Origin: Gammaproteobacteria bacterium
GTDB taxonomy: Bacteria; Pseudomonadota; Gammaproteobacteria; Acidiferrobacterales; Sulfurifustaceae
Length of the DNA: 64,000 nt
Assembly: GCA_016199745.1 (NCBI GenBank)
Contig: JACQFZ010000008.1
Coordinates: 1 to 64,000, forward strand
Reading direction: 5' to 3'
In this document: piece by piece, positions 1 to 64,000 of the stretch
Numbering within the stretch: position 1 is the stretch's first letter
Layout: the number at the start of each line of letters is the position of its first letter
The notes under the pieces: generated by a model
What the model was told of the DNA's origin: nothing
Databases searched by the model: none
Seen by the model: the letters and a program-made list of their open reading frames with translations, nothing else
Position numbers and translations under genes: made by a program

Positions 1-141
1 CCTCATCGAAAACTTCTTTGCCAAACTCAAACAATTCCGCGCCGTTGCCACGCGCTATGACAAACGGGCGCGTAACTTCCTGGCGGGTATTTATTGTGCG
101 GCTATTTGGGTGTGGTTGGCGTAATTGGTGACACGCCCTAG
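1..141 (+). mobile_element. 3' end of an IS5-family insertion sequence
   Basis: The window opens inside an insertion sequence. The last 40 codons of a transposase (2-124) are followed by a short tail ending in gacacgccctag, which looks like the right terminal inverted repeat. The left end lies outside the window, so neither the repeat pair nor a target duplication can be confirmed. The IS5 assignment comes from the protein; the exact right boundary, about 141, is inferred. Confidence 0.65.
2..124 (+). CDS. IS5-family transposase, C-terminal fragment (window edge)
   Basis: Forty C-terminal residues of a DDE transposase, cut by the window edge. The stretch ENFFAKLKQFRAVATRYDK followed by ARNFLAG is the usual end of IS5-type transposases, containing the glutamate of the DDE triad (E in ENFF) and the conserved R..ATRYDK..NFL block. 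The gene catalyses cut-and-paste movement of its own element. The visible part has no frameshift, so activity cannot be judged. Confidence 0.75.
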   Translation, partial: LIENFFAKLKQFRAVATRYDKRARNFLAGIYCAAIWVWLA

Positions 142-278
142 AGCTGCTACAACGCGTCTGGATCGGCCGGCAACGCTTGTTTAGTCTCGGTTGGCGGCGG
201 CTGCCACAGACGTTGCTAGCGCGATTAGCGCGGCGTGCAGCGCAGATCGAGCTGTCGGCACCGGCACCCGGCGGCTGA
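141..278 (+). pseudogene. possible tail of a gene interrupted by the IS
   Basis: Directly after the insertion sequence end there are 45 open codons (gag at 141 to tga at 276-278), rich in Leu and Arg (ELLQRVWIGRQRLFSLGW at its start). It has no start codon of its own at a sensible place. It may be the C-terminus of a chromosomal gene split by the insertion. I do not recognise the family, and 45 open codons can occur by chance in GC-rich DNA. Confidence 0.3.
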
Positions 279-353
279 TCGTCGCCCACAAGCATTGATG
301 TGGTAATGGACCGCAGTAGCGGTAATTCAGTTCCCGCGGGTTGGAGGGTATAA

Positions 354-1010
354 CTATGCTGTGGCGTTAAGGGATACCGGCATCAGGCGTTCTTTATTGT
401 TACGCGCCCGCAATAAGCTCCAATATCCAAATAGGTTTACGCGTTGCTTATCGCAGACTTCTAAATTGGTATCACGCACAAATGTATCGAGCGAAAAATC
501 CGGGTGAAACCCGACCAAGCGCGACAGCGGCGCGAGCATACTTTCGACGCCGCCGACGATGGGATTGGGACTGTGAAAGTGATTGACGATAAATATTTCG
601 CCGTCAGCTTTACAAACTCGTCGCATCTCGTCGACCAATCGCTGCGGATGCGGAACCACCGAGACCACGTACATTGCCACCACTTTGTCGAAGCTGTTAT
701 CGGCGAACAGCATGCGCTCGGCGTCCATCACGTGTAGCTCGACACCGCGATAAATTCCTTCTCGCGTTAAACGCGAGCGTGCTCGCTCGAGCATTTCTGG
801 AGAGATATCGATGCCCGCAACCCGAGTACCGGCAGGATACAGCGGCAAAGACAAGCCAGTGCCTACACCGACTTCGAGGATGCGTTGCCCCGGCCGACAA
901 TTCATACGCTCGATAACGGCGCGGCGGCCAGGCTGAAAGACTGCGCCAAAATAAAGATCGTAAAGTTTGGCGTAACGTCGATAGGCAGTTTTTATTGCTT
1001 CGATTTCCAT
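354..1010 (-). CDS. class I SAM methyltransferase, PmtA-like
   Basis: A 218-residue S-adenosylmethionine-dependent methyltransferase. Motif I is ILEVGVGTGLSLPL (about residues 44-57), followed by the acidic ribose-binding GIDIS (66-70) and the motif IV region FDKVVAMYVVSVVPHP. The N-terminus AYRRYAKLYDLYFGAVFQPGR and the whole layout resemble bacterial phosphatidylethanolamine N-methyltransferases of the PmtA type, which make phosphatidylcholine at the membrane. It stands alone, with the insertion sequence remnant downstream of it. Other substrates (for example a quinone methyltransferase) are possible; the fold is certain, the substrate is not. Confidence 0.75.
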   Translation of the reverse strand: MEIEAIKTAYRRYAKLYDLYFGAVFQPGRRAVIERMNCRPGQRILEVGVGTGLSLPLYPAGTRVAGIDISPEMLERARSRLTREGIYRGVELHVMDAERMLFADNSFDKVVAMYVVSVVPHPQRLVDEMRRVCKADGEIFIVNHFHSPNPIVGGVESMLAPLSRLVGFHPDFSLDTFVRDTNLEVCDKQRVNLFGYWSLLRARNNKERLMPVSLNATA

Positions 1011-1151
1011 CGATCGATTACCTCATCATCCCAAAGAGTAGCGCGCCGCGCTGCGGCAAAGGCGATCGCAGAAAATAACCTATTCAGACCTCAGTGCATA
1101 GGCACAGCACGCACGACGAGTCCGTTGCCTCACAAGGGTTTCTTAATGTGA

Positions 1152-1424
1152 TTAACTCGTTAATATTTTGTCGATACGACGTTGCAACTCTGCGTCATCG
1201 AGGACATCGACTTCGATAATTTTTCTTTCACTTGTTTCACCGGCAACAAGCCGGACACGTTTACGCGCCAGCTGCAATGATTCGGCAATCAAGGCAATGA
1301 CCGCTGCATTCGCCTTGCCGCGCTCCGGCGCAGCTGTCACACGCAGCTTCAACGTATCGCCCATCCAACCGACGAGTCCATTGCGCGACGCCTTCGGCAC
1401 CACCTTTACGCGCAACGTTGCCAC
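1152..1424 (-). CDS. YggU/DUF167 family protein
   Basis: A 90-residue member of the DUF167 (YggU) family, with VKVVPKASRN at the N-terminus and the family signature PERGKANAAVIALIAE in the middle. The biochemical role of the family is unknown. Translation seems to begin at a GTG (1424). The gene follows the quinone oxidoreductase gene by only 11 bases and is probably co-transcribed with it. Confidence 0.85.
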   Translation of the reverse strand: MATLRVKVVPKASRNGLVGWMGDTLKLRVTAAPERGKANAAVIALIAESLQLARKRVRLVAGETSERKIIEVDVLDDAELQRRIDKILTS

Positions 1425-1435
1425 AACAATCTTTA

Positions 1436-2410
1436 CTAGGGCAACAACACCGTTGAGCCGGTGGTGCGTCGCGCTTCTAGATCGCTATGGGCGCGTGCCG
1501 CTTCCGCCAGCGGATAGGTATGACGTATGTCGATTTTGACAGCGCCAGACTGCACGACAGTGAACAGATCATGCGCGTGGGCAAGCAGGTCTTCACGTCG
1601 AGCGATATATTCGTTCAACACCGGCCGCGTAAGAAATAGCGAGCCCTTAGCAGCAAGCAAGCTAACGTCGAACGGTTCGACCTTGCCGGACGACTGGCCG
1701 AAGCTGACCAACGTACCGCGCGAGCGCACACAATCGAGTGACTTCAAAAACGTGGCACGACCAACAGAGTCGTAGACGACATCGACCCCGCGACCGCCGG
1801 TGATCTCACGCGTGCGCGCAACGAAGTCGTCGTCGTTATACAGAATCACATGATCACAGCCGTTGGCGCGAGCGATATCGGCTTTCTTCACCGAGCCGGC
1901 GGTACCGATGATGGTGGCGCCGAGATGCTTCGCCCACTGGCAGAGAATCTGCCCGACGCCGCCGGCGGCGGCATGCACCAGGATCGTGTCGCCACGCTTA
2001 ACCGGATAACAACCGTACAACAGATAACGCACGGTCATGCCCTTCAGCATCATCCCGGCCGCCTGTTGCGTGGAAATATCGCCCGGTAATTTAACCAAGC
2101 GATTCGATGGTGCCAGACGCACTTCGGCATAGGCACCCAGCAAGCTTGCGTAAGCCACACGATCGCCAACAGCGACTTCGGTGACGCCGGCACCGATCGC
2201 TTCGACGATGCCGGCGCCTTCCGCGCCTATCGTCACCGGATACGTCGGTAAGGCGTAAAAGCCGGTGCGGTGATAAACGTCGATAAAATTTAGGCCGATC
2301 GCTTCTTGACGAATACGCGCCTCACCCGGCGCCGGCGGACCGGGATCGTATTCTTCCCAGCGCAACGTCTCGGGACCTCCGGTAGCGGACAGGCGTATCG
2401 CTTTTGGCAT
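1436..2410 (-). CDS. NADPH:quinone oxidoreductase (zeta-crystallin type)
   Basis: A 324-residue medium-chain dehydrogenase/reductase without zinc ligands, of the quinone oxidoreductase (Qor) type. It has NFIDVYHRTGFY near residue 42, the NADP-binding stretch VHAAAGGVGQ in the Rossmann domain and the VDVVYDSVG block. It reduces quinones with NADPH in the cytoplasm. An upstream in-frame ATG would add 21 residues, but those would read through the terminator of the preceding gene. The ATG at 2410 has a good ribosome site (gaagagggtgcg) and matches the family N-terminus, so I chose it. Confidence 0.88.
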   Translation of the reverse strand: MPKAIRLSATGGPETLRWEEYDPGPPAPGEARIRQEAIGLNFIDVYHRTGFYALPTYPVTIGAEGAGIVEAIGAGVTEVAVGDRVAYASLLGAYAEVRLAPSNRLVKLPGDISTQQAAGMMLKGMTVRYLLYGCYPVKRGDTILVHAAAGGVGQILCQWAKHLGATIIGTAGSVKKADIARANGCDHVILYNDDDFVARTREITGGRGVDVVYDSVGRATFLKSLDCVRSRGTLVSFGQSSGKVEPFDVSLLAAKGSLFLTRPVLNEYIARREDLLAHAHDLFTVVQSGAVKIDIRHTYPLAEAARAHSDLEARRTTGSTVLLP

Positions 2411-2430
2411 CGCACCCTCTTCGCGTTTTT

Positions 2431-2467
2431 TTATCCAAAACAAAAGGGGCCGGAAGTCCGGCCCCTT
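2431..2467 (-). terminator. rho-independent terminator after the Do protease gene
   Basis: On the minus strand ggggccgg-actt-ccggcccc (2446-2465) forms an 8-bp GC stem with a 4-base loop. It is followed by TTTTGTTTTGG and then a second T-rich run. It lies 14 bases beyond the protease stop codon and just before the ribosome site of the quinone oxidoreductase gene, so it separates the two transcripts. Confidence 0.85.
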
Positions 2468-2479
2468 AGGCATTGCTGC

Positions 2480-4012
2480 TTACGGCTTAACGACAATGAA
2501 CAACTTATTCCCCTGACGATTAATGCGCAGCAATGTTCCTTCACTCTTCGACAGCTTGCCGTTCAGACGTTTTAGATCAGCCACGGACCGAATCGTCTGC
2601 CGATTGATTTCCATGATGACATCGCCCGGCTCGACGCCGGCGACAGCCGCCGGGCTATCCGGGGCAACGCCCGTCACAACGACGCCGGTCGTGCTGGACG
2701 GCAAACCTAATTGCCGAATGATATCTGGCGTGAGGTTGCTCACTTGCAGGCCAGCGAGTACAGACTTGCTACCCTCGTCGCCTTCCAAGGTTTCGTCCGA
2801 GTTCTCCGCCTGCGCAACCTCTTTCGGTTGCTCGGCGATCTTGACGTTGAACGTCTGCTTCTTGTTTTCGCGCAGCACGTCGACCTTGACGGTCTTACCG
2901 ATCGGCACTTGCGCCACCATATTGCGCAATACCTGCGGGCTCTCGACTGGCCGGCCTTCGAGCGCGACGATGACGTCGCCCGACTTGATACCCGACGCTG
3001 CCGCCGGGCTGTCAGGAATCACCTCGCTGACCAACGCGCCTCTCGATTCGGTCAAGCCAAATTGCTTGGCGAGGTTCTGCGTGACTTCCTGGATGGAAAC
3101 ACCGAGCCAGCCGCGCGTGACTTTGCCATTTTTGATGAGACTGTCCATCACCGCCCGCGTCATGTTAGACGGCACGGCGAAACCAATCCCCATATAGCCG
3201 CCGCTGCGCGAGAAAATCGCGGTATTGATACCGACGAGCTCGCCGCGTGTGTTCACCAATGCGCCGCCGGAGTTACCCGGATTGATCGCCGCATCGGTTT
3301 GAATGAAGTCTTCGTAGTCGGCGATGCCCACGTTAGCGCGGCCGACTGCACTGACGATGCCCATAGTGACAGTTGAGTTCAGTGCAAACGGATTACCGAT
3401 GGCGAGGATATATTCGCCCACATCTAGTTTGTCGGAATCGCCCCACGGAATGACCGGCAGATCGCCTTTGACGTTGATTTTAACGACGGCGATGTCTGTC
3501 TTAGGATCGGTGCCGACGACCTTGCCGACGAATTCGCGCTTGTCGTTAAGCAGCACTTTGATCTCGTCGGCTTTGGCGACGACGTGGTTGTTGGTGACGA
3601 TATAACCTTCTTTAGAAACGATCACACCGCTGCCGAGGCTGTTTTCGCGCCGTTCACGCGGCACCTGAAAACGCTTATAAAACTCGTCACCGAAAAATTG
3701 GCGAAAGAACGGATCGTCCATGAACGGCGACATCTGCTGCTCGCTGCCGCTGCCGCCACCACCGCTGCGAATAACACGGGACGTAGAAATATTAACGACC
3801 GCGGGTGTTGCCGCTTTGACGATCGGCACGAAGTTCGGCCCGGCCGTTACCGGTGTCGGTAACGGTAGCGGGGCTGGCGCCGCCGCTTCAGCGCTGCCGG
3901 CCTCGGCCATCCAACCGAAATGCGGACTCATGACGACGCCGGCAATTAAACCGGCAAATAAAAGTAGGCCGGCGATCAAACCAATCCGGAAAGAACGTCT
4001 TTCGATAGTCAT
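2480..4012 (-). CDS. Do-family periplasmic serine protease (DegP/MucD type)
   Basis: A 510-residue HtrA/DegQ/MucD-type protease that degrades and may refold damaged envelope proteins. A single hydrophobic segment (about residues 9-28) exports or anchors it. The catalytic triad is visible: H143 in TNNHVV, D173 in KTDIAVV and S248 in PGNSGG. Two PDZ domains follow (about 285-375 and 415-505), which bind substrate C-termini. Length and order are normal for the family. It is downstream of clpB on the same strand with a 121-base gap. A rho-independent terminator follows its stop codon. Confidence 0.95.
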   Translation of the reverse strand: MTIERRSFRIGLIAGLLLFAGLIAGVVMSPHFGWMAEAGSAEAAAPAPLPLPTPVTAGPNFVPIVKAATPAVVNISTSRVIRSGGGGSGSEQQMSPFMDDPFFRQFFGDEFYKRFQVPRERRENSLGSGVIVSKEGYIVTNNHVVAKADEIKVLLNDKREFVGKVVGTDPKTDIAVVKINVKGDLPVIPWGDSDKLDVGEYILAIGNPFALNSTVTMGIVSAVGRANVGIADYEDFIQTDAAINPGNSGGALVNTRGELVGINTAIFSRSGGYMGIGFAVPSNMTRAVMDSLIKNGKVTRGWLGVSIQEVTQNLAKQFGLTESRGALVSEVIPDSPAAASGIKSGDVIVALEGRPVESPQVLRNMVAQVPIGKTVKVDVLRENKKQTFNVKIAEQPKEVAQAENSDETLEGDEGSKSVLAGLQVSNLTPDIIRQLGLPSSTTGVVVTGVAPDSPAAVAGVEPGDVIMEINRQTIRSVADLKRLNGKLSKSEGTLLRINRQGNKLFIVVKP

Positions 4013-4133
4013 CTTGTTATGTGCTCCAGAGACGAGGACCTAAGCCCATGGATCCGACAAACCCCGAAAAGTTCACAGGCCATTTGCCTTTTTACTTCTT
4101 CCCCCGCTTCGGCCGGAGGGGATTCGGGCGGTG

Positions 4134-6743
4134 TTACGCGGCACTGGTCTGCTGCGCCGCAAATTTTTTGCGGAACACGAGTCGATCCGGCGCCGCGTCG
4201 ACGAGGATAACATCCTTCGGACCAAACTTCCCGGCAAGGATTTCCTGAGCCAGCGGGTTTTCGATCGTCTGCTGGATCGCGCGCCGGAGCGGCCGCGCGC
4301 CGTAAACCGGATCGAAACCGGCCTCGGCCAGCCGATCGAGCGCGGCACGCGTCAGTTCTAAATCCATGTCACGCGTCTTTAGACGCTGACGCAAATATTG
4401 GATTTGCAACTCAGCGATCCGATGTAAATGTTCGCGACCGAGCGAATGAAATACGACGATGTCATCGATGCGATTTATAAACTCCGGCCGAAAGTGTTGG
4501 CCGACAATTTCCATGACGGCGTGCTTCATGCGCGCATAATATTCTTCGCCGGGCATCTCTTGAATTACGGTCGACCCGAGGTTCGAGGTCATGATAACGA
4601 CGGTATTGCGGAAATCGACCGTACGCCCTTGGCCGTCGGTAAGGCGACCGTCATCGAGCACCTGCAACAACACGTTGAATACGTCCGGATGCGCCTTCTC
4701 GACCTCGTCGAGCAGGATCACCGAATACGGTTTGCGCCGCACCGCTTCGGTTAAATAACCGCCCTCTTCGTAACCGACATAACCCGGCGGTGCGCCGATC
4801 AGGCGCGCGACCGAATGCTTCTCCATGAACTCGGACATATCGATGCGCACCATCGCTTCATCGGTATCGAACAGGAACGATGCCAGTGCTTTCGTCAGCT
4901 CGGTCTTGCCGACACCGGTAGGGCCGAGGAACAAGAACGAGCCGTACGGCCGACGTGGGTCGGACAGACCGGCGCGCGAACGGCGAATGGCATTCGACAC
5001 CGCCTTGATCGCTTCATCTTGGCCGACGACGCGTCGACCCAGATCGTCTTCCATGCGCAGCAACTTCTCGCGCTCGCCCTCCATCATCTTTGCCATCGGA
5101 ATGCCGGTCCAACGCGAGACGATCTCGGCAATTTCATTTTCGGTGACTGAATTGCGCAGCAACTTGAATTCCTGGCCCTTGCCTTCCTGCGCCGACGCAC
5201 TCGCCAACTGCTTGTCGAGCTCGGGGATGCGGCCGTACTGCAACTCGGCCATGCGCGTGAGATCACCGGCGCGGCGCGCGGTCTCGAGCTCCAGGCGCGC
5301 GCGTTCGAGCTCTTCCTTAACGTGCGCGCTGCCGACCACTTGCGACTTTTCAGCCTTCCAAATTTCTTCGAGGTCGGCGTATTCGCGCTCGATCTTTTGA
5401 ATCTCGCCTTCGAGCATGGACAAGCGCTTCTTCGACGCCTCGTCCGGCTCTTTCTTCAAGGCCTCGCGCTCGATCTTCAGCTGAATCAAACGACGTTCGA
5501 GCCGATCCATCGACTCGGGCTTGGAGTCGATCTCCATGCGGATGCGCGCCGCCGCCTCGTCGATCAAGTCGATCGCCTTATCCGGTAACTGCCGGTCGGT
5601 GATATAGCGATGCGACAACGTCGCCGCGGCGACGATCGCCGGGTCGGTGATGTCGATGCCATGGTGCACTTCGTATTTTTCTTTCAGGCCGCGCAGGATG
5701 GCGATGGTGTCTTCGACCGACGGCTCGTCGACCAATACCTTTTGAAAGCGCCGCTCGAGCGCCGCGTCCTTTTCGATGTACTTGCGATACTCGTCGAGCG
5801 TGGTGGCACCGACCGCATGCAGCTCGCCGCGTGCCAGCGCCGGCTTCAACATGTTGCCGGCGTCGATTGCGCCTTCGGCTTTGCCGGCGCCGACGATAGT
5901 GTGCAGCTCGTCGATGAAGAGGATGACGTTGCCTTGTTGCTTGGCGACGTCGTTCAGCACCGCCTTCAACCGCTCTTCGAACTCGCCGCGGAATTTAGCG
6001 CCGGCGATCAGCGCCGCCATGTCGAGCGACAACAGCCGCTTGCTCTTTAACCCCTCCGGTACTTCACCGTTGACGATGCGTTGCGCTAAGCCTTCGACGA
6101 TGGCGGTCTTGCCGACACCGGGTTCGCCGATCAACACCGGGTTGTTCTTGGTACGCCGTTGCAAGATTTGTACGACCCGGCGAATTTCTTCGTCGCGACC
6201 GATAACGGGATCGAGCTTGCCCTGCTCAGCCCGTTCGGTCAGATCGACCGTGTATTTCTGTAAGGCTTGGCGCGTTTCTTCGGCGTTCGGATCGGCAACC
6301 TTCTGACCGCCGCGCATGGCGTCGATCGCCTTCTCGATGCCGTTCTTGGAGGCGCCGGCTTCGCGCAGGATACGCCCGAGATCGCCTTTGTCTTCCAACG
6401 CCGCCAGCAGAAACAGTTCGCTCGAGATGTACTCGTCGCCGCGCTTCTGCGCGTACTTGTCGGTGAGATTGAGCAGCTTGCCAAGATCGTTCGAGACATG
6501 CACTTCGCCGCCGGCACCGTGTACCGTCGACAGACGTTCGAGCGCTTCGCCGATCTTCGAGCGCAGCGCATTGAGGTTCACGTCGCTCTGCATGAGCAGA
6601 TGGCGCGTGCTACCGCCCGCTTGATCGAGCAACGCCGCCATTAAATGCACCGGCTCGATGAATTGATGATCACGCCCGAGGGCGAGGCTTTGTGCCTCGG
6701 CCAACGCCGCCTGGAACTTCGAGGTCAATTTATCCATACGCAT
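4134..6743 (-). CDS. clpB: ClpB disaggregase
   Basis: An 869-residue AAA+ chaperone that, with DnaK, pulls proteins out of aggregates. Domain order is complete: Clp-N repeats (about 1-145), the first ATPase module with Walker A GEPGVGKT (206-213) and sensor/Walker [11 protein letters not shown], the long ClpB-specific coiled middle domain (about 400-520), the second ATPase module with GPTGVGKT and YVGYEEGG, and the C-terminal oligomerisation domain. The [10 protein letters not shown] start is typical for ClpB; the second Met two codons on is a less likely alternative. Lack of an IGL/F loop fits a disaggregase, not a ClpP partner. A sigma-32 promoter precedes it. Confidence 0.97.
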
Positions 6744-6779
6744 GCGAAGGTCCCCATCTCGGTCGATGACTATTGTGTC

Positions 6780-6808
6780 TAAATGGGAGTCTTCCGGCCT
6801 ATTTCAAG
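6780..6808 (-). promoter_or_regulatory. sigma-32 (heat-shock) promoter of clpB
   Basis: On the minus strand CTTGAAA (6808-6802) is followed after 14 bases by CCCATTTA (6787-6780). This matches the RpoH consensus CTTGAAA-N13/14-CCCCATNT with one mismatch, the first C of the -10 box. It lies 37 bases upstream of the clpB start, as expected for a heat-shock transcript. Confidence 0.85.
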
Positions 6809-6828
6809 TCTGCCGCAGCGGCGGAACA

Positions 6829-7188
6829 CTACTTACGGCCGCGCGGCAACTCGTCGCCGCTCTTGGTGTAGGCCGGCGGGACATAGATATTGAGCGTTTT
6901 TAACGGTGTCCGGCCGGTATTGAGAATTTGGTGACGGTCGCCGCGCTCGATCAACAGCAACGTGCCCGCCGCTAGCGGCAACCGCCGGCCGTTGACGAGA
7001 GCGGTACCGGTGCCGGCGACGACGTAAAGCCATTGATCGCTACCCCGATGGCGGTTATCCGGATCGTCATCGGCATCGCCAGGCGGCAACACCATCTCCG
7101 CCGCTTGCGCATGACGGTTGCCGAAGATGACGCGAAATCCCTTACCGAACCGAAGTTTCTTGCGTTTCACGACCGCCTCCGTGGCCAA
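6829..7188 (-). CDS. cupin-domain protein
   Basis: A 119-residue single-domain cupin. The first cupin motif is represented by HRGSDQWLYVVAGTGTALVNG (about residues 45-66) and the second by RGDRHQILNTG (about 82-92). The usual pair of metal-binding histidines is only partly kept: one at the start of motif 1 and one in motif 2. A metal site is therefore possible but not proven, and the substrate is unknown. It is the last gene of a four-gene operon, 17 bases after the preceding membrane-protein gene. Confidence 0.75.
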   Translation of the reverse strand: MATEAVVKRKKLRFGKGFRVIFGNRHAQAAEMVLPPGDADDDPDNRHRGSDQWLYVVAGTGTALVNGRRLPLAAGTLLLIERGDRHQILNTGRTPLKTLNIYVPPAYTKSGDELPRGRK

Positions 7189-7205
7189 ATTTATTCCTAG
7201 ACAAT

Positions 7206-7697
7206 CTAACCGCCGTTCTTAGTCCCAGACTCCGACTCGTTACGCGTGGCTACCGCCTGGATATAGCGCACGAATTCAGGGTCCTCACCTTTTAACAAGG
7301 TCGGCAATGCCGTACGGAAATCCTCGCGTTCGCACCACTCGCCCATGTAGTCCTCCCACGAGCGCCAGCGCCGCAACTGGATCGGCGACATAGCATGCTC
7401 GTGCAATAGCAGGTAGGCGCGCTCGAACAATGAGATCAGCATATCGAAGATGATCATCATGCGCTGGCGTTGCTCGTCGGTCAGGTTCGGCGTGCTCGTT
7501 GGCACGAACAAACGCAGGTCCGGATTGTCGAGCACGACCCTTAAGAAATCTTGATAGTTATCGGACAGCGCTTGATAGACCTCGTCTTCTTCATTGGCGC
7601 GTTCCTTACGCTGTTCGTAAATGAAGACGAAGATGGCGAGCGGCAAGCCAACCACGGTGACGACGTAACTCAACAGCTCCCAAGTCTCCATCGACAT
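7206..7697 (-). CDS. uncharacterised protein with one N-terminal membrane segment
   Basis: About 163 residues. One transmembrane segment (LLSYVVTVVGLPLAIFVFIY, residues about 6-25) is followed by a charged soluble region containing helix-rich stretches such as MMIIFDMLISLFERAYLLLHEH. I do not recognise a family. The reading frame is open 18 codons further upstream, but ATG 7697 (MSMETWE) places the start three bases after the acyltransferase stop codon, which fits tight operon spacing; ATG 7691 is also possible. It may form a membrane complex with its neighbours, but nothing in the sequence proves that. Confidence 0.6.
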   Translation of the reverse strand: MSMETWELLSYVVTVVGLPLAIFVFIYEQRKERANEEDEVYQALSDNYQDFLRVVLDNPDLRLFVPTSTPNLTDEQRQRMMIIFDMLISLFERAYLLLHEHAMSPIQLRRWRSWEDYMGEWCEREDFRTALPTLLKGEDPEFVRYIQAVATRNESESGTKNGG

Positions 7698-7699
7698 TG

Positions 7700-8395
7700 T
7701 TAGCTCGCTACCTGTTTTGTATGTAACGCTTCGCTCAATTGTTCGAGGCACGACTCAGCAGTGTGATCGCGGCAACGTAGTAACGGCCGTTTCTCGATGC
7801 GTGCGCGGCTGCGCATGAACACCGCGCGCACGGTAAAACCCTGACCGCGCACGCCATTGATCCGCACCGGCACTACCGGCGCACCACTCATCTTCGACAG
7901 CAGCACGATACCGCGCTTGAGCGGTTTTGGCGGCTGATGGTCGGGGCGAATCTGTCCCTGCGGAAACAGCGCCACCACTTCACCGCGCGCCAGCGCTTGC
8001 CGCGCCAAGTAAAGTGCACGACGCGGATCGTGCTCGCGCGTAATCGGTATGCAACCGACGGCGCGAAACAGCCAGCGCAAATACCAGCGATCGTACTGCT
8101 CCTGGGCAATGATAAAGCGCAATGGCCGGCGGCTGGCGGCGATCAGCAACAACGGATCGAGACCGGAGACGTGATTGCTGGCGATCAGCACCGGACCGCG
8201 CTCTGGGATCGGCAATATTTCGGTCGGCAAGCCATGAAACCTGCAGCAAAAAAGTCGGTTCAAACCGTCGAGCCAATTCAACCAGGCGCTGCCCCACTCT
8301 GCCTGATTGGCGACTTCGCAAATGGCGATGAATCGGCGCAGCAGCCAAACACCGAGCGCAACGAAAAAGATGCCGGCTAACCAAGCGCCATTCAT
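7700..8395 (-). CDS. PlsC-like 1-acylglycerol-3-phosphate acyltransferase
   Basis: A 231-residue membrane acyltransferase of the PlsC/LPLAT group. The catalytic HX4D motif is NHVSGLDP (about residues 73-80), motif II contains GCIPITRE (about 113-120) and motif III is the glycerophosphate-binding LFPQGQIR in place of the usual FPEGTR. The N-terminus (ACIFF-like hydrophobic stretch, residues 5-25) anchors it. Such enzymes add the second acyl chain to lysophosphatidic acid; other lysophospholipids are possible. It overlaps the transporter gene by 4 bases (ATGA), so the two are translationally coupled. Confidence 0.82.
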   Translation of the reverse strand: MNGAWLAGIFFVALGVWLLRRFIAICEVANQAEWGSAWLNWLDGLNRLFCCRFHGLPTEILPIPERGPVLIASNHVSGLDPLLLIAASRRPLRFIIAQEQYDRWYLRWLFRAVGCIPITREHDPRRALYLARQALARGEVVALFPQGQIRPDHQPPKPLKRGIVLLSKMSGAPVVPVRINGVRGQGFTVRAVFMRSRARIEKRPLLRCRDHTAESCLEQLSEALHTKQVAS

Positions 8396-9696
8396 GAGGC
8401 CGCCAATGCGGCGGCGCGACCGCGGCGTTCGTCGACACTAAAGAGCAACGCTAGACCGACGATAAAAAAAATCGACGTGGCCAACAACGCTAATCGATGG
8501 TTACCGTTCGAGAGATAGGTGATAAATCCATATGTCAGCGGTCCAACGACCGCAGCGAGCTTACCGGCTAAACCCCACAAACCGAAAAACTCGGCCGCGC
8601 GTTCCGGCGGCGAAAATTTTCCGACCAGCGCTCGGCCGGCCGACTGACTGGAACCGAGCGCAACGCCGACCAGATTAGCCACGACCCAAAAACCGGCGCG
8701 GCCGTCGGTGAAGTAGGCCAGCACCAGCGCCACCGCCCATAACAGCAAGGCGATTGCCAACGTCCGCACCGATCCGAGCCGATCTTGGAACATGCCAAAG
8801 GCGAAGGCACCGACCGCGGCGGTGACGTTTACCACCAAGATGAGCACGATGCTCTCGCTCATGCTGAAACCCATCACCTCTTGCGCATAGACCGCCGCTA
8901 AAACGACGACGGTATTAATGCCGCAATAATAAATCGCGAGCACCAGCAAAAAACGAAACAGATCGCGGTAGTGGCGCACATGCCGCAGTGTATGGCCGAC
9001 GCGTTTGAAGCCGATGCTGACGTAACTTTCGCCCGGCGCTAACGGCTGCGGTACGGCGCGTTCGCGCAGCCAGAGGAATGTCGGCAACGACGCCAACGCG
9101 AACATCGCCGCGGTGATCCACATCGTCACCGGCACCGATGCCGCCGCCGGCTGGCCGCGGGCGCCGGCCGACTGCAGATACATCAAGCACATTCCCAACA
9201 CCAGCAAGCCGCCGATGTAACCGAGCGACCAACCGTAGCCGGAGATGCGAGCCATATTTTGTTCGGCGGCGATCTCGGGCAAGAACGCCGCGATAAAATT
9301 TTCGCCGCTAGCGAACATGATGCTGGCAACGATGACCAACGCCATGCCGAGAACCACATCGCCGTCGCCGACGAATCCGAGCGCGGCGGTAAACAGCACA
9401 CAGCCGATCGTGGTCAATGCCAGAAAGCGCTTCTTGTGGGCGCCGTGATCGGCGATGGCACCGAGCACCGGCGCGCTGATCAGCACGAGAAAATTGGTAA
9501 TCGCCATTGCCACGGTCCACAACAGCGTCGCCCTGGCGGAGCGGTCGACGGCACCGCCGGCAACCACACCGACGAAATAGGCATTGAAGATAGCGGTCAA
9601 GACGACGGTGGTGTAACCGGAATTGGCGAAATCGTACATCGCCCAGGCGAAGATCTCGCGACGGCTGGCGGGATTCGAGGTCGCTGAGCGAGTCAC
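8392..9696 (-). CDS. UMF1/Atg22-type MFS transporter
   Basis: A 434-residue major facilitator with about 12 membrane helices. The N-terminal signature FAWAMYDFANSGYTTVV is diagnostic for the UMF1 (Atg22-like) branch, whose bacterial substrates are not established. The translation start is a GTG at 9696 with only a weak ribosome site. It is the first gene of the operon UMF1, acyltransferase, membrane protein, cupin, overlapping the next gene by 4 bases. The operon faces nadC across about 170 bases, which must hold both promoters. Confidence 0.85.
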   Translation of the reverse strand: MTRSATSNPASRREIFAWAMYDFANSGYTTVVLTAIFNAYFVGVVAGGAVDRSARATLLWTVAMAITNFLVLISAPVLGAIADHGAHKKRFLALTTIGCVLFTAALGFVGDGDVVLGMALVIVASIMFASGENFIAAFLPEIAAEQNMARISGYGWSLGYIGGLLVLGMCLMYLQSAGARGQPAAASVPVTMWITAAMFALASLPTFLWLRERAVPQPLAPGESYVSIGFKRVGHTLRHVRHYRDLFRFLLVLAIYYCGINTVVVLAAVYAQEVMGFSMSESIVLILVVNVTAAVGAFAFGMFQDRLGSVRTLAIALLLWAVALVLAYFTDGRAGFWVVANLVGVALGSSQSAGRALVGKFSPPERAAEFFGLWGLAGKLAAVVGPLTYGFITYLSNGNHRLALLATSIFFIVGLALLFSVDERRGRAAALAAS

Positions 9697-9864
9697 GAGA
9701 TTTTCAGATAAACCGTATTGTTATTTTCTGAAGGGTGAGTGCACGCGCAGGAGGATAACGCACTGCTAATCGGTGTCAATGCAAATCAAAGTCGATGCGT
9801 GACGATATGCCGCTTTCTCGCAGACTCGACGCCGCCGCCGAGATTTGGCTAGACTCGGTCAGCC

Positions 9865-10719
9865 ATGAACGCACCCAACCTTCCCCCTACTGACACTATC
9901 GCTGCCGCCGTCCGCATCGCTTTAGCCGAGGATATCGGCAATGGCGACCTGACAGCGGCATTGATCCCAGCAACCGGAACCACCCACGCGAGCGTCATCA
10001 CCCGCGAAGACACCATACTCTGCGGTTGTGCTTGGTTCGACGAGGTTTTCCACCAGGTCGAACCGCAGATCCGCATTACCTGGGACGCAAACGACGGCGA
10101 CGCGGTCGGCGCCGGCCAACGGTTGTGTCAATTACAGGGTCCGGCGCGCGGCTTACTGACCGGCGAGCGCAGCGCCCTCAATTTCCTACAGGCGCTATCC
10201 GGCACTGCCAGCGCGGCACGGCGCTACGTCGATGCGATCCGCGGCACGCGTACCATTATCCTTGATACCCGCAAAACCTTGCCGGGCATGCGGCTGGCGC
10301 AAAAATACGCGGTCCGCTGCGGCGGCGCGCAAAATCACCGGGTCGGGCTATACGACGGCATTCTTATTAAAGAGAACCACATCGCCGCCGCCGGCTCGAT
10401 TACCGCCGCCGTCGGCGCCGCTAAGGCAAGCGCGCCGGCGGGCGTCTTCGTCGAAGTCGAGGTGGAGAATCTGCCGGAATTGCACGAGGCCCTGGCCGCC
10501 GGTGCTGAGCGTATCTTGCTCGACAATTTTTCGCGCGACGATATCCGCCAAGCGGTTGCCGAGACGGCGGGCCGGGCAAAACTCGAAGTATCGGGCGGCG
10601 TGACGCTGGCCGATATCCGCGGTTTAGCCGAAACCGGCGTGGATTACATCTCGATCGGCGATATCACCAAAAACTTGCGCGCGATCGATTTATCGATGCG
10701 CATCGAGCAGCGCCGTTAA
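9865..10719 (+). CDS. nadC: nicotinate-nucleotide pyrophosphorylase (quinolinate PRTase)
   Basis: A 284-residue type II phosphoribosyltransferase that converts quinolinate and PRPP into nicotinate mononucleotide in de novo NAD synthesis. The family blocks [13 protein letters not shown] (N-terminal), [42 protein letters not shown] and the C-terminal [10 protein letters not shown] with [12 protein letters not shown] are all present, including the substrate-binding basic residues. Length is normal. Its stop codon directly abuts the stop codon of the convergent transporter gene, with no space for a separate terminator. Together with nadE (17.4-19.1 kb) it covers two steps of NAD synthesis. Confidence 0.95.
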
Positions 10720-11934
10720 CTACGGCGCCGATTTATCGCGGCGTGCACGCCGCGCCGACCAACGCCGCTGAATACTGCCGTGCAAAATTACGCGCGCACC
10801 GACGCCGGCGATTAAGCCCCAAAACGCCGCACCCAATCCCAGCAACGTAACGCCGGAAGCAGTGACAATGAAGGTAATGAAGGCGCTCTCGCGCTCGGCT
10901 TCATCCGCCATCGCTTTGCTAAGACCCGCGGTCATGGCGCCGAGCAATGCGAGCCCGGCGATGGTCGCGATCAATTCTTTCGGTAACGCCGCGAACAGCG
11001 CGACCAACGCGGCGCCGAACAAACCGATGACAACATACGCCAGCCCGGCGACGACGCCGGCGACATAACGCTTACTCGGGTCTTCGTGTGCTTCGCGACC
11101 GGTGCAAATGGCAGCGGTGATAGCGGCGAGATTAATGCCGTGTGCGCCGAACGGCGCTAACAGCAGCGCCCCGATCGACGTCACGCTCACCAGCGGATTG
11201 GCCGAGGTGCGATAACCGGCGGTGCGCAGCACCGCCATGCCCGGCATGTGCTGACCGGTCATGGTTACCAAACAAAGCGGCACACCGATGCTGACGAGGG
11301 TCGCCCAAGAGAATGTCGGCGTCGTCCACAGCGGTTGCGCCAAGGTCAAGGCAAATCCATTGAACGCAAACAAATCACCGAATGCGGCGATAACGACGCC
11401 GACCGCGAGCGCGCCGACAACGGCGTAACGCGGTAGCGCCCGCCGCAGCAACACGTACGCCCCGAACATTGCGATCACCATCGCCGCCTGCGTCTTGATG
11501 GCGGCGAACACGTCGATGCCGAAGCGGAACAAAATGCCGGCGAGCATGGCCGCCGCGATTTGCTGCGGCAGGCGCGTCATGAGGCGTTCGAACAGACCGG
11601 AGATGCCGAGTAAGGCGATGACGGCGGCGGCAAAAATGAAAGCACCGATGGCGTCGCTGTAGCTGACGCCTGGCAGGCTCACGACTAACAACGCCGCACC
11701 GGGCGTCGACCAGGCGGTAATCACCGGTGTACGGTAACGCAGACTCAAGGCGACACCGGTAATGCCGCTGCCGATCGAGACCGCCCAAATCCATGAGCTG
11801 AGCTGCGCCGCCGTAAGCGATGCGGCGTTGGCCGCTTGGAACAGAATCAACGCCGGACCGGCGTAACTGATAGTCACCGCTACCAGTCCGGCGACGACGG
11901 CCGATAGCGACAAGTCTTTCTGCAAAGTTTTCAT
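10720..11934 (-). CDS. BenE-family benzoate/aromatic acid transporter
   Basis: About 404 residues with roughly 11-12 membrane helices. GPALILFQAANAASL near the N-terminus, YRTPVITAWSTPGAALL and the GAHGINLAAITAAICTG block are typical of BenE, a proton symporter for benzoate or related acids. The frame is open further upstream, but that extension overlaps the antiporter gene; ATG 11934 (MKTLQKDLSLSAV) fits family starts. No aromatic catabolism genes are nearby, so the real substrate may differ. Confidence 0.85.
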   Translation of the reverse strand: MKTLQKDLSLSAVVAGLVAVTISYAGPALILFQAANAASLTAAQLSSWIWAVSIGSGITGVALSLRYRTPVITAWSTPGAALLVVSLPGVSYSDAIGAFIFAAAVIALLGISGLFERLMTRLPQQIAAAMLAGILFRFGIDVFAAIKTQAAMVIAMFGAYVLLRRALPRYAVVGALAVGVVIAAFGDLFAFNGFALTLAQPLWTTPTFSWATLVSIGVPLCLVTMTGQHMPGMAVLRTAGYRTSANPLVSVTSIGALLLAPFGAHGINLAAITAAICTGREAHEDPSKRYVAGVVAGLAYVVIGLFGAALVALFAALPKELIATIAGLALLGAMTAGLSKAMADEAERESAFITFIVTASGVTLLGLGAAFWGLIAGVGARVILHGSIQRRWSARRARRDKSAP

Positions 11935-12016
11935 CGACGAACGAGATGTTCCGGCAAGCCCGCCGATTTGACCAGACACAGAACGCGCTGGAAAATCGAT
12001 AACAGTTTCAATTTGG

Positions 12017-13738
12017 CTATGTCGGCACCAACCGTAGACCGACAATGCTGATAAGCCCACCCTGCATCTCGCGCACCACCAATTCGACGTTGTCCAGGCG
12101 ACAACGATCGCCGACTACCGGACGGCCGTTGAACACGTCGCGCAAATAATCGCCCAAGGTCCGGGTCGCGATTTCCGAATCGATGGTAAAGCCGTACATC
12201 GCCGCGACATCGCCCAGGCGCGCGTCGCCGTTCAGTACGAAGTCGCCGAAGAAGTGATGCTCCTCCAGATGCTGCGGTTGCGCCGCGGTGGCGAAGATCT
12301 TATCGAGCGCATCGACCGTGGTTCCCGGTGCCATGACGTAGACATAATCACCGGCGGCCAACTCCTTAACTCCCGTTGGCGCGCAACTGCGACCGTCGCG
12401 AATCACCGTCAGCAAGCGCGCGCCGTCGGGCAAATACAATCGCTCTGGCGATTGACCCGCTGCGTCGGCGTCGGCCGTTATCCGATAACCGACAAATTCC
12501 TGATCGTATTGACCGGGCACTTCTAAGTTAACGCGCTGCACGGCGCCGCGGCTGCCCGGCACTTGCAGATTGAGCCAGCGCGCTACCGGCGCCACCGTCC
12601 AACCTTGTACCAGCAGCGACACGAGCACGACGAAGAATGCGATATTGAAATAGAGCCGAGCGTTGTCGAGCCCGACCAACAACGGGAACAACGCCAAAAT
12701 AATCGGCACCGCGCCGCGCAACCCGACCCAGGCGATATAGATCTGCTCGCGCTTGGGAAAGCGGAACGGTAACAACGACAACCAGACCGCTGCCGGCCGC
12801 GCCAACAACATCAGCACCAACGCCACACCGAGCGCCGCCCGAGCGTGATCGAGCAACGCCGACGGCGTAACCAACAATCCGAGCACGAGGAACATAGCGA
12901 TCTGCGCCAACCAGGCGAGCCCGTCATGCACGCGCAAAATATTTTGCGCCGCATGCAGCCGGCGATTACCCAGTACCAAACCGGCGAGATAGATCGCGAG
13001 AAAGCCGCTACTGTGCAACGCCGACGCCAGGCCGTAGGTCACAAGACCGCCAGCCACCGCCAGCAACGGATACAAACCGGTTACCAAATTAAGGCGATTG
13101 ATCAGCCAGCTGAGGCCGTAACCGGCGGCAACACCGATGGCGGCACCGACCGTCATCTCTTGGATGAAATCGAACAGCATGCCGACGTCGACCGTCGTGT
13201 GACCGGCGGCCAACAGCTCGATCAAGGCAATAGTAAGGAATACCGCCATCGGGTCGTTGACGCCCGACTCGATCTCGAGGGTCGCGCCGACGCGCTGCTT
13301 CAGCTCCATACCATGCACATGCAGCAGCGAGAACACCGCCGCCGCGTCGGTTGAGCCGACGATAGCGCCGATCAACAAACCCTGCAGCAATGACAGGTTG
13401 AGCGCCCATGCGGCAAAAAATCCGGTGATGACGGCGGTGACGATCACGCCGACCGTCGCCAGCGACAGCGCCGGCCACAAGCCGACGCGAAATGTCTCGG
13501 CCCGCGTGCGTAGGCCACCGTCGAACAGAATGATGGCCAACGCAATCGTGCCGACCAGGTGCGCCGCACGCACGTCGTCGAAGCGTATACCGCCCGGCCC
13601 CTCCTCGCCCGCCAACATGCCGAGCACTAAAAACACCAGCAGCAACGGCGCGCCGACGCGTGACACGGCGGCGCTCATGACGATGCTCGCGAGCAGGAAT
13701 ACCGCGCCGAGTAAAATCAGCTGGGTGGTTAGATCCAT
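12017..13738 (-). CDS. potassium/proton antiporter, CvrA/NhaP2 type
   Basis: A 573-residue CPA1-family antiporter. Some 12-13 membrane helices fill the first 390 residues; the ion-binding region has IVGSTDAAAVFSLL (about 127-140) and ESGVNDPMAVF (about 157-167), with the paired polar residues the family uses. A cytoplasmic TrkA-C-like domain (about 410-490) and a CorC/HlyC-like C-terminal domain (about 500-573) follow. Such proteins export K+ in exchange for H+ and adjust cell volume and pH. It is probably co-transcribed with the downstream transporter gene, whose start follows after about 80 bases. Confidence 0.88.
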   Translation of the reverse strand: MDLTTQLILLGAVFLLASIVMSAAVSRVGAPLLLVFLVLGMLAGEEGPGGIRFDDVRAAHLVGTIALAIILFDGGLRTRAETFRVGLWPALSLATVGVIVTAVITGFFAAWALNLSLLQGLLIGAIVGSTDAAAVFSLLHVHGMELKQRVGATLEIESGVNDPMAVFLTIALIELLAAGHTTVDVGMLFDFIQEMTVGAAIGVAAGYGLSWLINRLNLVTGLYPLLAVAGGLVTYGLASALHSSGFLAIYLAGLVLGNRRLHAAQNILRVHDGLAWLAQIAMFLVLGLLVTPSALLDHARAALGVALVLMLLARPAAVWLSLLPFRFPKREQIYIAWVGLRGAVPIILALFPLLVGLDNARLYFNIAFFVVLVSLLVQGWTVAPVARWLNLQVPGSRGAVQRVNLEVPGQYDQEFVGYRITADADAAGQSPERLYLPDGARLLTVIRDGRSCAPTGVKELAAGDYVYVMAPGTTVDALDKIFATAAQPQHLEEHHFFGDFVLNGDARLGDVAAMYGFTIDSEIATRTLGDYLRDVFNGRPVVGDRCRLDNVELVVREMQGGLISIVGLRLVPT

Positions 13739-13884
13739 CGTTTATCCGCGCCTGCGAGCGGTAACGATCGGACCATTGCTATACGACGACAGGATGGCAA
13801 CGCAAAGCCGGGGGACGCGACGAGGATATTGAGCACAACGCCAAGGGCGGTGAAGGCGACAATCCAGACGATCAAATGGTCCAT
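13729..13884 (-). CDS. possible 51-residue membrane peptide upstream of the antiporter
   Basis: ATG 13884 opens 51 codons beginning MDHLIVWIVAFTALGVVLNI, a clean hydrophobic helix, followed by a basic tail. The stop codon overlaps the antiporter start region by 10 bases, as in translationally coupled genes. I know no homologue and the C-terminal half looks unstructured, so this may be a chance frame. Confidence 0.25.
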   Translation of the reverse strand: MDHLIVWIVAFTALGVVLNILVASPGFALPSCRRIAMVRSLPLAGADKRWI

Positions 13885-13939
13885 GCAGCGATTATTCGGA
13901 TGGCGCGGTACCAGCAGCGATCATACCGTAGACATCGAA

Positions 13940-14683
13940 TTATTCGAGCCAAATGAGCGACGCCATACGCCCAGTCGCACCGTCGCGGCGAAACGAAAAG
14001 AACAGATCGGTTTGCGTCACCGTGCAATATTGACCGCCCTGCACCGAATTGACGCCGGCGGCACGCAGCCGGCGGCCGGCGAGCATGTAAAGATCCGCCA
14101 GCCAACGGCCGGGGACGCCCGGCACAAACGCACGCGCCGCGGCGGCATCATGCTGGATGAATGCCGTACGCACGTCATCGCCGACCTCGAACGCGTTCGG
14201 ACCGATGGCGGGACCGAGCCAGGCGAACAACTCAGCGGGCGGCGATTGCATCTTTTTGATGCCGGCCTCAACCACGCCAGCGGCTAAACCGCGCCAACCG
14301 GCATGCAACACCGCGACCTCGGTCGCCGCGCGGTTGCACAGGAAGATCGGCAAACAATCGGCGGTGAGAACTGCGCAGACGATGCCCTTACGCCGGGTAT
14401 AAGCACCGTCCGCCGTCGTACCGACATGTGCCACGGCGGCATCGATCACCGCGACGCCGTGCACTTGTTTCAGCCATACCGGCGGCGCGGGCAGCTGCAA
14501 CACTTTGCGCAGTAGCGCGCGATTTTTGCGTAAGGCATTGGGACGATCGCCGACGTGGCTGCCGAGATTAAACGACTGATACGGTCCGATGCTCGCGCCG
14601 CCGATGCGAGTCGTCGTCAGCGCGTGCACACCCTTCGGCGCCGGCCATTCGTTATTGAGGAATTGAAGTTGGCGATCAGTCAT
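13940..14683 (-). CDS. pgeF: PgeF/YfiH laccase-domain protein (purine nucleoside phosphorylase)
   Basis: A 247-residue member of the multicopper-polyphenol-oxidase-like family now known as YfiH/PgeF. Members have been linked to purine nucleoside phosphorolysis and to peptidoglycan editing (removal of wrong residues from the UDP-MurNAc step). The metal-binding motifs are kept: VHG near residue 71, ADCLPIFLC (about 122) and HAGWRGL (about 140). It starts inside the stop codon of the pseudogene remnant (ATGACTGA). In E. coli its homologue also follows rluD, so the remnant is an insertion in a conserved pair. Confidence 0.88.
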   Translation of the reverse strand: MTDRQLQFLNNEWPAPKGVHALTTTRIGGASIGPYQSFNLGSHVGDRPNALRKNRALLRKVLQLPAPPVWLKQVHGVAVIDAAVAHVGTTADGAYTRRKGIVCAVLTADCLPIFLCNRAATEVAVLHAGWRGLAAGVVEAGIKKMQSPPAELFAWLGPAIGPNAFEVGDDVRTAFIQHDAAAARAFVPGVPGRWLADLYMLAGRRLRAAGVNSVQGGQYCTVTQTDLFFSFRRDGATGRMASLIWLE

Positions 14684-15045
14684 CGAAGCGTACGCTATAG
14701 ATCGGCGGCAAGTAGCTCGAAACGAGCTGCCAGGAATCGCCTTGATTATCGGACACCCACAGATTGCCGGTGGTCGAGCCGAACGCCAACGAGTTGCCGG
14801 TAGCGTCTATCGTCAACCCATGGCGATAGACCAGATCATAACTGTGCTGTTGCGGTAGTCCGGTGCGCAATACCTCGAAGCTTTTGCCGCCGTCGCGCGT
14901 GCGCGTAACCACCAGTTGGTTATTCACCGGCACGCGGCATTCGTCATTTGATCGCCGGCACGAACCAAGCGGTATCGGCGGCGACGACGAACGTCGGGCA
15001 GCTGATGTGTCGTTGCAGATTGGCGGTAAAAACGACGCGCGGCAT
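14676..15045 (-). pseudogene. frameshifted chimeric remnant: MoaD/ThiS-like start, BNR-repeat protein end
   Basis: Two frames must be joined to read this. ATG 15045 gives 33 codons that start MPRVVFTANLQRHISCP, like a MoaD/ThiS-family sulfur carrier, and continue into DTAWFVPAIK, then stop at 14944. Removing one base at the stop restores DECRVPV, then NQLVVTRTRDGGKSFEVLR and a tail with LWVSDNQGDSWQL, the C-terminus of a BNR-repeat (exo-sialidase-like) protein. In other genomes, from memory, a BNR protein gene lies next to a moaD-like gene. Here the order is reversed and both are truncated. No functional product is expected. Confidence 0.65.
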
Positions 15046-15090
15046 AACGACACGCTGACGGCGCCGCCCGAACCTGTCAAGAGCGTCGGG

Positions 15091-16053
15091 CTAGCCGGCA
15101 TGCTCCGCCGCATCCTGCGACAACGCTTCCATCAGTACGCTCATGTCCGACGGTACCGAGGCGATCCAGCACAACGGCTCGTCCGACTCCGGATGCGTCA
15201 ACGACAGCTTGGCCGCGTGCAGCGCTTGGCGCTTGAAACCACGCAACAACTCGGTCAATGCCGCGCTAGCGCCAGTCGGCAGGCGCAACCGCCCGCCGTA
15301 AACCGGATCGCCGACCACCGGGTAACCGACGTGCGCCATGTGCACGCGAATTTGATGGGTGCGGCCGGATTGAAGATTGACCTGCACCAGGGTATGCGCG
15401 CGATATTTTTTGAGCACCCGATAATGACTAATCGCTTCTTTGCCGCGATCGGTTACCGCCATGCGCGTGCGGTCGCGTAGGTGTCGACCGATCGGCGCAT
15501 CGACCGTGCCACCGGAGATAAGTACGCCACTGACGATAGCAATGTATTCGCGACCGACGTCGCGCGCTTCCAATTGCCGGATCAGGCGTTGGCGCACGCG
15601 CTCGGTCTTCGCCACGACCAGCAAGCCGGAGGTTTCTTTGTCGAGGCGATGGACGATGCCGGCACGCGGTAAATCCGCCAACGCCGGTGCGTGATGCAAC
15701 AACGCATTGAGCAACGTGCCGGCGGCATTGCCGGCACCGGGATGCACCACCAGACCGGCGGGCTTGTTGATGACCAGCAGGCTGTCGTCCTCGTACACTA
15801 GCTCGAGCGGAATCGCTTCCGCCGCCGGAGTGGCATCCTTCGGCGGCGGCAACCTGATTTCAACGCGTTCGCCGCCCGCGACTTTGTCGCGTTTGCGCGG
15901 CACGCGATCGTCGAGCGCCACGCGGCCCTCCTCGATCCATTGCTGGAGTTGCGAACGCGTGATATCGGGAAATAGCGCGGCCAGCGCCTGGTCCAGCCGG
16001 CGGCCGGCGTAATCGCCCGGGATATGAGCGACCCGCAGCTTTGCTTTCGTCAT
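15091..16053 (-). CDS. rluD: 23S rRNA pseudouridine synthase RluD
   Basis: A 320-residue pseudouridine synthase that modifies helix 69 of 23S rRNA (positions 1911, 1915, 1917), needed for normal ribosome assembly. An S4 RNA-binding domain occupies about residues 16-70. The catalytic motif is GIVHRLDKETSGLLVVAK with the essential Asp, and LQSGRTHQIRVHMAH completes the RluA-family core. It is divergent from bamD with about 70 bases between the starts, the same arrangement as in E. coli. Confidence 0.95.
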   Translation of the reverse strand: MTKAKLRVAHIPGDYAGRRLDQALAALFPDITRSQLQQWIEEGRVALDDRVPRKRDKVAGGERVEIRLPPPKDATPAAEAIPLELVYEDDSLLVINKPAGLVVHPGAGNAAGTLLNALLHHAPALADLPRAGIVHRLDKETSGLLVVAKTERVRQRLIRQLEARDVGREYIAIVSGVLISGGTVDAPIGRHLRDRTRMAVTDRGKEAISHYRVLKKYRAHTLVQVNLQSGRTHQIRVHMAHVGYPVVGDPVYGGRLRLPTGASAALTELLRGFKRQALHAAKLSLTHPESDEPLCWIASVPSDMSVLMEALSQDAAEHAG

Positions 16054-16124
16054 GTCAGACAGTATGATCGTGCCAAAATCGTAGCGCCCCAGTGTAGCCG
16101 CTTCGCTCCCGTTTGAGAGGCCCC

Positions 16125-16904
16125 ATGTACCGTATCGCTCGAATTCTTATCATCGCCGCGCTCAGCCTGCTGACGGCGTGTATCTCGTTAGACGATCCGA
16201 CCAAGGATTGGACCCCGGAACGTTTTTACCAAGAAGCGCGCGAGCGCGCTGCCGCCGGCGATTGGACCGCCGCTATCAAAAACTATGAACAGCTCGAAGC
16301 GCGTTACCCGTACGGCCGCTACACCGAGCAAGGTCAACTCGAGGTCGCCTACGCCCATCACAAAGACGGTGAACCGGCACTTGCTATCGCCGCCGCCGAT
16401 CGCTTTATTCGACTGCATCCAACGCACCCGAACGTCGATTACGCCTATTACCTTAAAGGCCTGATCAACTTCCGCGGCGAACGTAATATCATTCTGGCGC
16501 TGCTTGGCGACGACGACGACCTGCAGGATCGCGATATTCGCAGCGTACGCGAGTCGTACAACGCCTTCCGCGAGCTGCTCGATCGTTTCCCCAACAGCCG
16601 TTATGCCAAAGACGCCGCGCAGCGCATGACCTACTTGGTGCAGGCGCAAGCGAACTACGAAATCCATGTCGCTCGGTTCTACTTCGATCGCGGCGCCTAT
16701 GTCGCCGCCGTCAACCGCTGCAAGTACACCCTCGAAAACTTTCCGCGGACACCGGCGATCGAGCACGCGCTCGGTATCCAGACCAAGGCCTACCGACAAA
16801 TGGGGCTGACGTCGCTGGCCGACGATACGCAGCGGATTCTAGAAAAGAATTTTCCGCAGAGTCGTTATTTGAAAGAGATCGCGGAGCTTAACGCGAAGGG
16901 ATGA
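16125..16904 (+). CDS. bamD: BamD outer-membrane assembly lipoprotein
   Basis: About 259 residues. A lipoprotein signal peptide ends in the lipobox LLTAC (Cys 19), so the protein is anchored in the inner leaflet of the outer membrane. The mature part consists of TPR-like helical repeats (YQEARERAAAGDWTAAI, YPYGRYTEQGQLEVAYAHH and others) that bind BamA and BamC in the beta-barrel assembly machine. A TTG four codons upstream is in frame, but ATG 16125 with gagagg in front is the better start. A G/C-rich inverted repeat follows the gene. Confidence 0.93.
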   Translation: MYRIARILIIAALSLLTACISLDDPTKDWTPERFYQEARERAAAGDWTAAIKNYEQLEARYPYGRYTEQGQLEVAYAHHKDGEPALAIAAADRFIRLHPTHPNVDYAYYLKGLINFRGERNIILALLGDDDDLQDRDIRSVRESYNAFRELLDRFPNSRYAKDAAQRMTYLVQAQANYEIHVARFYFDRGAYVAAVNRCKYTLENFPRTPAIEHALGIQTKAYRQMGLTSLADDTQRILEKNFPQSRYLKEIAELNAKG

Positions 16905-16910
16905 CGTATA

Positions 16911-17015
16911 TCCCCTCTCCCTCCGGGAGGGGTTGGGGTGAGGGAGGCGAGGTTTGATCACTTGCCGATACAAGCATCCCTCACCCCGTCCCTCTCCCGG
17001 AGGGAGAGGGGGAGT
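16911..17015. repeat. G/C-rich inverted repeat, family 1 copy A
   Basis: About 105 bases between bamD and the P-II gene. One arm is ccctctccctccgggagggg followed by ttggggtgaggga; the other arm (from about 16976) is its near reverse complement and ends ggagggagaggggg. Each arm also folds on itself around the ccgg core. The same unit recurs at 23211 and 33368, with shorter relatives elsewhere in the window. It could end both convergent transcripts. Confidence 0.8.
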
Positions 17016-17040
17016 TGGTGCGTGCTGATGCACGATTTCT

Positions 17041-17385
<345 letters not shown>

Positions 17386-17436
17386 CTACCTGTAAATCGT
17401 CGTGAGTGAGTGATACCAACAGCCTAGCCAGCGCCA

Positions 17437-19059
17437 TCAGCGCGTGCCACCCGACGTAATCGGGTAACGCCGATCGCGCCCGAACGCACGCGGCGTGATG
17501 CGCACCCCCGGCGGCGCTTGCCGGCGCTTGTACTCGTTACGGTCGATCATCGCCGTCACGCGCTTCACGGTCGCCGCGTCGAAACCGGCAGCGATGATAT
17601 CCTCGGGCGATTGATCGCGCTCGACATAACGCTCGATGATCGGATCGAGCACTGCATACGGCGGCAAGGAATCGGTGTCTTTCTGGTCTGGGCGCAGCTC
17701 AGCGGTCGGCGGTCGCTCGAATACGCGCCGCGGAATTACCGCCACCCGCCGATTACGCAGCTCGGCAACGCGATAGACCAAGGTCTTCGGCACGTCCTTA
17801 ATCGCGGCGAAACCGCCGGCCATGTCGCCGTAGAGCGTGGCATAGCCGACCGCCATCTCGCTCTTGTTGCCGGTGGTGAGCACCATTTTGCCGGTCTTGT
17901 TCGAAATCGCCATCAGCAGCACACCGCGTACACGCGCTTGAATATTCTCTTCGGTCGCATCCACCGGCTTGCCCTTGAACGGCTCGCGCAACGCGTCGAC
18001 GAACGCCTGGTACATCGGTTCGATCGGAATGACGCGATGGGTCACACCGAGCGCCTCGGCCTGCGCGCGCGCGTCGTCGACACTCATGTCGGCGGTGTAG
18101 CGCGACGGCATCATCACCGCTTCGACGCGCTGCGGGCCGATGGCGTCGGCGGCGATACAAAGCGTCAACGCCGAGTCGATGCCGCCGGAAAGACCGAGGA
18201 CGACACCGGCGAAGCGATTCTTCTCGACATAGTCGCGCACGCCGAGCACAAGTGCGCTGTAAACGCTCTCCTCTTCCGTCAATGCCGGCGCGATCTCGCC
18301 ACGTACTGGGCGCACATCGACGGCGGTTTCGAAATCGACGGTAGACAAACCTTCGGTAAACGCCGGCAAGCGCCGTGTCACACGGCCGGCGGCATCGACG
18401 ACGAATGAATCGCCGTCGAACACCAATTCGTCCTGGCCACCGACCAGATTGAGATACACCAACGGCACACGCTGTGTACGCGCATGTCGCGCTGCCAGAT
18501 CGAGGCGTTGCTGGCCTTTGTTGATGTGATACGGCGAGGCATTGATGTTGACGATGAGTCGGGCGCCGGCATCGACCGATTTCTCGATCGGGCCGTTGTC
18601 CCACATGTCCTCGCAGATCGTAATACCGACCGGAACGCCGGCGATCGGCACGACGCAAGGCGCGCTGCCGGCAACGAAATAACGCTTCTCGTCGAACACA
18701 CCATAGTTCGGCAACGAGTGTTTGAAATAGGTCGCGCGGATGGCGCCGTCGCGCAACACCGAGGCGGCGTTGTAGAGCTTGCCGTCGTGGCGTTGCGGAT
18801 GACCGACGAGAATATCGATACCGCCGACGGCGCGATTGATCTCCGCCAAGCCCTGCTCGACGCGCTCCAACAATGCCGGTCGCAGCAACAAATCTTCCGG
18901 CGGATAGCTGGTCAACGTAAGCTCGGGAAATACGATCGCTTGCGCGTTCAATTCATCGCGCGCGCGTTGTGCCGCTTCGATGACTCGCTGGACGTTACCA
19001 GCGACATCACCGACCAATAAATTGAGCTGAGCGAGCGCGAGGCGCAGATTGCCGGCCAT
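17437..19059 (-). CDS. nadE: glutamine-dependent NAD+ synthetase
   Basis: A 540-residue two-domain enzyme that amidates nicotinate adenine dinucleotide, the last step of NAD synthesis. The N-terminal nitrilase-type glutaminase has the Glu-Lys-Cys triad: E46 (FPELTLTSYPPEDL), K113 (YFKHSLPNYG) and C149 (ITICEDMW). The C-terminal synthetase has the PP-loop SGGIDSA (291-297), the TGNKSEMAVGY block and a C-terminal RRQAPPGVRITPRAFGRDRR. The glutaminase domain lets the cell use glutamine as nitrogen donor, which makes the P-II gene next to it suggestive. It lies just downstream of sucD. Confidence 0.96.
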   Translation of the reverse strand: MAGNLRLALAQLNLLVGDVAGNVQRVIEAAQRARDELNAQAIVFPELTLTSYPPEDLLLRPALLERVEQGLAEINRAVGGIDILVGHPQRHDGKLYNAASVLRDGAIRATYFKHSLPNYGVFDEKRYFVAGSAPCVVPIAGVPVGITICEDMWDNGPIEKSVDAGARLIVNINASPYHINKGQQRLDLAARHARTQRVPLVYLNLVGGQDELVFDGDSFVVDAAGRVTRRLPAFTEGLSTVDFETAVDVRPVRGEIAPALTEEESVYSALVLGVRDYVEKNRFAGVVLGLSGGIDSALTLCIAADAIGPQRVEAVMMPSRYTADMSVDDARAQAEALGVTHRVIPIEPMYQAFVDALREPFKGKPVDATEENIQARVRGVLLMAISNKTGKMVLTTGNKSEMAVGYATLYGDMAGGFAAIKDVPKTLVYRVAELRNRRVAVIPRRVFERPPTAELRPDQKDTDSLPPYAVLDPIIERYVERDQSPEDIIAAGFDAATVKRVTAMIDRNEYKRRQAPPGVRITPRAFGRDRRYPITSGGTR

Positions 19060-19064
19060 CGAGA

Positions 19065-19943
19065 TTATTTCTCGAGCACTGCGGTCATACGTTGGCCGAT
19101 CTCCGCCGGCGAACGCACGGTGTGCACACCGGCCGCTTCGAGCGCGCGGAATTTTTCGTCGGCCGTGCCCTTGCCGCCGGCGATGACGGCGCCGGCATGG
19201 CCCATGCGCTTGCCCTTCGGTGCGGTGACACCGGCGATATAACCGACCACCGGCTTGGTAACGTGTTGTTTGATATAAGCGGCGGCGTCTTCTTCCGCCT
19301 GGCCGCCGATCTCGCCGACCATGATGATGCCCTTGGTCTGCGGGTCGGCCTGAAATAATTTCAGGCAGTCGACGAAATTCAACCCTTGAATCGGATCGCC
19401 GCCGATACCGATACAGGTCGTCTGTCCGAGATTGGCGAGCGTGGTTTGATAAACCGCTTCGTACGTCAAGGTGCCGGAGCGCGAGACGATGCCGATGACG
19501 CCCGGCTTATGAATGAAGCCCGGCATGATGCCCATTTTACACTCGCCCGGCGTGATGATGCCGGGACAGTTGGGGCCGATCAGTACCGTCGTCGGATATT
19601 TCACGCGCAACGCATACTTCACGCGCAGCATGTCGCGCACCGGAATGCCTTCGGTAATACAGGCAATGACTTTGATACCGGCGGCGGCGGCCTCGAGGAT
19701 CGAGTCGGCGGCATACGCGGCCGGCACGTAGATCATCGTCGCCTCGGCACCGGCGTGCTCGACCGCTTCGCGCACGGTGTTGAACACCGGCAAGTCGAGA
19801 TGCTGGGTACCGCCTTTGCCCGGCGTCACGCCGCCGATCATCTTCGTGCCGTAAGCGATCGCCTGCTCGGAATGAAATGTGCCCTGCTTGCCGGTGAAAC
19901 CCTGGCAGATCACCCGGGTGCTTTTGTTAACCAAAACGCTCAT
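19065..19943 (-). CDS. sucD: succinyl-CoA synthetase alpha subunit
   Basis: A 292-residue alpha subunit of the TCA-cycle enzyme that makes ATP or GTP from succinyl-CoA. The CoA-binding Rossmann part has [11 protein letters not shown] and GGVTPGKGG, and the phosphorylated histidine lies in [13 protein letters not shown] (H249). An upstream TTG in frame adds six residues, but ATG 19943 matches the family start [15 protein letters not shown]. It follows sucC with a 46-base gap, so the two form an operon. The rest of the usual suc/sdh cluster is not in this window. Confidence 0.95.
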
Positions 19944-19989
19944 CGGGATATCCTGTGGCAAACCGCATCGATGCAGCTCGCGTAAAAGT

Positions 19990-21150
19990 TTATTTGACCG
20001 CCGCTACCACTTGCTTCGCCGCTTCGGTAAGACTGTCGGCGGCGGTGACTTTGAGCCCGCTGGTCTTCAGCATGTCGCGGCCCTTCTCGACATTGGTGCC
20101 TTCGAGCCGCACCACCACCGGCACGCCGACGTTCACTTCCTTGACCGCCTTGATGATGCCCTCGGCAATGAGGTCGCAGCGAACGATGCCACCGAAGATG
20201 TTGACCAGAATCGCTTTCACATTAGGGTCGGACAAAATGATCTTAAACGCCTCGGCCACGCGCTCGGCAGTGGCGCCGCCGCCGACGTCGAGAAAGTTAG
20301 CCGGCTGGCCGCCGTACAGCTTGATGACGTCCATGGTCGCCATGGCGAGGCCGGCACCGTTGACCATGCAGCCGATGTTACCTTCGAGCGTGACATAGTT
20401 GAGCTCGTGTTGCTGCGCGCGCACTTCCTTCGGATCGTCCTGTGATGCGTCGCGCAGCTCTTCCAGCTTCTTCTGACGGTACAGCGCGTTGTCGTCGATC
20501 TGAATCTTGGCGTCGAGCGCCATCACGTCACCGGCCTTAGTGACGATCAGCGGATTGATTTCGAGCAGTGCCAGATCGCATTGCGTGTAGGCGTCATAGA
20601 GCGCCAGCATGATCTTTGTCAGTTGCGCGACTTGCTTGTCAGTCAAACCGAGCGCGAAGCCGATCTCGCGGCACTGATACGCTTGTAGACCGAGCGCCGG
20701 GTCGACCGCGGCTTTCAGAATTTTTTCCGGATGCTTTACCGCGACTTCTTCGATATCCATACCGCCTTCAGTCGAGGCGATGAAGGTCACGCATTCGGTC
20801 GCACGATCGGTCAAGCACGCCAGATAAAGCTCGCGGGCGATGTCGCTCGGCGCCTCAATCAGCAATCGATCGACCGGTTGACCGCTGGCATTGGTCTGCG
20901 ATGTTACCAAGCGCGTGCCGAGCAGGCTCTTGGCGAACTGCTCGACCTCGTCGCGGCTCTTCAACACTTTGACGCCGCCGGCCTTACCGCGGCCGCCGGC
21001 ATGCACTTGCGCTTTAACGACCCAGACATTCCCACCGAGCGTCTGCGTGGCCGCTACCGCGTCGCGCACGGAAAGCACGGGAATACTTTTGGGAACCGGG
21101 ATCCCATATTGGGAAAGCAGTGATTTCGCCTGATATTCGTGAAGGTTCAT
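19990..21150 (-). CDS. sucC: succinyl-CoA synthetase beta subunit
   Basis: A 386-residue beta subunit. It starts [20 protein letters not shown], has the ATP-grasp fold with [18 protein letters not shown] (about 44-61), the signature [15 protein letters not shown] with DVGGGA, and ends with the CoA-ligase domain that contacts the alpha subunit ([14 protein letters not shown]). Length and motifs are those of the bacterial enzyme. The first gene of the sucC-sucD pair; transcription probably continues into nadE, because no terminator is visible between them. Confidence 0.95.
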
Positions 21151-21239
21151 CTGTCGGCAGATTCGAGTCCGTGAGGCTGCGAATTATCACTCAGACGCTG
21201 ACGTTTAGAAACGAGGATTTCCGCAATAACAACTGGGCG

Positions 21240-23186
21240 CTATTCGTAGCGCAGCGCCTCGATCGGGTTGAGCGCGGCGGCGCGACGCGCCGGATAAATG
21301 CCGAAGACGATACCGATCGCGGCCGAGAAAACCGAGGCCAACAACACCGCTGCCGGTGAGATCGAGGCGCTCCAGCCGGCCAACGACGACGTAACGAGGG
21401 TCGCCACCCAACCGAAGAATATCCCCGCCAAACCACCGACCGCGCTAACCACCACCGCCTCGATCAAGAACTGCGTGAGTATGTCGCGTGGGCGCGCGCC
21501 GACCGCCTTGCGCAAGCCGATCTCGCGGGTGCGTTCGGTGACCGACACCAGCATGATATTCATGATACCGATGCCACCGACCAACAACGAGATCGCCGCG
21601 ACCGACGATAGCAACCAGGTCATGGTCCGGCTCGATTCGGTCATCGCCGCTTGCACATCGGCAAGATTGCGGATTTGATAGGCGTCGTCACGCTGCGTCG
21701 GCGGCACACGATGGCGGGTCAGCATCAGCTCGTTCACCGCGGTCTGTACGTCCTCCATCACCGACGCGTTATCGGCTTCGATGTCGATGTTGTCCAAGTA
21801 CTCCTTACCCAGCAGTCGGTACATCACCGTCTGTACCGGCACGACGACAACGTCGTCCTGATCGCGCCAACCGTTCGCACCTTTCTCCGGCAACACACCG
21901 ATGATCTGAAAATTAATCTTGTTGACCTTGATCGTCTCGCCGACCGGATTGGCCCCGCCGAACAGTTCACGCACGAGCGTCATGCCGATAACGGCAACAC
22001 GCGCGCGGCTGTGGTCTTCTTCATCGGTGAAGAATCGTCCGATCACCGGCTCGGCGGCACGCATGCGCGCGAACGAGGTACCGGCACCCTGCACTTGCGT
22101 GTTCCAGTTCTTATTGCCGGCGCTGACACGAGCACGACCGGAAACGCTGGGCGCGGCATCGCGTACGCCAGCGACGCGTTCCTTGATGGCGGCGACATCG
22201 TCGTTTGTCAGGCGCGTGGTCGCACCCGCCTCCTGGGCGACGCCACCGACACGGACCGCGCCGGCGCGCAACGTCAGCAAATTCGAACCGAGACTCGACA
22301 TCTGCCGCTCGATTTCTTCCTGCGCACCGCGGCCGATCGCCAGCACCGCCACCACTGCCGCCACACCGATCAAAATGCCGAGTACCGACAACGCCGTGCG
22401 TACTTTATTGGCAGCGAGCGCCCGCAGGCCTTGGCGCACATGCTCGATCGCTTCGAGCCAGGGCCACGCGGCCGACGGCGCTGCAGTCGTCGCTGGCGCT
22501 ATGACCGGCGGTAACTGGCGCAAACGCTCATCCGACTGGACGACGCCGTCGCGCATGTGAATGCGCCGCGCCGCCTGCCGCGCCACCTCTTCCTCGTGCG
22601 TGACGATAATGACGGTAATGCCCTGACGATTGAGCTCTTTGAGAATCTCCAGAATCTCTTGCTGACTCGCACTGTCGAGATTACCGGTCGGCTCGTCGGC
22701 CAAGAGAATGCGCGGCTGATTGACCAGCGACCGCGCTATCGCCACCCGCTGCTGTTGCCCGCCCGACAACTCGTTCGGTCGATGGTCGACGCGATCGGCC
22801 AGGCCGACACGGGCGAGCAACGCACGCGCCGCCGTCAAATCGTAACGACCTTGCGAGTACAGCAGCGGTAACGAAACATTCTCGGCGGCGCTGGTGCGCG
22901 CCAATAAATGAAATTGCTGAAAGACGAAGCCGATCGCCCGGCGCCGCTGAATCGCAAGCTCGTCTTCGTCGAGCTTGGCGACCTCGCGCCCTTGTAGCTG
23001 ATAGGAACCGCTGTCGGGCACATCGAGCAAGCCGATGATGTGCATGAGCGTCGACTTGCCCGAACCGGACGGACCAGTGATGGCGACGAACTCGCCCGAC
23101 GCGATCGTCAACGACACGCCGCGCAACGCCTGCACGGTGGTATCGCCCATGCGATAGGTTTTGTGGATGTCGCGAAGTTCGATCAT
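21240..23186 (-). CDS. MacB-like ABC transporter, fused ATPase and permease
   Basis: A 648-residue MacB-type protein. The N-terminal ATPase (about 1-225) has Walker [10 protein letters not shown], signature [13 protein letters not shown] and Walker [13 protein letters not shown]. The C-terminal half has one membrane helix (about 265-290), a large periplasmic domain and three helices of the FtsX type at the end ([21 protein letters not shown] is characteristic). MacB acts as a mechanotransducer that drives export from the periplasm through MacA and TolC; substrates include macrolides, heme or lipoprotein-like molecules. It is the last gene of a leftward TolC-like, MacA-like, MacB-like operon; a G/C-rich repeat separates it from the adaptor gene. 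Confidence 0.92.
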
Positions 23187-23210
23187 ATAAGTCGCATCAG
23201 CGAACTTAAT

Positions 23211-23312
23211 CTCCCTCTCCCTCCGGGAGAGGGATGGGGTGAGGGATGCGCCGCGCCAGCACGCACCAATTCCCTCACCCTCACCCCCACCCCTCTCCCG
23301 GAGGGAGAGGGG
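23211..23312. repeat. G/C-rich inverted repeat, family 1 copy B
   Basis: Between the MacA-like and MacB-like genes. Left arm ccctctccctccgggagagg then gatggggtgagggatgcg; right arm ccctcaccctcacccccacc then cctctcccggagggagaggg, a near reverse complement with one short expansion. It matches copies A and C over the whole length. Its position inside an operon means that the transcript may be attenuated or processed there. Confidence 0.85.
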
Positions 23313-23346
23313 AAAACAAACACACGCCCACTCATCCTCCTCGCGA

Positions 23347-24303
23347 TCAACGTCTTCTCCCCGGCATCAACGGACTCCCACCCGTTCCACCCGTCGACGC
23401 CGTCAGCTGCGGTATTAACACCGTCTCGCCTTCCGCCAATCCCGCTAATACTTCACTATGCCGACCATCACTCAAGCCGAGCTGCACCTCGCGCTCCACC
23501 GGCGGCGCCCGCGTATCTGCCGCCGGCACCAGCACGAACATCTTGCTGCCACGACCGCGCACGGCTTCCGCCGGCGCCAAAACGATGTCGTGCTTTGCAG
23601 CGACCACGAAGCTCACGTTCGCCGTCATCCCACTGCGCATGAACGGCGGTGTTTTCTCCGGCAGCACGTCGACTTCGTATGTAGTCACGTTGTTGACGGC
23701 GGTCGAATCGAAGGCGACTTGCTCGACCACCGCCGATAAGACATCGCTGGCATAGGCATCGAGCGTAACGCGCGCCGACTGCCGTAGCTGTACACGGGCG
23801 ATGTCGGTTTCGTCGACCTGCGCCTTCACCACCAAGCGATCGGAGATCACGAAAATCGCGTCCAAGTTTTGAAACGTTTGGCCCGGCTCGGCATTGCGTA
23901 AGATCAACGTTCCATCGATCGGCGCAATCACCGGCGTCGGTCGATACAACTCCTCCCAACGCTTCAACTCGTCGGCACCTTTGGCACGCGCCGCGTCCAG
24001 CAACGCCGCCCGCTCCGATGAGCTCATCCACGCCATTACCTGCCCGTGCGTCACATGCTGCCCCTCGCGCACCAGCACCTGCTCGACGCGGCCAGCGATC
24101 GGCGGCTTGATTTCGAGTCGGTTGCGCGGCTTGACGACACCGGTCGCCTGCGTCGTCACCTCGATATCGCCGCGGGCGATCGTCGCTGGCCGATACATCG
24201 ACTCCGTGTGGCTCGCCGAGCGCCAGCCGATGAAACTGGCGCCAGCGACAATCAGCAACACCACGCCGATAACTATTTTTTTGTACTTGAAGCCAGCGTT
24301 CAC
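23347..24303 (-). CDS. MacA-like periplasmic adaptor (HlyD family)
   Basis: About 318 residues. An N-terminal membrane anchor ([19 protein letters not shown]) is followed by a lipoyl/barrel-sandwich half-motif ([25 protein letters not shown]), a very short helical hairpin (about 30 residues), the second half ([18 protein letters not shown]) and beta-barrel and membrane-proximal domains. It links the MacB-like pump to the outer-membrane channel. I take the start as GTG 24303, which overlaps the stop of the TolC-like gene (GTGA); the longer open frame runs into that gene. The hairpin is much shorter than in classical MacA. Confidence 0.85.
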
Positions 24304-25547
24304 GGAATCACCCCTGTACCTTGCGCTAATTCCCACCTCGCCTCGGCGGTGACGCGATCGCGGCGCGTGGCGAGAAATGCTTTTTGCCGTTGAATCAAAT
24401 CGCTTTCGATCTGATCCCAATCTTCGAACGCGACCAAACCATTCTGATAACGCGCCCGAGCGATGCCGGCACGAGTCTCGGCAGCGTTGAGAAACGCTTG
24501 ATCGACACGGACGCGTGCCGCCGCTTCGACATAAGCGGCGTAGCTTTGTTGCAAACTCACGTGCGTCTGCTGCTCGACACTCGTGCGGTTCGCCTTCGCG
24601 ACATCGCGGTTGGAAGCAGCGCTCTGCACGCCGTAATAATCTTTGCCACCGCTGAAAATCGGAATCGACAAACTCAACGTCAACGTGCGCCGATTGTCAT
24701 CGGGTAACCAGTCGGCACCATCGCGGGCGGCGGTGCCGGTGAGATCGACGCTCGGATAAAACGGCGCGCGCGCTAATCGCAACCCGGCATCAGCCGCCTG
24801 TTGCTGCGCATCGGCTTGGCGATAGCTCGGCGTGGCGGTCGCTAATGTTACAAAATCGGGCGCGGTTCCCGGTTCCTGTAACGGCACATCGCCGACGGCA
24901 TTCGCCAATGTCGTCGACGGCTCGCCGAGCACGCGCGCCAATTGCGCTTGCGCTGACACCAACCCCTGGCGTGCCTGCAGGTTCTCGAAGCGCGCCTGTT
25001 CCAACGACGCGCTCGTGAGTAGATACGAGCCCTTGTTCTCGCGACCGCTTTCGAATCGCAGCTGAACCAACCGTACATTCTCTTCCAGCCGGCGAACGAT
25101 GGCTGCGGTCAACGTGACGTTCTCTTCGGCATAACGCAGACCGGCGAATGCCAATTTCAAATCGTGACTGAGCTGCGCCTTGGCTTGCGCCAACTGCGCC
25201 GTTGCCGAATCGAAATCGGCCGTCGCCTGCTGCACCTTCGCTTGATCCTGAAAGCCGGCGAATAGGTTCTGCCGTGCCGACAAACCGACCGAGTATTCGG
25301 GATCGGTCGAATTAACCGCGCTACCCGAGCTCTCGCTGCGGCTGGCGCTCGCACTGAGCTGCGGCAAGTAACCGCTGCGGGCAGTCCGCGTTTGGTAGCC
25401 AGCCGCCGTCAAACGGGCCTGCGCCGCTTGCAAATCGGCGTTACCGGCGGCGGCAATGCGCACGCTTTCCTCGAAACTTAGCGGCGCAGAATCAGCCAAA
25501 GCCGGAAGCGACAGGCCCAATAGCAACAGCAGTAATTTTTTTATCAT
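24300..25547 (-). CDS. TolC-family outer-membrane efflux protein (MacAB partner)
   Basis: About 415 residues with a signal peptide (MIKKLLLLLLGLSLPALADS). Two outer-membrane efflux repeats follow, each beginning with a SFEESVRIAAAGNADLQAA-like helix, then long alpha-barrel helices (AQLAQAKAQLSHDLKLAFAG). The upstream open frame adds 16 residues in front of the signal peptide, so ATG 25547 is the better start. It is the first gene of the leftward efflux operon and faces the TetR gene across about 110 bases that hold a palindromic operator. Confidence 0.87.
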   Translation of the reverse strand: MIKKLLLLLLGLSLPALADSAPLSFEESVRIAAAGNADLQAAQARLTAAGYQTRTARSGYLPQLSASASRSESSGSAVNSTDPEYSVGLSARQNLFAGFQDQAKVQQATADFDSATAQLAQAKAQLSHDLKLAFAGLRYAEENVTLTAAIVRRLEENVRLVQLRFESGRENKGSYLLTSASLEQARFENLQARQGLVSAQAQLARVLGEPSTTLANAVGDVPLQEPGTAPDFVTLATATPSYRQADAQQQAADAGLRLARAPFYPSVDLTGTAARDGADWLPDDNRRTLTLSLSIPIFSGGKDYYGVQSAASNRDVAKANRTSVEQQTHVSLQQSYAAYVEAAARVRVDQAFLNAAETRAGIARARYQNGLVAFEDWDQIESDLIQRQKAFLATRRDRVTAEARWELAQGTGVIP

Positions 25548-25620
25548 GTATTTGCGCCAATCTGGAACGCCGAGAAAAAGCCTTGCTTGCGCCACCCTAC
25601 CAACCCGAGTAGTGTGACCC

Positions 25621-25640
25621 GACTGACCGATCGGTCAGTC
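25621..25640. promoter_or_regulatory. perfect 20-bp palindromic operator
   Basis: gactgaccgatcggtcagtc is a perfect inverted repeat of two 10-base halves without spacer. It lies 17 bases upstream of the TetR-family gene and about 75 bases from the divergent TolC-like start. That is the usual place and symmetry for a TetR-type operator. Its position lets one regulator repress both divergent efflux operons, though binding is inferred. Confidence 0.8.
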
Positions 25641-25657
25641 TTTTGAGTTAATGGAAA

Positions 25658-26344
25658 ATGGCCAGCCCGAGCATCAAACCGCATCTGCTAGCACCCACAC
25701 TCAATCGACCGAACACGGAAGCGACCGCCCGCATTCTTACCGCCGCCGGCGACTTGTTTGCCGAACACGGTTTTGCCGCCGTATCGATGCATGCGATTGC
25801 CGAGCGCGCCGACGTTAGCAAAGCTAATATCTTTCATCACTTCAGCTCCAAGCGCGAATTGTATCTGGCGGTGCTGCGCCACGCCTGCCGCGATGCTACC
25901 GAGCACCTGCAACAACTCGAAACTCCGGACGGCACATTCCAGGAACGCTTCAGCGCCTACGCCGTTGACATGCTGGCGGGGATGCTGCAACGCGAACGGC
26001 TACATCGGCTGGCGCAACGTGCGCTGCTGGCCGAGGATAACGGCCAACTGGCGCGTGAGCTGGCCGAGCGCGTCTTCGGCGAGCGCTTCGGCCGGCTGGT
26101 GGCAATATTGCGCGCCGGTCAACGGCGCGGCGAGTTGCGCGTTGATTTTGATCCAGCGATGGCAGCGGTGGCGTTGATTGGTGGCAACTTGTTCTTTTTG
26201 CAGTCGCGCAACGTATTCCAACATTTTCCGGATGTCGGCTTCGCCGCCGATCCGACACGGTACAGCGAGTTGCTGGCGGATATTCTGTTACGCGGAATGT
26301 TGGCACCGGCAGCGCAAAGCAATAACAACAGCAACGACGTTTAA
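25658..26344 (+). CDS. TetR-family transcriptional regulator
   Basis: A 228-residue TetR-type regulator. The N-terminal helix-turn-helix domain (about residues 22-68) contains ATARILTAAGDLFAEHGFA and the recognition part AERADVSKANIFHHFSSKREL. The C-terminal ligand domain is poorly conserved, as usual. It sits directly next to a perfect palindrome and at the head of an adaptor-RND-TolC operon (8-base gap to the adaptor gene). Local repression of its own operon, and possibly of the divergent MacAB-like operon, is the simplest reading. Confidence 0.88.
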   Translation: MASPSIKPHLLAPTLNRPNTEATARILTAAGDLFAEHGFAAVSMHAIAERADVSKANIFHHFSSKRELYLAVLRHACRDATEHLQQLETPDGTFQERFSAYAVDMLAGMLQRERLHRLAQRALLAEDNGQLARELAERVFGERFGRLVAILRAGQRRGELRVDFDPAMAAVALIGGNLFFLQSRNVFQHFPDVGFAADPTRYSELLADILLRGMLAPAAQSNNNSNDV

Positions 26345-26352
26345 GGACATTT

Positions 26353-27048
26353 ATGCAACGCTCGACCAGGTTCACGCTACTCATCTTGTTGCTGGCGATC
26401 GTGAGCGCCTGCGGCAAACAAGCGCCGACCAAGCCGCCCGAGCGGAGCACGCAGATCACCGCCGCCGTCGTGAAGACGATGGATCTGCCGCTGATCGAAT
26501 CCGCCACCGGCGCCGAGACCGCCCTCGGGCTCGCCTCCAACTACGATCCGACGCGCGTGTCGGGCAATACTTTTTATATCCGCCTGTCGTTCCCCGAGCA
26601 TGTCGCCGCCCAGTTGCGCGTCGGTCAACCGGTGCAGCTAACGAGCTTCGGCGACGACTCCAAACACACCGGCACAATTCGCGAAATCCGACCGGCGCTC
26701 AACGCCACCACGCTCAGCCGCGAGATCATCATCTCGGTACGCAATGCCGGCCGCTGGCGCCCGAACGGCAGCATCCGCGGCGAAGTCACGCTCGGCGTTC
26801 GGCGTAAGGCTGCCGTCGTTCCCGAGCAGGCGGTGGTACTACGGCCGAGCGGCAATGTCGTTTATGTGGTCGAGAACGGCGTCGTCCACGAGCAGCGAGT
26901 GAAGACCGGACTTGCGCGCGACGGCATCATTGAAATCGTTGACGGGTTGCAACCGGGTGTCACGGTCGCGGTCGACGGCGCTGCCATGCTGTCGGACAGC
27001 GCCAAGATCAAGGTGCGCGAGCCGGCCGCCGGAGCGACCGCCTCATGA
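26353..27048 (+). CDS. compact RND periplasmic adaptor lipoprotein
   Basis: A 231-residue adaptor (membrane fusion protein), lipid-anchored through the lipobox IVSAC (Cys 20). What is visible are the beta-barrel domain (GNTFYIRLSFPEHVAAQLRVG ... STREI-like block, about 70-150) and the membrane-proximal domain (VVPEQAVVLRPSGNVVYVV, GLQPGVTVAVDGAAMLSDSA). The lipoyl domain and the alpha-helical hairpin that normally contact TolC are missing; usual adaptors have 350-400 residues. There is no sign of a frameshift, and the stop overlaps the pump start by 4 bases, so this looks like a real short form. Confidence 0.8.
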   Translation: MQRSTRFTLLILLLAIVSACGKQAPTKPPERSTQITAAVVKTMDLPLIESATGAETALGLASNYDPTRVSGNTFYIRLSFPEHVAAQLRVGQPVQLTSFGDDSKHTGTIREIRPALNATTLSREIIISVRNAGRWRPNGSIRGEVTLGVRRKAAVVPEQAVVLRPSGNVVYVVENGVVHEQRVKTGLARDGIIEIVDGLQPGVTVAVDGAAMLSDSAKIKVREPAAGATAS

Positions 27049-30000
27049 ACCTACCTGAACTTTCTATCCGCCGGCACGTATTCACGCTGATGGTGAGCCT
27101 CGTGCTCATCTTGTTCGGCATCATCGCCTTTCAACGGCTGGGTCTCGATCGTTTTCCGAAGATCGATTTCCCGATGGTATCGGTAACGACCACGCTGCGC
27201 GGCGCCGATCCGGAAATCATCGACAGCAATATCACCGATCGGATCGAGGAAGTGGTCGGCCAAGTGCCCGGCGTCAAATCGATAGTTTCCAACTCCGCGC
27301 TTGGCGTATCGAACATCAACATCGAGTTCGAGCTCGAGAAAAACGTCGACGTGGCTTATCAGGAAGTAAAAGCCAAGGTCGACAGCGTGCTCAAGCAACT
27401 GCCGGACGACGCCGATCCGCCGGTGGTGCGTAAAACCGAGATCGGCGGCAACGCCATTCTGTGGGTAGCGCTCACCGGCAATCGCACGATCCAAGATCTC
27501 AATCGCTACGCCGACGAAGTACTGAAGCCACAGCTGCAAACCATCAACGGCGTCGGCGACGTGTTGATCGGCGGCGAAGTGAAGCGCACGGTGCGCCTAT
27601 GGCTCGACCCGGAGCGACTACGCGCTTATGACCTAGCACCGGGCGATATCGCCACTGCCGTTAAACAAGAGCATCTGAAGCAACCGGCCGGCTTCATCAA
27701 CAGCCCGCAGCGCGAGTGGGTCATCAAGTTCGACGCCGAATTTCCTCAGGTTGGCGACCTCAAGCTATTGATCGTCGCCTACCGCCAAGGTGCGCCGATT
27801 TATCTCAAGGACGTCGCCCGCGTCGAAGATGGTCTCGAAGATGCGCGCAAGCTGGCGCGCTATCGCGGTGAACCGGCGGTGGGTTTGGGCATCGTTAAAA
27901 CCAGTGACGCCAATACGGTCGCGGTGGTCGACAAGGTCAAACAACGGATCGAGCAGAAAATCATCCCGACCCTGCCGCCGGGCATGGAGCTGCGCTACTC
28001 CACCGACGACTCGATCGGCATCCGCCAATCGATTGAAGCGCTCGATGAACACTTGCTCATCGGCACCTGCTTCGCGGCGCTGATGGTGTTCCTGTTCCTG
28101 AAGAGTTTGCGCTCGACGCTAATTATCGCCACCGCCATCCCGGTGTCGCTGTTCGCGACCTTCGCGGTGATGTACTTCACCGGTTACACGCTCAATAAGA
28201 TCACGCTGCTCGGTTTGCTACTGCTCATCGGTGTAGTCGTCGATGACGCTATCGTCGTCCTGGAAAATATTTTCCGGCACCGCGAAGACGGCCACGAGGA
28301 CAAAGAAAAAGCGGCGATCGACGGCTCGCGCCAGGTTATCTTCGCCGTCATCGCCTCGACGCTGACGCTGGTGGCGATCTTCCTGCCGGTCGCCTTCATC
28401 AGCGGCATCGTCGGCCGTTTCCTCGGATCGTTTGCGCTGGTCGTCACCATCGGCGTGCTGGCGTCGATGTGGGTATCGCTGACGTTGACGCCGATGTTGT
28501 GCGCACGTTTCCTCACACTGCCGACGACGCACGGTCGCGTGTATCGCTTCCTCGAAGGCGGCTTTATTCGGCTGGAAAAAGCTTACCGCGCCCTCCTCCG
28601 TCTCTGCCTCGCGCATCGTTGGAAAGTGGTGCTGATCGCCGTGATCATCGTCGGCTCGAGCGTGCTGCCGTTTAAATACGTCGGCAAGACTTTCGTCCCC
28701 GAGGAGGACGAGTCGCGCTTTATGGTCAACGTGCAGGCACCGCTCGGCGCCAATCTCGAGTACACCGACCGCAAACTGAAAGAAGTCGAGGCAATCCTCG
28801 GCAAGCGACCCGAAGTCGCCGCCTTCTTCTCGACCATCGGTCTCGGCAGCAGCAGCCAAGTCACGAGCGCGCGCATCACCGTGCGCCTGCTGGAACGACG
28901 CGAGCGCAAGCTGGCACAGACCGACATTATGAAAGAGCTGCGGCGCGAGCTTACTAACGTCGCCGGCGTGCGCGCGTTTCCGACTGTCATTCCGTCGATA
29001 GGCGGGCAACGCGGCGAGCCGCTGCAGTTCGCCATCCAAGGTCCGGACATCCACAAAATCGACGAACTGGCGACGCAAATGGTTGCGCGCCTCGGCCAGA
29101 TCCCGGGCATCGCCAAGCTCGACAAAGACATCAAGCTCGATCTGCCCGAGCTGCGTCTCACGCTCGACCGCGAACGTGCCGCTCAGCTCGGCATCACCGC
29201 CGCCGACGTCGCCCAGGCGCTCAGCATCATGACCAGCGGTGCCAACGTCGCCGACTTCCGCGACGGCAATAAGCGTTACGACATCCGTTTACAAATCGAA
29301 ACAAGCGCGCGCACCAATACCGACGTGTTAAAAAAAATCTACGTGCGCAACCGCCAAGGCGGATTGGTACGGCTCGACAGCTTAGTGAAAACGGAAGAAG
29401 GTGTCGGTCCGGCGGTCGTCACCCGCCGTAACCGCGAATACGCCGGCTTCATTTACGGCGCGCTCGAAGAGCTGCCGCTCGGCGATGCGACGGCGGCGGT
29501 TAACCGTATTGCCGCCGACATCCTGCCACCCGGTTATTCACTCGCCTATATCGGCCAAAGCGAGGAGTTCGCCAAGACCGGGCAATACATGATGTTTGCC
29601 TTCGGTCTGGCGCTGATCATGATTTACATGGTGCTGGCGAGTCAGTTCAACTCGCTGCTGCAACCACTGGTCGTCATGGTCGCACAACCCTTGGCTGTCA
29701 TCGGCGGTGTCACCGCGCTGTGGTTGTTTGGCGATACGCTGAATTTGTTCTCGATGATCGGCATGATCCTATTGATGGGATTAGTGGCGAAGAATTCGAT
29801 CCTACTGATCGACCTGACGAATCAATACCGTGAGCAGGGCCGCAGCGTCGACGACTCGCTCAACGAGGCGTGCCCGCATCGTATGCGGCCGGTGCTCATC
29901 ACATCGCTGACCGTTATTGCCGCCATGCTGCCGGCGGCCATCGGTCTTGGGCCGGGCGTGGAAACCAATCGGCCGCTGGCGTTGGTGGTCATGGGCGGTA

Positions 30001-30149
30001 TGGTGTCGTCGACGCTATTGACGTTAGTGGTAGTGCCGGCGATTTATTCTTTGATCGAAAACGCGCGTGCCCGGCGCCGCCATGCCACCGCGACCACAAC
30101 GCCCACTTCAGCCACCTGGGTGCAATCCGTACGAGCCCGCCGCAAATGA
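27045..30149 (+). CDS. RND multidrug efflux pump, HAE-1 type
   Basis: A 1034-residue AcrB/MdtB-like inner-membrane proton antiporter with 12 helices and two large periplasmic loops. Proton-relay residues are kept: VVVDDAIVVLENI in TM4 (the DD pair) and GLVAKNSILLIDL in TM10 (the Lys). Other marks are the start LPELSIRRHVFTLMV, the porter-domain GVKSIVSNSALGVS and the late PHRMRPVLITSLTVI. It uses the proton gradient to expel drugs, bile-like molecules or other hydrophobic compounds. The ORF overlaps the compact adaptor gene by ATGA and is followed by a TolC-like gene, giving a complete tripartite system. Confidence 0.94.
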   Translation: MNLPELSIRRHVFTLMVSLVLILFGIIAFQRLGLDRFPKIDFPMVSVTTTLRGADPEIIDSNITDRIEEVVGQVPGVKSIVSNSALGVSNINIEFELEKNVDVAYQEVKAKVDSVLKQLPDDADPPVVRKTEIGGNAILWVALTGNRTIQDLNRYADEVLKPQLQTINGVGDVLIGGEVKRTVRLWLDPERLRAYDLAPGDIATAVKQEHLKQPAGFINSPQREWVIKFDAEFPQVGDLKLLIVAYRQGAPIYLKDVARVEDGLEDARKLARYRGEPAVGLGIVKTSDANTVAVVDKVKQRIEQKIIPTLPPGMELRYSTDDSIGIRQSIEALDEHLLIGTCFAALMVFLFLKSLRSTLIIATAIPVSLFATFAVMYFTGYTLNKITLLGLLLLIGVVVDDAIVVLENIFRHREDGHEDKEKAAIDGSRQVIFAVIASTLTLVAIFLPVAFISGIVGRFLGSFALVVTIGVLASMWVSLTLTPMLCARFLTLPTTHGRVYRFLEGGFIRLEKAYRALLRLCLAHRWKVVLIAVIIVGSSVLPFKYVGKTFVPEEDESRFMVNVQAPLGANLEYTDRKLKEVEAILGKRPEVAAFFSTIGLGSSSQVTSARITVRLLERRERKLAQTDIMKELRRELTNVAGVRAFPTVIPSIGGQRGEPLQFAIQGPDIHKIDELATQMVARLGQIPGIAKLDKDIKLDLPELRLTLDRERAAQLGITAADVAQALSIMTSGANVADFRDGNKRYDIRLQIETSARTNTDVLKKIYVRNRQGGLVRLDSLVKTEEGVGPAVVTRRNREYAGFIYGALEELPLGDATAAVNRIAADILPPGYSLAYIGQSEEFAKTGQYMMFAFGLALIMIYMVLASQFNSLLQPLVVMVAQPLAVIGGVTALWLFGDTLNLFSMIGMILLMGLVAKNSILLIDLTNQYREQGRSVDDSLNEACPHRMRPVLITSLTVIAAMLPAAIGLGPGVETNRPLALVVMGGMVSSTLLTLVVVPAIYSLIENARARRRHATATTTPTSATWVQSVRARRK

Positions 30150-30156
30150 GCAATCG

Positions 30157-31578
30157 ATGAAACGCGTCAGCGAACCAACTCTCCCTCCCTCCTCGCGGGG
30201 GCGGGCAAGGGGAGAGGGGGTGCGAAACGACGGCGACACGCCGTTCGGAACTGCAGCACGTCTGTGGGGACTCGGCTTCGTCCTTGTCGCCCTGGCCTGC
30301 GCTTGCCTACCCGCATCAGCGGCCGATCTGTTGCAGATATATCGGCAAGCGCAAACGAACGATCCCACGTGGATCGGCGCCCAAGCGGACCGCCGTGCCA
30401 ACCAAGAACGAGTGCCGCAAGCACGCGCCGGATTGTTACCGAGCGTCGATCTGACGACGGAGGTCTTCGAGAACAATCAACAGTCGAAAACACCGTCAAC
30501 CGATAACACTAATGAGTTCACCAGCAAAGGTTACGGTGTCGAGCTCAATCAACCGCTCTATAACCGTCCTAGCCGTGTTACCTACGAGCAATCGCTCGCC
30601 GGCGCGGCGCTGGCGGATTTCGATCTATCGCTGGCCCGGCAAGATTTGATCGTGCGGGTCGTGAACGGCTATTTCGCCGTGCTCACGGCGCGCGAGGTGC
30701 TCGATTTCTCGCGCTCGGAAAAAGCGGCGGTGCAACGATTACTGGCATTGTCGCGACGCAACTTCAATGTCGGCACGGCGACGTTGATCGACGTGCACGA
30801 CGCGCAGGCGGCGTACGATCTAGCAGTTTCACAGGAAATCACCGCCGCCAACGATCTCGAGGTCGCCCGCCAAGCGTTGCGTTTCTTAACCGGCGGCGAA
30901 GCAGACGAGCTCGCACCGCTCGCCAGCTCGATTCCGCTGGTAGCACCGGACCCGGAGAACATGGAGCAATGGGTAACGACCGCCGTCGCGCAAAACCCGT
31001 CGATCAAAATCCGCGAGCAGGAGTTGTTACAAGCGACGCAAGAAATCGAAAAGAGCCGCGGTCAACATCAACCGACGCTCGACCTGGTCGTCGGCCGCAG
31101 TTATAACGACACCACCTCGGCGCTGGGCACATCGTCGGAGACGACCAACGACTATGCCGGCGTGCGCTTGCGTGTGCCGCTCTATCAAGGTGGCGGCATC
31201 AGCGCCCGTGTGCGCGAGACCATCGCCCGCCGCGATGCGGCGGTGCAGCAGTTGGAAGCGAGCAAACGCCAAGTGAGTCAGCAAGCACGTTCGACGTACT
31301 TGGCGGTAATCAACGGCCTGGCGCAAGTACGCGCCCTTGAGCAGGCGCGAATCTCGAATCAACGCGCGCTCGAATCGACCGTGCTCGGCCAGGAACGCGG
31401 GTTACGTACGGCGCTCGACGTACTGAATAACCAACGGGCGCTCTATCGCACGCTGCGCGATCTGGCGCGGGCGCGCTACGATTATCTCTTGAGCCGCGTG
31501 CGCCTACGCTCGGTCGCCGGTGCCGCGACCGACGACGACATCGCCGACATCAATCGCTTACTGGCGGGCGGCAAATAA
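30157..31578 (+). CDS. TolC-family outer-membrane channel (RND partner)
   Basis: About 473 residues. The mature protein begins with ADLLQIYRQAQTNDPTWIGA, the TolC type-I-secretion start, followed by two structural repeats ending ALDVLNNQRALYRTLRDLAR. Signal peptide: LWGLGFVLVALACACLPASA. The start is uncertain. ATG 30157 (7 bases after the pump stop codon) adds a long basic leader that is translated from a G/C-rich repeat. GTG 30220, directly after ggagaggggg, would give a normal-length signal peptide. I report the ATG as the outer limit. Confidence 0.85.
   Translation: MKRVSEPTLPPSSRGRARGEGVRNDGDTPFGTAARLWGLGFVLVALACACLPASAADLLQIYRQAQTNDPTWIGAQADRRANQERVPQARAGLLPSVDLTTEVFENNQQSKTPSTDNTNEFTSKGYGVELNQPLYNRPSRVTYEQSLAGAALADFDLSLARQDLIVRVVNGYFAVLTAREVLDFSRSEKAAVQRLLALSRRNFNVGTATLIDVHDAQAAYDLAVSQEITAANDLEVARQALRFLTGGEADELAPLASSIPLVAPDPENMEQWVTTAVAQNPSIKIREQELLQATQEIEKSRGQHQPTLDLVVGRSYNDTTSALGTSSETTNDYAGVRLRVPLYQGGGISARVRETIARRDAAVQQLEASKRQVSQQARSTYLAVINGLAQVRALEQARISNQRALESTVLGQERGLRTALDVLNNQRALYRTLRDLARARYDYLLSRVRLRSVAGAATDDDIADINRLLAGGK
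30179..30222. repeat. G/C-rich repeat relative inside the TolC leader
   Basis: ctccctccctcctcgcgggg followed by gcgggcaaggggagaggggg resembles one arm of the family 1 repeats with its ccctcctcgcgggggcggg hairpin core. It falls between the RND pump stop codon and the signal peptide of the TolC-like gene, where it either encodes an unusual basic leader or supplies a purine-rich ribosome site. Degenerate, so the family assignment is moderate. Confidence 0.5.
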
Positions 31579-31602
31579 CGCGACGAACAACGACGGCAAT
31601 TT

Positions 31603-32310
31603 ATGTTCGTGCTGAATCCCGATCCGAACGACTTGCGCTTCCCGCCGGTCGAGCTGGCGTCAGGCGAAGGACTGCTCGCCATCGGCGGCGACTTGCGCGT
31701 TGAGCGTGTGCTCGCCGCTTACCGCCAAGGCATCTTTCCCTGGTACAACGACGGCCAGCCGATTCTTTGGTGGTCGCCCGATCCGCGCGCGGTGTTGTTC
31801 CCCGAGCGCCTGAAGGTCGCGCGCAGTTTGCGCAAAACGGTGCGTGCGCAAAAATTCGAGATCAAACTCGATCACAGTTTCCGCGACGTCATGCTCGCCT
31901 GCGCCGGGCCACGGCGCCAATATCCCGACGGCGGCACCTGGATTACACCGGCGATACTTGAGGCCTACGTCGAGTTGCATCGGCTGGGCTACGCCCACTC
32001 GGTCGAGGCTTGGCAAGACGGACACTTAGTCGGCGGACTTTATGGGCTGGCGTTGGGTGGAATATTTTTCGGCGAGTCGATGTTCAGCCACGTCAGCGAC
32101 GCATCGAAAGTGGCGCTGGTACATCTGACAGAACAATTGCGCCAGTGGGGTTTCCGTTTAATCGACTGTCAGATGGACTCGCCGCATCTGCAACGCCTCG
32201 GCGCCGAATCGATCCCGCGCGAGCGTTATATCGCCCTGCTCGCGGCCGCACTTCCGTTGCCGGGACGCGCTGGTCGTTGGTTTTTTGACAGCACCGAATC
32301 CATCGTTTAG
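31603..32310 (+). CDS. aat: leucyl/phenylalanyl-tRNA-protein transferase
   Basis: A 235-residue Aat enzyme. It moves Leu or Phe from tRNA to proteins with N-terminal Arg or Lys and so marks them for ClpS-ClpAP. Typical blocks are FPPVELASGEGLLAIGGDL, YRQGIFPWYNDGQPILWWSPDPRAV, VEAWQDGHLVGGLYGLALG, FFGESMFS and IDCQMDSPHLQRLGAE. It is followed after 9 bases by bpt, and infA, clpA and clpS lie within 5 kb, so the whole N-end rule branch is together. Confidence 0.95.
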   Translation: MFVLNPDPNDLRFPPVELASGEGLLAIGGDLRVERVLAAYRQGIFPWYNDGQPILWWSPDPRAVLFPERLKVARSLRKTVRAQKFEIKLDHSFRDVMLACAGPRRQYPDGGTWITPAILEAYVELHRLGYAHSVEAWQDGHLVGGLYGLALGGIFFGESMFSHVSDASKVALVHLTEQLRQWGFRLIDCQMDSPHLQRLGAESIPRERYIALLAAALPLPGRAGRWFFDSTESIV

Positions 32311-32319
32311 CTTGCAATT

Positions 32320-33045
32320 ATGACTGGGCACCAGCGCAGCCCCGATGTTTTCCTCTCCATGCCGCATCCCTGCAGTTACTTGCCGGGGAGGACGGCAACA
32401 ACACTCTTTATCGACCCGCGTTTCCCGCTCGACCGCGAAGGCTACGGCGCCTTCACCCAGCTCGGCTTTCGCCGCAGCGGCGATCTTGTCTATCGCCCGC
32501 ATTGCACGCACTGCTCGGCTTGTATCCCGGTGCGCATTCCGGTGGAGCGCTTCGTCCCCAACCGCAGCCAACGTCGGGTATGGCACAAGAACCGCGACGT
32601 GGTCGTGACGGCAAAGCCGGCAGTTTTTGTCCAGGAACACTTCGACCTCTACACGCGCTATCAAGCAGGCCGCCACGCCGGCGGCGGCATGGACGACCCT
32701 GATCCGCAGAAGTACACGAGTTTCCTGATCGGCCGGCGGGTAGATACGATATTTTATGAAATGCGCAGCGGCGAACGTCTACTCGGCGTGGCCACGGTCG
32801 ATCAGCTGAACGACGGACTATCGGCGGTCTACACCTTCTACGATCCGGTCGAGACCCACCGCAGCCTAGGTACCTTCGCGGTCATGTGGGAAGTGCAACA
32901 CGCGCGGGCACAGGGTCTGCCGTGGCTTTATCTAGGCTATTGGATCGCCGAAAGCCGAAAGATGGCTTACAAAGTAAACTTCCATCCCCTGGAAGCCTAC
33001 CGCAACGGCGATTGGGCCGAGCTCACTGAGGCTGTTTCGCCTTAA
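32320..33045 (+). CDS. bpt: aspartate/glutamate leucyltransferase (Bpt)
   Basis: A 241-residue member of the arginyl-tRNA-protein transferase (ATE) family in its bacterial form. It adds Leu to N-terminal Asp or Glu, creating ClpS substrates. Visible are CSYLPGRTATTLFIDP, GFRRSGDLVYRPHCTHCSACIPVRIPVE with the cysteine cluster, and the C-terminal GYWIAESRKMAYKVNFHPLE. It lies between aat and infA on the same strand. Together with aat it feeds ClpS-ClpA encoded just downstream on the other strand. Confidence 0.94.
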   Translation: MTGHQRSPDVFLSMPHPCSYLPGRTATTLFIDPRFPLDREGYGAFTQLGFRRSGDLVYRPHCTHCSACIPVRIPVERFVPNRSQRRVWHKNRDVVVTAKPAVFVQEHFDLYTRYQAGRHAGGGMDDPDPQKYTSFLIGRRVDTIFYEMRSGERLLGVATVDQLNDGLSAVYTFYDPVETHRSLGTFAVMWEVQHARAQGLPWLYLGYWIAESRKMAYKVNFHPLEAYRNGDWAELTEAVSP

Positions 33046-33120
33046 TTCACGGAACTTTACGCCCGCCAGCGACTACGGCATGATACGCCGCCAATTGAAC
33101 CCTAGGATTCCCGCAAGCGC

Positions 33121-33339
33121 GTGGCTAAAGAAGAACACATTGAAATGGAAGGGACGATCGTCGAAACCCTCCCGAATACCTTGTTTCGCGTGAAGCTCGA
33201 CAACAATCACGTTGTCACTGCTCACATCTCCGGCAAGATGCGCAAGCACTACATCCGCATCCTTACCGGCGACCGCGTTACCGTGCAGTTGACCCCATAC
33301 GATCTTTCCAAAGGCCGCATTACTTTCCGCGCGCGGTAG
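33121..33339 (+). CDS. infA: translation initiation factor IF-1
   Basis: A 72-residue OB-fold protein, almost identical to the family standard: [19 protein letters not shown], then [19 protein letters not shown] and SKGRITFR. It binds the ribosomal A site during initiation. The start codon is GTG (33121); the N-terminus after it is the normal AKE. Its place next to clpA and aat/bpt is conserved in gammaproteobacteria. Confidence 0.96.
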
Positions 33340-33367
33340 AAACAAATCGCATCAGCGCACTCGCTCG

Positions 33368-33458
33368 CCCTCTCCCTCCGGGAGAGGGATGGGGTGAGGG
33401 ATGCGAACGATTATTCCGCTTTCCCTCATCCCCGCCCCTGCTCCCGGAGGGAGAAGGG
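33368..33458. repeat. G/C-rich inverted repeat, family 1 copy C
   Basis: Between the convergent infA and clpA genes. Left arm ccctctccctccgggagagg then gatggggtgagggatgcg is base-for-base the left arm of copy B. The right arm ttccctcatccccgcccctg then ctcccggagggagaaggg is a slightly diverged reverse complement. It could serve as a bidirectional terminator for infA and clpA. Confidence 0.85.
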
Positions 33459-33471
33459 TGTCAATAAAAGC

Positions 33472-35754
33472 TTATTCCTCAGCGTCTGCCGGTGTCGGCA
33501 GGTTTACCGTCTGCGGGAACAACTCAAACGTCGGACCTTTTTCATTGGCCGACACTTTGACATGCCCACCGTTCGACAGCTTGCCGAACAACAGCTCATC
33601 GGCCAGCGGCCGCTTGATGCGATCCTGAATCAATCGCGCCATCGGTCGTGCGCCCATCGCCATATCGTGTCCGTTCTCGGAGAGCCAAGTACGCGCACGC
33701 TCGTCGAGCTCGATCGTTACGTGCTTGTCGGACAACTGCGCCTCTAGCTCCATCACGAACTTGTTGACCACGTGCATGATGGTTTGGCCGTCGAGCGGCT
33801 TGAAGTGAATCGTCGCATCTAAACGGTTGCGGAACTCCGGGCTAAAGAGCTTCTGAATTTCCTGGAAGTCCTCACCGCTATGATCCTGCTTCGTGAAACC
33901 CATCGACGCACGACTCATGCGCTCGGCACCGGCGTTAGTGGTCATGATCAAAATAACGTTGCGGAAATCGGCTTTGCGACCGTTGTTGTCGGTCAGCGAG
34001 CCGTGGTCCATCACCTGCAGCAACAAATTGAACACGTCCGGATGTGCCTTCTCGATCTCGTCAAGCAGCAGCACCGAATGCGGATGTTTGGTAATAGCCT
34101 CGGTTAACAACCCGCCCTGATCGAAGCCGACATATCCCGGGGGCGCACCGATTAGTCGCGATACTGTATGCCGCTCCATGTATTCCGACATATCGAAGCG
34201 CACCAACTCTACGCCCAGCACTCGCGCCAACTGCCGCGTGACCTCGGTTTTACCGACGCCGGTGGGGCCGGAGAATACGTAAGAGCCGACCGGCTTCTCG
34301 ACATGGCCGAGTCCTGAGCGCGCCAGCTTGATGGAGGTCGCCAGCGCCTCGATCGCTTCATCCTGACCGAACACCGTCATTTTTAAATCGCGCTCGAGCG
34401 TACGCAGCGCTTCGCGATCGGAAGTAGAAACGGTCTTCGCTGGAATGCGCGCCATTTTGGCGACGATCGCCTCGATGTCATGCACGCCAATGGTTTTCTT
34501 GCGCTTGCTCACCGGCAGCAATTGTTGGCCAGCGCCGGCTTCATCGATGACGTCGATGGCCTTGTCAGGCAACTGACGATCGTTGATATACCGGTGCGAC
34601 AGCTCAACCGCCGTCCGCAACGCCTGGCTGGTATAACGCACGCTGTGGTGACGTTCGAAACGTGTCTTAAGCCCGCGCAGAATTTCCACCGTTTCATCCA
34701 CTGACGGCTCGGTGACATCGATCTTTTGAAAACGACGCGATAGTGCTCGGTCTTTCTCGAAGATGTTGCGGTACTCTTGATAAGTCGTCGACCCGACACA
34801 CTTGAGTTCGCCGGTCGACAATACCGGCTTCAACAGATTGGACGCGTCCATCGCGCCACCGGAAGCGGCGCCGGCACCGATAATGGTGTGGATCTCGTCG
34901 ATGAAGAGAATCGAATTTTCCTGTCGCTTGAGCTGATGCAGCACGGCTTTGAGGCGCTTTTCGAAATCGCCGCGATACTTCGTGCCGGCGAGCAGGCTGC
35001 CCATGTCGAGCGCATAGATAGTACTGGTCGCCAACACCTCGGGCACTTCGTTGTCGACAATCTTCTTCGCCAATCCTTCAGCGATAGCGGTTTTGCCGAC
35101 GCCGGCTTCGCCGACGAACAGCGGATTGTTTTTGCGCCGGCGGCACAACACTTGAATCGTGCGCTCGACTTCGCGGTCACGACCAATGAGCGGATCGATC
35201 TTGCCGATGCGCGCTTGCTCGTTGAGATTGACGCAGAAGGCATCGAGCGGACTGCGCTCGCCGGTCGGTGCGCCCTCTTCACTTTCTTCCGGCGCCGGCA
35301 ACTCGTTACCGCCCTCGCCTGGCACTTTCGAGATGCCGTGCGAGATGTAGTTGACGACGTCGAAGCGGCTGATGTTCTGCTTGTGCAGAAAATAAATCGC
35401 GTGCGATTCCTTCTCGCCGAAGATCGCCACCAGCACGTTGGCGCCGGTGACTTCCTTCTTGCCGACCCCTTGCACGTGCAGTACCGCACGCTGAATCACG
35501 CGTTGAAAACCGATGGTTGGTTGCGTGTCGATCTTGCTGTTCGCCGGCAAGACCGGAACATTCTCATTGAGAAAGTTATTGAGATTGCGCCGCAGTTCAT
35601 CAATGTTTCCGCCGCAGGCGCGAATCACTCGCGATGCGCTCGGATTATCGAGCAGCGCCATTAAGAGGTGCTCGACCGTAATGAACTCGTGACGCCGCTC
35701 GCGTGCCGTTTGGAACGCGGCATTAAGGGAAAATTCCAGCTCCTGAGACAACAT
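33472..35754 (-). CDS. clpA: ClpA, ATPase subunit of the ClpAP protease
   Basis: A 760-residue AAA+ unfoldase with two ATPase modules. The N-domain that docks ClpS is at about 1-145 ([24 protein letters not shown]). The first module has [14 protein letters not shown] and the Walker B region [14 protein letters not shown], the second [14 protein letters not shown] and [23 protein letters not shown]. There is no middle domain, which distinguishes it from ClpB. Near FRNRLD, before the C-terminus, lies the region that normally carries the ClpP-binding loop. It is 53 bases after clpS on the same strand. Confidence 0.96.
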
Positions 35755-35807
35755 CTTTTAAACCTCCGGGTCCAACCACCCGATTACCTGCAAGAATCGC
35801 TCCCGTT

Positions 35808-36125
35808 TTATTCCGGTTCCAGCGTGCACTGCAATGGATGCTGATTTTCCTGAGCGAATGCCAGTACCTGTCGAACTTTCGTCTCGGCAATCTCACGCGT
35901 GTAGACGCCACAGACGCCGATACCTTTCTGATGCACGTGCAACATAATGCGCGTTGCCTCTTCACGATTCTTATAGAAGAAACGCTCGAGCACCGCGACC
36001 ACGAACTCCATCGGCGTAAAATCGTCGTTCAACAGAATCACCTTATATAAGACCGGGCGCTTGAGCTTAGGGCGCGCCTCTTGAACGATTGGCCCTTCAG
36101 GAAGTTGTGGCTGTTTCTCTTTCAT
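35808..36125 (-). CDS. clpS: ClpS adaptor of ClpA
   Basis: A 105-residue ClpS protein that binds N-end rule degrons and delivers them to ClpA. The degron pocket is recognisable in [22 protein letters not shown] and [21 protein letters not shown], with the flexible N-terminal tail needed for ClpA engagement in front. The frame is open 30 codons upstream of the chosen ATG (36125), but the family begins at this point. First gene of a clpS-clpA operon; divergent from the cold-shock gene. Confidence 0.95.
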
Positions 36126-36408
36126 ATTTGCAAGCTTAGACCAAAGTGATAAAGCACGAGACGAGTACTCTGTGTATGCGCCATTCCATTGTGCGACCGC
36201 GCGGCAAAAATTCAACCCTAGAAACTATGGCATGAATTTTGAGGACACATGGTTTTTTCCGCATTGACAACAGCCGCTGCTCTTTCCACGTCGCTTGACT
36301 AACCCAAAAAAAGCAGCATCATGGTCCTACTTTCGTCGGTGACGGGTGCACCTGCCGTGGCGGACGGATGCTTCAGTGACGACGACAGCGACGTTCAGGG
36401 GGATGTGT

Positions 36409-36618
36409 ATGGCAACTGGAACGGTGAAGTGGTTCAACGCCGGCAAGGGGTACGGCTTCATTACCCCGATCGATGGCAGCGATGACGTCTTTGCGCATTT
36501 CTCCGCTATCGAAATGGACGGATATAAGACGCTGAAAGAAGGCCAGCAAGTGGAGTACGAGGTGCAAGAAGGCCCGAAAGGCCCCCAGGCCTCCCGTATT
36601 CGCGCCCTCGCCAAGTAA
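36409..36618 (+). CDS. cold-shock domain protein (CspA/CspD family)
   Basis: A 69-residue nucleic-acid-binding protein with both RNP motifs: KGYGFI and VFAHFSA. Position between clpS and icd recalls cspD of E. coli, but the protein is as close to CspA-type proteins. The frame is open 21 codons upstream; ATG 36409 with caggggga in front is the family start. The intergenic distance to clpS (about 280 bases) leaves room for the long 5' leader common in such genes. A strong terminator follows. Confidence 0.9.
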
Positions 36619-36646
36619 TCCGCGCTACTGCTTCGAGCACCCATTG

Positions 36647-36678
36647 AAACCCGGCCTTCTGCGGCCGGGTTTCTTGTT
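36647..36678. terminator. bidirectional terminator between the cold-shock gene and icd
   Basis: aaacccggcc (36647-36656), a 6-base loop, then ggccgggttt (36663-36672): a 10-bp stem flanked by A and T runs on both sides, followed by cttgttcc. It lies 29 bases after the cold-shock stop codon and just before the icd stop codon, so it can end both convergent transcripts. Confidence 0.9.
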
Positions 36679-36688
36679 CCCGCTACCA

Positions 36689-37945
<1,257 letters not shown>

Positions 37946-38089
37946 GAATGCTTATTGCCTCCGTATCCCGCTGCGGAAATTTAATAGCGCCTAGTATAAC
38001 GGCCACTGCTCACCGCGAACTAGACTAAAATTGACAGATCTAATGCTGACGTATCCAATATCGCGGTTTCTTTAATACTGCACGATTCT

Positions 38090-39034
38090 ATGGCACGCCA
38101 GAGCAGCAGCCGACTTTATTACAAGCAAAACCGCCTCAAACAACTCCGTGCTTTTTGTTGCGCGGCGCAAACAGGCAGCATATCCAAGGCCGCGGAACGG
38201 TTATATCTCGGGCAACCGTCGGTGACATTGCAGATCCAGGCCTTGGAGCGCGAGCTCGGCGTCGCCCTGTTCGAGCGCCGCGGCCCGAAGATTCAGCTGA
38301 CGCCGGATGGGCGCAATCTTTATGAGCTGGCGCAACCGTTGGTACACGGCATCGATACGCTATCCGAGACCTTTGCCGCCGCCAGCGGTCATCTCGAATC
38401 CGGCGAACTGTCCATTGGCGCCGGCGAATCGGCCATCTTGTATTTGTTGCCGGGCCACATCAAAGCGTTTGCCGATCTCTATCCCGGCATTCGCATCAAG
38501 TTACAAAACGTCACCGGCCATGACGGCCTTTCGCTGTTACGGGCCGATGAAGTCGACTTCGCCGTCGGCTCGTTTATCGAGATACCGCACGACATTACCT
38601 ATCATCCGATTTTCAGCTATGACCCGGTGTTGATCACGCCGCTCGGTCATCCGCTGTCGCTGAAAAAGCCGCTCAAGTTGGAAGATATCAGCCCCTACGG
38701 CCTAATCTTGCCACCGCGGCGGCTGTCGACCTGGCGTGTCGTCGACACGGTCTTTCGGCAACACAACGTCGATTACCACGTAACGCTCGAGGCCGGCGGT
38801 TGGGAAGTCGTCAAAAAATATGTCGAGCTCGGGCTCGGTGTTTCCATCGTCAACAGCATTTGCCTAACCGGTAACGAACGCCTCGCGACTCTATCGCTCG
38901 ATCAATATTTCCCTAAGCGTTCCTACGGTCTGGTGCTGCGGCGCGGAAAATTCTTAACCCCACAAGCACGACTGTTCATCGAGATGATGGCGCCGAACAT
39001 GTTCCCGGGTAATTCCGACACCGGCCGCAAGTAA
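38090..39034 (+). CDS. LysR-family regulator, CysB-like
   Basis: A 314-residue LysR-type regulator. The winged helix-turn-helix (about 18-77) has [20 protein letters not shown] and [21 protein letters not shown]. The effector domain keeps the CysB/Cbl-like late block [19 protein letters not shown]. It begins 144 bases from the divergent icd start and is followed by rluE after 16 bases. CysB-like proteins control sulfur assimilation; here the position suggests control of icd or of the nearby glyoxylate genes, which is only inference. Confidence 0.88.
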
Positions 39035-39050
39035 TCGCCGGCTTGATCCT

Positions 39051-39593
39051 ATGGCGCGTTTAATCCTGTTCAACAAACCTTTCGGCGTACTCACGCAATT
39101 TACCGACGACGCCGGGCGCGAAACGCTTGCGACTTACATTCCGGTACGCGGCGTCTATCCGGCCGGTCGGCTCGATCGCGACAGTGAAGGATTGTTGTTA
39201 CTAACGGATGACGGCGGCTTGCAACATCGCCTGAGCGACCCACGCCATAAGCAGCCCAAAACGTATTGGGCGCAAGTGGAAGGCGAACCGACCGATAAGG
39301 CGATCGAGCAGTTGTGCCAGGGTGTCCTGCTCGACAATCAGCGAACGCTGCCGGCGCAGGCCCGACGTATCGACGCGCCGGCATTGTGGCCGCGTAACCC
39401 GCCGATACGCTTTCGCAAGAATATTCCGACGTCGTGGCTCGAGATTATGCTGACCGAAGGCCGCAATCGGCAGGTGCGACGGATGACAGCGGCGGTGGGA
39501 TTTCCGACGTTGCGGTTGGTACGTTTTGCCGTTGGACCTTACACCGTTGATGGATTAGCGCCGGGACAGTGGCGTCAGCGTGAACAACAATGA
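39051..39593 (+). CDS. rluE: 23S rRNA pseudouridine synthase RluE
   Basis: A 180-residue RsuA/RluB/E/F-family pseudouridine synthase without an S4 domain, as expected for RluE (23S rRNA position 2457). It starts [19 protein letters not shown]; the catalytic Asp is in [39 protein letters not shown] is the family's C-terminal block. Its place between icd and nudJ-mnmA-purB is the same as in E. coli, except that aceAB is inserted after it. Confidence 0.93.
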
Positions 39594-39603
39594 AAAACGT
39601 GCG

Positions 39604-39680
39604 CCCCCCTCTCCCCTTACGGGAGAGGGGAAGGGGGAGAGGGGTGATAATAAAATTTATTAAGCCCCCTCTCCCTTGTT
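39604..39680. repeat. G/C-rich inverted repeat, family 1 relative
   Basis: Just after rluE. ccctctccccttacgggaga then ggggaagggggagaggggtg forms one hairpin (ctctcccc-ttac-ggggagag type), and ccccctctccc at 39664 repeats the left end. It is a shorter, more diverged relative of copies A to C and may end the rluE transcript. Confidence 0.7.
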
Positions 39681-39797
39681 CTATTCCCGCCCAGTGTGCA
39701 CGAAAACCACGTGCACCCGTTCGGCGGCGCGAATGCACGTTAAGTGCATTCGCGAAATCTCCGCCTCACCCCCCGCAAGGGGGGGGGAGGGAGACAC
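39681..39797 (+). repeat. hairpin repeat, family 2 copy 1
   Basis: Begins ttcccgcccagtg, contains cgttcggcgg, a perfect 11-bp hairpin CGCGAATGCAC-GTTAA-GTGCATTCGCG (39728-39754) and ends near ccgcctcacccccc (39760-39773). A second small hairpin (gtgcacg, 39696; cgtgcac, 39710) lies in front. The same framework with a different hairpin sequence is at 56629-56725. No coding role is apparent. Confidence 0.75.
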
Positions 39798-39806
39798 TAC
39801 GTTTAA

Positions 39807-41402
39807 TTAATCGAGCTTCTCGTACAACGGCAACGTCAGGAACTCGGCAAAGTCCGCGGACGTAGACATCTCCTCGAAGATCTTCGCCGCCTCGACATAT
39901 GGCGTGCGCGCGAACGCTTCGTCACCGTGCTCCTTACGGATGTCTTGCAGCGCTTCCGGAATCATCGACTGCACCATCTCGACGGTCACCTTGCGGCCGT
40001 CGTCGAGCTTACCGTGCGGCGAGCGGATCCATTGCCAAACTTGTGAACGCGAGATCTCGGCGGTCGCGGCGTCTTCCATCAAGTTATGAATCGGCACACA
40101 ACCATTGGCAGCGAGCCAAGAACCAAGATACTGAATGCCGATATTGATATTGAGCCGCAGGCCTTTTTCGGTAATGCCGTGGCCCGATTGGAAGTTGAGC
40201 AAGTCGGCGGCCGCTACCTTCACATCGTCGCGCTGCTTGTCGATCTGGTTAGGACGCTCGCCCAACACCTTCTTGAACTCTTCCATGGCGATACCGACCA
40301 ACGCCGGGTGCGCTACCCAACCGCCGTCGTAACCATCACCGGCGTCGCGCGCCTTGTCGGCACGTACGCCAGCCAGCGCCTTTTCGTTGGCGACCGGATC
40401 GTTCTTGATCGGGATCAAGGCGCTCATGCCGCCGATTGCCGGCGCCTTGCGCTTGTGACAAGTCTTTAGCAACAACAAGGCGTAGGCACGCATGAACGGC
40501 ACATTCATCGTGATCTGACTGCGATCGCCGAGACAGAAATTTTCGTTGGCGCGAAATTTTTTGATGCACGAGAAGATGTAGTCCCAACGGCCGGCATTGA
40601 GCCCGGCCGAGTGCTCGCGCAGCTCGTACAAAATTTCGTCCATCTCGAATGCCGCGAGAATCGTCTCGATCAGCACCGTCGCCTTGATCGTACCGCGCGG
40701 AATACTGAGCTCGTCCTGCGCCAGGCAGAACACATCGTTCCATAGCCGCGCCTCGAGGTGGCTCTCCATCTTCGGCAGATAAAAGTATGGGCCGGTGCCG
40801 CGCGCAATTTGCTCGCGCGCGTTGTGAAACAGGAACAACGCGAGATCGAATATGCCACCGGACACACGTTGGCCGTCGACGCGCACGTTCTTCTCGTCGA
40901 GATGCCAACCGCGCGGGCGCACGACTAACGTCGCCACGCTATCCTTCAACTGATAATGCTTGCCACCGGCGTCGAGCGAAATCGTGCGCCGTACGGCGTC
41001 GCGCATGTTGATCTGACCATGGATCTGATTGCTCCAGTTCGGCGCATTCGAATCCTCAAAATCGGCCATGTACGAATCCGCGCCCGAGTTGAGCGCGTTA
41101 ATTACCATCTTGCGATCCACCGGGCCGGTGATTTCGACACGGCGGCGTTGTAAGTCTTTCGGCACCGGCGCAATCGACCAATCGCTGGCACGAATGGCTT
41201 GGGTCTCCAGCAAGAAATTCGGCACTTCACCGGCGTCGAGCCGATGCTGACGCTCAGCGCGAAGCGCCAACAACTGGCGACGGCGCGGTTCAAACGTGCG
41301 GTGCAACTTGGCGATAAATTGCATCGCCGCTGGGGTAAGAATCTGGGCGAACTCCGGCGAGATTGGCGCCGTAATTTCTACATCGGCAGGCATCGTGCTC
41401 AT
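39807..41402 (-). CDS. aceB: malate synthase A
   Basis: About 531 residues. It condenses glyoxylate with acetyl-CoA to malate, second step of the glyoxylate shunt. The typical MSA blocks are present: [72 protein letters not shown] and, near the end, [13 protein letters not shown]. Three starts are possible; ATG 41402 or ATG 41393 (MPADVEI) both fit the family, and the longer frame runs through a hairpin and is unlikely. It follows aceA on the same strand. Confidence 0.93.
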
Positions 41403-41425
41403 GCTCTTGATGCGGTAAGGATGGG

Positions 41426-41455
41426 GCGTCACGCCTGCGTAGGCAGGCGTGACGC
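41426..41455. terminator. perfect 13-bp hairpin between aceA and aceB
   Basis: gcgtcacgcctgc (41426-41438), loop gtag, gcaggcgtgacgc (41443-41455). A perfect stem in the 80-base gap between the aceA stop and the aceB start. There is no T run on either side, so it may slow the polymerase, protect the aceA mRNA 3' end, or lower aceB expression, as found for intergenic hairpins in other operons. Confidence 0.6.
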
Positions 41456-41484
41456 ACTCAACGCGGATCATAACTATCTGGCGC

Positions 41485-42798
<1,314 letters not shown>

Positions 42799-43072
42799 TA
42801 TTGGCTTCTCCAATCGGAAACTTGAGTGTGCTCCGCCCTGGGACAAGCCGTCGAAAAGGGTCGGGACACGAACGGGGTGCGAGTGTAGGGATAGTGGAAT
42901 GATTAACCAAAGAAAATATATCAATGGAGTCTATTAAAAAAACGATTAGAAAGAACGTGGGTGTAGGGTCTTCCCCCTAATTAGCGCTGGCCGGAGTACG
43001 TAATCAAAGGCTTAGACCGAAAAGCTAAGCCGTACCCTTTCATCGCCCCCTCTCTGCGGTAAACTTACCCGC
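42799..43072. promoter_or_regulatory. divergent promoter region between aceA and nudJ
   Basis: A 274-base gap between divergent genes. It contains the A/T-rich block 42900-42955 (aaagaaaatatatcaatgga and ctattaaaaaaacgatt), unlike the surrounding GC-rich DNA. That suggests the aceA promoter and a regulator site, but I cannot assign exact -10 and -35 boxes. Confidence 0.4.
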
Positions 43073-43534
43073 ATGATTTGGAAGCCGAATGTCACCGTCG
43101 CCGCCATCGCCGAGCAAGATGGCCGTTTCTTATTAGTAGAGGAGCGGGATAACCGCGCGCTGGTACTGAACCAACCGGCCGGGCACCTGGACGAGGGCGA
43201 AAGCCTGATTGCCGCGGTTATTCGCGAAACCCTCGAAGAAACAGCCTGGCACTTCGCACCGCAGGCACTCCTCGGCATCTACCGCTGGCAACACCCTTCT
43301 AAAGGGACCACTTACCTGCGTTTTGCCTTTATCGGCCGGGCGTTGGAACATGAACCGAACCGCGTGCTCGACGACGGCATTGTCCGCGCCCTTTGGCTGA
43401 CTCCGGCCGAGATCCAGCAACAAGCCAGCCGCCACCGCAGCCCGCAGGTACAGCGCTGCATCGATGACTATCGCGCCGGACGGCGCTATCCTCTCGATCT
43501 GCTCGCCGATCTCGACTACGCCGCAAAACCATGA
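43073..43534 (+). CDS. nudJ: Nudix hydrolase NudJ
   Basis: A 153-residue Nudix enzyme. The Nudix box is [23 protein letters not shown] (about 43-65), complete except for small variations; the start [21 protein letters not shown] is typical of NudJ, which hydrolyses nucleoside di- and triphosphates and thiamine pyrimidine pyrophosphate. The stop codon overlaps the mnmA start by ATGA, so both are translated together, as in E. coli. Confidence 0.9.
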
Positions 43535-44649
43535 ACCCTACTTCCTGCGAACGGATCGTCGTCGGACTCTCCGGCGGCGTCGATTCTGCCGTGTCCGCGC
43601 TGCTGCTGAAGCAGCAGGGCTACGAAGTGCTCGGCGTCTTCATGAAGAACTGGGAAGAAGACGATTCTGACACTCATTGCGCGGCCCTCGAAGACCTGAA
43701 AGCGGCGCAAGCGGTATGCGACCGCTTGGAGATTCCGCTCAAGGCGGTCAATTTCTCGGCTGAATACTGGGACGGTGTATTCGAACGCTTCCTGGCCGAA
43801 CATCGCGCCGGTCGCACGCCGAATCCAGACGTGCTGTGCAACAAAGAGATCAAATTCAAAGCATTCCTCGACTACGCCCTTGATCTCGGCGCCACGCGCA
43901 TCGCTACCGGCCACTATGCGCGGCTGGCGCAGCGCGATGGTCGCGCGCACCTACTCAAGGCACACGACCTTAATAAGGACCAGACTTACTTCTTGCACGC
44001 GCTCGACGAACCGGCGCTAGCACGCACCGTGTTTCCGATCGGCGAGCTCACCAAGCCCGACGTACGGGCTATTGCCGAAAAGGCTGGCCTGCCCAACTAC
44101 GCCCGCCCCGACAGTACCGGCATTTGCTTCATCGGCGAGCGCAACTACAAAAACTTCCTCGAACGCTACCTACCGCCGCAACCCGGCGATATGCGCACGT
44201 TGCAAGGCGAATGCAAGGGCCGCCACGACGGGCTGATGTACTACACGCTCGGTCAACGCCATGGCCTAGGGCTCGGTGGCGCCGGCGACGCTTGGTATGT
44301 CGTGCGCAAAGACATGGCGAGCAACACGCTGTATGTAGCGCAGGGCGAGCATCATCCGGCGCTGTATCACGATACCCTCGTTGGCATTGATGCCCATTGG
44401 ATTCACGGCGCGCCGCCGGCTGGTTCTCGCCTACAAGCCAAGACCCGTTACCGCCAGAGCGATCAGGCGTGCCAGGTAGAACCACGCTCGGATGGCGCGG
44501 TACACGTCGTGTTTGATACGCCGCAGCGAGCACTGACGCCGGGCCAGTCGGTCGTGTTTTACCAGGACGATGAATGCCTCGGCGGCGCCGTTATCGATAT
44601 CATCGCTACAACTCACGAGCACGCGGCGCGCGCCGCGTCGAGCAGTTAG
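43531..44649 (+). CDS. mnmA: tRNA 2-thiouridylase MnmA
   Basis: A 372-residue enzyme that puts sulfur on U34 of tRNAs for Lys, Glu and Gln. The PP-loop is GLSGGVDSA (12-20). The two catalytic cysteines are C103 ([11 protein letters not shown]) and C198 ([12 protein letters not shown]), and the tRNA-binding LARHE-like region [13 protein letters not shown] follows the first. Gene order nudJ-mnmA-purB is as in E. coli, but the hflD gene that normally sits between mnmA and purB is absent. Confidence 0.96.
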
Positions 44650-44712
44650 CCCCAAGCGCGGACATGCGCCGCGCAAACGGTTTAAAATACACCCGAATTT
44701 TAAGGAGCTTAA

Positions 44713-46152
<1,440 letters not shown>

Positions 46153-46257
46153 CCTTAGCAATCATCTTTCCCACCCCACTTCCCCGACACCGGGGAAGCT
46201 TGGGGTACGGCTCTATACTTTGTAGAATCCAGCGACATTAAGCCGATTGAACGAAAG

Positions 46258-46764
46258 ATGGCGGCCGATACCCCCCCACCGACCACGCCGTTAAGCGAAG
46301 GCCCGCTTCGCGGCCGCGAAGCGCTGTCAGCGGCGCTGGCGGCGTTGATCCAGCAAACGCAACGCGAGCTGCGTTTATACGCACCGCGACTCGATCGGAC
46401 GGTGTTCAATGTGAGCATCGTCAGTAGCGCCCTCACCGCCTTTGCCACTCACCACCCACGCAATCGCGTCTGCCTACTGGTCGACAATGCGGCTGACACC
46501 CTGCGCGATAACGACCGGCTGAGTGCCGCCATCCAGCGGTTAGCCGGCAACATCGACGTGCGTGAGTTCGACGAGAACGATCGCGGCGCCGGTGATCTCT
46601 TTCTCGTCAGCGATCGCGCCGGCCACATACTGCAAGACGACATAACGCGCACCGAAGCCATCGTCGTGCTGAATACTCCGCGCGAAACAGTAGCGCTCAT
46701 CGAGCGCTTCAACAACCAATGGGAACGCGGAGTACGCGTTGCCCTGCGCCCGCTCGGCCTATGA
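46258..46764 (+). CDS. uncharacterised PLD-like protein (DUF7931-type)
   Basis: A 168-residue cytoplasmic protein without signal peptide. LRLYAPRLDRTVFNVSIVSSAL, RNRVCLLVDNAAD and GDLFLVSDRAGHILQDD suggest half of a phospholipase D-like fold, but neither HKD histidine motif is present, so catalysis is unlikely. I think it belongs to a conserved gammaproteobacterial family next to NlpC/P60 or acyltransferase genes; name uncertain. Its stop codon overlaps the next start by ATGA. Confidence 0.65.
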   Translation: MAADTPPPTTPLSEGPLRGREALSAALAALIQQTQRELRLYAPRLDRTVFNVSIVSSALTAFATHHPRNRVCLLVDNAADTLRDNDRLSAAIQRLAGNIDVREFDENDRGAGDLFLVSDRAGHILQDDITRTEAIVVLNTPRETVALIERFNNQWERGVRVALRPLGL

Positions 46765-47234
46765 CACGGCATTGGCAACAACTGGCATTCAGTACGATCG
46801 GTCTGATGCTGTTGGCCTTTAGCGGCTGCTCGACCGTTCCGCAACGAACCGATGCCGGCGCTGGCGCGCGTGCCGTCGAATATGCGCTAAAACTGCAGGG
46901 CACACCGTATCGCTACGGCGGCAACAGCCCGCGCCGCGGTTTCGATTGCAGCGGCCTGGTGCAATACAGCTATAGCCGCGTCGGCCTGCATCTGCCGCGA
47001 AGCACGGACGAACAATGGGCGCATTCCCGCCCAGTCGACGACGACGATCTGCGTCCGGGAGATTTGCTGTTCTTCGATCAAGACGGCAAAACCAACTCCC
47101 ACGTCGGCATGTATATCGGCGACGATCGCTTTGTGCATGCGCCATCGCGCGGCAAGCGCGTTTCCGTCGGCAACGTTGACGACCCCTATTGGCGCGAACA
47201 TTATGCCGGGGCGCGACGGCCGCTGGTTGAATAG
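46761..47234 (+). CDS. NlpC/P60-family lipoprotein
   Basis: A 157-residue peptidoglycan endopeptidase. The lipobox is LLAFSGC (Cys about 23), so the enzyme is probably anchored in the outer membrane. The catalytic domain has RGFDCSGLVQYSYSRVG (Cys nucleophile), NSHVGMYIGDD (His) and FVHAPSRGKRV (second His). Such enzymes cut the D-Glu to diaminopimelate bond in stem peptides. Translation is coupled to the PLD-like gene (ATGA overlap), which favours ATG 46761 over the upstream in-frame start. Confidence 0.9.
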   Translation: MTRHWQQLAFSTIGLMLLAFSGCSTVPQRTDAGAGARAVEYALKLQGTPYRYGGNSPRRGFDCSGLVQYSYSRVGLHLPRSTDEQWAHSRPVDDDDLRPGDLLFFDQDGKTNSHVGMYIGDDRFVHAPSRGKRVSVGNVDDPYWREHYAGARRPLVE

Positions 47235-47237
47235 GTC

Positions 47238-48077
47238 GTGCGCCTCCGTCACCTTTGCGCGATCTTCCTGTTGTACTTCAGCAGCACGGCGCTTGCCGCC
47301 GAAACGCTGCAAATTTTCCAACTACGGAATCGACCGGCCGAAGAATTGGCGCCACTGATTCAACCGTTGTTGCAGCCGAATGAAGGCATGAGCGGCAGCG
47401 GCTATCAACTATTTATCCGCGCTGACGAATCGCGCCGCAGCGAGATCCAACGACTCATCAATGCACTCGACGTCGCCCGTCGGCAATTACGCATCACCGT
47501 GCGCCAAACCGTCGCGCGCGATACCGATACGACCGACCTCGGTGTTTCCGGCGATGCCGGTAACGACCGTGCGCGCGTGCACATACCGCGCACAACTCCC
47601 GAGCGCAACGGCGTCATCATCAAACGTAACGGTGTGCGCATCGACAGCGGCACGACGCAAACGACCCAGCGTGACGATGTCACGCAATTCGTCACTACCC
47701 TCGACGGCGCCCATGCATTCGTCCGCGTCGGCCAATCGGTGCCGCACGTGAGCCGCATCTTAACGCTCACCGGCCACCAAACCGTGCTCCAGCAAGGCGT
47801 GGTGTTGCAGGATGTCATCACCGGTTTCGACGTCGTGCCGCGCGTTCAAGGCGAACGCATTCAACTCGAGATTACGCCGCGCTTGGCGCGGCTAGCCAAT
47901 CCGTCGACTGGTCTAGTCGATTTTCAAGAGTACGCAACGACCGTGCTGGTGAAGCCCGGCGAATGGATCGATATCGGCGGTCTCAGCGGTAACGGCGCCG
48001 ACGTACGCCGCGCCATTTTGGAAAGTGCGACTACGCAAACGAGCGAACGCCGGACGATTCTCCTCAAAGCGGAATGA
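47238..48077 (+). CDS. secretin-like protein, short
   Basis: A 279-residue exported protein (signal peptide LCAIFLLYFSSTALA). The first part ETLQIFQLRNRPAEELAPLIQPLL resembles the N0/NolW-type domain of secretins and TonB receptors. The C-terminal part (VVPRVQGERIQLEITPRLA ... VLVKPGEWIDIGGLSG) resembles the secretin beta-domain, but the protein is too short for a full channel. Start is GTG 47238, three bases after the preceding stop codon. Function unknown; perhaps a periplasmic or outer-membrane assembly factor. Confidence 0.7.
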   Translation: MRLRHLCAIFLLYFSSTALAAETLQIFQLRNRPAEELAPLIQPLLQPNEGMSGSGYQLFIRADESRRSEIQRLINALDVARRQLRITVRQTVARDTDTTDLGVSGDAGNDRARVHIPRTTPERNGVIIKRNGVRIDSGTTQTTQRDDVTQFVTTLDGAHAFVRVGQSVPHVSRILTLTGHQTVLQQGVVLQDVITGFDVVPRVQGERIQLEITPRLARLANPSTGLVDFQEYATTVLVKPGEWIDIGGLSGNGADVRRAILESATTQTSERRTILLKAE

Positions 48078-48092
48078 CGTATACTCGCGCGC

Positions 48093-49253
48093 ATGAATAA
48101 GCGCGAGCTTTCGTTGCTCCTCGATCTTCTCCGCCAACCGACCGCACCATTCCGCGAACAACGCGTCATCGACTTCGTCAGCGCTGCGCTGCGCGCCGGT
48201 AGCGTACCGTTCTTCATCGATCCGATCGGCAACATCGTCGTCGGTTGCAGCTCGCGCAAGGAATACGCGCAGCGGGTGCGCATGCACACCCGCGAACCGC
48301 TGCGGTTGTACGTGGCGCATATGGACCATCCGGGATTTCATGGGGTGCGCTGGCGCGGACCCGATCGATTGCACGTCGACTGGCACGGTGGTGCACCACT
48401 GCGACATCTGGCCGGAGCGCCGGTGTGGGTTGCCGACAACGGTGGCGGCGTACATTCCGGAAAGATGCAATCGGCACGGCTGACGGCCAGCGGTCGTACA
48501 ATTCAAACGGCGGAAATAAAACTCACGCTCGCCAAACCGCGAGCGCGCGCCGAAACGCTTTACGGTGGTTTCGGTTTTCGCGCGCCGGTATGGCAACGCG
48601 GTCGCACGCTATATACCAAAGCGGCCGACGACCTAGTCGGCGTATACGCCATCGTTGCGACCGCGCTCGACCTCTATCGCAAACGCAAACGCGCGCCTTT
48701 TATCGGACTGCTCACGCGCGCCGAGGAAGTCGGCTTCATCGGTGCTATCGGTCACTTCGAGCTCGGCTGGTTGCGGCCGGCGAAACGTCCGGTAATCTGC
48801 ATCAGTCTTGAAACATCGCGCACGCTGCCGGGCGCAGTAATCGGCAAAGGACCGGTCGTACGCTTAGGCGATCGACGCACGGTGTTCGAACCGAACGCGC
48901 TTAACGTGCTAACGCAACTCGCGCAACGGCTGCTGCCGGGGCGCCACCAACGCCGCATTATGGATGGCGGCACTTGCGAAGCGACCGCCGCCACCGTGTA
49001 CGGCTTAACCGCGATTGGTTTGTCCGTGCCGCTTGGCAATTATCACAATCAAAGTTTTCAGGGCGGCCCGGATTCGCGCGGAGCGGACGGCCCGGCGCCG
49101 GAATTCGTCAACCTGGATGATGTTGAGGGTATGTTGACGCTGTGCCGCGGTTTATTACGTCCAGGCCTGGGCTGGAACGCGGCCTGGAAAGTCGAGCAAC
49201 GCGCCTATCAGCGCCGTTTAAGGGATTCTCAGCGTCTGCTGAAGTCGTCCTAA
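48093..49253 (+). CDS. M42-like metallopeptidase
   Basis: A 386-residue member of the M42/M20 co-catalytic zinc aminopeptidase group. Zinc ligands and catalytic residues can be placed in AHMDHPGFH (His, Asp), TKAADDLVGVYA (bridging Asp), TRAEEVGFIGA (catalytic Glu and zinc Glu), CISLETS and the last His in LGNYHNQ. The insertion between the first two motifs is the dimerisation domain. The substrate is unknown. It ends the four-gene set that began at 46258. Confidence 0.85.
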   Translation: MNKRELSLLLDLLRQPTAPFREQRVIDFVSAALRAGSVPFFIDPIGNIVVGCSSRKEYAQRVRMHTREPLRLYVAHMDHPGFHGVRWRGPDRLHVDWHGGAPLRHLAGAPVWVADNGGGVHSGKMQSARLTASGRTIQTAEIKLTLAKPRARAETLYGGFGFRAPVWQRGRTLYTKAADDLVGVYAIVATALDLYRKRKRAPFIGLLTRAEEVGFIGAIGHFELGWLRPAKRPVICISLETSRTLPGAVIGKGPVVRLGDRRTVFEPNALNVLTQLAQRLLPGRHQRRIMDGGTCEATAATVYGLTAIGLSVPLGNYHNQSFQGGPDSRGADGPAPEFVNLDDVEGMLTLCRGLLRPGLGWNAAWKVEQRAYQRRLRDSQRLLKSS

Positions 49254-49256
49254 ACA

Positions 49257-49278
49257 CCGCGTCGGGATTCCGACGCGG
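49257..49278. terminator. hairpin after the M42-like gene
   Basis: ccgcgtcgg (49257-49265), loop gatt, ccgacgcgg (49270-49278): a perfect 9-bp GC stem four bases beyond the stop codon. No T run follows, so termination would be factor-dependent, or the hairpin may only protect the mRNA end. Confidence 0.55.
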
Positions 49279-49340
49279 CCCTGCCATTTATCCGTTCGTC
49301 CAGGCGGTTTGTCTGCCTTGGTCGTTCCGGCCGCAGTGCT

Positions 49341-50747
49341 GTGCCATATTTTTTTGAGAACCCCAATCGGTTTATTACCCGCGTGCCAAGCATTTTTCAG
49401 AAGCACTGTCCGGAATGTTCTGCCACGAACGACTCTCAGTCGGTCATGTGCGAGTGCGGTTATTGTTTCGATCCCGACGCCCTGCAAGGCGATGCCGCCG
49501 TCGAATATGAATTGCAACAATTGCGACTGCTGCGCGATTACCTCGCCGCCCGCGTCGTTCAGGCCGAAGCGACGATGCTCGTCGCCCGCCAGGATGCCGT
49601 GTTCGATCGCGCGAACACTTACAAAGCCGCGCAAGCATTAGCCGCCGAACAGGCGCTGCATACGGCGCGGGCCCAGCTCGATGCGCACTTAGTACGTGAA
49701 GCGCAATTGCAACCTAAAGTCGGCGCGACGCCGGCGCAACCGGTGGTCGAAACCGTCGTCATCGAGGCGCCGGTCGAGACAGTAGTCGAAACAATAATGG
49801 TTGAAGCGCTAACCCTCGAAGCCGCGCCGATTGCACCATCACCGATCAAAAAAGCAGAATTCGTCGAGACAGCGAAATTGATCGCGGCACCCGAATTTGA
49901 AACGACCTCGACACTATCACCGCCACCAACGATTGTCGAAATCGCCATCATCGACGCCGCGCCCGTTGTGCCGGTCGAAAAACCAAAACCGATCGAGCCG
50001 CCGACAGCCCGCGCGACACCCCTGCCCATAGTTGTGCACACGTCTAAAGGAGCCACTACCGCGCCGGCTGAACGCTCGAGCAAACATACCTTGGCGGAAG
50101 CACAAAAAACGTTGAAGGCGGTTCAAGCCAAACGCGCCAAACAAGTCGCGAAAGTCATACCGCCGGCACCGCTACCGAAGTCCATCCCGACACCACCGAC
50201 TATCGCCTCGCCGAAACCGGACGCCAGCTTTAACCGTGCCCAGGCAGCGAAAGCGGAAGCCGTCGTGCGCAACAAAGCCGCACCCTCGCCCGCTACGAAA
50301 CCCGCGAAGTCAACGGCGAAGCCAGTCACCACGCCCAAGCTGCCAACGGTCGCTCTGGCCAAACCAACAACGTCTGAAGTCAAAGTAGCTGCGCCGCCTG
50401 AATCAAAACCGGCGGCGGTGGCAAGGCAGGAATGTCCAAACTGCACGGCGATGCTGCCAATCGACACCAAGCGTTGTACCTGTGGTTACACCGCACCGAG
50501 TGAAACCTCGGAAATGCCGTCGGTCTCGCTCGACCTTGCCGCCAAAACGCCGGCGATAGAAACGGCGCCACAAGCCAAGCAAGAGTGTCCCAACTGCACG
50601 GCAACCGTGCCGATCGGCGCGAACCACTGCCGTTGCGGCTACGCGTTCGCGACCAGTTCCGAAGAAGTCCCGGCAATTACACTCGACGCGACGGCGCTCG
50701 CTATTCTCGCTCTCGACAACAGCGGCCAGATTACACGCCGGCGTTAA
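49341..50747 (+). CDS. zinc-ribbon and coiled-coil protein with three ribbons
   Basis: Up to 468 residues, with no recognisable enzyme domain. An N-terminal zinc ribbon (CPEC...CECGYCF, about 22-43) is followed by an alpha-helical stretch (YELQQLRLLRDYLAARVVQAE ...), a long Pro/Ala/Lys-rich low-complexity linker (about 130-380) and two more ribbons (CPNC...CTCGY, CPNC...CRCGY). The start is uncertain: GTG 49341 or GTG 49383. A related 188-residue protein is encoded on the other side of htpG. I do not know the function; such ribbons usually bind protein or RNA. Confidence 0.7.
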   Translation: MPYFFENPNRFITRVPSIFQKHCPECSATNDSQSVMCECGYCFDPDALQGDAAVEYELQQLRLLRDYLAARVVQAEATMLVARQDAVFDRANTYKAAQALAAEQALHTARAQLDAHLVREAQLQPKVGATPAQPVVETVVIEAPVETVVETIMVEALTLEAAPIAPSPIKKAEFVETAKLIAAPEFETTSTLSPPPTIVEIAIIDAAPVVPVEKPKPIEPPTARATPLPIVVHTSKGATTAPAERSSKHTLAEAQKTLKAVQAKRAKQVAKVIPPAPLPKSIPTPPTIASPKPDASFNRAQAAKAEAVVRNKAAPSPATKPAKSTAKPVTTPKLPTVALAKPTTSEVKVAAPPESKPAAVARQECPNCTAMLPIDTKRCTCGYTAPSETSEMPSVSLDLAAKTPAIETAPQAKQECPNCTATVPIGANHCRCGYAFATSSEEVPAITLDATALAILALDNSGQITRRR

Positions 50748-50761
50748 AACAGTTTTCACCG

Positions 50762-50797
50762 AGCCCTCTCTCCTTATGGGAGAGAGGGCTTATTTTT
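50762..50797. terminator. terminator between the zinc-ribbon gene and htpG
   Basis: agccctctctcc-ttat-gggagagagggct forms a 12-bp stem with 4-base loop (50762-50790), followed on the plus strand by TATTTTTAATTT. It clearly ends the zinc-ribbon transcript and also lies 13 bases beyond the htpG stop codon. The stem resembles the family 1 repeats. Confidence 0.88.
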
Positions 50798-50802
50798 AAT
50801 TT

Positions 50803-52689
50803 CTATTTAGACGGCGCCGCTGCCAACAACAGTTCGTTCAATCGCCGCACGAATGTCGCCGGATCATCGAGCTGACCGCCTTCGCTTAACAACGATTGCT
50901 CAAACAACAGGTGACTCCAATCGCCAAAACGCTTCTCGTCTTTCTCATCGCTGAGACGCTGCACCAGCGCATGCGTCGGATTAATCTCCAACACCGGCTT
51001 ACCTGCCGGTACCGATTGCCCAGCCGCCTTCAATATCCGCCCCAAATGACTACTGATGTCGTGCTCACCGGCAACCAGACACGCCGGTGAACCGGTTAGG
51101 CGATGCGTGACCCGTACGGCCTGCACGCGCTCCGCCAATACCTGCTGGATACGAGCTACTAAGTCTTTGTGCTTGCTTTCGACTTGCTCGTGTTGCTTGC
51201 GTTCCTCTTGATCCTCGAGCTTGCCCAGGTCGAGATCGCCCTTGGCGACCGATACTAATGACTTGCCGTCGAACTCTGTCAGATGTGTCACCAGCCATTC
51301 ATCGATGCGGTCGTACATCAACAACACTTCGATCCCTTTCGCGCGGAAAATTTCCAAATGCGGGCTGCTCTTGGCGGCCGCGAAAGTATCGGCGGTGATG
51401 TAATAAATCTTCTCTTGGCCGGGCTGCATGCGCGCGACATAGTCGGCGAGCGTTACTTCCTGCGCGTCGGTATCGGCCTTGGTGGAGGCGAAGCGCAATA
51501 GGCGCGCGATCGCTTGGCGATTGCCGTTATCCTCGACCACACCTTCCTTGAGTACGCGCCCAAATTCACGCCAGAAGGTTGCGTATTTTTCCGCGTCCTT
51601 CTCGACCAAGTCGCCCAATAAGTCCAGCACCTTCTTGATCGAGCCAGCGCGAATGGCGTCGATATCTTTGTTGTGCTGCAGAATCTCGCGCGAAATATTG
51701 AGTGGCAGATCATTAGAATCGATGATACCGCGCACGAACCGCAGATAGTTCGGCAATAACCGCTCGGCGTCGTCCATGATGAAAACACGACGCACGTACA
51801 ACTTGATGCCATGCCGGCGATCACGGTCCCACAAATCGAACGGCGCGCGCTTTGGCACGTACAGCAACGAAATGTATTCCTGCTTGCCTTCGACACGCGA
51901 ATGCACATGCGCCAACGGCGGCTCGAAATCGTGGCCGACGTGTTTGTAGAATTCTTCGTACTCTTCCGGCTTGATCTCGTTCTTCGGTCGCGCCCATAGC
52001 GCCGACGCCCGATTGACGATCTCGTCCTCGCCCTTCTGGTCTTCCGATTTCATCGCAATCGGAATCGGAATGTGATCGGAATACTTGTGGATGATCGATC
52101 GCAGGCGATGGCCGTCGACGAACTCGTCTTCTCCCTCTTTCAAGTGCAGCACGATTTCGGTGCCGCGCTGGGCGCGCTCGACCGTTTCGATGGTGTAGTC
52201 ACCTTCGCCGGCCGACTCCCAACGCACGCCATGTTCAGACGCCAGGCCGGCGCGGCGCGTGGTCAACGTTACCCGGTCGGCAATAATAAACGCCGAGTAG
52301 AAACCGACGCCGAATTGGCCGATCAGACGCGCATCCTTGGCTTTATCACCCGACAGTGCGGCCAGAAATTCACGGGTACCGGACTTGGCGATTGTGCCGA
52401 TATTGTCGATGACTTCGGCACGGCTCATACCGATGCCGTTGTCGCTGATCGTCACCGTGCGTGTGCTTTTGTCATAAGCGACCCGAATCTTGAGATCGCC
52501 TTCGCCCTCGAACAACGCATCGTCGGTCAACGCTTCAAACCGCAGTTTGTCAGCGGCATCCGAGGCATTGGATACGAGCTCGCGCAGAAAAATCTCTTTA
52601 TTGCTGTAAAGCGAATGGATCATCAGATCCAGCAATTGCCGGACCTCCGTTTGGAAGCCGAGGGTTTCCCGGTGGGTTTCTACTGTCAT
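50803..52689 (-). CDS. htpG: HtpG chaperone (Hsp90)
   Basis: A 628-residue bacterial Hsp90. The GHKL ATPase domain (about 1-230) shows [45 protein letters not shown] and [12 protein letters not shown]. The middle domain has [13 protein letters not shown] with the catalytic Arg, and the C-terminal dimerisation domain has MDRLLPN-like and EINPTHAL blocks. It refolds and matures client proteins with DnaK. The start ATG has a clear gaggaact site. A sigma-32 promoter lies 40 bases upstream. Confidence 0.97.
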
Positions 52690-52728
52690 AGTTCCTCGCT
52701 GAATCGTGCTGTGGGAAAGCGCCGAAAA

Positions 52729-52757
52729 AGATGGGGCCGAGTGGGCAAGGATTCAAG
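52729..52757 (-). promoter_or_regulatory. sigma-32 (heat-shock) promoter of htpG
   Basis: On the minus strand CTTGAAT (52757-52751), 14 bases, then CCCCATCT (52736-52729). The -10 element matches the RpoH consensus CCCCATNT completely and the -35 element in six of seven positions. It ends 39 bases upstream of the htpG start. Confidence 0.9.
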
Positions 52758-52883
52758 GGCTGGCTTTAAAATCCGCCTGTCGGGCCGGGCGCCCCAACCA
52801 TCGTACTAACCGCTGACTTTAGGGGCTAAGCGATGCGGCGCTCCTATACTTAACGAAACGCCCTTATAAAAAGTAGCGTCCCC

Positions 52884-53450
52884 ATGATCGATAACAAAAC
52901 TAAAGGGACCGGAGCCGAGCCACCAATGGTCCCTTCCTCCTCCTCACCAACGCTGATCGCCCAGGCGGAATCCGTGTTTGAATCGTATCTCGCGGCACGC
53001 TTGGTCCGCGCCCGTCGTGAGCTGACCAGCGCTAAGGTAGCGTTGTTACGGGATTCACATGATCGCGGTAAACGTGAAGCACTGCGGCGCGCCGAGATGG
53101 AAGTTGAGCAGTTGCAATCGCAACTGGTCGCCCAGAGCCGCAAGACCGCACAAGCGCGCGCCCGAGTCGCTCCACCCGCGCTGCCGCCCATCGAAACGAG
53201 CTCACCATCAGTGACGCCGGCTGTAGTACCCGTACTGGTAACCGTTATGCCACTGCCGATTTCCCCAACCGTCGCATCGACACGCGGCACACAGCCGGAC
53301 GACCGCCAATGCCCACGCTGTAACCGCCGCGTCCGCGGCAGTACCAGCTGTTCCTGTGGCTACGAGTTCCAACGCGATGCGACACATTTGCCGGCACAGT
53401 TTCTCAGCGAAGAAGAACTACTGGCGCTACGCGGTAAATCGAGAAAGTAA
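52884..53450 (+). CDS. zinc-ribbon and coiled-coil protein, single ribbon
   Basis: A 188-residue cytoplasmic protein. A charged helical stretch (ESVFESYLAARLVRARREL ... MEVEQLQSQL, about 32-90) precedes a Pro-rich linker and a C-terminal zinc ribbon CPRC...CSCGYEF (about 141-160), then a short tail. The helical part shares the YLAAR.V.A pattern with the larger protein at 49341, so the two seem related. It diverges from htpG across 190 bases that hold the heat-shock promoter. The function is unknown. Confidence 0.7.
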   Translation: MIDNKTKGTGAEPPMVPSSSSPTLIAQAESVFESYLAARLVRARRELTSAKVALLRDSHDRGKREALRRAEMEVEQLQSQLVAQSRKTAQARARVAPPALPPIETSSPSVTPAVVPVLVTVMPLPISPTVASTRGTQPDDRQCPRCNRRVRGSTSCSCGYEFQRDATHLPAQFLSEEELLALRGKSRK

Positions 53451-53468
53451 AAATCCGCAAGGAAATAC

Positions 53469-53498
53469 CATTCCCCCTCTCGGGTGAGAGGGGGAATG
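53469..53498. terminator. 13-bp hairpin after the small zinc-ribbon gene
   Basis: cattccccctctc (53469-53481), loop gggt, gagagggggaatg (53486-53498): a perfect stem between two convergent genes (stops at 53450 and 53505). The sequence resembles the family 1 repeats. No long T run, so its strength as terminator is uncertain. Confidence 0.65.
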
Positions 53499-53504
53499 CA
53501 ATGC

Positions 53505-53825
53505 CTACGACAAACAGCGATACACGCCGAACGTTTGCCGACCGCCTTCTATCTTCGACAACGGCACAATCGTGTCGCCGCCCATGTCGGCCGCCGAGTT
53601 CTTGGCATTGATCTCGACATCGTCGGCTATCGCTTCCTTACTGCGCGGAATCGCGCCGACCCGGTCGGCGACACGCGATACGAGATTGCCGAGCGACTGA
53701 CAACGGTCGACCTCGGCAGCCGTCAGCACACGAATCTTTTTACTAGACGCCGTCGGCTGCACGAATACGCAGCCAACGAGCAACGCGGTTACCAGCAAGA
53801 CACTACTTGTACGTCGATTCAACAT
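53505..53825 (-). CDS. DUF4156-type lipoprotein
   Basis: A 106-residue lipoprotein; the lipobox is LLVGC (Cys 19). The core KIRVLTAAEVDRCQSLGNLVSRV with a second Cys near the end (YRC) is typical of the DUF4156 family (YjeI in E. coli), function unknown. The N-terminus has a clear aaggagaaag ribosome site. It follows the FAD-oxidoreductase gene by 21 bases on the same strand and is probably co-transcribed. Confidence 0.8.
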   Translation of the reverse strand: MLNRRTSSVLLVTALLVGCVFVQPTASSKKIRVLTAAEVDRCQSLGNLVSRVADRVGAIPRSKEAIADDVEINAKNSAADMGGDTIVPLSKIEGGRQTFGVYRCLS

Positions 53826-53846
53826 TACTACTTTCTCCTTTGCTAT

Positions 53847-55187
53847 TTATTCTTTGAGCACGCACTTTTCGTAGAGATCCGGCAAACGTCCAGCGGGGTC
53901 GTACTTATGCTTTAGCCGCTCATACGCTGCCCTATTGTAAACCTGCCAAAACTCATCGACAGTGCAGTACGAATCCGAATAAAGCGACTTCATACCGCCG
54001 AGCTCACGTACCTTGCACTCGATTTGGCGATTGTGGAAACCAGCGGGTGCAGGCTGACGCGAACTTATAACATCCCAGAAACCGAAATTCACATACAGCT
54101 TTTGCGGATCGAGCCGATATAAATCGAACTGCACGTCCGGGCGGTACGCCCGCGTCGGACAGACCCATACCGGCAAGAAGCGGATGGTGTCGTGATAAAA
54201 ATTGAAGAAATCGACGCAATGCTCGACCGGCAACTCGACATCTTGAATAACCGACTCACTATGAACGCCACGCACTCGGTTGATGGCAGCCGTTAATTTC
54301 CAGCGGCTGTTCCAACGCATGATCTTGGTATAGGTGATCGAGTTCAGACGATCGCGACCGTACAGCCGGCGAATCAATGGATGCTGCGCATACACGTTCT
54401 TAGAACACCAAAACCAGTCGGTATCCCAACGCCAGATATAGTCCGACACCGTCAAATAATCGGTTTGGCGCTGACGGATCGATTGATAGTAGATGTGTCG
54501 ATAAGTGTAATCGCTGGTATAAGGCGCGGTATCGGTAAAGCGACCGAGCGTCAGATACATCTCGTCACGACTGAAGATGACACCATCGACGAAATCGACA
54601 TCACTCCGGCACCAACGCTGTAGGTCTTCGAAATACAGCTCCGCGTCGGTATGACGAATATGCGTTAGCTCGACGAATGCCTTGACCGGTATGGCTTTCA
54701 CCTTGACCCGCAAGGCGTAACCGAGCGTACCGTAGGAATTGGGGAAGCCGTAAAAAAGGTCGCACTGCTCGTTGGTCGGCGTGCCGATGACCGTGCGACC
54801 ATCGGGTAACAACACCTCGATCTCGTCGATCGTTTCGTGCACCAATCCGTAACGAAACGACAACGATTCAATACCGCTACCCGTCACGGCGCCACCGATC
54901 GTGATGGATTTGAGCTGCGGCACGACGCACGGCATCAACCCGTGCTTCAACGACTCCGCCGTCAATGCGGCATACGGCGTCATACCCTCGACATCGATCA
55001 AGCCGGCAACACGATCGACCTTCAGCACGCTCTTGAAATCGCCGACGTCGAGTTGTTGCGACGAAACATTTTTTCGGTCGCGAAACAAATTCGAAGTGGC
55101 TTTCTTCAGCCGTACACGACCGTCGCGATTTTGCTGAAGAAACTCGCTCAACCGCTGCTTACGTTCTTCATACGCCGGTGTCGTCAT
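53847..55187 (-). CDS. FAD-binding oxidoreductase, DHCR24-like
   Basis: About 446 residues. The FAD-binding PCMH domain has LKVDRVAGLIDVEGMTPY, the SITIGGAVTGSGIESLSFRYG loop and DEIEVLLPDG. The remaining part (TDWFWCSKNVYAQHP, RWKLTAAINRVR, LYVNFGFWD) is like delta(24)-sterol reductase and related flavoenzymes that act on sterols, isoprenoid tails or sugars. No covalent flavin histidine is evident. The real substrate in this organism is not known. I use ATG 55187 (MTTPAYEERKQRL); the longer frame lacks similarity. No similar gene lies nearby. Confidence 0.82.
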   Translation of the reverse strand: MTTPAYEERKQRLSEFLQQNRDGRVRLKKATSNLFRDRKNVSSQQLDVGDFKSVLKVDRVAGLIDVEGMTPYAALTAESLKHGLMPCVVPQLKSITIGGAVTGSGIESLSFRYGLVHETIDEIEVLLPDGRTVIGTPTNEQCDLFYGFPNSYGTLGYALRVKVKAIPVKAFVELTHIRHTDAELYFEDLQRWCRSDVDFVDGVIFSRDEMYLTLGRFTDTAPYTSDYTYRHIYYQSIRQRQTDYLTVSDYIWRWDTDWFWCSKNVYAQHPLIRRLYGRDRLNSITYTKIMRWNSRWKLTAAINRVRGVHSESVIQDVELPVEHCVDFFNFYHDTIRFLPVWVCPTRAYRPDVQFDLYRLDPQKLYVNFGFWDVISSRQPAPAGFHNRQIECKVRELGGMKSLYSDSYCTVDEFWQVYNRAAYERLKHKYDPAGRLPDLYEKCVLKE

Positions 55188-55252
55188 GAGAGACCGCTTT
55201 CGTTTTTCGCAGTTTAGCGGAGATCCGCGCACCGCTTAAAGACAACGCCACC

Positions 55253-56095
55253 CTACTCCTCGTGCGCGAAGCCCTTAACGATATAGCCCCCGGATTTCTC
55301 GTCCAGCTCCAGCTGCAGTAGCTTGCGCGTTTGCGCCTCTTCCAGCAATTTGCCGAAGGTACGAAATCCGTGATACGTCTCATCGAACCCGGGATTACGG
55401 CGCTTCAACGCCTGCTTAACCATCGAGCCCCAAACCTTGTCTTCCTCGCCGCGTTCTTTGAACAGCGCTTCGACGGTTTCCATGATCAAATCGAGCGCCT
55501 CCTGCTTTTTCTCGTCATCGTTGCGGCTATCCACGGGCGTCGGCATCTTCTTGCCTTCGATCGTTTTGCCTTCGGTCGTTTTGTTATTTTCGGTTTTACG
55601 CGGCCGCCGTTTTTTCTTGGCCTCGCGCACTAAGTCGTCGTAGAAAATAAATTCATCGCAGTTGGCGATGAGCAAATCCGAGGTCGAGTTCTTCACGCCG
55701 ACGCCGATCACGAGCTTATTATTCTCGCGCAGTTTCGATACCAACGGCGAAAAATCGGAGTCGCCGCTGATGATAACGAAAGCATCGACATGCGCCTTGG
55801 TGTAACAAAGATCGAGCGCGTCAACGACCATACGAATGTCGGCCGAGTTCTTACCCGATTGCCGCACGTGCGGAATATCGATCAGCTCGAACGCCGCTTC
55901 GTGCATCGGTACTTTGAAGTCTTTGTACCGTCCCCAATCGCAGTAAGCCTTCTTAACGACGATGGCACCTTTTAACAGCAGGCGTTCCAACACGCGACGA
56001 ATATCGAAATCGGCGTAGTTGGATTCGCGTACACCTAAAGCGACGTTTTCAAAATCACAGAACAACGCCATGTTCTGCGTATTAGGCTTACTCAT
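55253..56095 (-). CDS. NYN-domain protein with LOTUS/OST-HTH domain
   Basis: About 280 residues. The N-terminal NYN (PIN-like nuclease) domain has MALFCDFENVALGV, SADIRMVVDALDLCY and ISGDSDFSPLVSKLRE, with acidic residues for metal-dependent RNA cleavage. A charged linker (about 160-205) leads to a C-terminal OST-HTH/LOTUS-like RNA-binding domain (VWGSMVKQALKRRNPGFDETYHGFRTFGKLLEEA). It probably acts on RNA in the cytoplasm. ATG 56095 with gagggatt in front is the start; the longer frame overlaps the small membrane-protein gene. Confidence 0.88.
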   Translation of the reverse strand: MSKPNTQNMALFCDFENVALGVRESNYADFDIRRVLERLLLKGAIVVKKAYCDWGRYKDFKVPMHEAAFELIDIPHVRQSGKNSADIRMVVDALDLCYTKAHVDAFVIISGDSDFSPLVSKLRENNKLVIGVGVKNSTSDLLIANCDEFIFYDDLVREAKKKRRPRKTENNKTTEGKTIEGKKMPTPVDSRNDDEKKQEALDLIMETVEALFKERGEEDKVWGSMVKQALKRRNPGFDETYHGFRTFGKLLEEAQTRKLLQLELDEKSGGYIVKGFAHEE

Positions 56096-56177
56096 GTAAT
56101 CCCTCGTTGAATGAACGGTCCATTGTCGCACATGATCGCAATCGGACGCGACGCGCATCGATAGCTCAGAGGCGGAT

Positions 56178-56363
56178 ATGCTGGATATTGAAGTTCGTGG
56201 ATTTTTCGGCCTGCTCGTCTTAATCGCCGACATCTGGGCCATCGTTAAGATCGTTCAGTCACGTGCGTCTACGGGTAAGAAGGTGCTGTGGATCGTTCTG
56301 ATTATCTTGTTGCCGATATTGGGGCTGTTGCTTTGGTGGTTGTTTGGGCCTTCGGATAAGTAA
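56178..56363 (+). CDS. 61-residue PLDc_N-type membrane protein
   Basis: Two transmembrane segments (GLLVLIADIWAIVKIV and VLWIVLIILLPILGLLLWWLFG) ending GPSDK. This is the PLDc_N module that usually precedes phospholipase D domains (as in cardiolipin synthase) but also exists alone. ATG 56178 follows gaggcgg. It is divergent from the NYN gene; the phospholipase D-VTT gene lies about 2.9 kb away on the other strand. Confidence 0.8.
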   Translation: MLDIEVRGFFGLLVLIADIWAIVKIVQSRASTGKKVLWIVLIILLPILGLLLWWLFGPSDK

Positions 56364-56411
56364 GTAGGAATCGCCCTCTTACGAGGGCGATGACGGTCGA
56401 GATAATAAATT

Positions 56412-56505
56412 GTAATCAGCGGATGCTCCGCCCCGCAGCCCAGGGATACTTTCTCTTGCTGATGCAAGAGAAAGTATCCAAAGAGAAGCACCCCCCGGTG
56501 GCGCC
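56412..56505 (+). repeat. hairpin repeat, family 3 copy A
   Basis: Flanks taatcagcggatgctccgcc then ccgcagcccag on the left and agaagcaccccccggtggcgc on the right enclose a perfect 16-bp hairpin (arms 56444-56459 and 56464-56479, loop tgat). Copy B, 0.5 kb away and inverted, has nearly identical flanks but a hairpin that differs at five base pairs, all compensated on both arms. Confidence 0.88.
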
Positions 56506-56628
56506 AACATGCCACTGCGCTTCTTGGGTTTAGGCCGGTTCCCCCTCGGGCTTATGCCAAAACCCTGCGAGGTTCGGGCATGCGCCACAGCGGGAATAAC
56601 GACAACCACAACCGCCCCCACCCTAACC

Positions 56629-56725
56629 ATTCCCGCCCAGTGCGCGCGCCCGTTCGGCGGCGTGAGTGTCCACGGGACACTCACGAAAACCCCGCCTCAC
56701 CCCCCGCTGCGCTGGGGAGGGGATG
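56629..56725 (+). repeat. hairpin repeat, family 2 copy 2
   Basis: Shares attcccgcccagtg, cgttcggcgg and ccgcctcacccccc with the copy at 39681. Between the last two lies the perfect 11-bp hairpin CGTGAGTGTCC-ACG-GGACACTCACG (56661-56685). Relative to copy 1 the stem differs at four base pairs, all compensated. Confidence 0.78.
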
Positions 56726-56931
56726 AAAAGCAAAAGCGCCTAGACAGTCAGTTGCACAACACCCACCGCCACCAATCCATTCCCTCCCCCGCCACAGCGG
56801 GGGAGGGCTAGGGTGGGGGGTGAGTTGAATGGGTTTTTGCGGTTGTCGTTGCTGTTAATCCCCGTGTGGCGCTTTCCGAGCATCGGAGCTTTTGGCCTCG
56901 AGCGCGCAGGAGGCGCGCGTCTGGCTCAGTA

Positions 56932-56965
56932 CAGGGATGTACTGTGCCAGACATAGTTAATAGCC
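56932..56965. repeat. 15-bp hairpin in the repeat-rich gap
   Basis: gtctggctcagtaca (from about 56920-56934) and tgtactgtgccagac (from about 56938-56952) pair over 14 of 15 positions around a short ggga loop. It stands between the G/C-rich stretch and family 3 copy B. The coordinates are accurate to within some 15 bases. No T run follows. The role is unknown. Confidence 0.5.
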
Positions 56966-56990
56966 AAAAGTGAGAAGCGGAGGATGCTTT

Positions 56991-57086
56991 GCGCCACCCC
57001 GGGGGGTGCTTTCTTTTGGTTCCTTTTCTTTGCACAAGCAAAGAAAAGGAACCCTGGGTTGCGGGGCGGAGCATCCCGCTGATTAT
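56991..57086 (-). repeat. hairpin repeat, family 3 copy B (inverted)
   Basis: Read on the minus strand it starts tataatcagcgggatgctcc and ccgccccgcaaccc, and ends agaaagcaccccccggggtgg. The internal perfect 16-bp hairpin (57018-57033 with 57038-57053, loop acaa on the plus strand) has a sequence different from copy A. Flanks of the two copies match almost throughout. Confidence 0.88.
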
Positions 57087-57127
57087 ATTTATTACACTCG
57101 ACCATCATCGCCTCCGCAGGAGGCGAT

Positions 57128-59257
57128 TCAACTACTCGACCCCACCGACTGCCGCCGTAACAACCACCGCCGCAACCCATAAATCATTCCAAACAACAAC
57201 ACGATAATCACTCCCAACCCCAGCCCAGTACCCACACCAGGCTGTTGCAACGTCGCATCAACCCGATCGATGAACAACACAATCGCAAGAATGCCCGGAA
57301 TCATCCCAAGAACCGTGCCCAACAGAAAGTCGCGCAAACCAATGTGCGATGCGCCGGCGACAAGATTCACGACGGTAAATGGCGCTACCGGTAGCAATCG
57401 CACCAACGTCACAGCGAGCACACCACGTTCAGCTAGGCGGCAACTCAAACGGTTAAGACGCGAACCGGCGAAGCGACGAATCGTATGCCGGCCAAGCATG
57501 TGACCGATGCCATAGACCACCCAAGCACTGAGTAGCGAACCGATGAAGGAATAGACGATGCCTTGCACCGGCCCAAAGGCCAGCACCGTAACGACAACCA
57601 ACAGAGTCACTGGAAACGCCAACAACCCGCCCAAGATAAATGCACCGATGCCAACGAATGGCGCGCTCGGCGAATGTCGGAAACCGACGATATAACTACT
57701 CAGCGTTTGCGCGTCGAGCCAATGCGATAGCGGCGTCCAGTGCCAAGCAGCGGCGAACGCTACCACCAGCATCAGCATAGTGACGGAAATAATGAGGCGC
57801 CGGTGCGCCGGTGCTCGCTCTTCCATGGGAATGAATTGAGCGGCGATTTTATCGGGATCGATCGGACGTTCGGGATCGAGCAACTCGGGCTTGGGAAGCC
57901 AGGAGACGATTTGATCCGGCGCCGGCACCGGGATTTCCTTCAACGTATGGCGGTTAGTGCCCCGCAAGCTCTCGATCGCGGCAATCAGCGAGCCACGACG
58001 AGTTAGCGCCTGCGCCACCCGTTCGGTGGAAGTACCCAGATGTTCGGCCAACAAACGTTCGCGTAAACGGGCGATACCGCGGCGCACGCGCCGCTCGCCG
58101 CCGCTCTCGAACGCGAGATCACATTCGGTGTCGATACCCATGGAGCGATTATTCAAGTTCGCCGAGCCGATCCGTGCGAATTCGTCGTCAACCACCATCA
58201 CTTTGCTATGCACGTTAATGCACTGTTGGCCGAGCCCGTCGACATCGGGGTAATACGCACGCAAGCGCCCGTAGCGATCGGCCGCACGCAGCCGATTCAG
58301 CAGGCGATCGCGTAATACATCCATCGTCTGCTGCGACAACCAACCGTCGGTGCACAACGCCAACACCATCACGATCTCGGGGCCGTCCGGCTCCTGCAAG
58401 CGTTCGATGAATGCATCGGCAATGCTATTGGCGGTGAAGAATTGATTCTCGATATAGATGTGACGCTGCGCGGCGCGGATCGCATCGCCGTACAACAGCT
58501 CGACCTCACGCACCTCGGCACGGCTGTTGTGTGCTGGGTCGGTACGGGCAATGGCGATTTGCACGTTCTCGACGTCGACCGGCACTTGCGCCGGCCAAAG
58601 ATCGTGCGCCATCGACGATAGCGCCGGCAATCGCCGGCCGGTTGTACGTTGCCAGCGCTCGCGCGCCAAATCACCGAGCGCGCCGGCGACGACGCCATCG
58701 ACCATCACCTGCATGTCATGAAACGGTCGATACGACACGCCGTTGTCGACGCGACGCGGATCGTCCGGCCGATGCTCGATCGTGTCCCAACGCGCATGCG
58801 TAAGATCGAGCCCGCCAACGAACGCGAGCGTGTCGTCGAGCACGACGACTTTTTGGTGATGACATCCGCCCGGCGGATGATTGCCGTCCATTCGGAAATG
58901 CAGCCGCCGGTGTGTGCGCCAGTCGAGTTTGTAAATCGGCAACCATTCACGATCGAGCGCGTACAACATGGCGAAATCCCACGTCAGCACGTAAGCCTGC
59001 GGACCGTTCGGGCGCGACACCAGCGCATTGAGATATTCGCCTAACGCGATCGGCAACGGTCCCGTTTCACCGTCGCGCAGCAGCGGTACACGACTATCGA
59101 TATCCCAACCGAGCATTAATAGCGAACGCGTCGTCCGCGCGGCGGCAAAATAAAACGCACGGAAGTAATCAGCAGCGTCGATGAGATAAGCGACGCGGCG
59201 CGCCGACGCGACGCGCCAGCAGTTATAGCCCGGCTTTAAAATGCTGTAACGCGTCAC
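57128..59257 (-). CDS. phospholipase D / cardiolipin synthase fused to a VTT (DedA-like) domain
   Basis: A 709-residue fusion. The N-terminal two-thirds is a PLD-family phosphatidyltransferase/phosphodiesterase with both HKD motifs: HHQKVVVLDDTLAFVGG (about 134-150) and HSKVMVVDDEFARIGSANLN (about 343-362). The C-terminal third (about 500-700) has some five to six membrane helices with the SNARE-associated/VTT signature ALVRLLPVAPFTVVNLVAGA-like block, as in DedA proteins, thought to move lipids. It could make or break phospholipids and help them cross the membrane. Start is GTG 59257, overlapping the stop codon of the preceding small gene (GTGA). Confidence 0.88.
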   Translation of the reverse strand: MTRYSILKPGYNCWRVASARRVAYLIDAADYFRAFYFAAARTTRSLLMLGWDIDSRVPLLRDGETGPLPIALGEYLNALVSRPNGPQAYVLTWDFAMLYALDREWLPIYKLDWRTHRRLHFRMDGNHPPGGCHHQKVVVLDDTLAFVGGLDLTHARWDTIEHRPDDPRRVDNGVSYRPFHDMQVMVDGVVAGALGDLARERWQRTTGRRLPALSSMAHDLWPAQVPVDVENVQIAIARTDPAHNSRAEVREVELLYGDAIRAAQRHIYIENQFFTANSIADAFIERLQEPDGPEIVMVLALCTDGWLSQQTMDVLRDRLLNRLRAADRYGRLRAYYPDVDGLGQQCINVHSKVMVVDDEFARIGSANLNNRSMGIDTECDLAFESGGERRVRRGIARLRERLLAEHLGTSTERVAQALTRRGSLIAAIESLRGTNRHTLKEIPVPAPDQIVSWLPKPELLDPERPIDPDKIAAQFIPMEERAPAHRRLIISVTMLMLVVAFAAAWHWTPLSHWLDAQTLSSYIVGFRHSPSAPFVGIGAFILGGLLAFPVTLLVVVTVLAFGPVQGIVYSFIGSLLSAWVVYGIGHMLGRHTIRRFAGSRLNRLSCRLAERGVLAVTLVRLLPVAPFTVVNLVAGASHIGLRDFLLGTVLGMIPGILAIVLFIDRVDATLQQPGVGTGLGLGVIIVLLFGMIYGLRRWLLRRQSVGSSS

Positions 59258-59586
59258 GTTCGCTCCTTAGGCTTGAACGTGATGGCGACTGTTGGACTTG
59301 GACTCATCACCTGCACGACTGCCGACGATGCAGCGATTGAAGATTCGAGTTGCGCCAGCGTATCGAGCCCGTGTATGCGCGCGAGTTCGCGCAACAATTC
59401 AGCGCCACCGCTCACGTTGACACATTCCGGCCCGAGGTCGGAACCGAAATGCATGAATACTGCGTTGTGATAGTCGGCGGGCAACTGCAGTTGGACATCG
59501 TCATGACGCGCCAGCGCGTCACGTAACAGCGCGATGGTCTCCGCACCGCGCCAGGGGAATTGATGATGGCTTGCCGTCATTGGCAT
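59254..59586 (-). CDS. uncharacterised 110-residue protein
   Basis: Cytoplasmic, no signal peptide or membrane segment. Contains LPADYHNAVFMHFGSDLGPE and a helical stretch GAELLRELARIHGLDTLAQLE. I do not recognise a family. It overlaps the phospholipase D-VTT gene by GTGA, so the two are translationally coupled and probably act together. The start could be ATG 59586 or the Met two codons on. Confidence 0.6.
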   Translation of the reverse strand: MPMTASHHQFPWRGAETIALLRDALARHDDVQLQLPADYHNAVFMHFGSDLGPECVNVSGGAELLRELARIHGLDTLAQLESSIAASSAVVQVMSPSPTVAITFKPKERT

Positions 59587-59682
59587 TGTGACTCCCTTGC
59601 CCTCGCCGCAAACAGACTATCACACGCAATTTTAAGTTTGATAGCATCCCATAAAACGACAGCTTCATAAGGATGTGAGCAT

Positions 59683-59846
59683 ATGACTATTAAAACTAGC
59701 GAAGATCCCTCAGCGCCGCTCACGACCGCACCCCGCCGATTGCCGATGTTCGTTGGCAACGAAGGCCACATACGCGGTGGGATTATCACCGCGCTGTTCG
59801 TGCTCGCGATTTTTTAACCCTTGGTATTATTTTCTGGGGATGGTGA
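59683..59846 (+). pseudogene. small membrane-protein gene with a homopolymer frameshift
   Basis: ATG 59683 (after aaggatg) starts MTIKTSEDPSAPLTTAPRRL and runs into RGGIITALFVLAIF, then stops at 59815 after a run of six T. One extra T would extend the frame to LTLGIIFWGW and a stop at 59844-59846, which completes a natural membrane helix. So the gene seems to be a 54-codon membrane protein interrupted by loss of one T, by mutation, phase change or sequencing error. As printed, it encodes 44 residues. Confidence 0.55.
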
Positions 59847-60178
59847 TGGTTGTGGGGGCCCGCAGGAGCGCCGCTCGCGGTACCGATCCTGATGACATTC
59901 AAAATTATCTGCGATCACATACAACCACTAACGCCGTTGGCCACTATATTGGACCGCTAAGCAAAGTTGTCGTCAGTCGGCGACAATGCAAATCGTGTTT
60001 ATTCAGTAAGCTACGCACTACTCCACGTTTAGCCGTCGGCAACTACCGACAATGCGCTACTGCTTCGCATCGTTAAGCCCAGGTATCTCCCGGATTCCGT
60101 GCATTTCCACACGTGGTATATCAATTGCATGAAGGCAGCATCACTCACGGAACGTAGTTCATGCATGGAGCCGTAACG
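59847..60178. other. 330-base gap without a recognisable gene
   Basis: Between the small membrane-protein gene and the DUF4142 gene. No open frame with convincing start and composition was seen. Short repeats such as cgtcggcaactaccgac (about 60033) and gtcgtcagtcggcgac (about 59969) may form weak hairpins. It probably carries the promoter of the stress-gene run that follows. Confidence 0.5.
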
Positions 60179-60694
60179 ATGAAAACCTCTCATCTTTGTA
60201 TACGTTTTGCCGCACTCGCTATCGTCGTCTCGCCGCTGGCGATGGCACTCGAATCGGTAGATACCAAGTTTATCGACCAGGCCGCATCGGCCGGCAAAGC
60301 AGAAGTGGAACTCGCCGATCTTGCCGAGCAAAAAGCCACGACCGACGCGGTGCGTAAATTCGCTCAATCGGTGAAGAAAGACCACGAACAGGCCAACGAA
60401 AAACTGCATACCATCGTTTCGCAAAAAGGCGTGGAACTCCCGGCACAGCCAGCGTCCAAACAACAACGCGAGAAGGATCGCTTGGCAAAGCTGGAAGGCA
60501 ACAAATTCGATCGCGAATATGCCGAGGCCATGGTCAAGGACCATAAAAAGGTCATCGACAACTTCGAAAAAGAAGCGAAGGATGGAAAGGATGCGGACCT
60601 AAAAACATTCGCGGCGCAAAGTCTACCCAAATTACGGGAACATCTGGAGCACGCCAAACAGCTAGAAAAAGATGCAAAGAAATCGAGCAGCTAA
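60179..60694 (+). CDS. DUF4142 exported protein
   Basis: A 171-residue periplasmic protein with a signal peptide (SHLCIRFAALAIVVSPLAMA). The DUF4142 body is ferritin-like and helical: DTKFIDQAASAGKAEVELA, AVRKFAQSVKKDHEQANEKL and AEAMVKDHKKVIDNFEKEA. The family is often encoded near stress genes and its function is unknown. A gene start further up (60161) is less likely; ATG 60179 has ggag in front. First in the run of stress/envelope genes. Confidence 0.85.
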   Translation: MKTSHLCIRFAALAIVVSPLAMALESVDTKFIDQAASAGKAEVELADLAEQKATTDAVRKFAQSVKKDHEQANEKLHTIVSQKGVELPAQPASKQQREKDRLAKLEGNKFDREYAEAMVKDHKKVIDNFEKEAKDGKDADLKTFAAQSLPKLREHLEHAKQLEKDAKKSSS

Positions 60695-60746
60695 CTCTCG
60701 CGCTGATTCGGGAACAGGGGTTTCATACGCGAAAGGAGCACGGGTC

Positions 60747-61072
60747 ATGCAGCTCAAAAATTTGCCTACGTCGGCGGTATCGCGAGCGTCCTATCAATGA
60801 CACCTTGGACGATCGCTCAAGCAAAAATGTTGAGTTTTCTTGAACGACCAGCGCCCTACCTCGGCGTGTCCACCGGTCGCCATGACATTAACGAAGACAC
60901 TCTCGACGAATCGGATAACCTGTGGAAAGTATTTCTCGGTGGTCAGTTCGACCAATATTTTTCCATTGAAGCGGCTTACATCGATTTCAAGAAAGCCGAA
61001 AATCAGGGCTCTAATAAGGTGGCGGATATCGATCTTGACGCCGTAACAGCGGGTGTACAGGCAACGTTTTAA
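60747..61072 (+). pseudogene. OmpA-like beta-barrel fragment with frameshift
   Basis: ATG 60747 has a good site (aaaggagcac) and reads MQLKNLPTS with early stop. If the A run at 60756-60760 had six A instead of five, the product would be MQLKKFAYVGGIASVLSMTP then WTIAQA, a perfect signal peptide, joined in frame with LGVSTGRHDINEDTLDES and YFSIEAAYIDFKKAE. That is the N-terminal part of an OmpA-type barrel, ending in the barrel-terminal Phe (AGVQATF). At some 108 residues it is also shorter than usual barrels. It may be decayed or affected by a sequencing error. Confidence 0.6.
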
Positions 61073-61125
61073 TCAGTTAGTAGTGTTTTAATTTCCACCA
61101 ACAATCCGAAGTCAGGAGACTTAAC

Positions 61126-61449
61126 ATGAAACAAGTAGCGCGCAGTGTGGGTCTGGCTTGTATTTTGATCGTGGCGCCGATGGCGTTTATTGGCTGCGCG
61201 CACGACGGCGAGCATCGCACCGCCGGCACAACGATCGACGACGCCACCATCACTGCCAAGGTTAAATCGCAGCTGTTAGCCGACCCAGCGGTTTCGGGAT
61301 TGAACGTGAACGTGACTACCAATAGTGGCCAAGTTCAGCTCAGCGGCTACGTCGACAGTCAGGAACAACGGACTAAGGCGGAGCAAGTGGCCAAAGCGGT
61401 GGACGGCGTGAAGACCGTCTCCAATGACCTCATTGTTAAAACGCAGTAA
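61126..61449 (+). CDS. BON-domain lipoprotein
   Basis: A 107-residue protein with lipobox FIGC (Cys 24) and one BON domain: DDATITAKVKSQLLADPAVSGLNVNVTTNSGQVQLSG. BON domains (as in OsmY) bind phospholipid membranes and typically respond to osmotic or envelope stress. The ribosome site caggag precedes ATG 61126. It is flanked by similar small stress genes on the same strand. Confidence 0.9.
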   Translation: MKQVARSVGLACILIVAPMAFIGCAHDGEHRTAGTTIDDATITAKVKSQLLADPAVSGLNVNVTTNSGQVQLSGYVDSQEQRTKAEQVAKAVDGVKTVSNDLIVKTQ

Positions 61450-61494
61450 GTCGCTTTAGTCACAACCGGTTAGTTTGGACAAAAGGAGAAAGAT

Positions 61495-61779
61495 ATGGCA
61501 ACGGACAAGCCGCATCAGGCTATTAGCGACGCCGAGCGCGCAATTCATTCGACCAGCGAACGGGTAGCACGTGCCGCCCACGAAGCGATCGATACGCTGA
61601 GTGATTACGGCACCCGCACGGAGGACCGCCTGCGTCAAACCGGGCGGATCGCCACCGAACGCGGTCGCGAATATGCCGATGAGATGAGTAGCTATATCGC
61701 TCGTCGGCCGCTCGTTTCACTCGGTATCGCCCTTGGCGTTGGGCTGCTGCTAGGTGCCCTCAGTCGGGGTCGCGACTAA
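61495..61779 (+). CDS. DUF883 family protein (ElaB/YqjD-like)
   Basis: A 94-residue protein. A long amphipathic helix (TEDRLRQTGRIATERGREYADEM) is followed by a C-terminal membrane helix with glycines (LVSLGIALGVGLLLGALSRGRD). ElaB and YqjD in E. coli anchor ribosomes to the membrane in stationary phase. The ATG has aaggagaaag in front. It is followed after 3 bases by the holin-like gene; together with the YqjK-like gene it recalls the E. coli yqjD-yqjE-yqjK order. Confidence 0.88.
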   Translation: MATDKPHQAISDAERAIHSTSERVARAAHEAIDTLSDYGTRTEDRLRQTGRIATERGREYADEMSSYIARRPLVSLGIALGVGLLLGALSRGRD

Positions 61780-61782
61780 ACG

Positions 61783-62211
61783 GTGGCTACATCGGCAAGT
61801 CGCATCGGGGGCGCGGCGGCCGCAAACACCGCCGCGCCCACCATCGGTGCCAACACCAGCCTGCGCGGTCTCGCCGCGACAGCACTACGATCAGCGCGCG
61901 ACATCGTCGCACGCTTGGTAGAGATCGCGGCGCTGGAGTCGCGGGTTGCAGGATTGGCGTTGGTAAAAATGGTTATCGCCGCCGTCGTGGCGACGTTGTT
62001 GGCAGTAACGACATGGGGACTGTTAATCGCCGCCGCCGTACTCGGTTTAGTCGAGTTCGGCTTGGCCCTCGGCAGTGCCCTACTACTGGCCGCCGTCGTC
62101 AACGCCGTAGTCGCCGGTTTACTGATCGCTTTCCTTCCGCGATTGGCGCGCCGACTGACTTTCCCGGTGACGCGAAAGATGTTGGAGAAGATAGGACCAA
62201 CGTCATCATGA
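61783..62211 (+). CDS. holin-like membrane protein (YqjE type)
   Basis: A 142-residue protein with about two hydrophobic hairpins (LVKMVIAAVVATLLAVTTWGLLIAAAVLGLVEFG and ALLLAAVVNAVVAGLLIAFL). Sequence and place resemble YqjE (phage holin family / Act_holin). GTG 61783 is the start, three bases after the DUF883 stop; its own ribosome site is poor, so translation is probably coupled. The end overlaps the next start (ATGA). Confidence 0.75.
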   Translation: MATSASRIGGAAAANTAAPTIGANTSLRGLAATALRSARDIVARLVEIAALESRVAGLALVKMVIAAVVATLLAVTTWGLLIAAAVLGLVEFGLALGSALLLAAVVNAVVAGLLIAFLPRLARRLTFPVTRKMLEKIGPTSS

Positions 62212-62543
62212 AATTAAAGCATCAACTTCGAACCAAAGAGCGCCAACTGGAGCTGGCGCAAGCGGCACTGCAGCAGAGCACGGCTGAATTTAAACATGTG
62301 CTGCACGGCAAGTTAGCGTCGAAGACGGCGCTGGTGATGGGATTCTCGGGTGGCTGGCTAATGGGTTTTTGGCGTAGCCGACGGCAGGCGCGTCGACCCA
62401 AAGCCGCTGACGGTATGCGCGAACGGCTGGGTTTGACCCCGCATTGGTTAGCTCATCACGTCGTTTGGCCAGCCGTACTCGCGACTGTATACGATTACTT
62501 GTTGTCACGCCGACCGAACAAGCAACAAATGAAATGGCAGTAA
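62208..62543 (+). CDS. YqjK-like protein
   Basis: A 111-residue cytoplasmic protein. The first part is a charged helix (KHQLRTKERQLELAQAALQQS), the second basic with a short apolar centre (ALVMGFSGGWLMGFWRSRR). It overlaps the stop codon of the YqjE-like gene, so the three genes DUF883, holin-like and this one form a coupled unit. Similarity to YqjK is by place and general features only. Confidence 0.6.
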   Translation: MKLKHQLRTKERQLELAQAALQQSTAEFKHVLHGKLASKTALVMGFSGGWLMGFWRSRRQARRPKAADGMRERLGLTPHWLAHHVVWPAVLATVYDYLLSRRPNKQQMKWQ

Positions 62544-62773
62544 GTAAAAGTTTGTGGAACGACCGCGTCGCTTGGCGCAGTCGTTTCACCCGGAGCTTTG
62601 TCGTCAGGCAGGGATTGCGCGGCGGCAAATTGCGGCAATCACCGTTCAAGACTACTGCTGGAACGGTGAGAGTGGGCACGGAGAAACACCGGGTCTGCGC
62701 GAGGAAAAGTGTCCATGGAAGGACTTTAAACATTCGTTATCAATATCAATCGCAACCGCTTAGGAGAATTGAA

Positions 62774-62971
62774 ATGAGCAAGAAAATCTGGACCACACTC
62801 GCTGTTACCGCCCTCCTCGCCGCCGGCACCGTCGCGTGCCAGCGTGATGATGGTAGCCGTTCGGGCAGCTCGTCGACGCCGAGTTCGTCGGGTGGCTCTT
62901 CCTCTTCGGGCCAAACGGGTTCCGGCTCGAGCTCAAGTGGTGGCAGCAGCGGTAGCAGCACGCAACAGTAA
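62774..62971 (+). CDS. Ser/Gly-rich small lipoprotein
   Basis: 65 residues. A signal peptide ends in lipobox TVAC (Cys 22), and the mature part is almost only Ser, Gly, Thr and Gln (SGSSSTPSSSGGSSSSG ...). The ribosome site taggagaatt precedes the ATG. A longer in-frame open region upstream is not similar to anything. The mature part looks like a disordered linker; the function is unknown. Ser/Gly repeats could vary in number between strains. Confidence 0.7.
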   Translation: MSKKIWTTLAVTALLAAGTVACQRDDGSRSGSSSTPSSSGGSSSSGQTGSGSSSSGGSSGSSTQQ

Positions 62972-63043
62972 CCTCCGACGGCAAACATCACGCCGGTGAT
63001 AGCCAAGGATTTAGGCACGTAACAACAACAGAGGAGATGATTT

Positions 63044-63208
63044 ATGTTGACCTGGGCTGTGACGTTTTTAATCATTGCAATCATCGCCGCCTTACTCGGT
63101 TTCACCGGTATCGCCGGCACTGCGGCTAGCATCGCCAAAATTTTATTCTTTATCTTTTTAATTCTGTTCGTCGTGTTCTTGGTGATGGGCCGCCGCCCGC
63201 CTGTATGA
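63044..63208 (+). CDS. DUF1328 (YtjA-like) small membrane protein
   Basis: 54 residues, two transmembrane helices ([20 protein letters not shown] and [20 protein letters not shown]), ending GRRPPV. The sequence fits the DUF1328 family (YtjA in E. coli), often induced by stress. ATG 63044 has gaggagat in front. It stands between the Ser-rich lipoprotein and the CsbD gene. Confidence 0.9.
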
Positions 63209-63233
63209 ACCTGAATAAAATACGGAGGTGTTT

Positions 63234-63431
63234 ATGAATTGGAATCAAGTGCAAGGCAATTGGAAGCAGTTCAAAGGAAAGATCCAAGCGAAGTGGGGCG
63301 ATCTTACCGACGATGAGCTCGATGTGATCAACGGCCGTCGTGAGGAACTGGTTGGAAAAATCCAGGAATCCTACGGCATTGCCCGTGAAGAGGCGGAACA
63401 GCAAGTTCAAGATTTTGAACGTACGCTGTAA
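63234..63431 (+). CDS. CsbD-family stress protein
   Basis: 65 residues: MNWNQVQGNWKQFKGKIQAK then WGDLTDDELD and a C-terminal helix. Typical CsbD protein, a general-stress protein whose function is not known. The ATG at 63234 with ggaggtg in front is preferred over an in-frame GTG two codons upstream, which is part of that site. A strong terminator follows. Confidence 0.93.
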   Translation: MNWNQVQGNWKQFKGKIQAKWGDLTDDELDVINGRREELVGKIQESYGIAREEAEQQVQDFERTL

Positions 63432-63455
63432 CGCATAAAAAATTTGTTGTCTTTG

Positions 63456-63482
63456 AAGCCGCCGCAAGGCGGCTTTTTTATT
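63456..63482 (+). terminator. rho-independent terminator after csbD
   Basis: aagccgcc (63456-63463), loop gcaa, ggcggctt (63468-63475), followed by ttttattttc: a textbook terminator that ends the run of small stress genes. Confidence 0.95.
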
Positions 63483-63657
63483 TTCAGGCACACGATAACC
63501 ACCGGAAATTCATTCTGTTCGTTTCCCTACTAATGATACGTGGAAACCCTGAATACGATTTGGTACATGTCCGGATACCTCCGCCGTTAGCGTATTCGTA
63601 CAGTCTTGGCTCCTGTTAAGGCCACCCGGCAATACAATGGCCGCTCAAGGAGACTCG

Positions 63658-63864
63658 ATGGAAAAAGGTGTAGTTAGGTGGTTCAACGAAAATCGGGGAT
63701 ATGGATTTATCGTACCTCATGGAGGCGGCGACGACGTCTTTGCGCACTACTCCGCTATTGAGATGGACGGCTATAAAACATTGCGTGAAGGACAGATTGT
63801 CGAATTTATTCTGGAATTGGGACCCAAAGGACCTGAGGCGTATCGCATTCGAGCGATCGGTTGA
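63658..63864 (+). CDS. cold-shock domain protein (CspA family)
   Basis: 68 residues with RNP motifs RGYGFI and VFAHYSA, and [17 protein letters not shown]. It binds single-stranded RNA and DNA. The site aaggag five bases before ATG 63658 decides the start over the upstream frame MAAQGDS. It is a paralogue of the protein at 36409, sharing [14 protein letters not shown]. The region in front has about 160 bases and may hold a long leader. Confidence 0.9.
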   Translation: MEKGVVRWFNENRGYGFIVPHGGGDDVFAHYSAIEMDGYKTLREGQIVEFILELGPKGPEAYRIRAIG

Positions 63865-64000
63865 GAATGGAGCATCGTTGCGCAACTCGTCGTGTCGTAA
63901 ACGCCAGAGCGGTTGTTGATTGCCGGCCAGGGGGATTGATCCATGGCCATATTCAAAACATCAGTATCGCTGGACTTTATATAAAGATGCGCCCACTTCA

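What the first reader, a model, noticed from the sequence alone, without database searches (positions are those of the whole stretch)
56412..57086. Repeat pair with five compensated base-pair changes in its hairpin
Copies at 56412-56505 (plus) and 56991-57086 (minus) have almost the same flanks. Each holds a perfect 16-bp hairpin with a 4-base loop. The arms differ at five positions between the copies, and each change is matched on the partner arm. Such covariation points to selection on pairing, as RNA or cruciform. The two copies face each other across 0.5 kb, so the whole block could also pair.
Basis: seen in the sequence. Interest (0 to 1): 0.6.

Follow-up and report, generated by a model that had tools for sequence, protein, structure and literature searches.

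The report
Dispersed triple-helix pseudoknot RNA repeat
The hairpin pair is two facing copies of a repeated non-coding element, found in many bacterial genera, whose letters change together in a way that predicts a three-stranded knot of RNA and, in many hosts, docking sites for the regulator protein CsrA.

Summary
In detail: two perfect 16-bp hairpins, five differences, all compensated. They are 2 of 24 full copies in this genome, and the family reaches 90 of 369 sampled genomes of its class. The hairpin is one part of a larger fold. On the strand opposite to the first copy (+ for the second), 4 loop bases pair with a segment 5' of the hairpin (pseudoknot, 17 different loop words), and the 8-base pyrimidine linker between them is a mirror copy of the hairpin's 5' arm (99.4%, against 65.6% for a direct copy). 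That is the pattern of a U.A-U / C.G-C major-groove triple helix. Imperfect pairs are G.U on that strand (127), almost never A.C (5): the molecule is single-stranded, most likely RNA. Further 5' lie GGA-loop hairpins like CsrA/RsmA sites, often two, about 28 nt apart; one in the window fits the CsrA consensus letter for letter. They occur in 24 of 44 CsrA-bearing and 0 of 13 CsrA-less complete genomes, and in some lineages match Rfam TwoAYGGAY. Copies often form head-to-head pairs; one unit tested is absent in two congeners. The fold is well supported; CsrA binding is likely; expression and function are untested.

The parts
56370..56530 (-). Element 1 (left half); its RNA strand is the minus strand
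   Evidence: repeat family; strand from G.U asymmetry
56972..57127 (+). Element 2 (right half); its RNA strand is the plus strand
56370..56391 (-). Element 1 outer hairpin P1 (ATCGCCCTC..GAGGGCGAT), 6 nt past the end of the left ORF (56178-56363)
56417..56436 (-). Element 1 GC-rich segment P2
56444..56479 (-).
56480..56487 (-). Element 1 third strand L1 (AAAGAGAA on +, UUCUCUUU in the RNA), mirror of the S2 5' arm
   Evidence: first row of A5; family test
56489..56492 (-). Element 1 pseudoknot strand S1a (GGUG in the RNA), pairs with loop bases 56461-56464 (CAUC), 4 of 4 with one G.U
   Evidence: first row of A5; family test
56902..56918 (+). GGA-loop hairpin 1 (GCGCGC-AGGAG-GCGCGC), CsrA-like site 5' of element 2
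56927..56944 (+). GGA-loop hairpin 2 (CAGTAC-AGGGAT-GTACTG); holds GUACAGGGAUGU, which fits the CsrA SELEX consensus RUACARGGAUGU
57005..57008 (+). Element 2 pseudoknot strand S1a (GGUG); 3 of 4 bases pair with loop 57033-57036 (CACA)
   Evidence: second row of A5; family test
57010..57017 (+). Element 2 third strand L1 (UUUCUUUU), mirror of 57024-57031
57018..57053 (+). Element 2 stem S2 with its loop
57061..57079 (+). Element 2 P2 hairpin, followed by TGATTATATT (scored terminator-like)
57107..57127 (+). Element 2 outer hairpin P1, abutting the stop codon of the convergent ORF 57128-59257 (-)

Best explanation
A dispersed non-coding RNA element, here a head-to-head pair between two convergent ORFs. 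SHOWN by sequence covariation: in the RNA strand (minus for element 1, plus for element 2) the order is GGA hairpins (where present) - S1a (4 nt) - L1 (8 pyrimidines) - S2 (15-16 bp) with S1b in its loop - P2 - P1; S1 and S2 form a pseudoknot, and L1 matches S2 base for base as the third strand of a Y.R-Y triple helix (U.A-U, C.G-C), as in the telomerase pseudoknot. INFERRED: the molecule is RNA rather than single-stranded DNA; L1 lies in the major groove of the upper 8 bp of S2; the 6 bp below are the offset at which a short strand crosses the narrow A-form major groove. LIKELY: in hosts with CsrA/RsmA the GGA hairpins, often two about 28 nt apart, bind a CsrA dimer. PROPOSED, untested: with no promoter-like site found in the window's unit, the RNA is made by read-through from neighbouring genes, the triple helix blocks 3'-to-5' decay, and the trimmed RNA persists as a CsrA-binding RNA (sponge). 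In CsrA-less hosts the pseudoknot is kept without GGA hairpins, so that part serves the element itself.
For: Hairpin covariation (99.3% of S2 cells paired in 60 copies). Pseudoknot: 58 of 70 distinct loop/downstream combinations with at least 4 bp against mean 9.7, maximum 20 in 2000 shuffles, loops left free by the search pattern, 57 of the 58 in one register, 17 loop words; 87.1% and 91.8% of cells paired, covariation score 0.72 and 0.78 against 0.19 and 0.17 shuffled, 0 of 500. Third strand: mirror identity 99.4%, direct copy 65.6% (81.5% at the best slide), shuffled between copies 80.2%, maximum 86.9%; 394 U.A-U, 83 C.G-C, 1 G.U-A, 1 C.C-G, 1 level unpaired. Strand: G.U 127, A.C 5, separately 42:2 and 85:3. 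CsrA: GGA in 186 of 352 upstream hairpin loops against 7-19 of 153-186 in five shuffles; closing C-G in 157 of 163, two sites 26-29 nt apart in 56 of 58 copies with two; 24 of 44 CsrA+ and 0 of 13 CsrA- genomes, p 2.7e-4. Rfam TwoAYGGAY, in a clan with RsmW and RsmY, hits 15 times in 20 sources; 9 of the 15 have an element 25-56 nt 3' and all 9 are on the predicted strand. Gain or loss: filled in G006, empty in G014 and G018. Pairs head to head 48 of 54, median spacing 453 bp.
Against: No transcript evidence of any kind. Elements also occur in genomes without CsrA (12 of 90 element-bearing genomes lack a CsrA hit, 45 of 279 of the others), and 20 of 44 CsrA+ genomes show no canonical GGA hairpin, so CsrA binding cannot be the general function; by family the CsrA association is only borderline (16/32 against 0/5, p 0.057), and two incomplete genomes without a CsrA hit do have a GGA hairpin. 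The window's unit has GGA hairpins only 5' of the right half and no Rfam match. The best-scoring TwoAYGGAY hit (L128) has no element detected 3' of it. S1 of element 2 pairs at 3 of 4 positions. A short-stem subclass (L047, L055, L059, L116) does not follow the mirror rule. C.G-C triples want protonated C. Single copies show no strong orientation bias to neighbouring genes (37 against 26, crude ORFs), which does not favour a 3'-UTR role in cis. No empty site could be read for the window's own unit.
Confidence: 0.6

Rival explanations
1. The structured molecule is single-stranded DNA, not RNA: the ends of a mobile element are folded on one strand and read by a transposase (IS200/IS605 or RAYT style), giving REPIN-like head-to-head units.
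For: Units are often palindromic pairs and one was seen filled in one species and empty in two others; G.T is also better tolerated than A.C in folded DNA, and Y.R-Y triple helices are classic in DNA (both recalled). Two Methylomonas loci hold a RAYT gene between two elements.
Against: Only those two of the roughly 290 loci held gave a RAYT hit, and the L160 one has a REP-like GTAGGGTGGGC palindrome of its own nearby (sequence; the REP label is recalled); the own genome's RAYT matches lie on contigs without a listed element. GGA hairpins of CsrA type on the same strand, tied to host CsrA, have no known role in DNA.
Confidence: 0.2
2. The compensated changes come from a mutational mechanism: template switching repairs imperfect palindromes, so both arms change at once without selection.
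For: Double changes without G.U intermediates at several levels of the hairpin; perfect arms in most copies.
Against: Palindrome repair cannot make a mirror copy (L1) nor keep G.U but remove A.C on one strand; loop-S1 pairing also covaries.
Confidence: 0.04
3. The unit is a bidirectional terminator and mRNA 3'-end protector between convergent genes; the triple helix is the 3' barrier and CsrA binding a later addition.
For: The window's outer hairpins abut the right ORF's stop codon and lie 6 nt past the left one; convergent flanks in 20 of 48 head-to-head pairs against 174 of 834 adjacent ORF pairs; terminator-like scores 6 against 1.3 expected.
Against: Of the 48 pairs, 22 lie between tandem and 6 between divergent ORFs; units also lie inside gene rows of one direction (dapF-DUF484 in Pasteurella; aceF-lpdA in Burkholderia, a single element); four of the six 'terminator' tails are the pyrimidine L1/S2 region itself; singles lack orientation bias.
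Confidence: 0.2
4. Ordinary repeat with no function: a decayed MITE or REP-like family whose hairpins are left over from mobility.
For: Mosaic copies, tip-swapped variants, assembly breaks at copies.
Against: Three-strand covariation, pseudoknot covariation and strand-specific wobble across many families need continuing selection.
Confidence: 0.06

Closest known systems
TwoAYGGAY RNA (Rfam RF01731; candidate motif of Weinberg et al. 2010, PMC2864571, only the table row seen)
   Same: Two adjacent hairpins with AYGGAY-type loops; matches the 5' domain of elements in several lineages, 7 of 15 hits at or above the gathering score, 9 of 15 with an element just 3' on the same strand; also listed for gamma-Proteobacteria.
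   Different: The matched stretch does not include the pseudoknot/triple-helix domain; no paired, dispersed arrangement was seen described; the window has no match and of 18 named loci only one reached the score, far from the fetched element.
CsrA/RsmA-sequestering sRNAs, e.g. RsmU of Xanthomonas (PMC7694677, abstract and passages read)
   Same: GGA motifs; RsmU is cut from a 3' UTR without its own promoter and binds RsmA.
   Different: RsmU is reported as conserved only in Xanthomonas and as processed from one 3' UTR; this family is dispersed, multi-copy and multi-genus and carries a triple-helix pseudoknot. No binding was tested here.
Telomerase-RNA-type pseudoknot with major-groove U.A-U triples; guanidine-III riboswitch (PMC5696562, search listing only); preQ1-II (recalled)
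   Same: Same strand order: stem A strand - pyrimidine linker - stem B with stem A's partner in its loop; linker is the third strand.
   Different: Eight stacked, covarying triples; no ligand or reverse transcriptase link was looked for or seen; dispersed repeats.
REP/BIME/REPIN and ERIC-type interspersed palindromes (recalled)
   Same: Intergenic, palindromic, tens of copies per genome, inverted pairs.
   Different: Much longer half-units, covarying pseudoknot and third strand, no consistent RAYT link.

Membership tests
H-type pseudoknot with Y.R-Y major-groove triple helix (telomerase class of fold) | Loop of the hairpin pairs with an upstream strand (pseudoknot), shown by compensated changes | tested here: met
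H-type pseudoknot with Y.R-Y major-groove triple helix (telomerase class of fold) | Linker matches the stem as a parallel Hoogsteen third strand (U.A-U, C.G-C) with covariation | tested here: met
   (copies not fetched by pattern); not met in a short-stem subclass
H-type pseudoknot with Y.R-Y major-groove triple helix (telomerase class of fold) | Physical triple helix (probing, melting, structure) | not testable with these tools
   needs SHAPE/DMS, UV melting or a structure
Telomerase RNA | Template region and a partner reverse transcriptase | not tested
   no template sought; only the fold is compared
TwoAYGGAY RNA (RF01731) | Match at or above the Rfam gathering score | tested here: inconclusive
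   met by 7 of 15 hits (6 of them with an element just 3') and by 1 hit about 3.5 kb from the fetched element; window not met
CsrA/RsmA-binding sRNA | ANGGA motifs in hairpin loops, several per RNA, suitably spaced | tested here: met
   met for 69 of 163 elements, not for the rest
CsrA/RsmA-binding sRNA | Host has CsrA | tested here: met
   GGA form seen only in CsrA+ genomes and in two incomplete ones without a CsrA hit
CsrA/RsmA-binding sRNA | Expressed and bound by CsrA | not testable with these tools
   needs RNA-seq, EMSA or CLIP
RAYT/REP (REPIN) system | Cognate RAYT gene flanked by the repeat | tested here: not met
   2 RAYT-bearing loci among those held; own RAYT matches on contigs without a listed element
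RAYT/REP (REPIN) system | GTAG/GGAG tetranucleotide at the foot of a short hairpin | not tested
   not scanned for

The most novel reading that the evidence does not exclude
A very widespread class of bacterial interspersed RNA: mobile head-to-head units whose transcripts fold into a covarying eight-level triple-helix pseudoknot and which, where the host has CsrA/RsmA, often carry a CsrA docking pair, so that tens of genomic copies act together as a distributed, transcription-coupled CsrA buffer. The triple helix would be the element's own stability or mobility handle.
Probability: 0.3. Interest if true: 0.9.

Novelty: new variant of a known kind. Interest (0 to 1): 0.75.

Why it matters
Three strands that covary in register are rare evidence for an RNA triple helix; here they come from a repeat seen in about a quarter of the sampled genomes of its class (90 of 369). 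In the sources searched no Rfam family reached its cut-off on the pseudoknot domain, and only TwoAYGGAY did on the neighbouring GGA domain. It gives that orphan motif a larger architecture, a strand and a testable partner (CsrA), and offers a natural series of triple-helix variants (including G.U-A and C.C-G levels) for biochemistry. If the copies sequester CsrA, part of the Csr network of many bacteria lies in repeats that annotation skips.

Tried and rejected
RAYT/REPIN mobilisation: a RAYT gene (NCBIfam REP_Tyr_transpos) lies between two elements in two Methylomonas loci, but no other locus held gave a hit, and own-genome RAYT matches are not on contigs with a listed element; kept only as part of a rival. 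Element presence does not depend on CsrA (12 of 90 element+ genomes without a CsrA hit, 45 of 279 element-; my comparison by eye of the tables, the 12 confirmed); only the GGA form does.

Direct-copy reading of the third strand (alternative pairing with the left arm, a switch): tested against the mirror reading and clearly worse (65.6% in register, 81.5% slid by one, against 99.4%). In the first set of 107 copies mirror was better in 81, equal in 16, direct better in 10; the ten are 7-level symmetric tracts, where the two can hardly be told apart, the short-stem subclass and one short stem.

Phages and E. coli: no match. Plasmid collection: 15 records. Sequence words in papers: none. Searches for a description of such a repeat or RNA; none found in the listings, but most subscription journals are not held.

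Rows dropped before counts: one search used 84 pattern sites collapsed to 70 distinct combinations; one search left out 12 of 297 elements whose loop was not 6 nt; one search left out 73 of 285 with unclear layout; A5 holds the 60 distinct 8-level copies not fetched by pattern, A6 61 of the 92 from pattern-fetched loci (one copy of a MAG labelled Ruminococcus and 30 others left out, the latter for list length); one search set aside 2 CsrA- genomes of 73% and 87% completeness (G154, G219), both of which DO have a GGA hairpin. In pattern-fetched copies the L1 word was fixed by the search pattern, so they are not used as evidence for the triple helix (one search uses the others; the models that found part of those include the L1 columns, and 11 of the 60 are own-genome copies). 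The hairpin finder scores sense G.T as +0.3 and A.C as -1.6, which works against the asymmetry reported. In one search G226 (degenerate CsrA hit, E 5e-13) was counted as CsrA+ without GGA; the family labels behind 16/32 and 0/5 were assigned by hand. Of the 67 genomes, 21 are from one more distant family and mostly have weak matches.

Gene neighbours were called with a crude longest-ORF method, so the context numbers are rough. Names recalled and not from a call: telomerase and preQ1-II geometry, A-form groove crossing at 6-7 bp, the triplex code G.TA and T.CG, REP/ERIC features.

Full report
WHAT WAS CLAIMED AND WHAT IS THERE. The outer hairpins abut the right ORF's stop codon and lie 6 nt past the left ORF's end.

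A FAMILY. A search of the own genome found many more copies; with a covariance model 24 full-length copies are counted, 7 of them with a larger module in place of the hairpin tip. Plasmid-collection records add Pasteurella, Pseudoalteromonas and the fusobacterium Ilyobacter. None in phages or E. coli.

THE HAIRPIN. In 36 aligned copies 97.9% of cells pair and 7 of 15 pairs have double changes, 0 of 500 shuffles as good, and no slid register comes near. In 60 copies of fixed layout 99.3% of S2 cells pair.

WHICH STRAND, AND RNA OR DNA. Over 285 copies and 3705 levels, 3532 are Watson-Crick. The same holds in copies not fetched by pattern (42 against 2, in 29 and 2 loci) and in pattern-fetched ones (85 against 3). 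This is what RNA gives; single-stranded DNA of that strand is not excluded by this test alone.

PSEUDOKNOT. The pattern left the 6 loop bases and everything 3' of the purine tract free. Of 70 distinct combinations, 58 have at least 4 bp of loop complementarity in the next 8 bases; dealing the downstream parts out anew gives 9.7 on average and never more than 20 in 2000 rounds. 57 of the 58 use the same register, and 17 different loop words occur. Pair counts on two gapless alignments agree: 87.1% (60 copies not fetched by pattern) and 91.8% (61 copies), covariation 0.72 and 0.78 against 0.19 and 0.17 shuffled and at most 0.20 slid. Of the window's copies, the first makes 4 of 4 pairs (one G.U), the second 3 of 4 (rows).

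THIRD STRAND. Between S1a and S2 lie 8 pyrimidines (188 of 212 copies with a clear layout; 7 in 20, 9 in 4; 73 more unclear). They equal the mirror image of the S2 5' arm at 99.4% of positions in the 60 copies not fetched by pattern; a direct copy gives 65.6% (81.5% slid by one); exchanging arms between copies gives 80.2%, at most 86.9% in 2000 rounds. Ten different arm sequences occur, e.g. UUUUCUUU with UUUCUUUU, UUUCUCUU with UUCUCUUU, UUUCUUUC with CUUUCUUU. In RNA terms the levels are 394 U.A-U, 83 C.G-C, one G.U-A, one C.C-G and one level without a Watson-Crick pair. No copying process that I know makes mirror sequences; a Hoogsteen third strand parallel to the purine strand requires them. 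Strand order and linker type are those of the telomerase pseudoknot (recalled). The constant 6 bp below the triple zone would be the span of the narrow A-form groove; this is inference. A short-stem subclass departs from the rule.

CsrA-LIKE SITES. In 194 flanks 5' of L1, 186 of 352 hairpin loops contain GGA, against 7-19 of 153-186 in five shuffled sets. Canonical ones have a C-G closing pair in 157 of 163 and, where two occur, lie 26-29 nt apart in 56 of 58. In the window's second one GUACAGGGAUGU fits the SELEX consensus RUACARGGAUGU given in PMC4347634 (passages read). By genome: 24 of 44 with CsrA have a canonical GGA hairpin, 0 of 13 (at least 99% complete) without CsrA; by element 67 of 117 and 0 of 44 (CsrA status). 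Two incomplete genomes without a CsrA hit do have one. By family the contrast is 16 of 32 against 0 of 5, p 0.057. An independent model agrees in part: Rfam TwoAYGGAY hits 15 times in 20 sources, 7 at or above its cut-off. Nine of the 15 have an element 25-56 nt 3', all on the predicted strand; five lie within 95 nt of the end of the fetched stretch on the outgoing side; the best-scoring one (L128) has no element detected 3' of it. The three CsrA-less sources in that set had none. One more hit, below cut-off, sits 48 nt 5' of the Aeromonas element of L217, same strand. In 18 named loci only one hit reached the cut-off, about 3.5 kb from the fetched element, and the window has no match. So TwoAYGGAY is the 5' domain in some lineages, not a name for the whole.

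ARRANGEMENT AND GAIN OR LOSS. Of 54 pairs called, 48 are head to head (RNA 5' ends inward), median spacing 453 bp; 20 of the 48 lie between convergent ORFs against 174 of 834 adjacent ORF pairs in the same loci; 98 elements were called single. In one genus a unit of G006 is missing from G014 and G018, where the flanking matches adjoin across about 80 bp instead of about 700. For the window's unit the flanking genes are 4 and 11 kb apart in the two relatives where both were found, so no empty site could be read.

EXPLANATION. I commit to a dispersed non-coding RNA element whose transcript folds into a triple-helix pseudoknot; where the host has CsrA it often binds a CsrA dimer just 5' of it. 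Proposed: read-through transcription (no promoter-like site in the unit), 3' trimming stopped at the triple helix, and persistence as a CsrA-binding RNA, much as RsmU of Xanthomonas is cut from a 3' UTR (PMC7694677, abstract and passages read). Degrees of belief: pseudoknot 0.97, triple helix 0.85, RNA rather than DNA 0.8, CsrA binding in GGA-bearing hosts 0.65, sponge or stability role 0.35.

KNOWN OR NEW. The fold type, CsrA-binding RNAs and interspersed palindromes are each known; I found no description of their union (listings only unless said), and no Rfam family reached its cut-off on the pseudoknot domain in the sources searched.

Noticed in passing
G000 (own genome), 15 places not listed: The own genome has 15 CsrA-family matches where most listed genomes of the class have 1 to 3 (G004 of the same family has 6, the next highest listed 8).
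   Followed up: no
G000:C22:373295-373424, C51:342-480, C30:8682-8820, C52:35561-35699, C27:7805-7943, C56:139418-139556 and 140023-140160: Seven own-genome copies keep the lower S2 arms but carry a module that makes them about 40-50 nt longer (GTCGCTCCTGCG...GTACAGC) in place of the hairpin tip.
   Followed up: partly
window 56646-56707: A 62-bp stretch of the centre of the unit recurs at 86-90% in several genomes of another genus of the family (G016, G012, G015; shorter in G013, G006): a second repeat family inside the unit.
   Followed up: no
window 56782-56807: Central hairpin CCCTCCCCCGC-CACA-GCGGGGGAGGG; similar CCTCCCCCT/AGGGGGAGG hairpins stand at the centre of Dyella units (L158, L199).
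   Followed up: no
L047, L055, L059, L116: A short-stem subclass (CTTTGG-TTTC-GGCCAAAG type, tail AAAGCCATTTTGC) shares flanks but not the mirror rule.
   Followed up: partly
L160:5530-5961, L176:3229-3651: RAYT transposase genes lie between two elements in two Methylomonas species; near the L160 one stands a REP-like GTAGGGTGGGC palindrome.
   Followed up: yes
L273:2501-2548 (Ilyobacter polytropus plasmid pILYOP01): The pseudoknot element (loop CTTGCC with GGCA) occurs in a fusobacterium, 6 places in one record: far transfer or a wider range.
   Followed up: partly
L269:2495-2953 (Pasteurella multocida): A full inverted pair sits inside the dapF-DUF484-xerC gene row.
   Followed up: partly
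L193: A MAG labelled Ruminococcus flavefaciens holds an element; contamination is likely.
   Followed up: no
L128:1953-2018: The strongest TwoAYGGAY hit has no pseudoknot element detected 3' of it; either a decayed partner or a free-standing TwoAYGGAY.
   Followed up: partly
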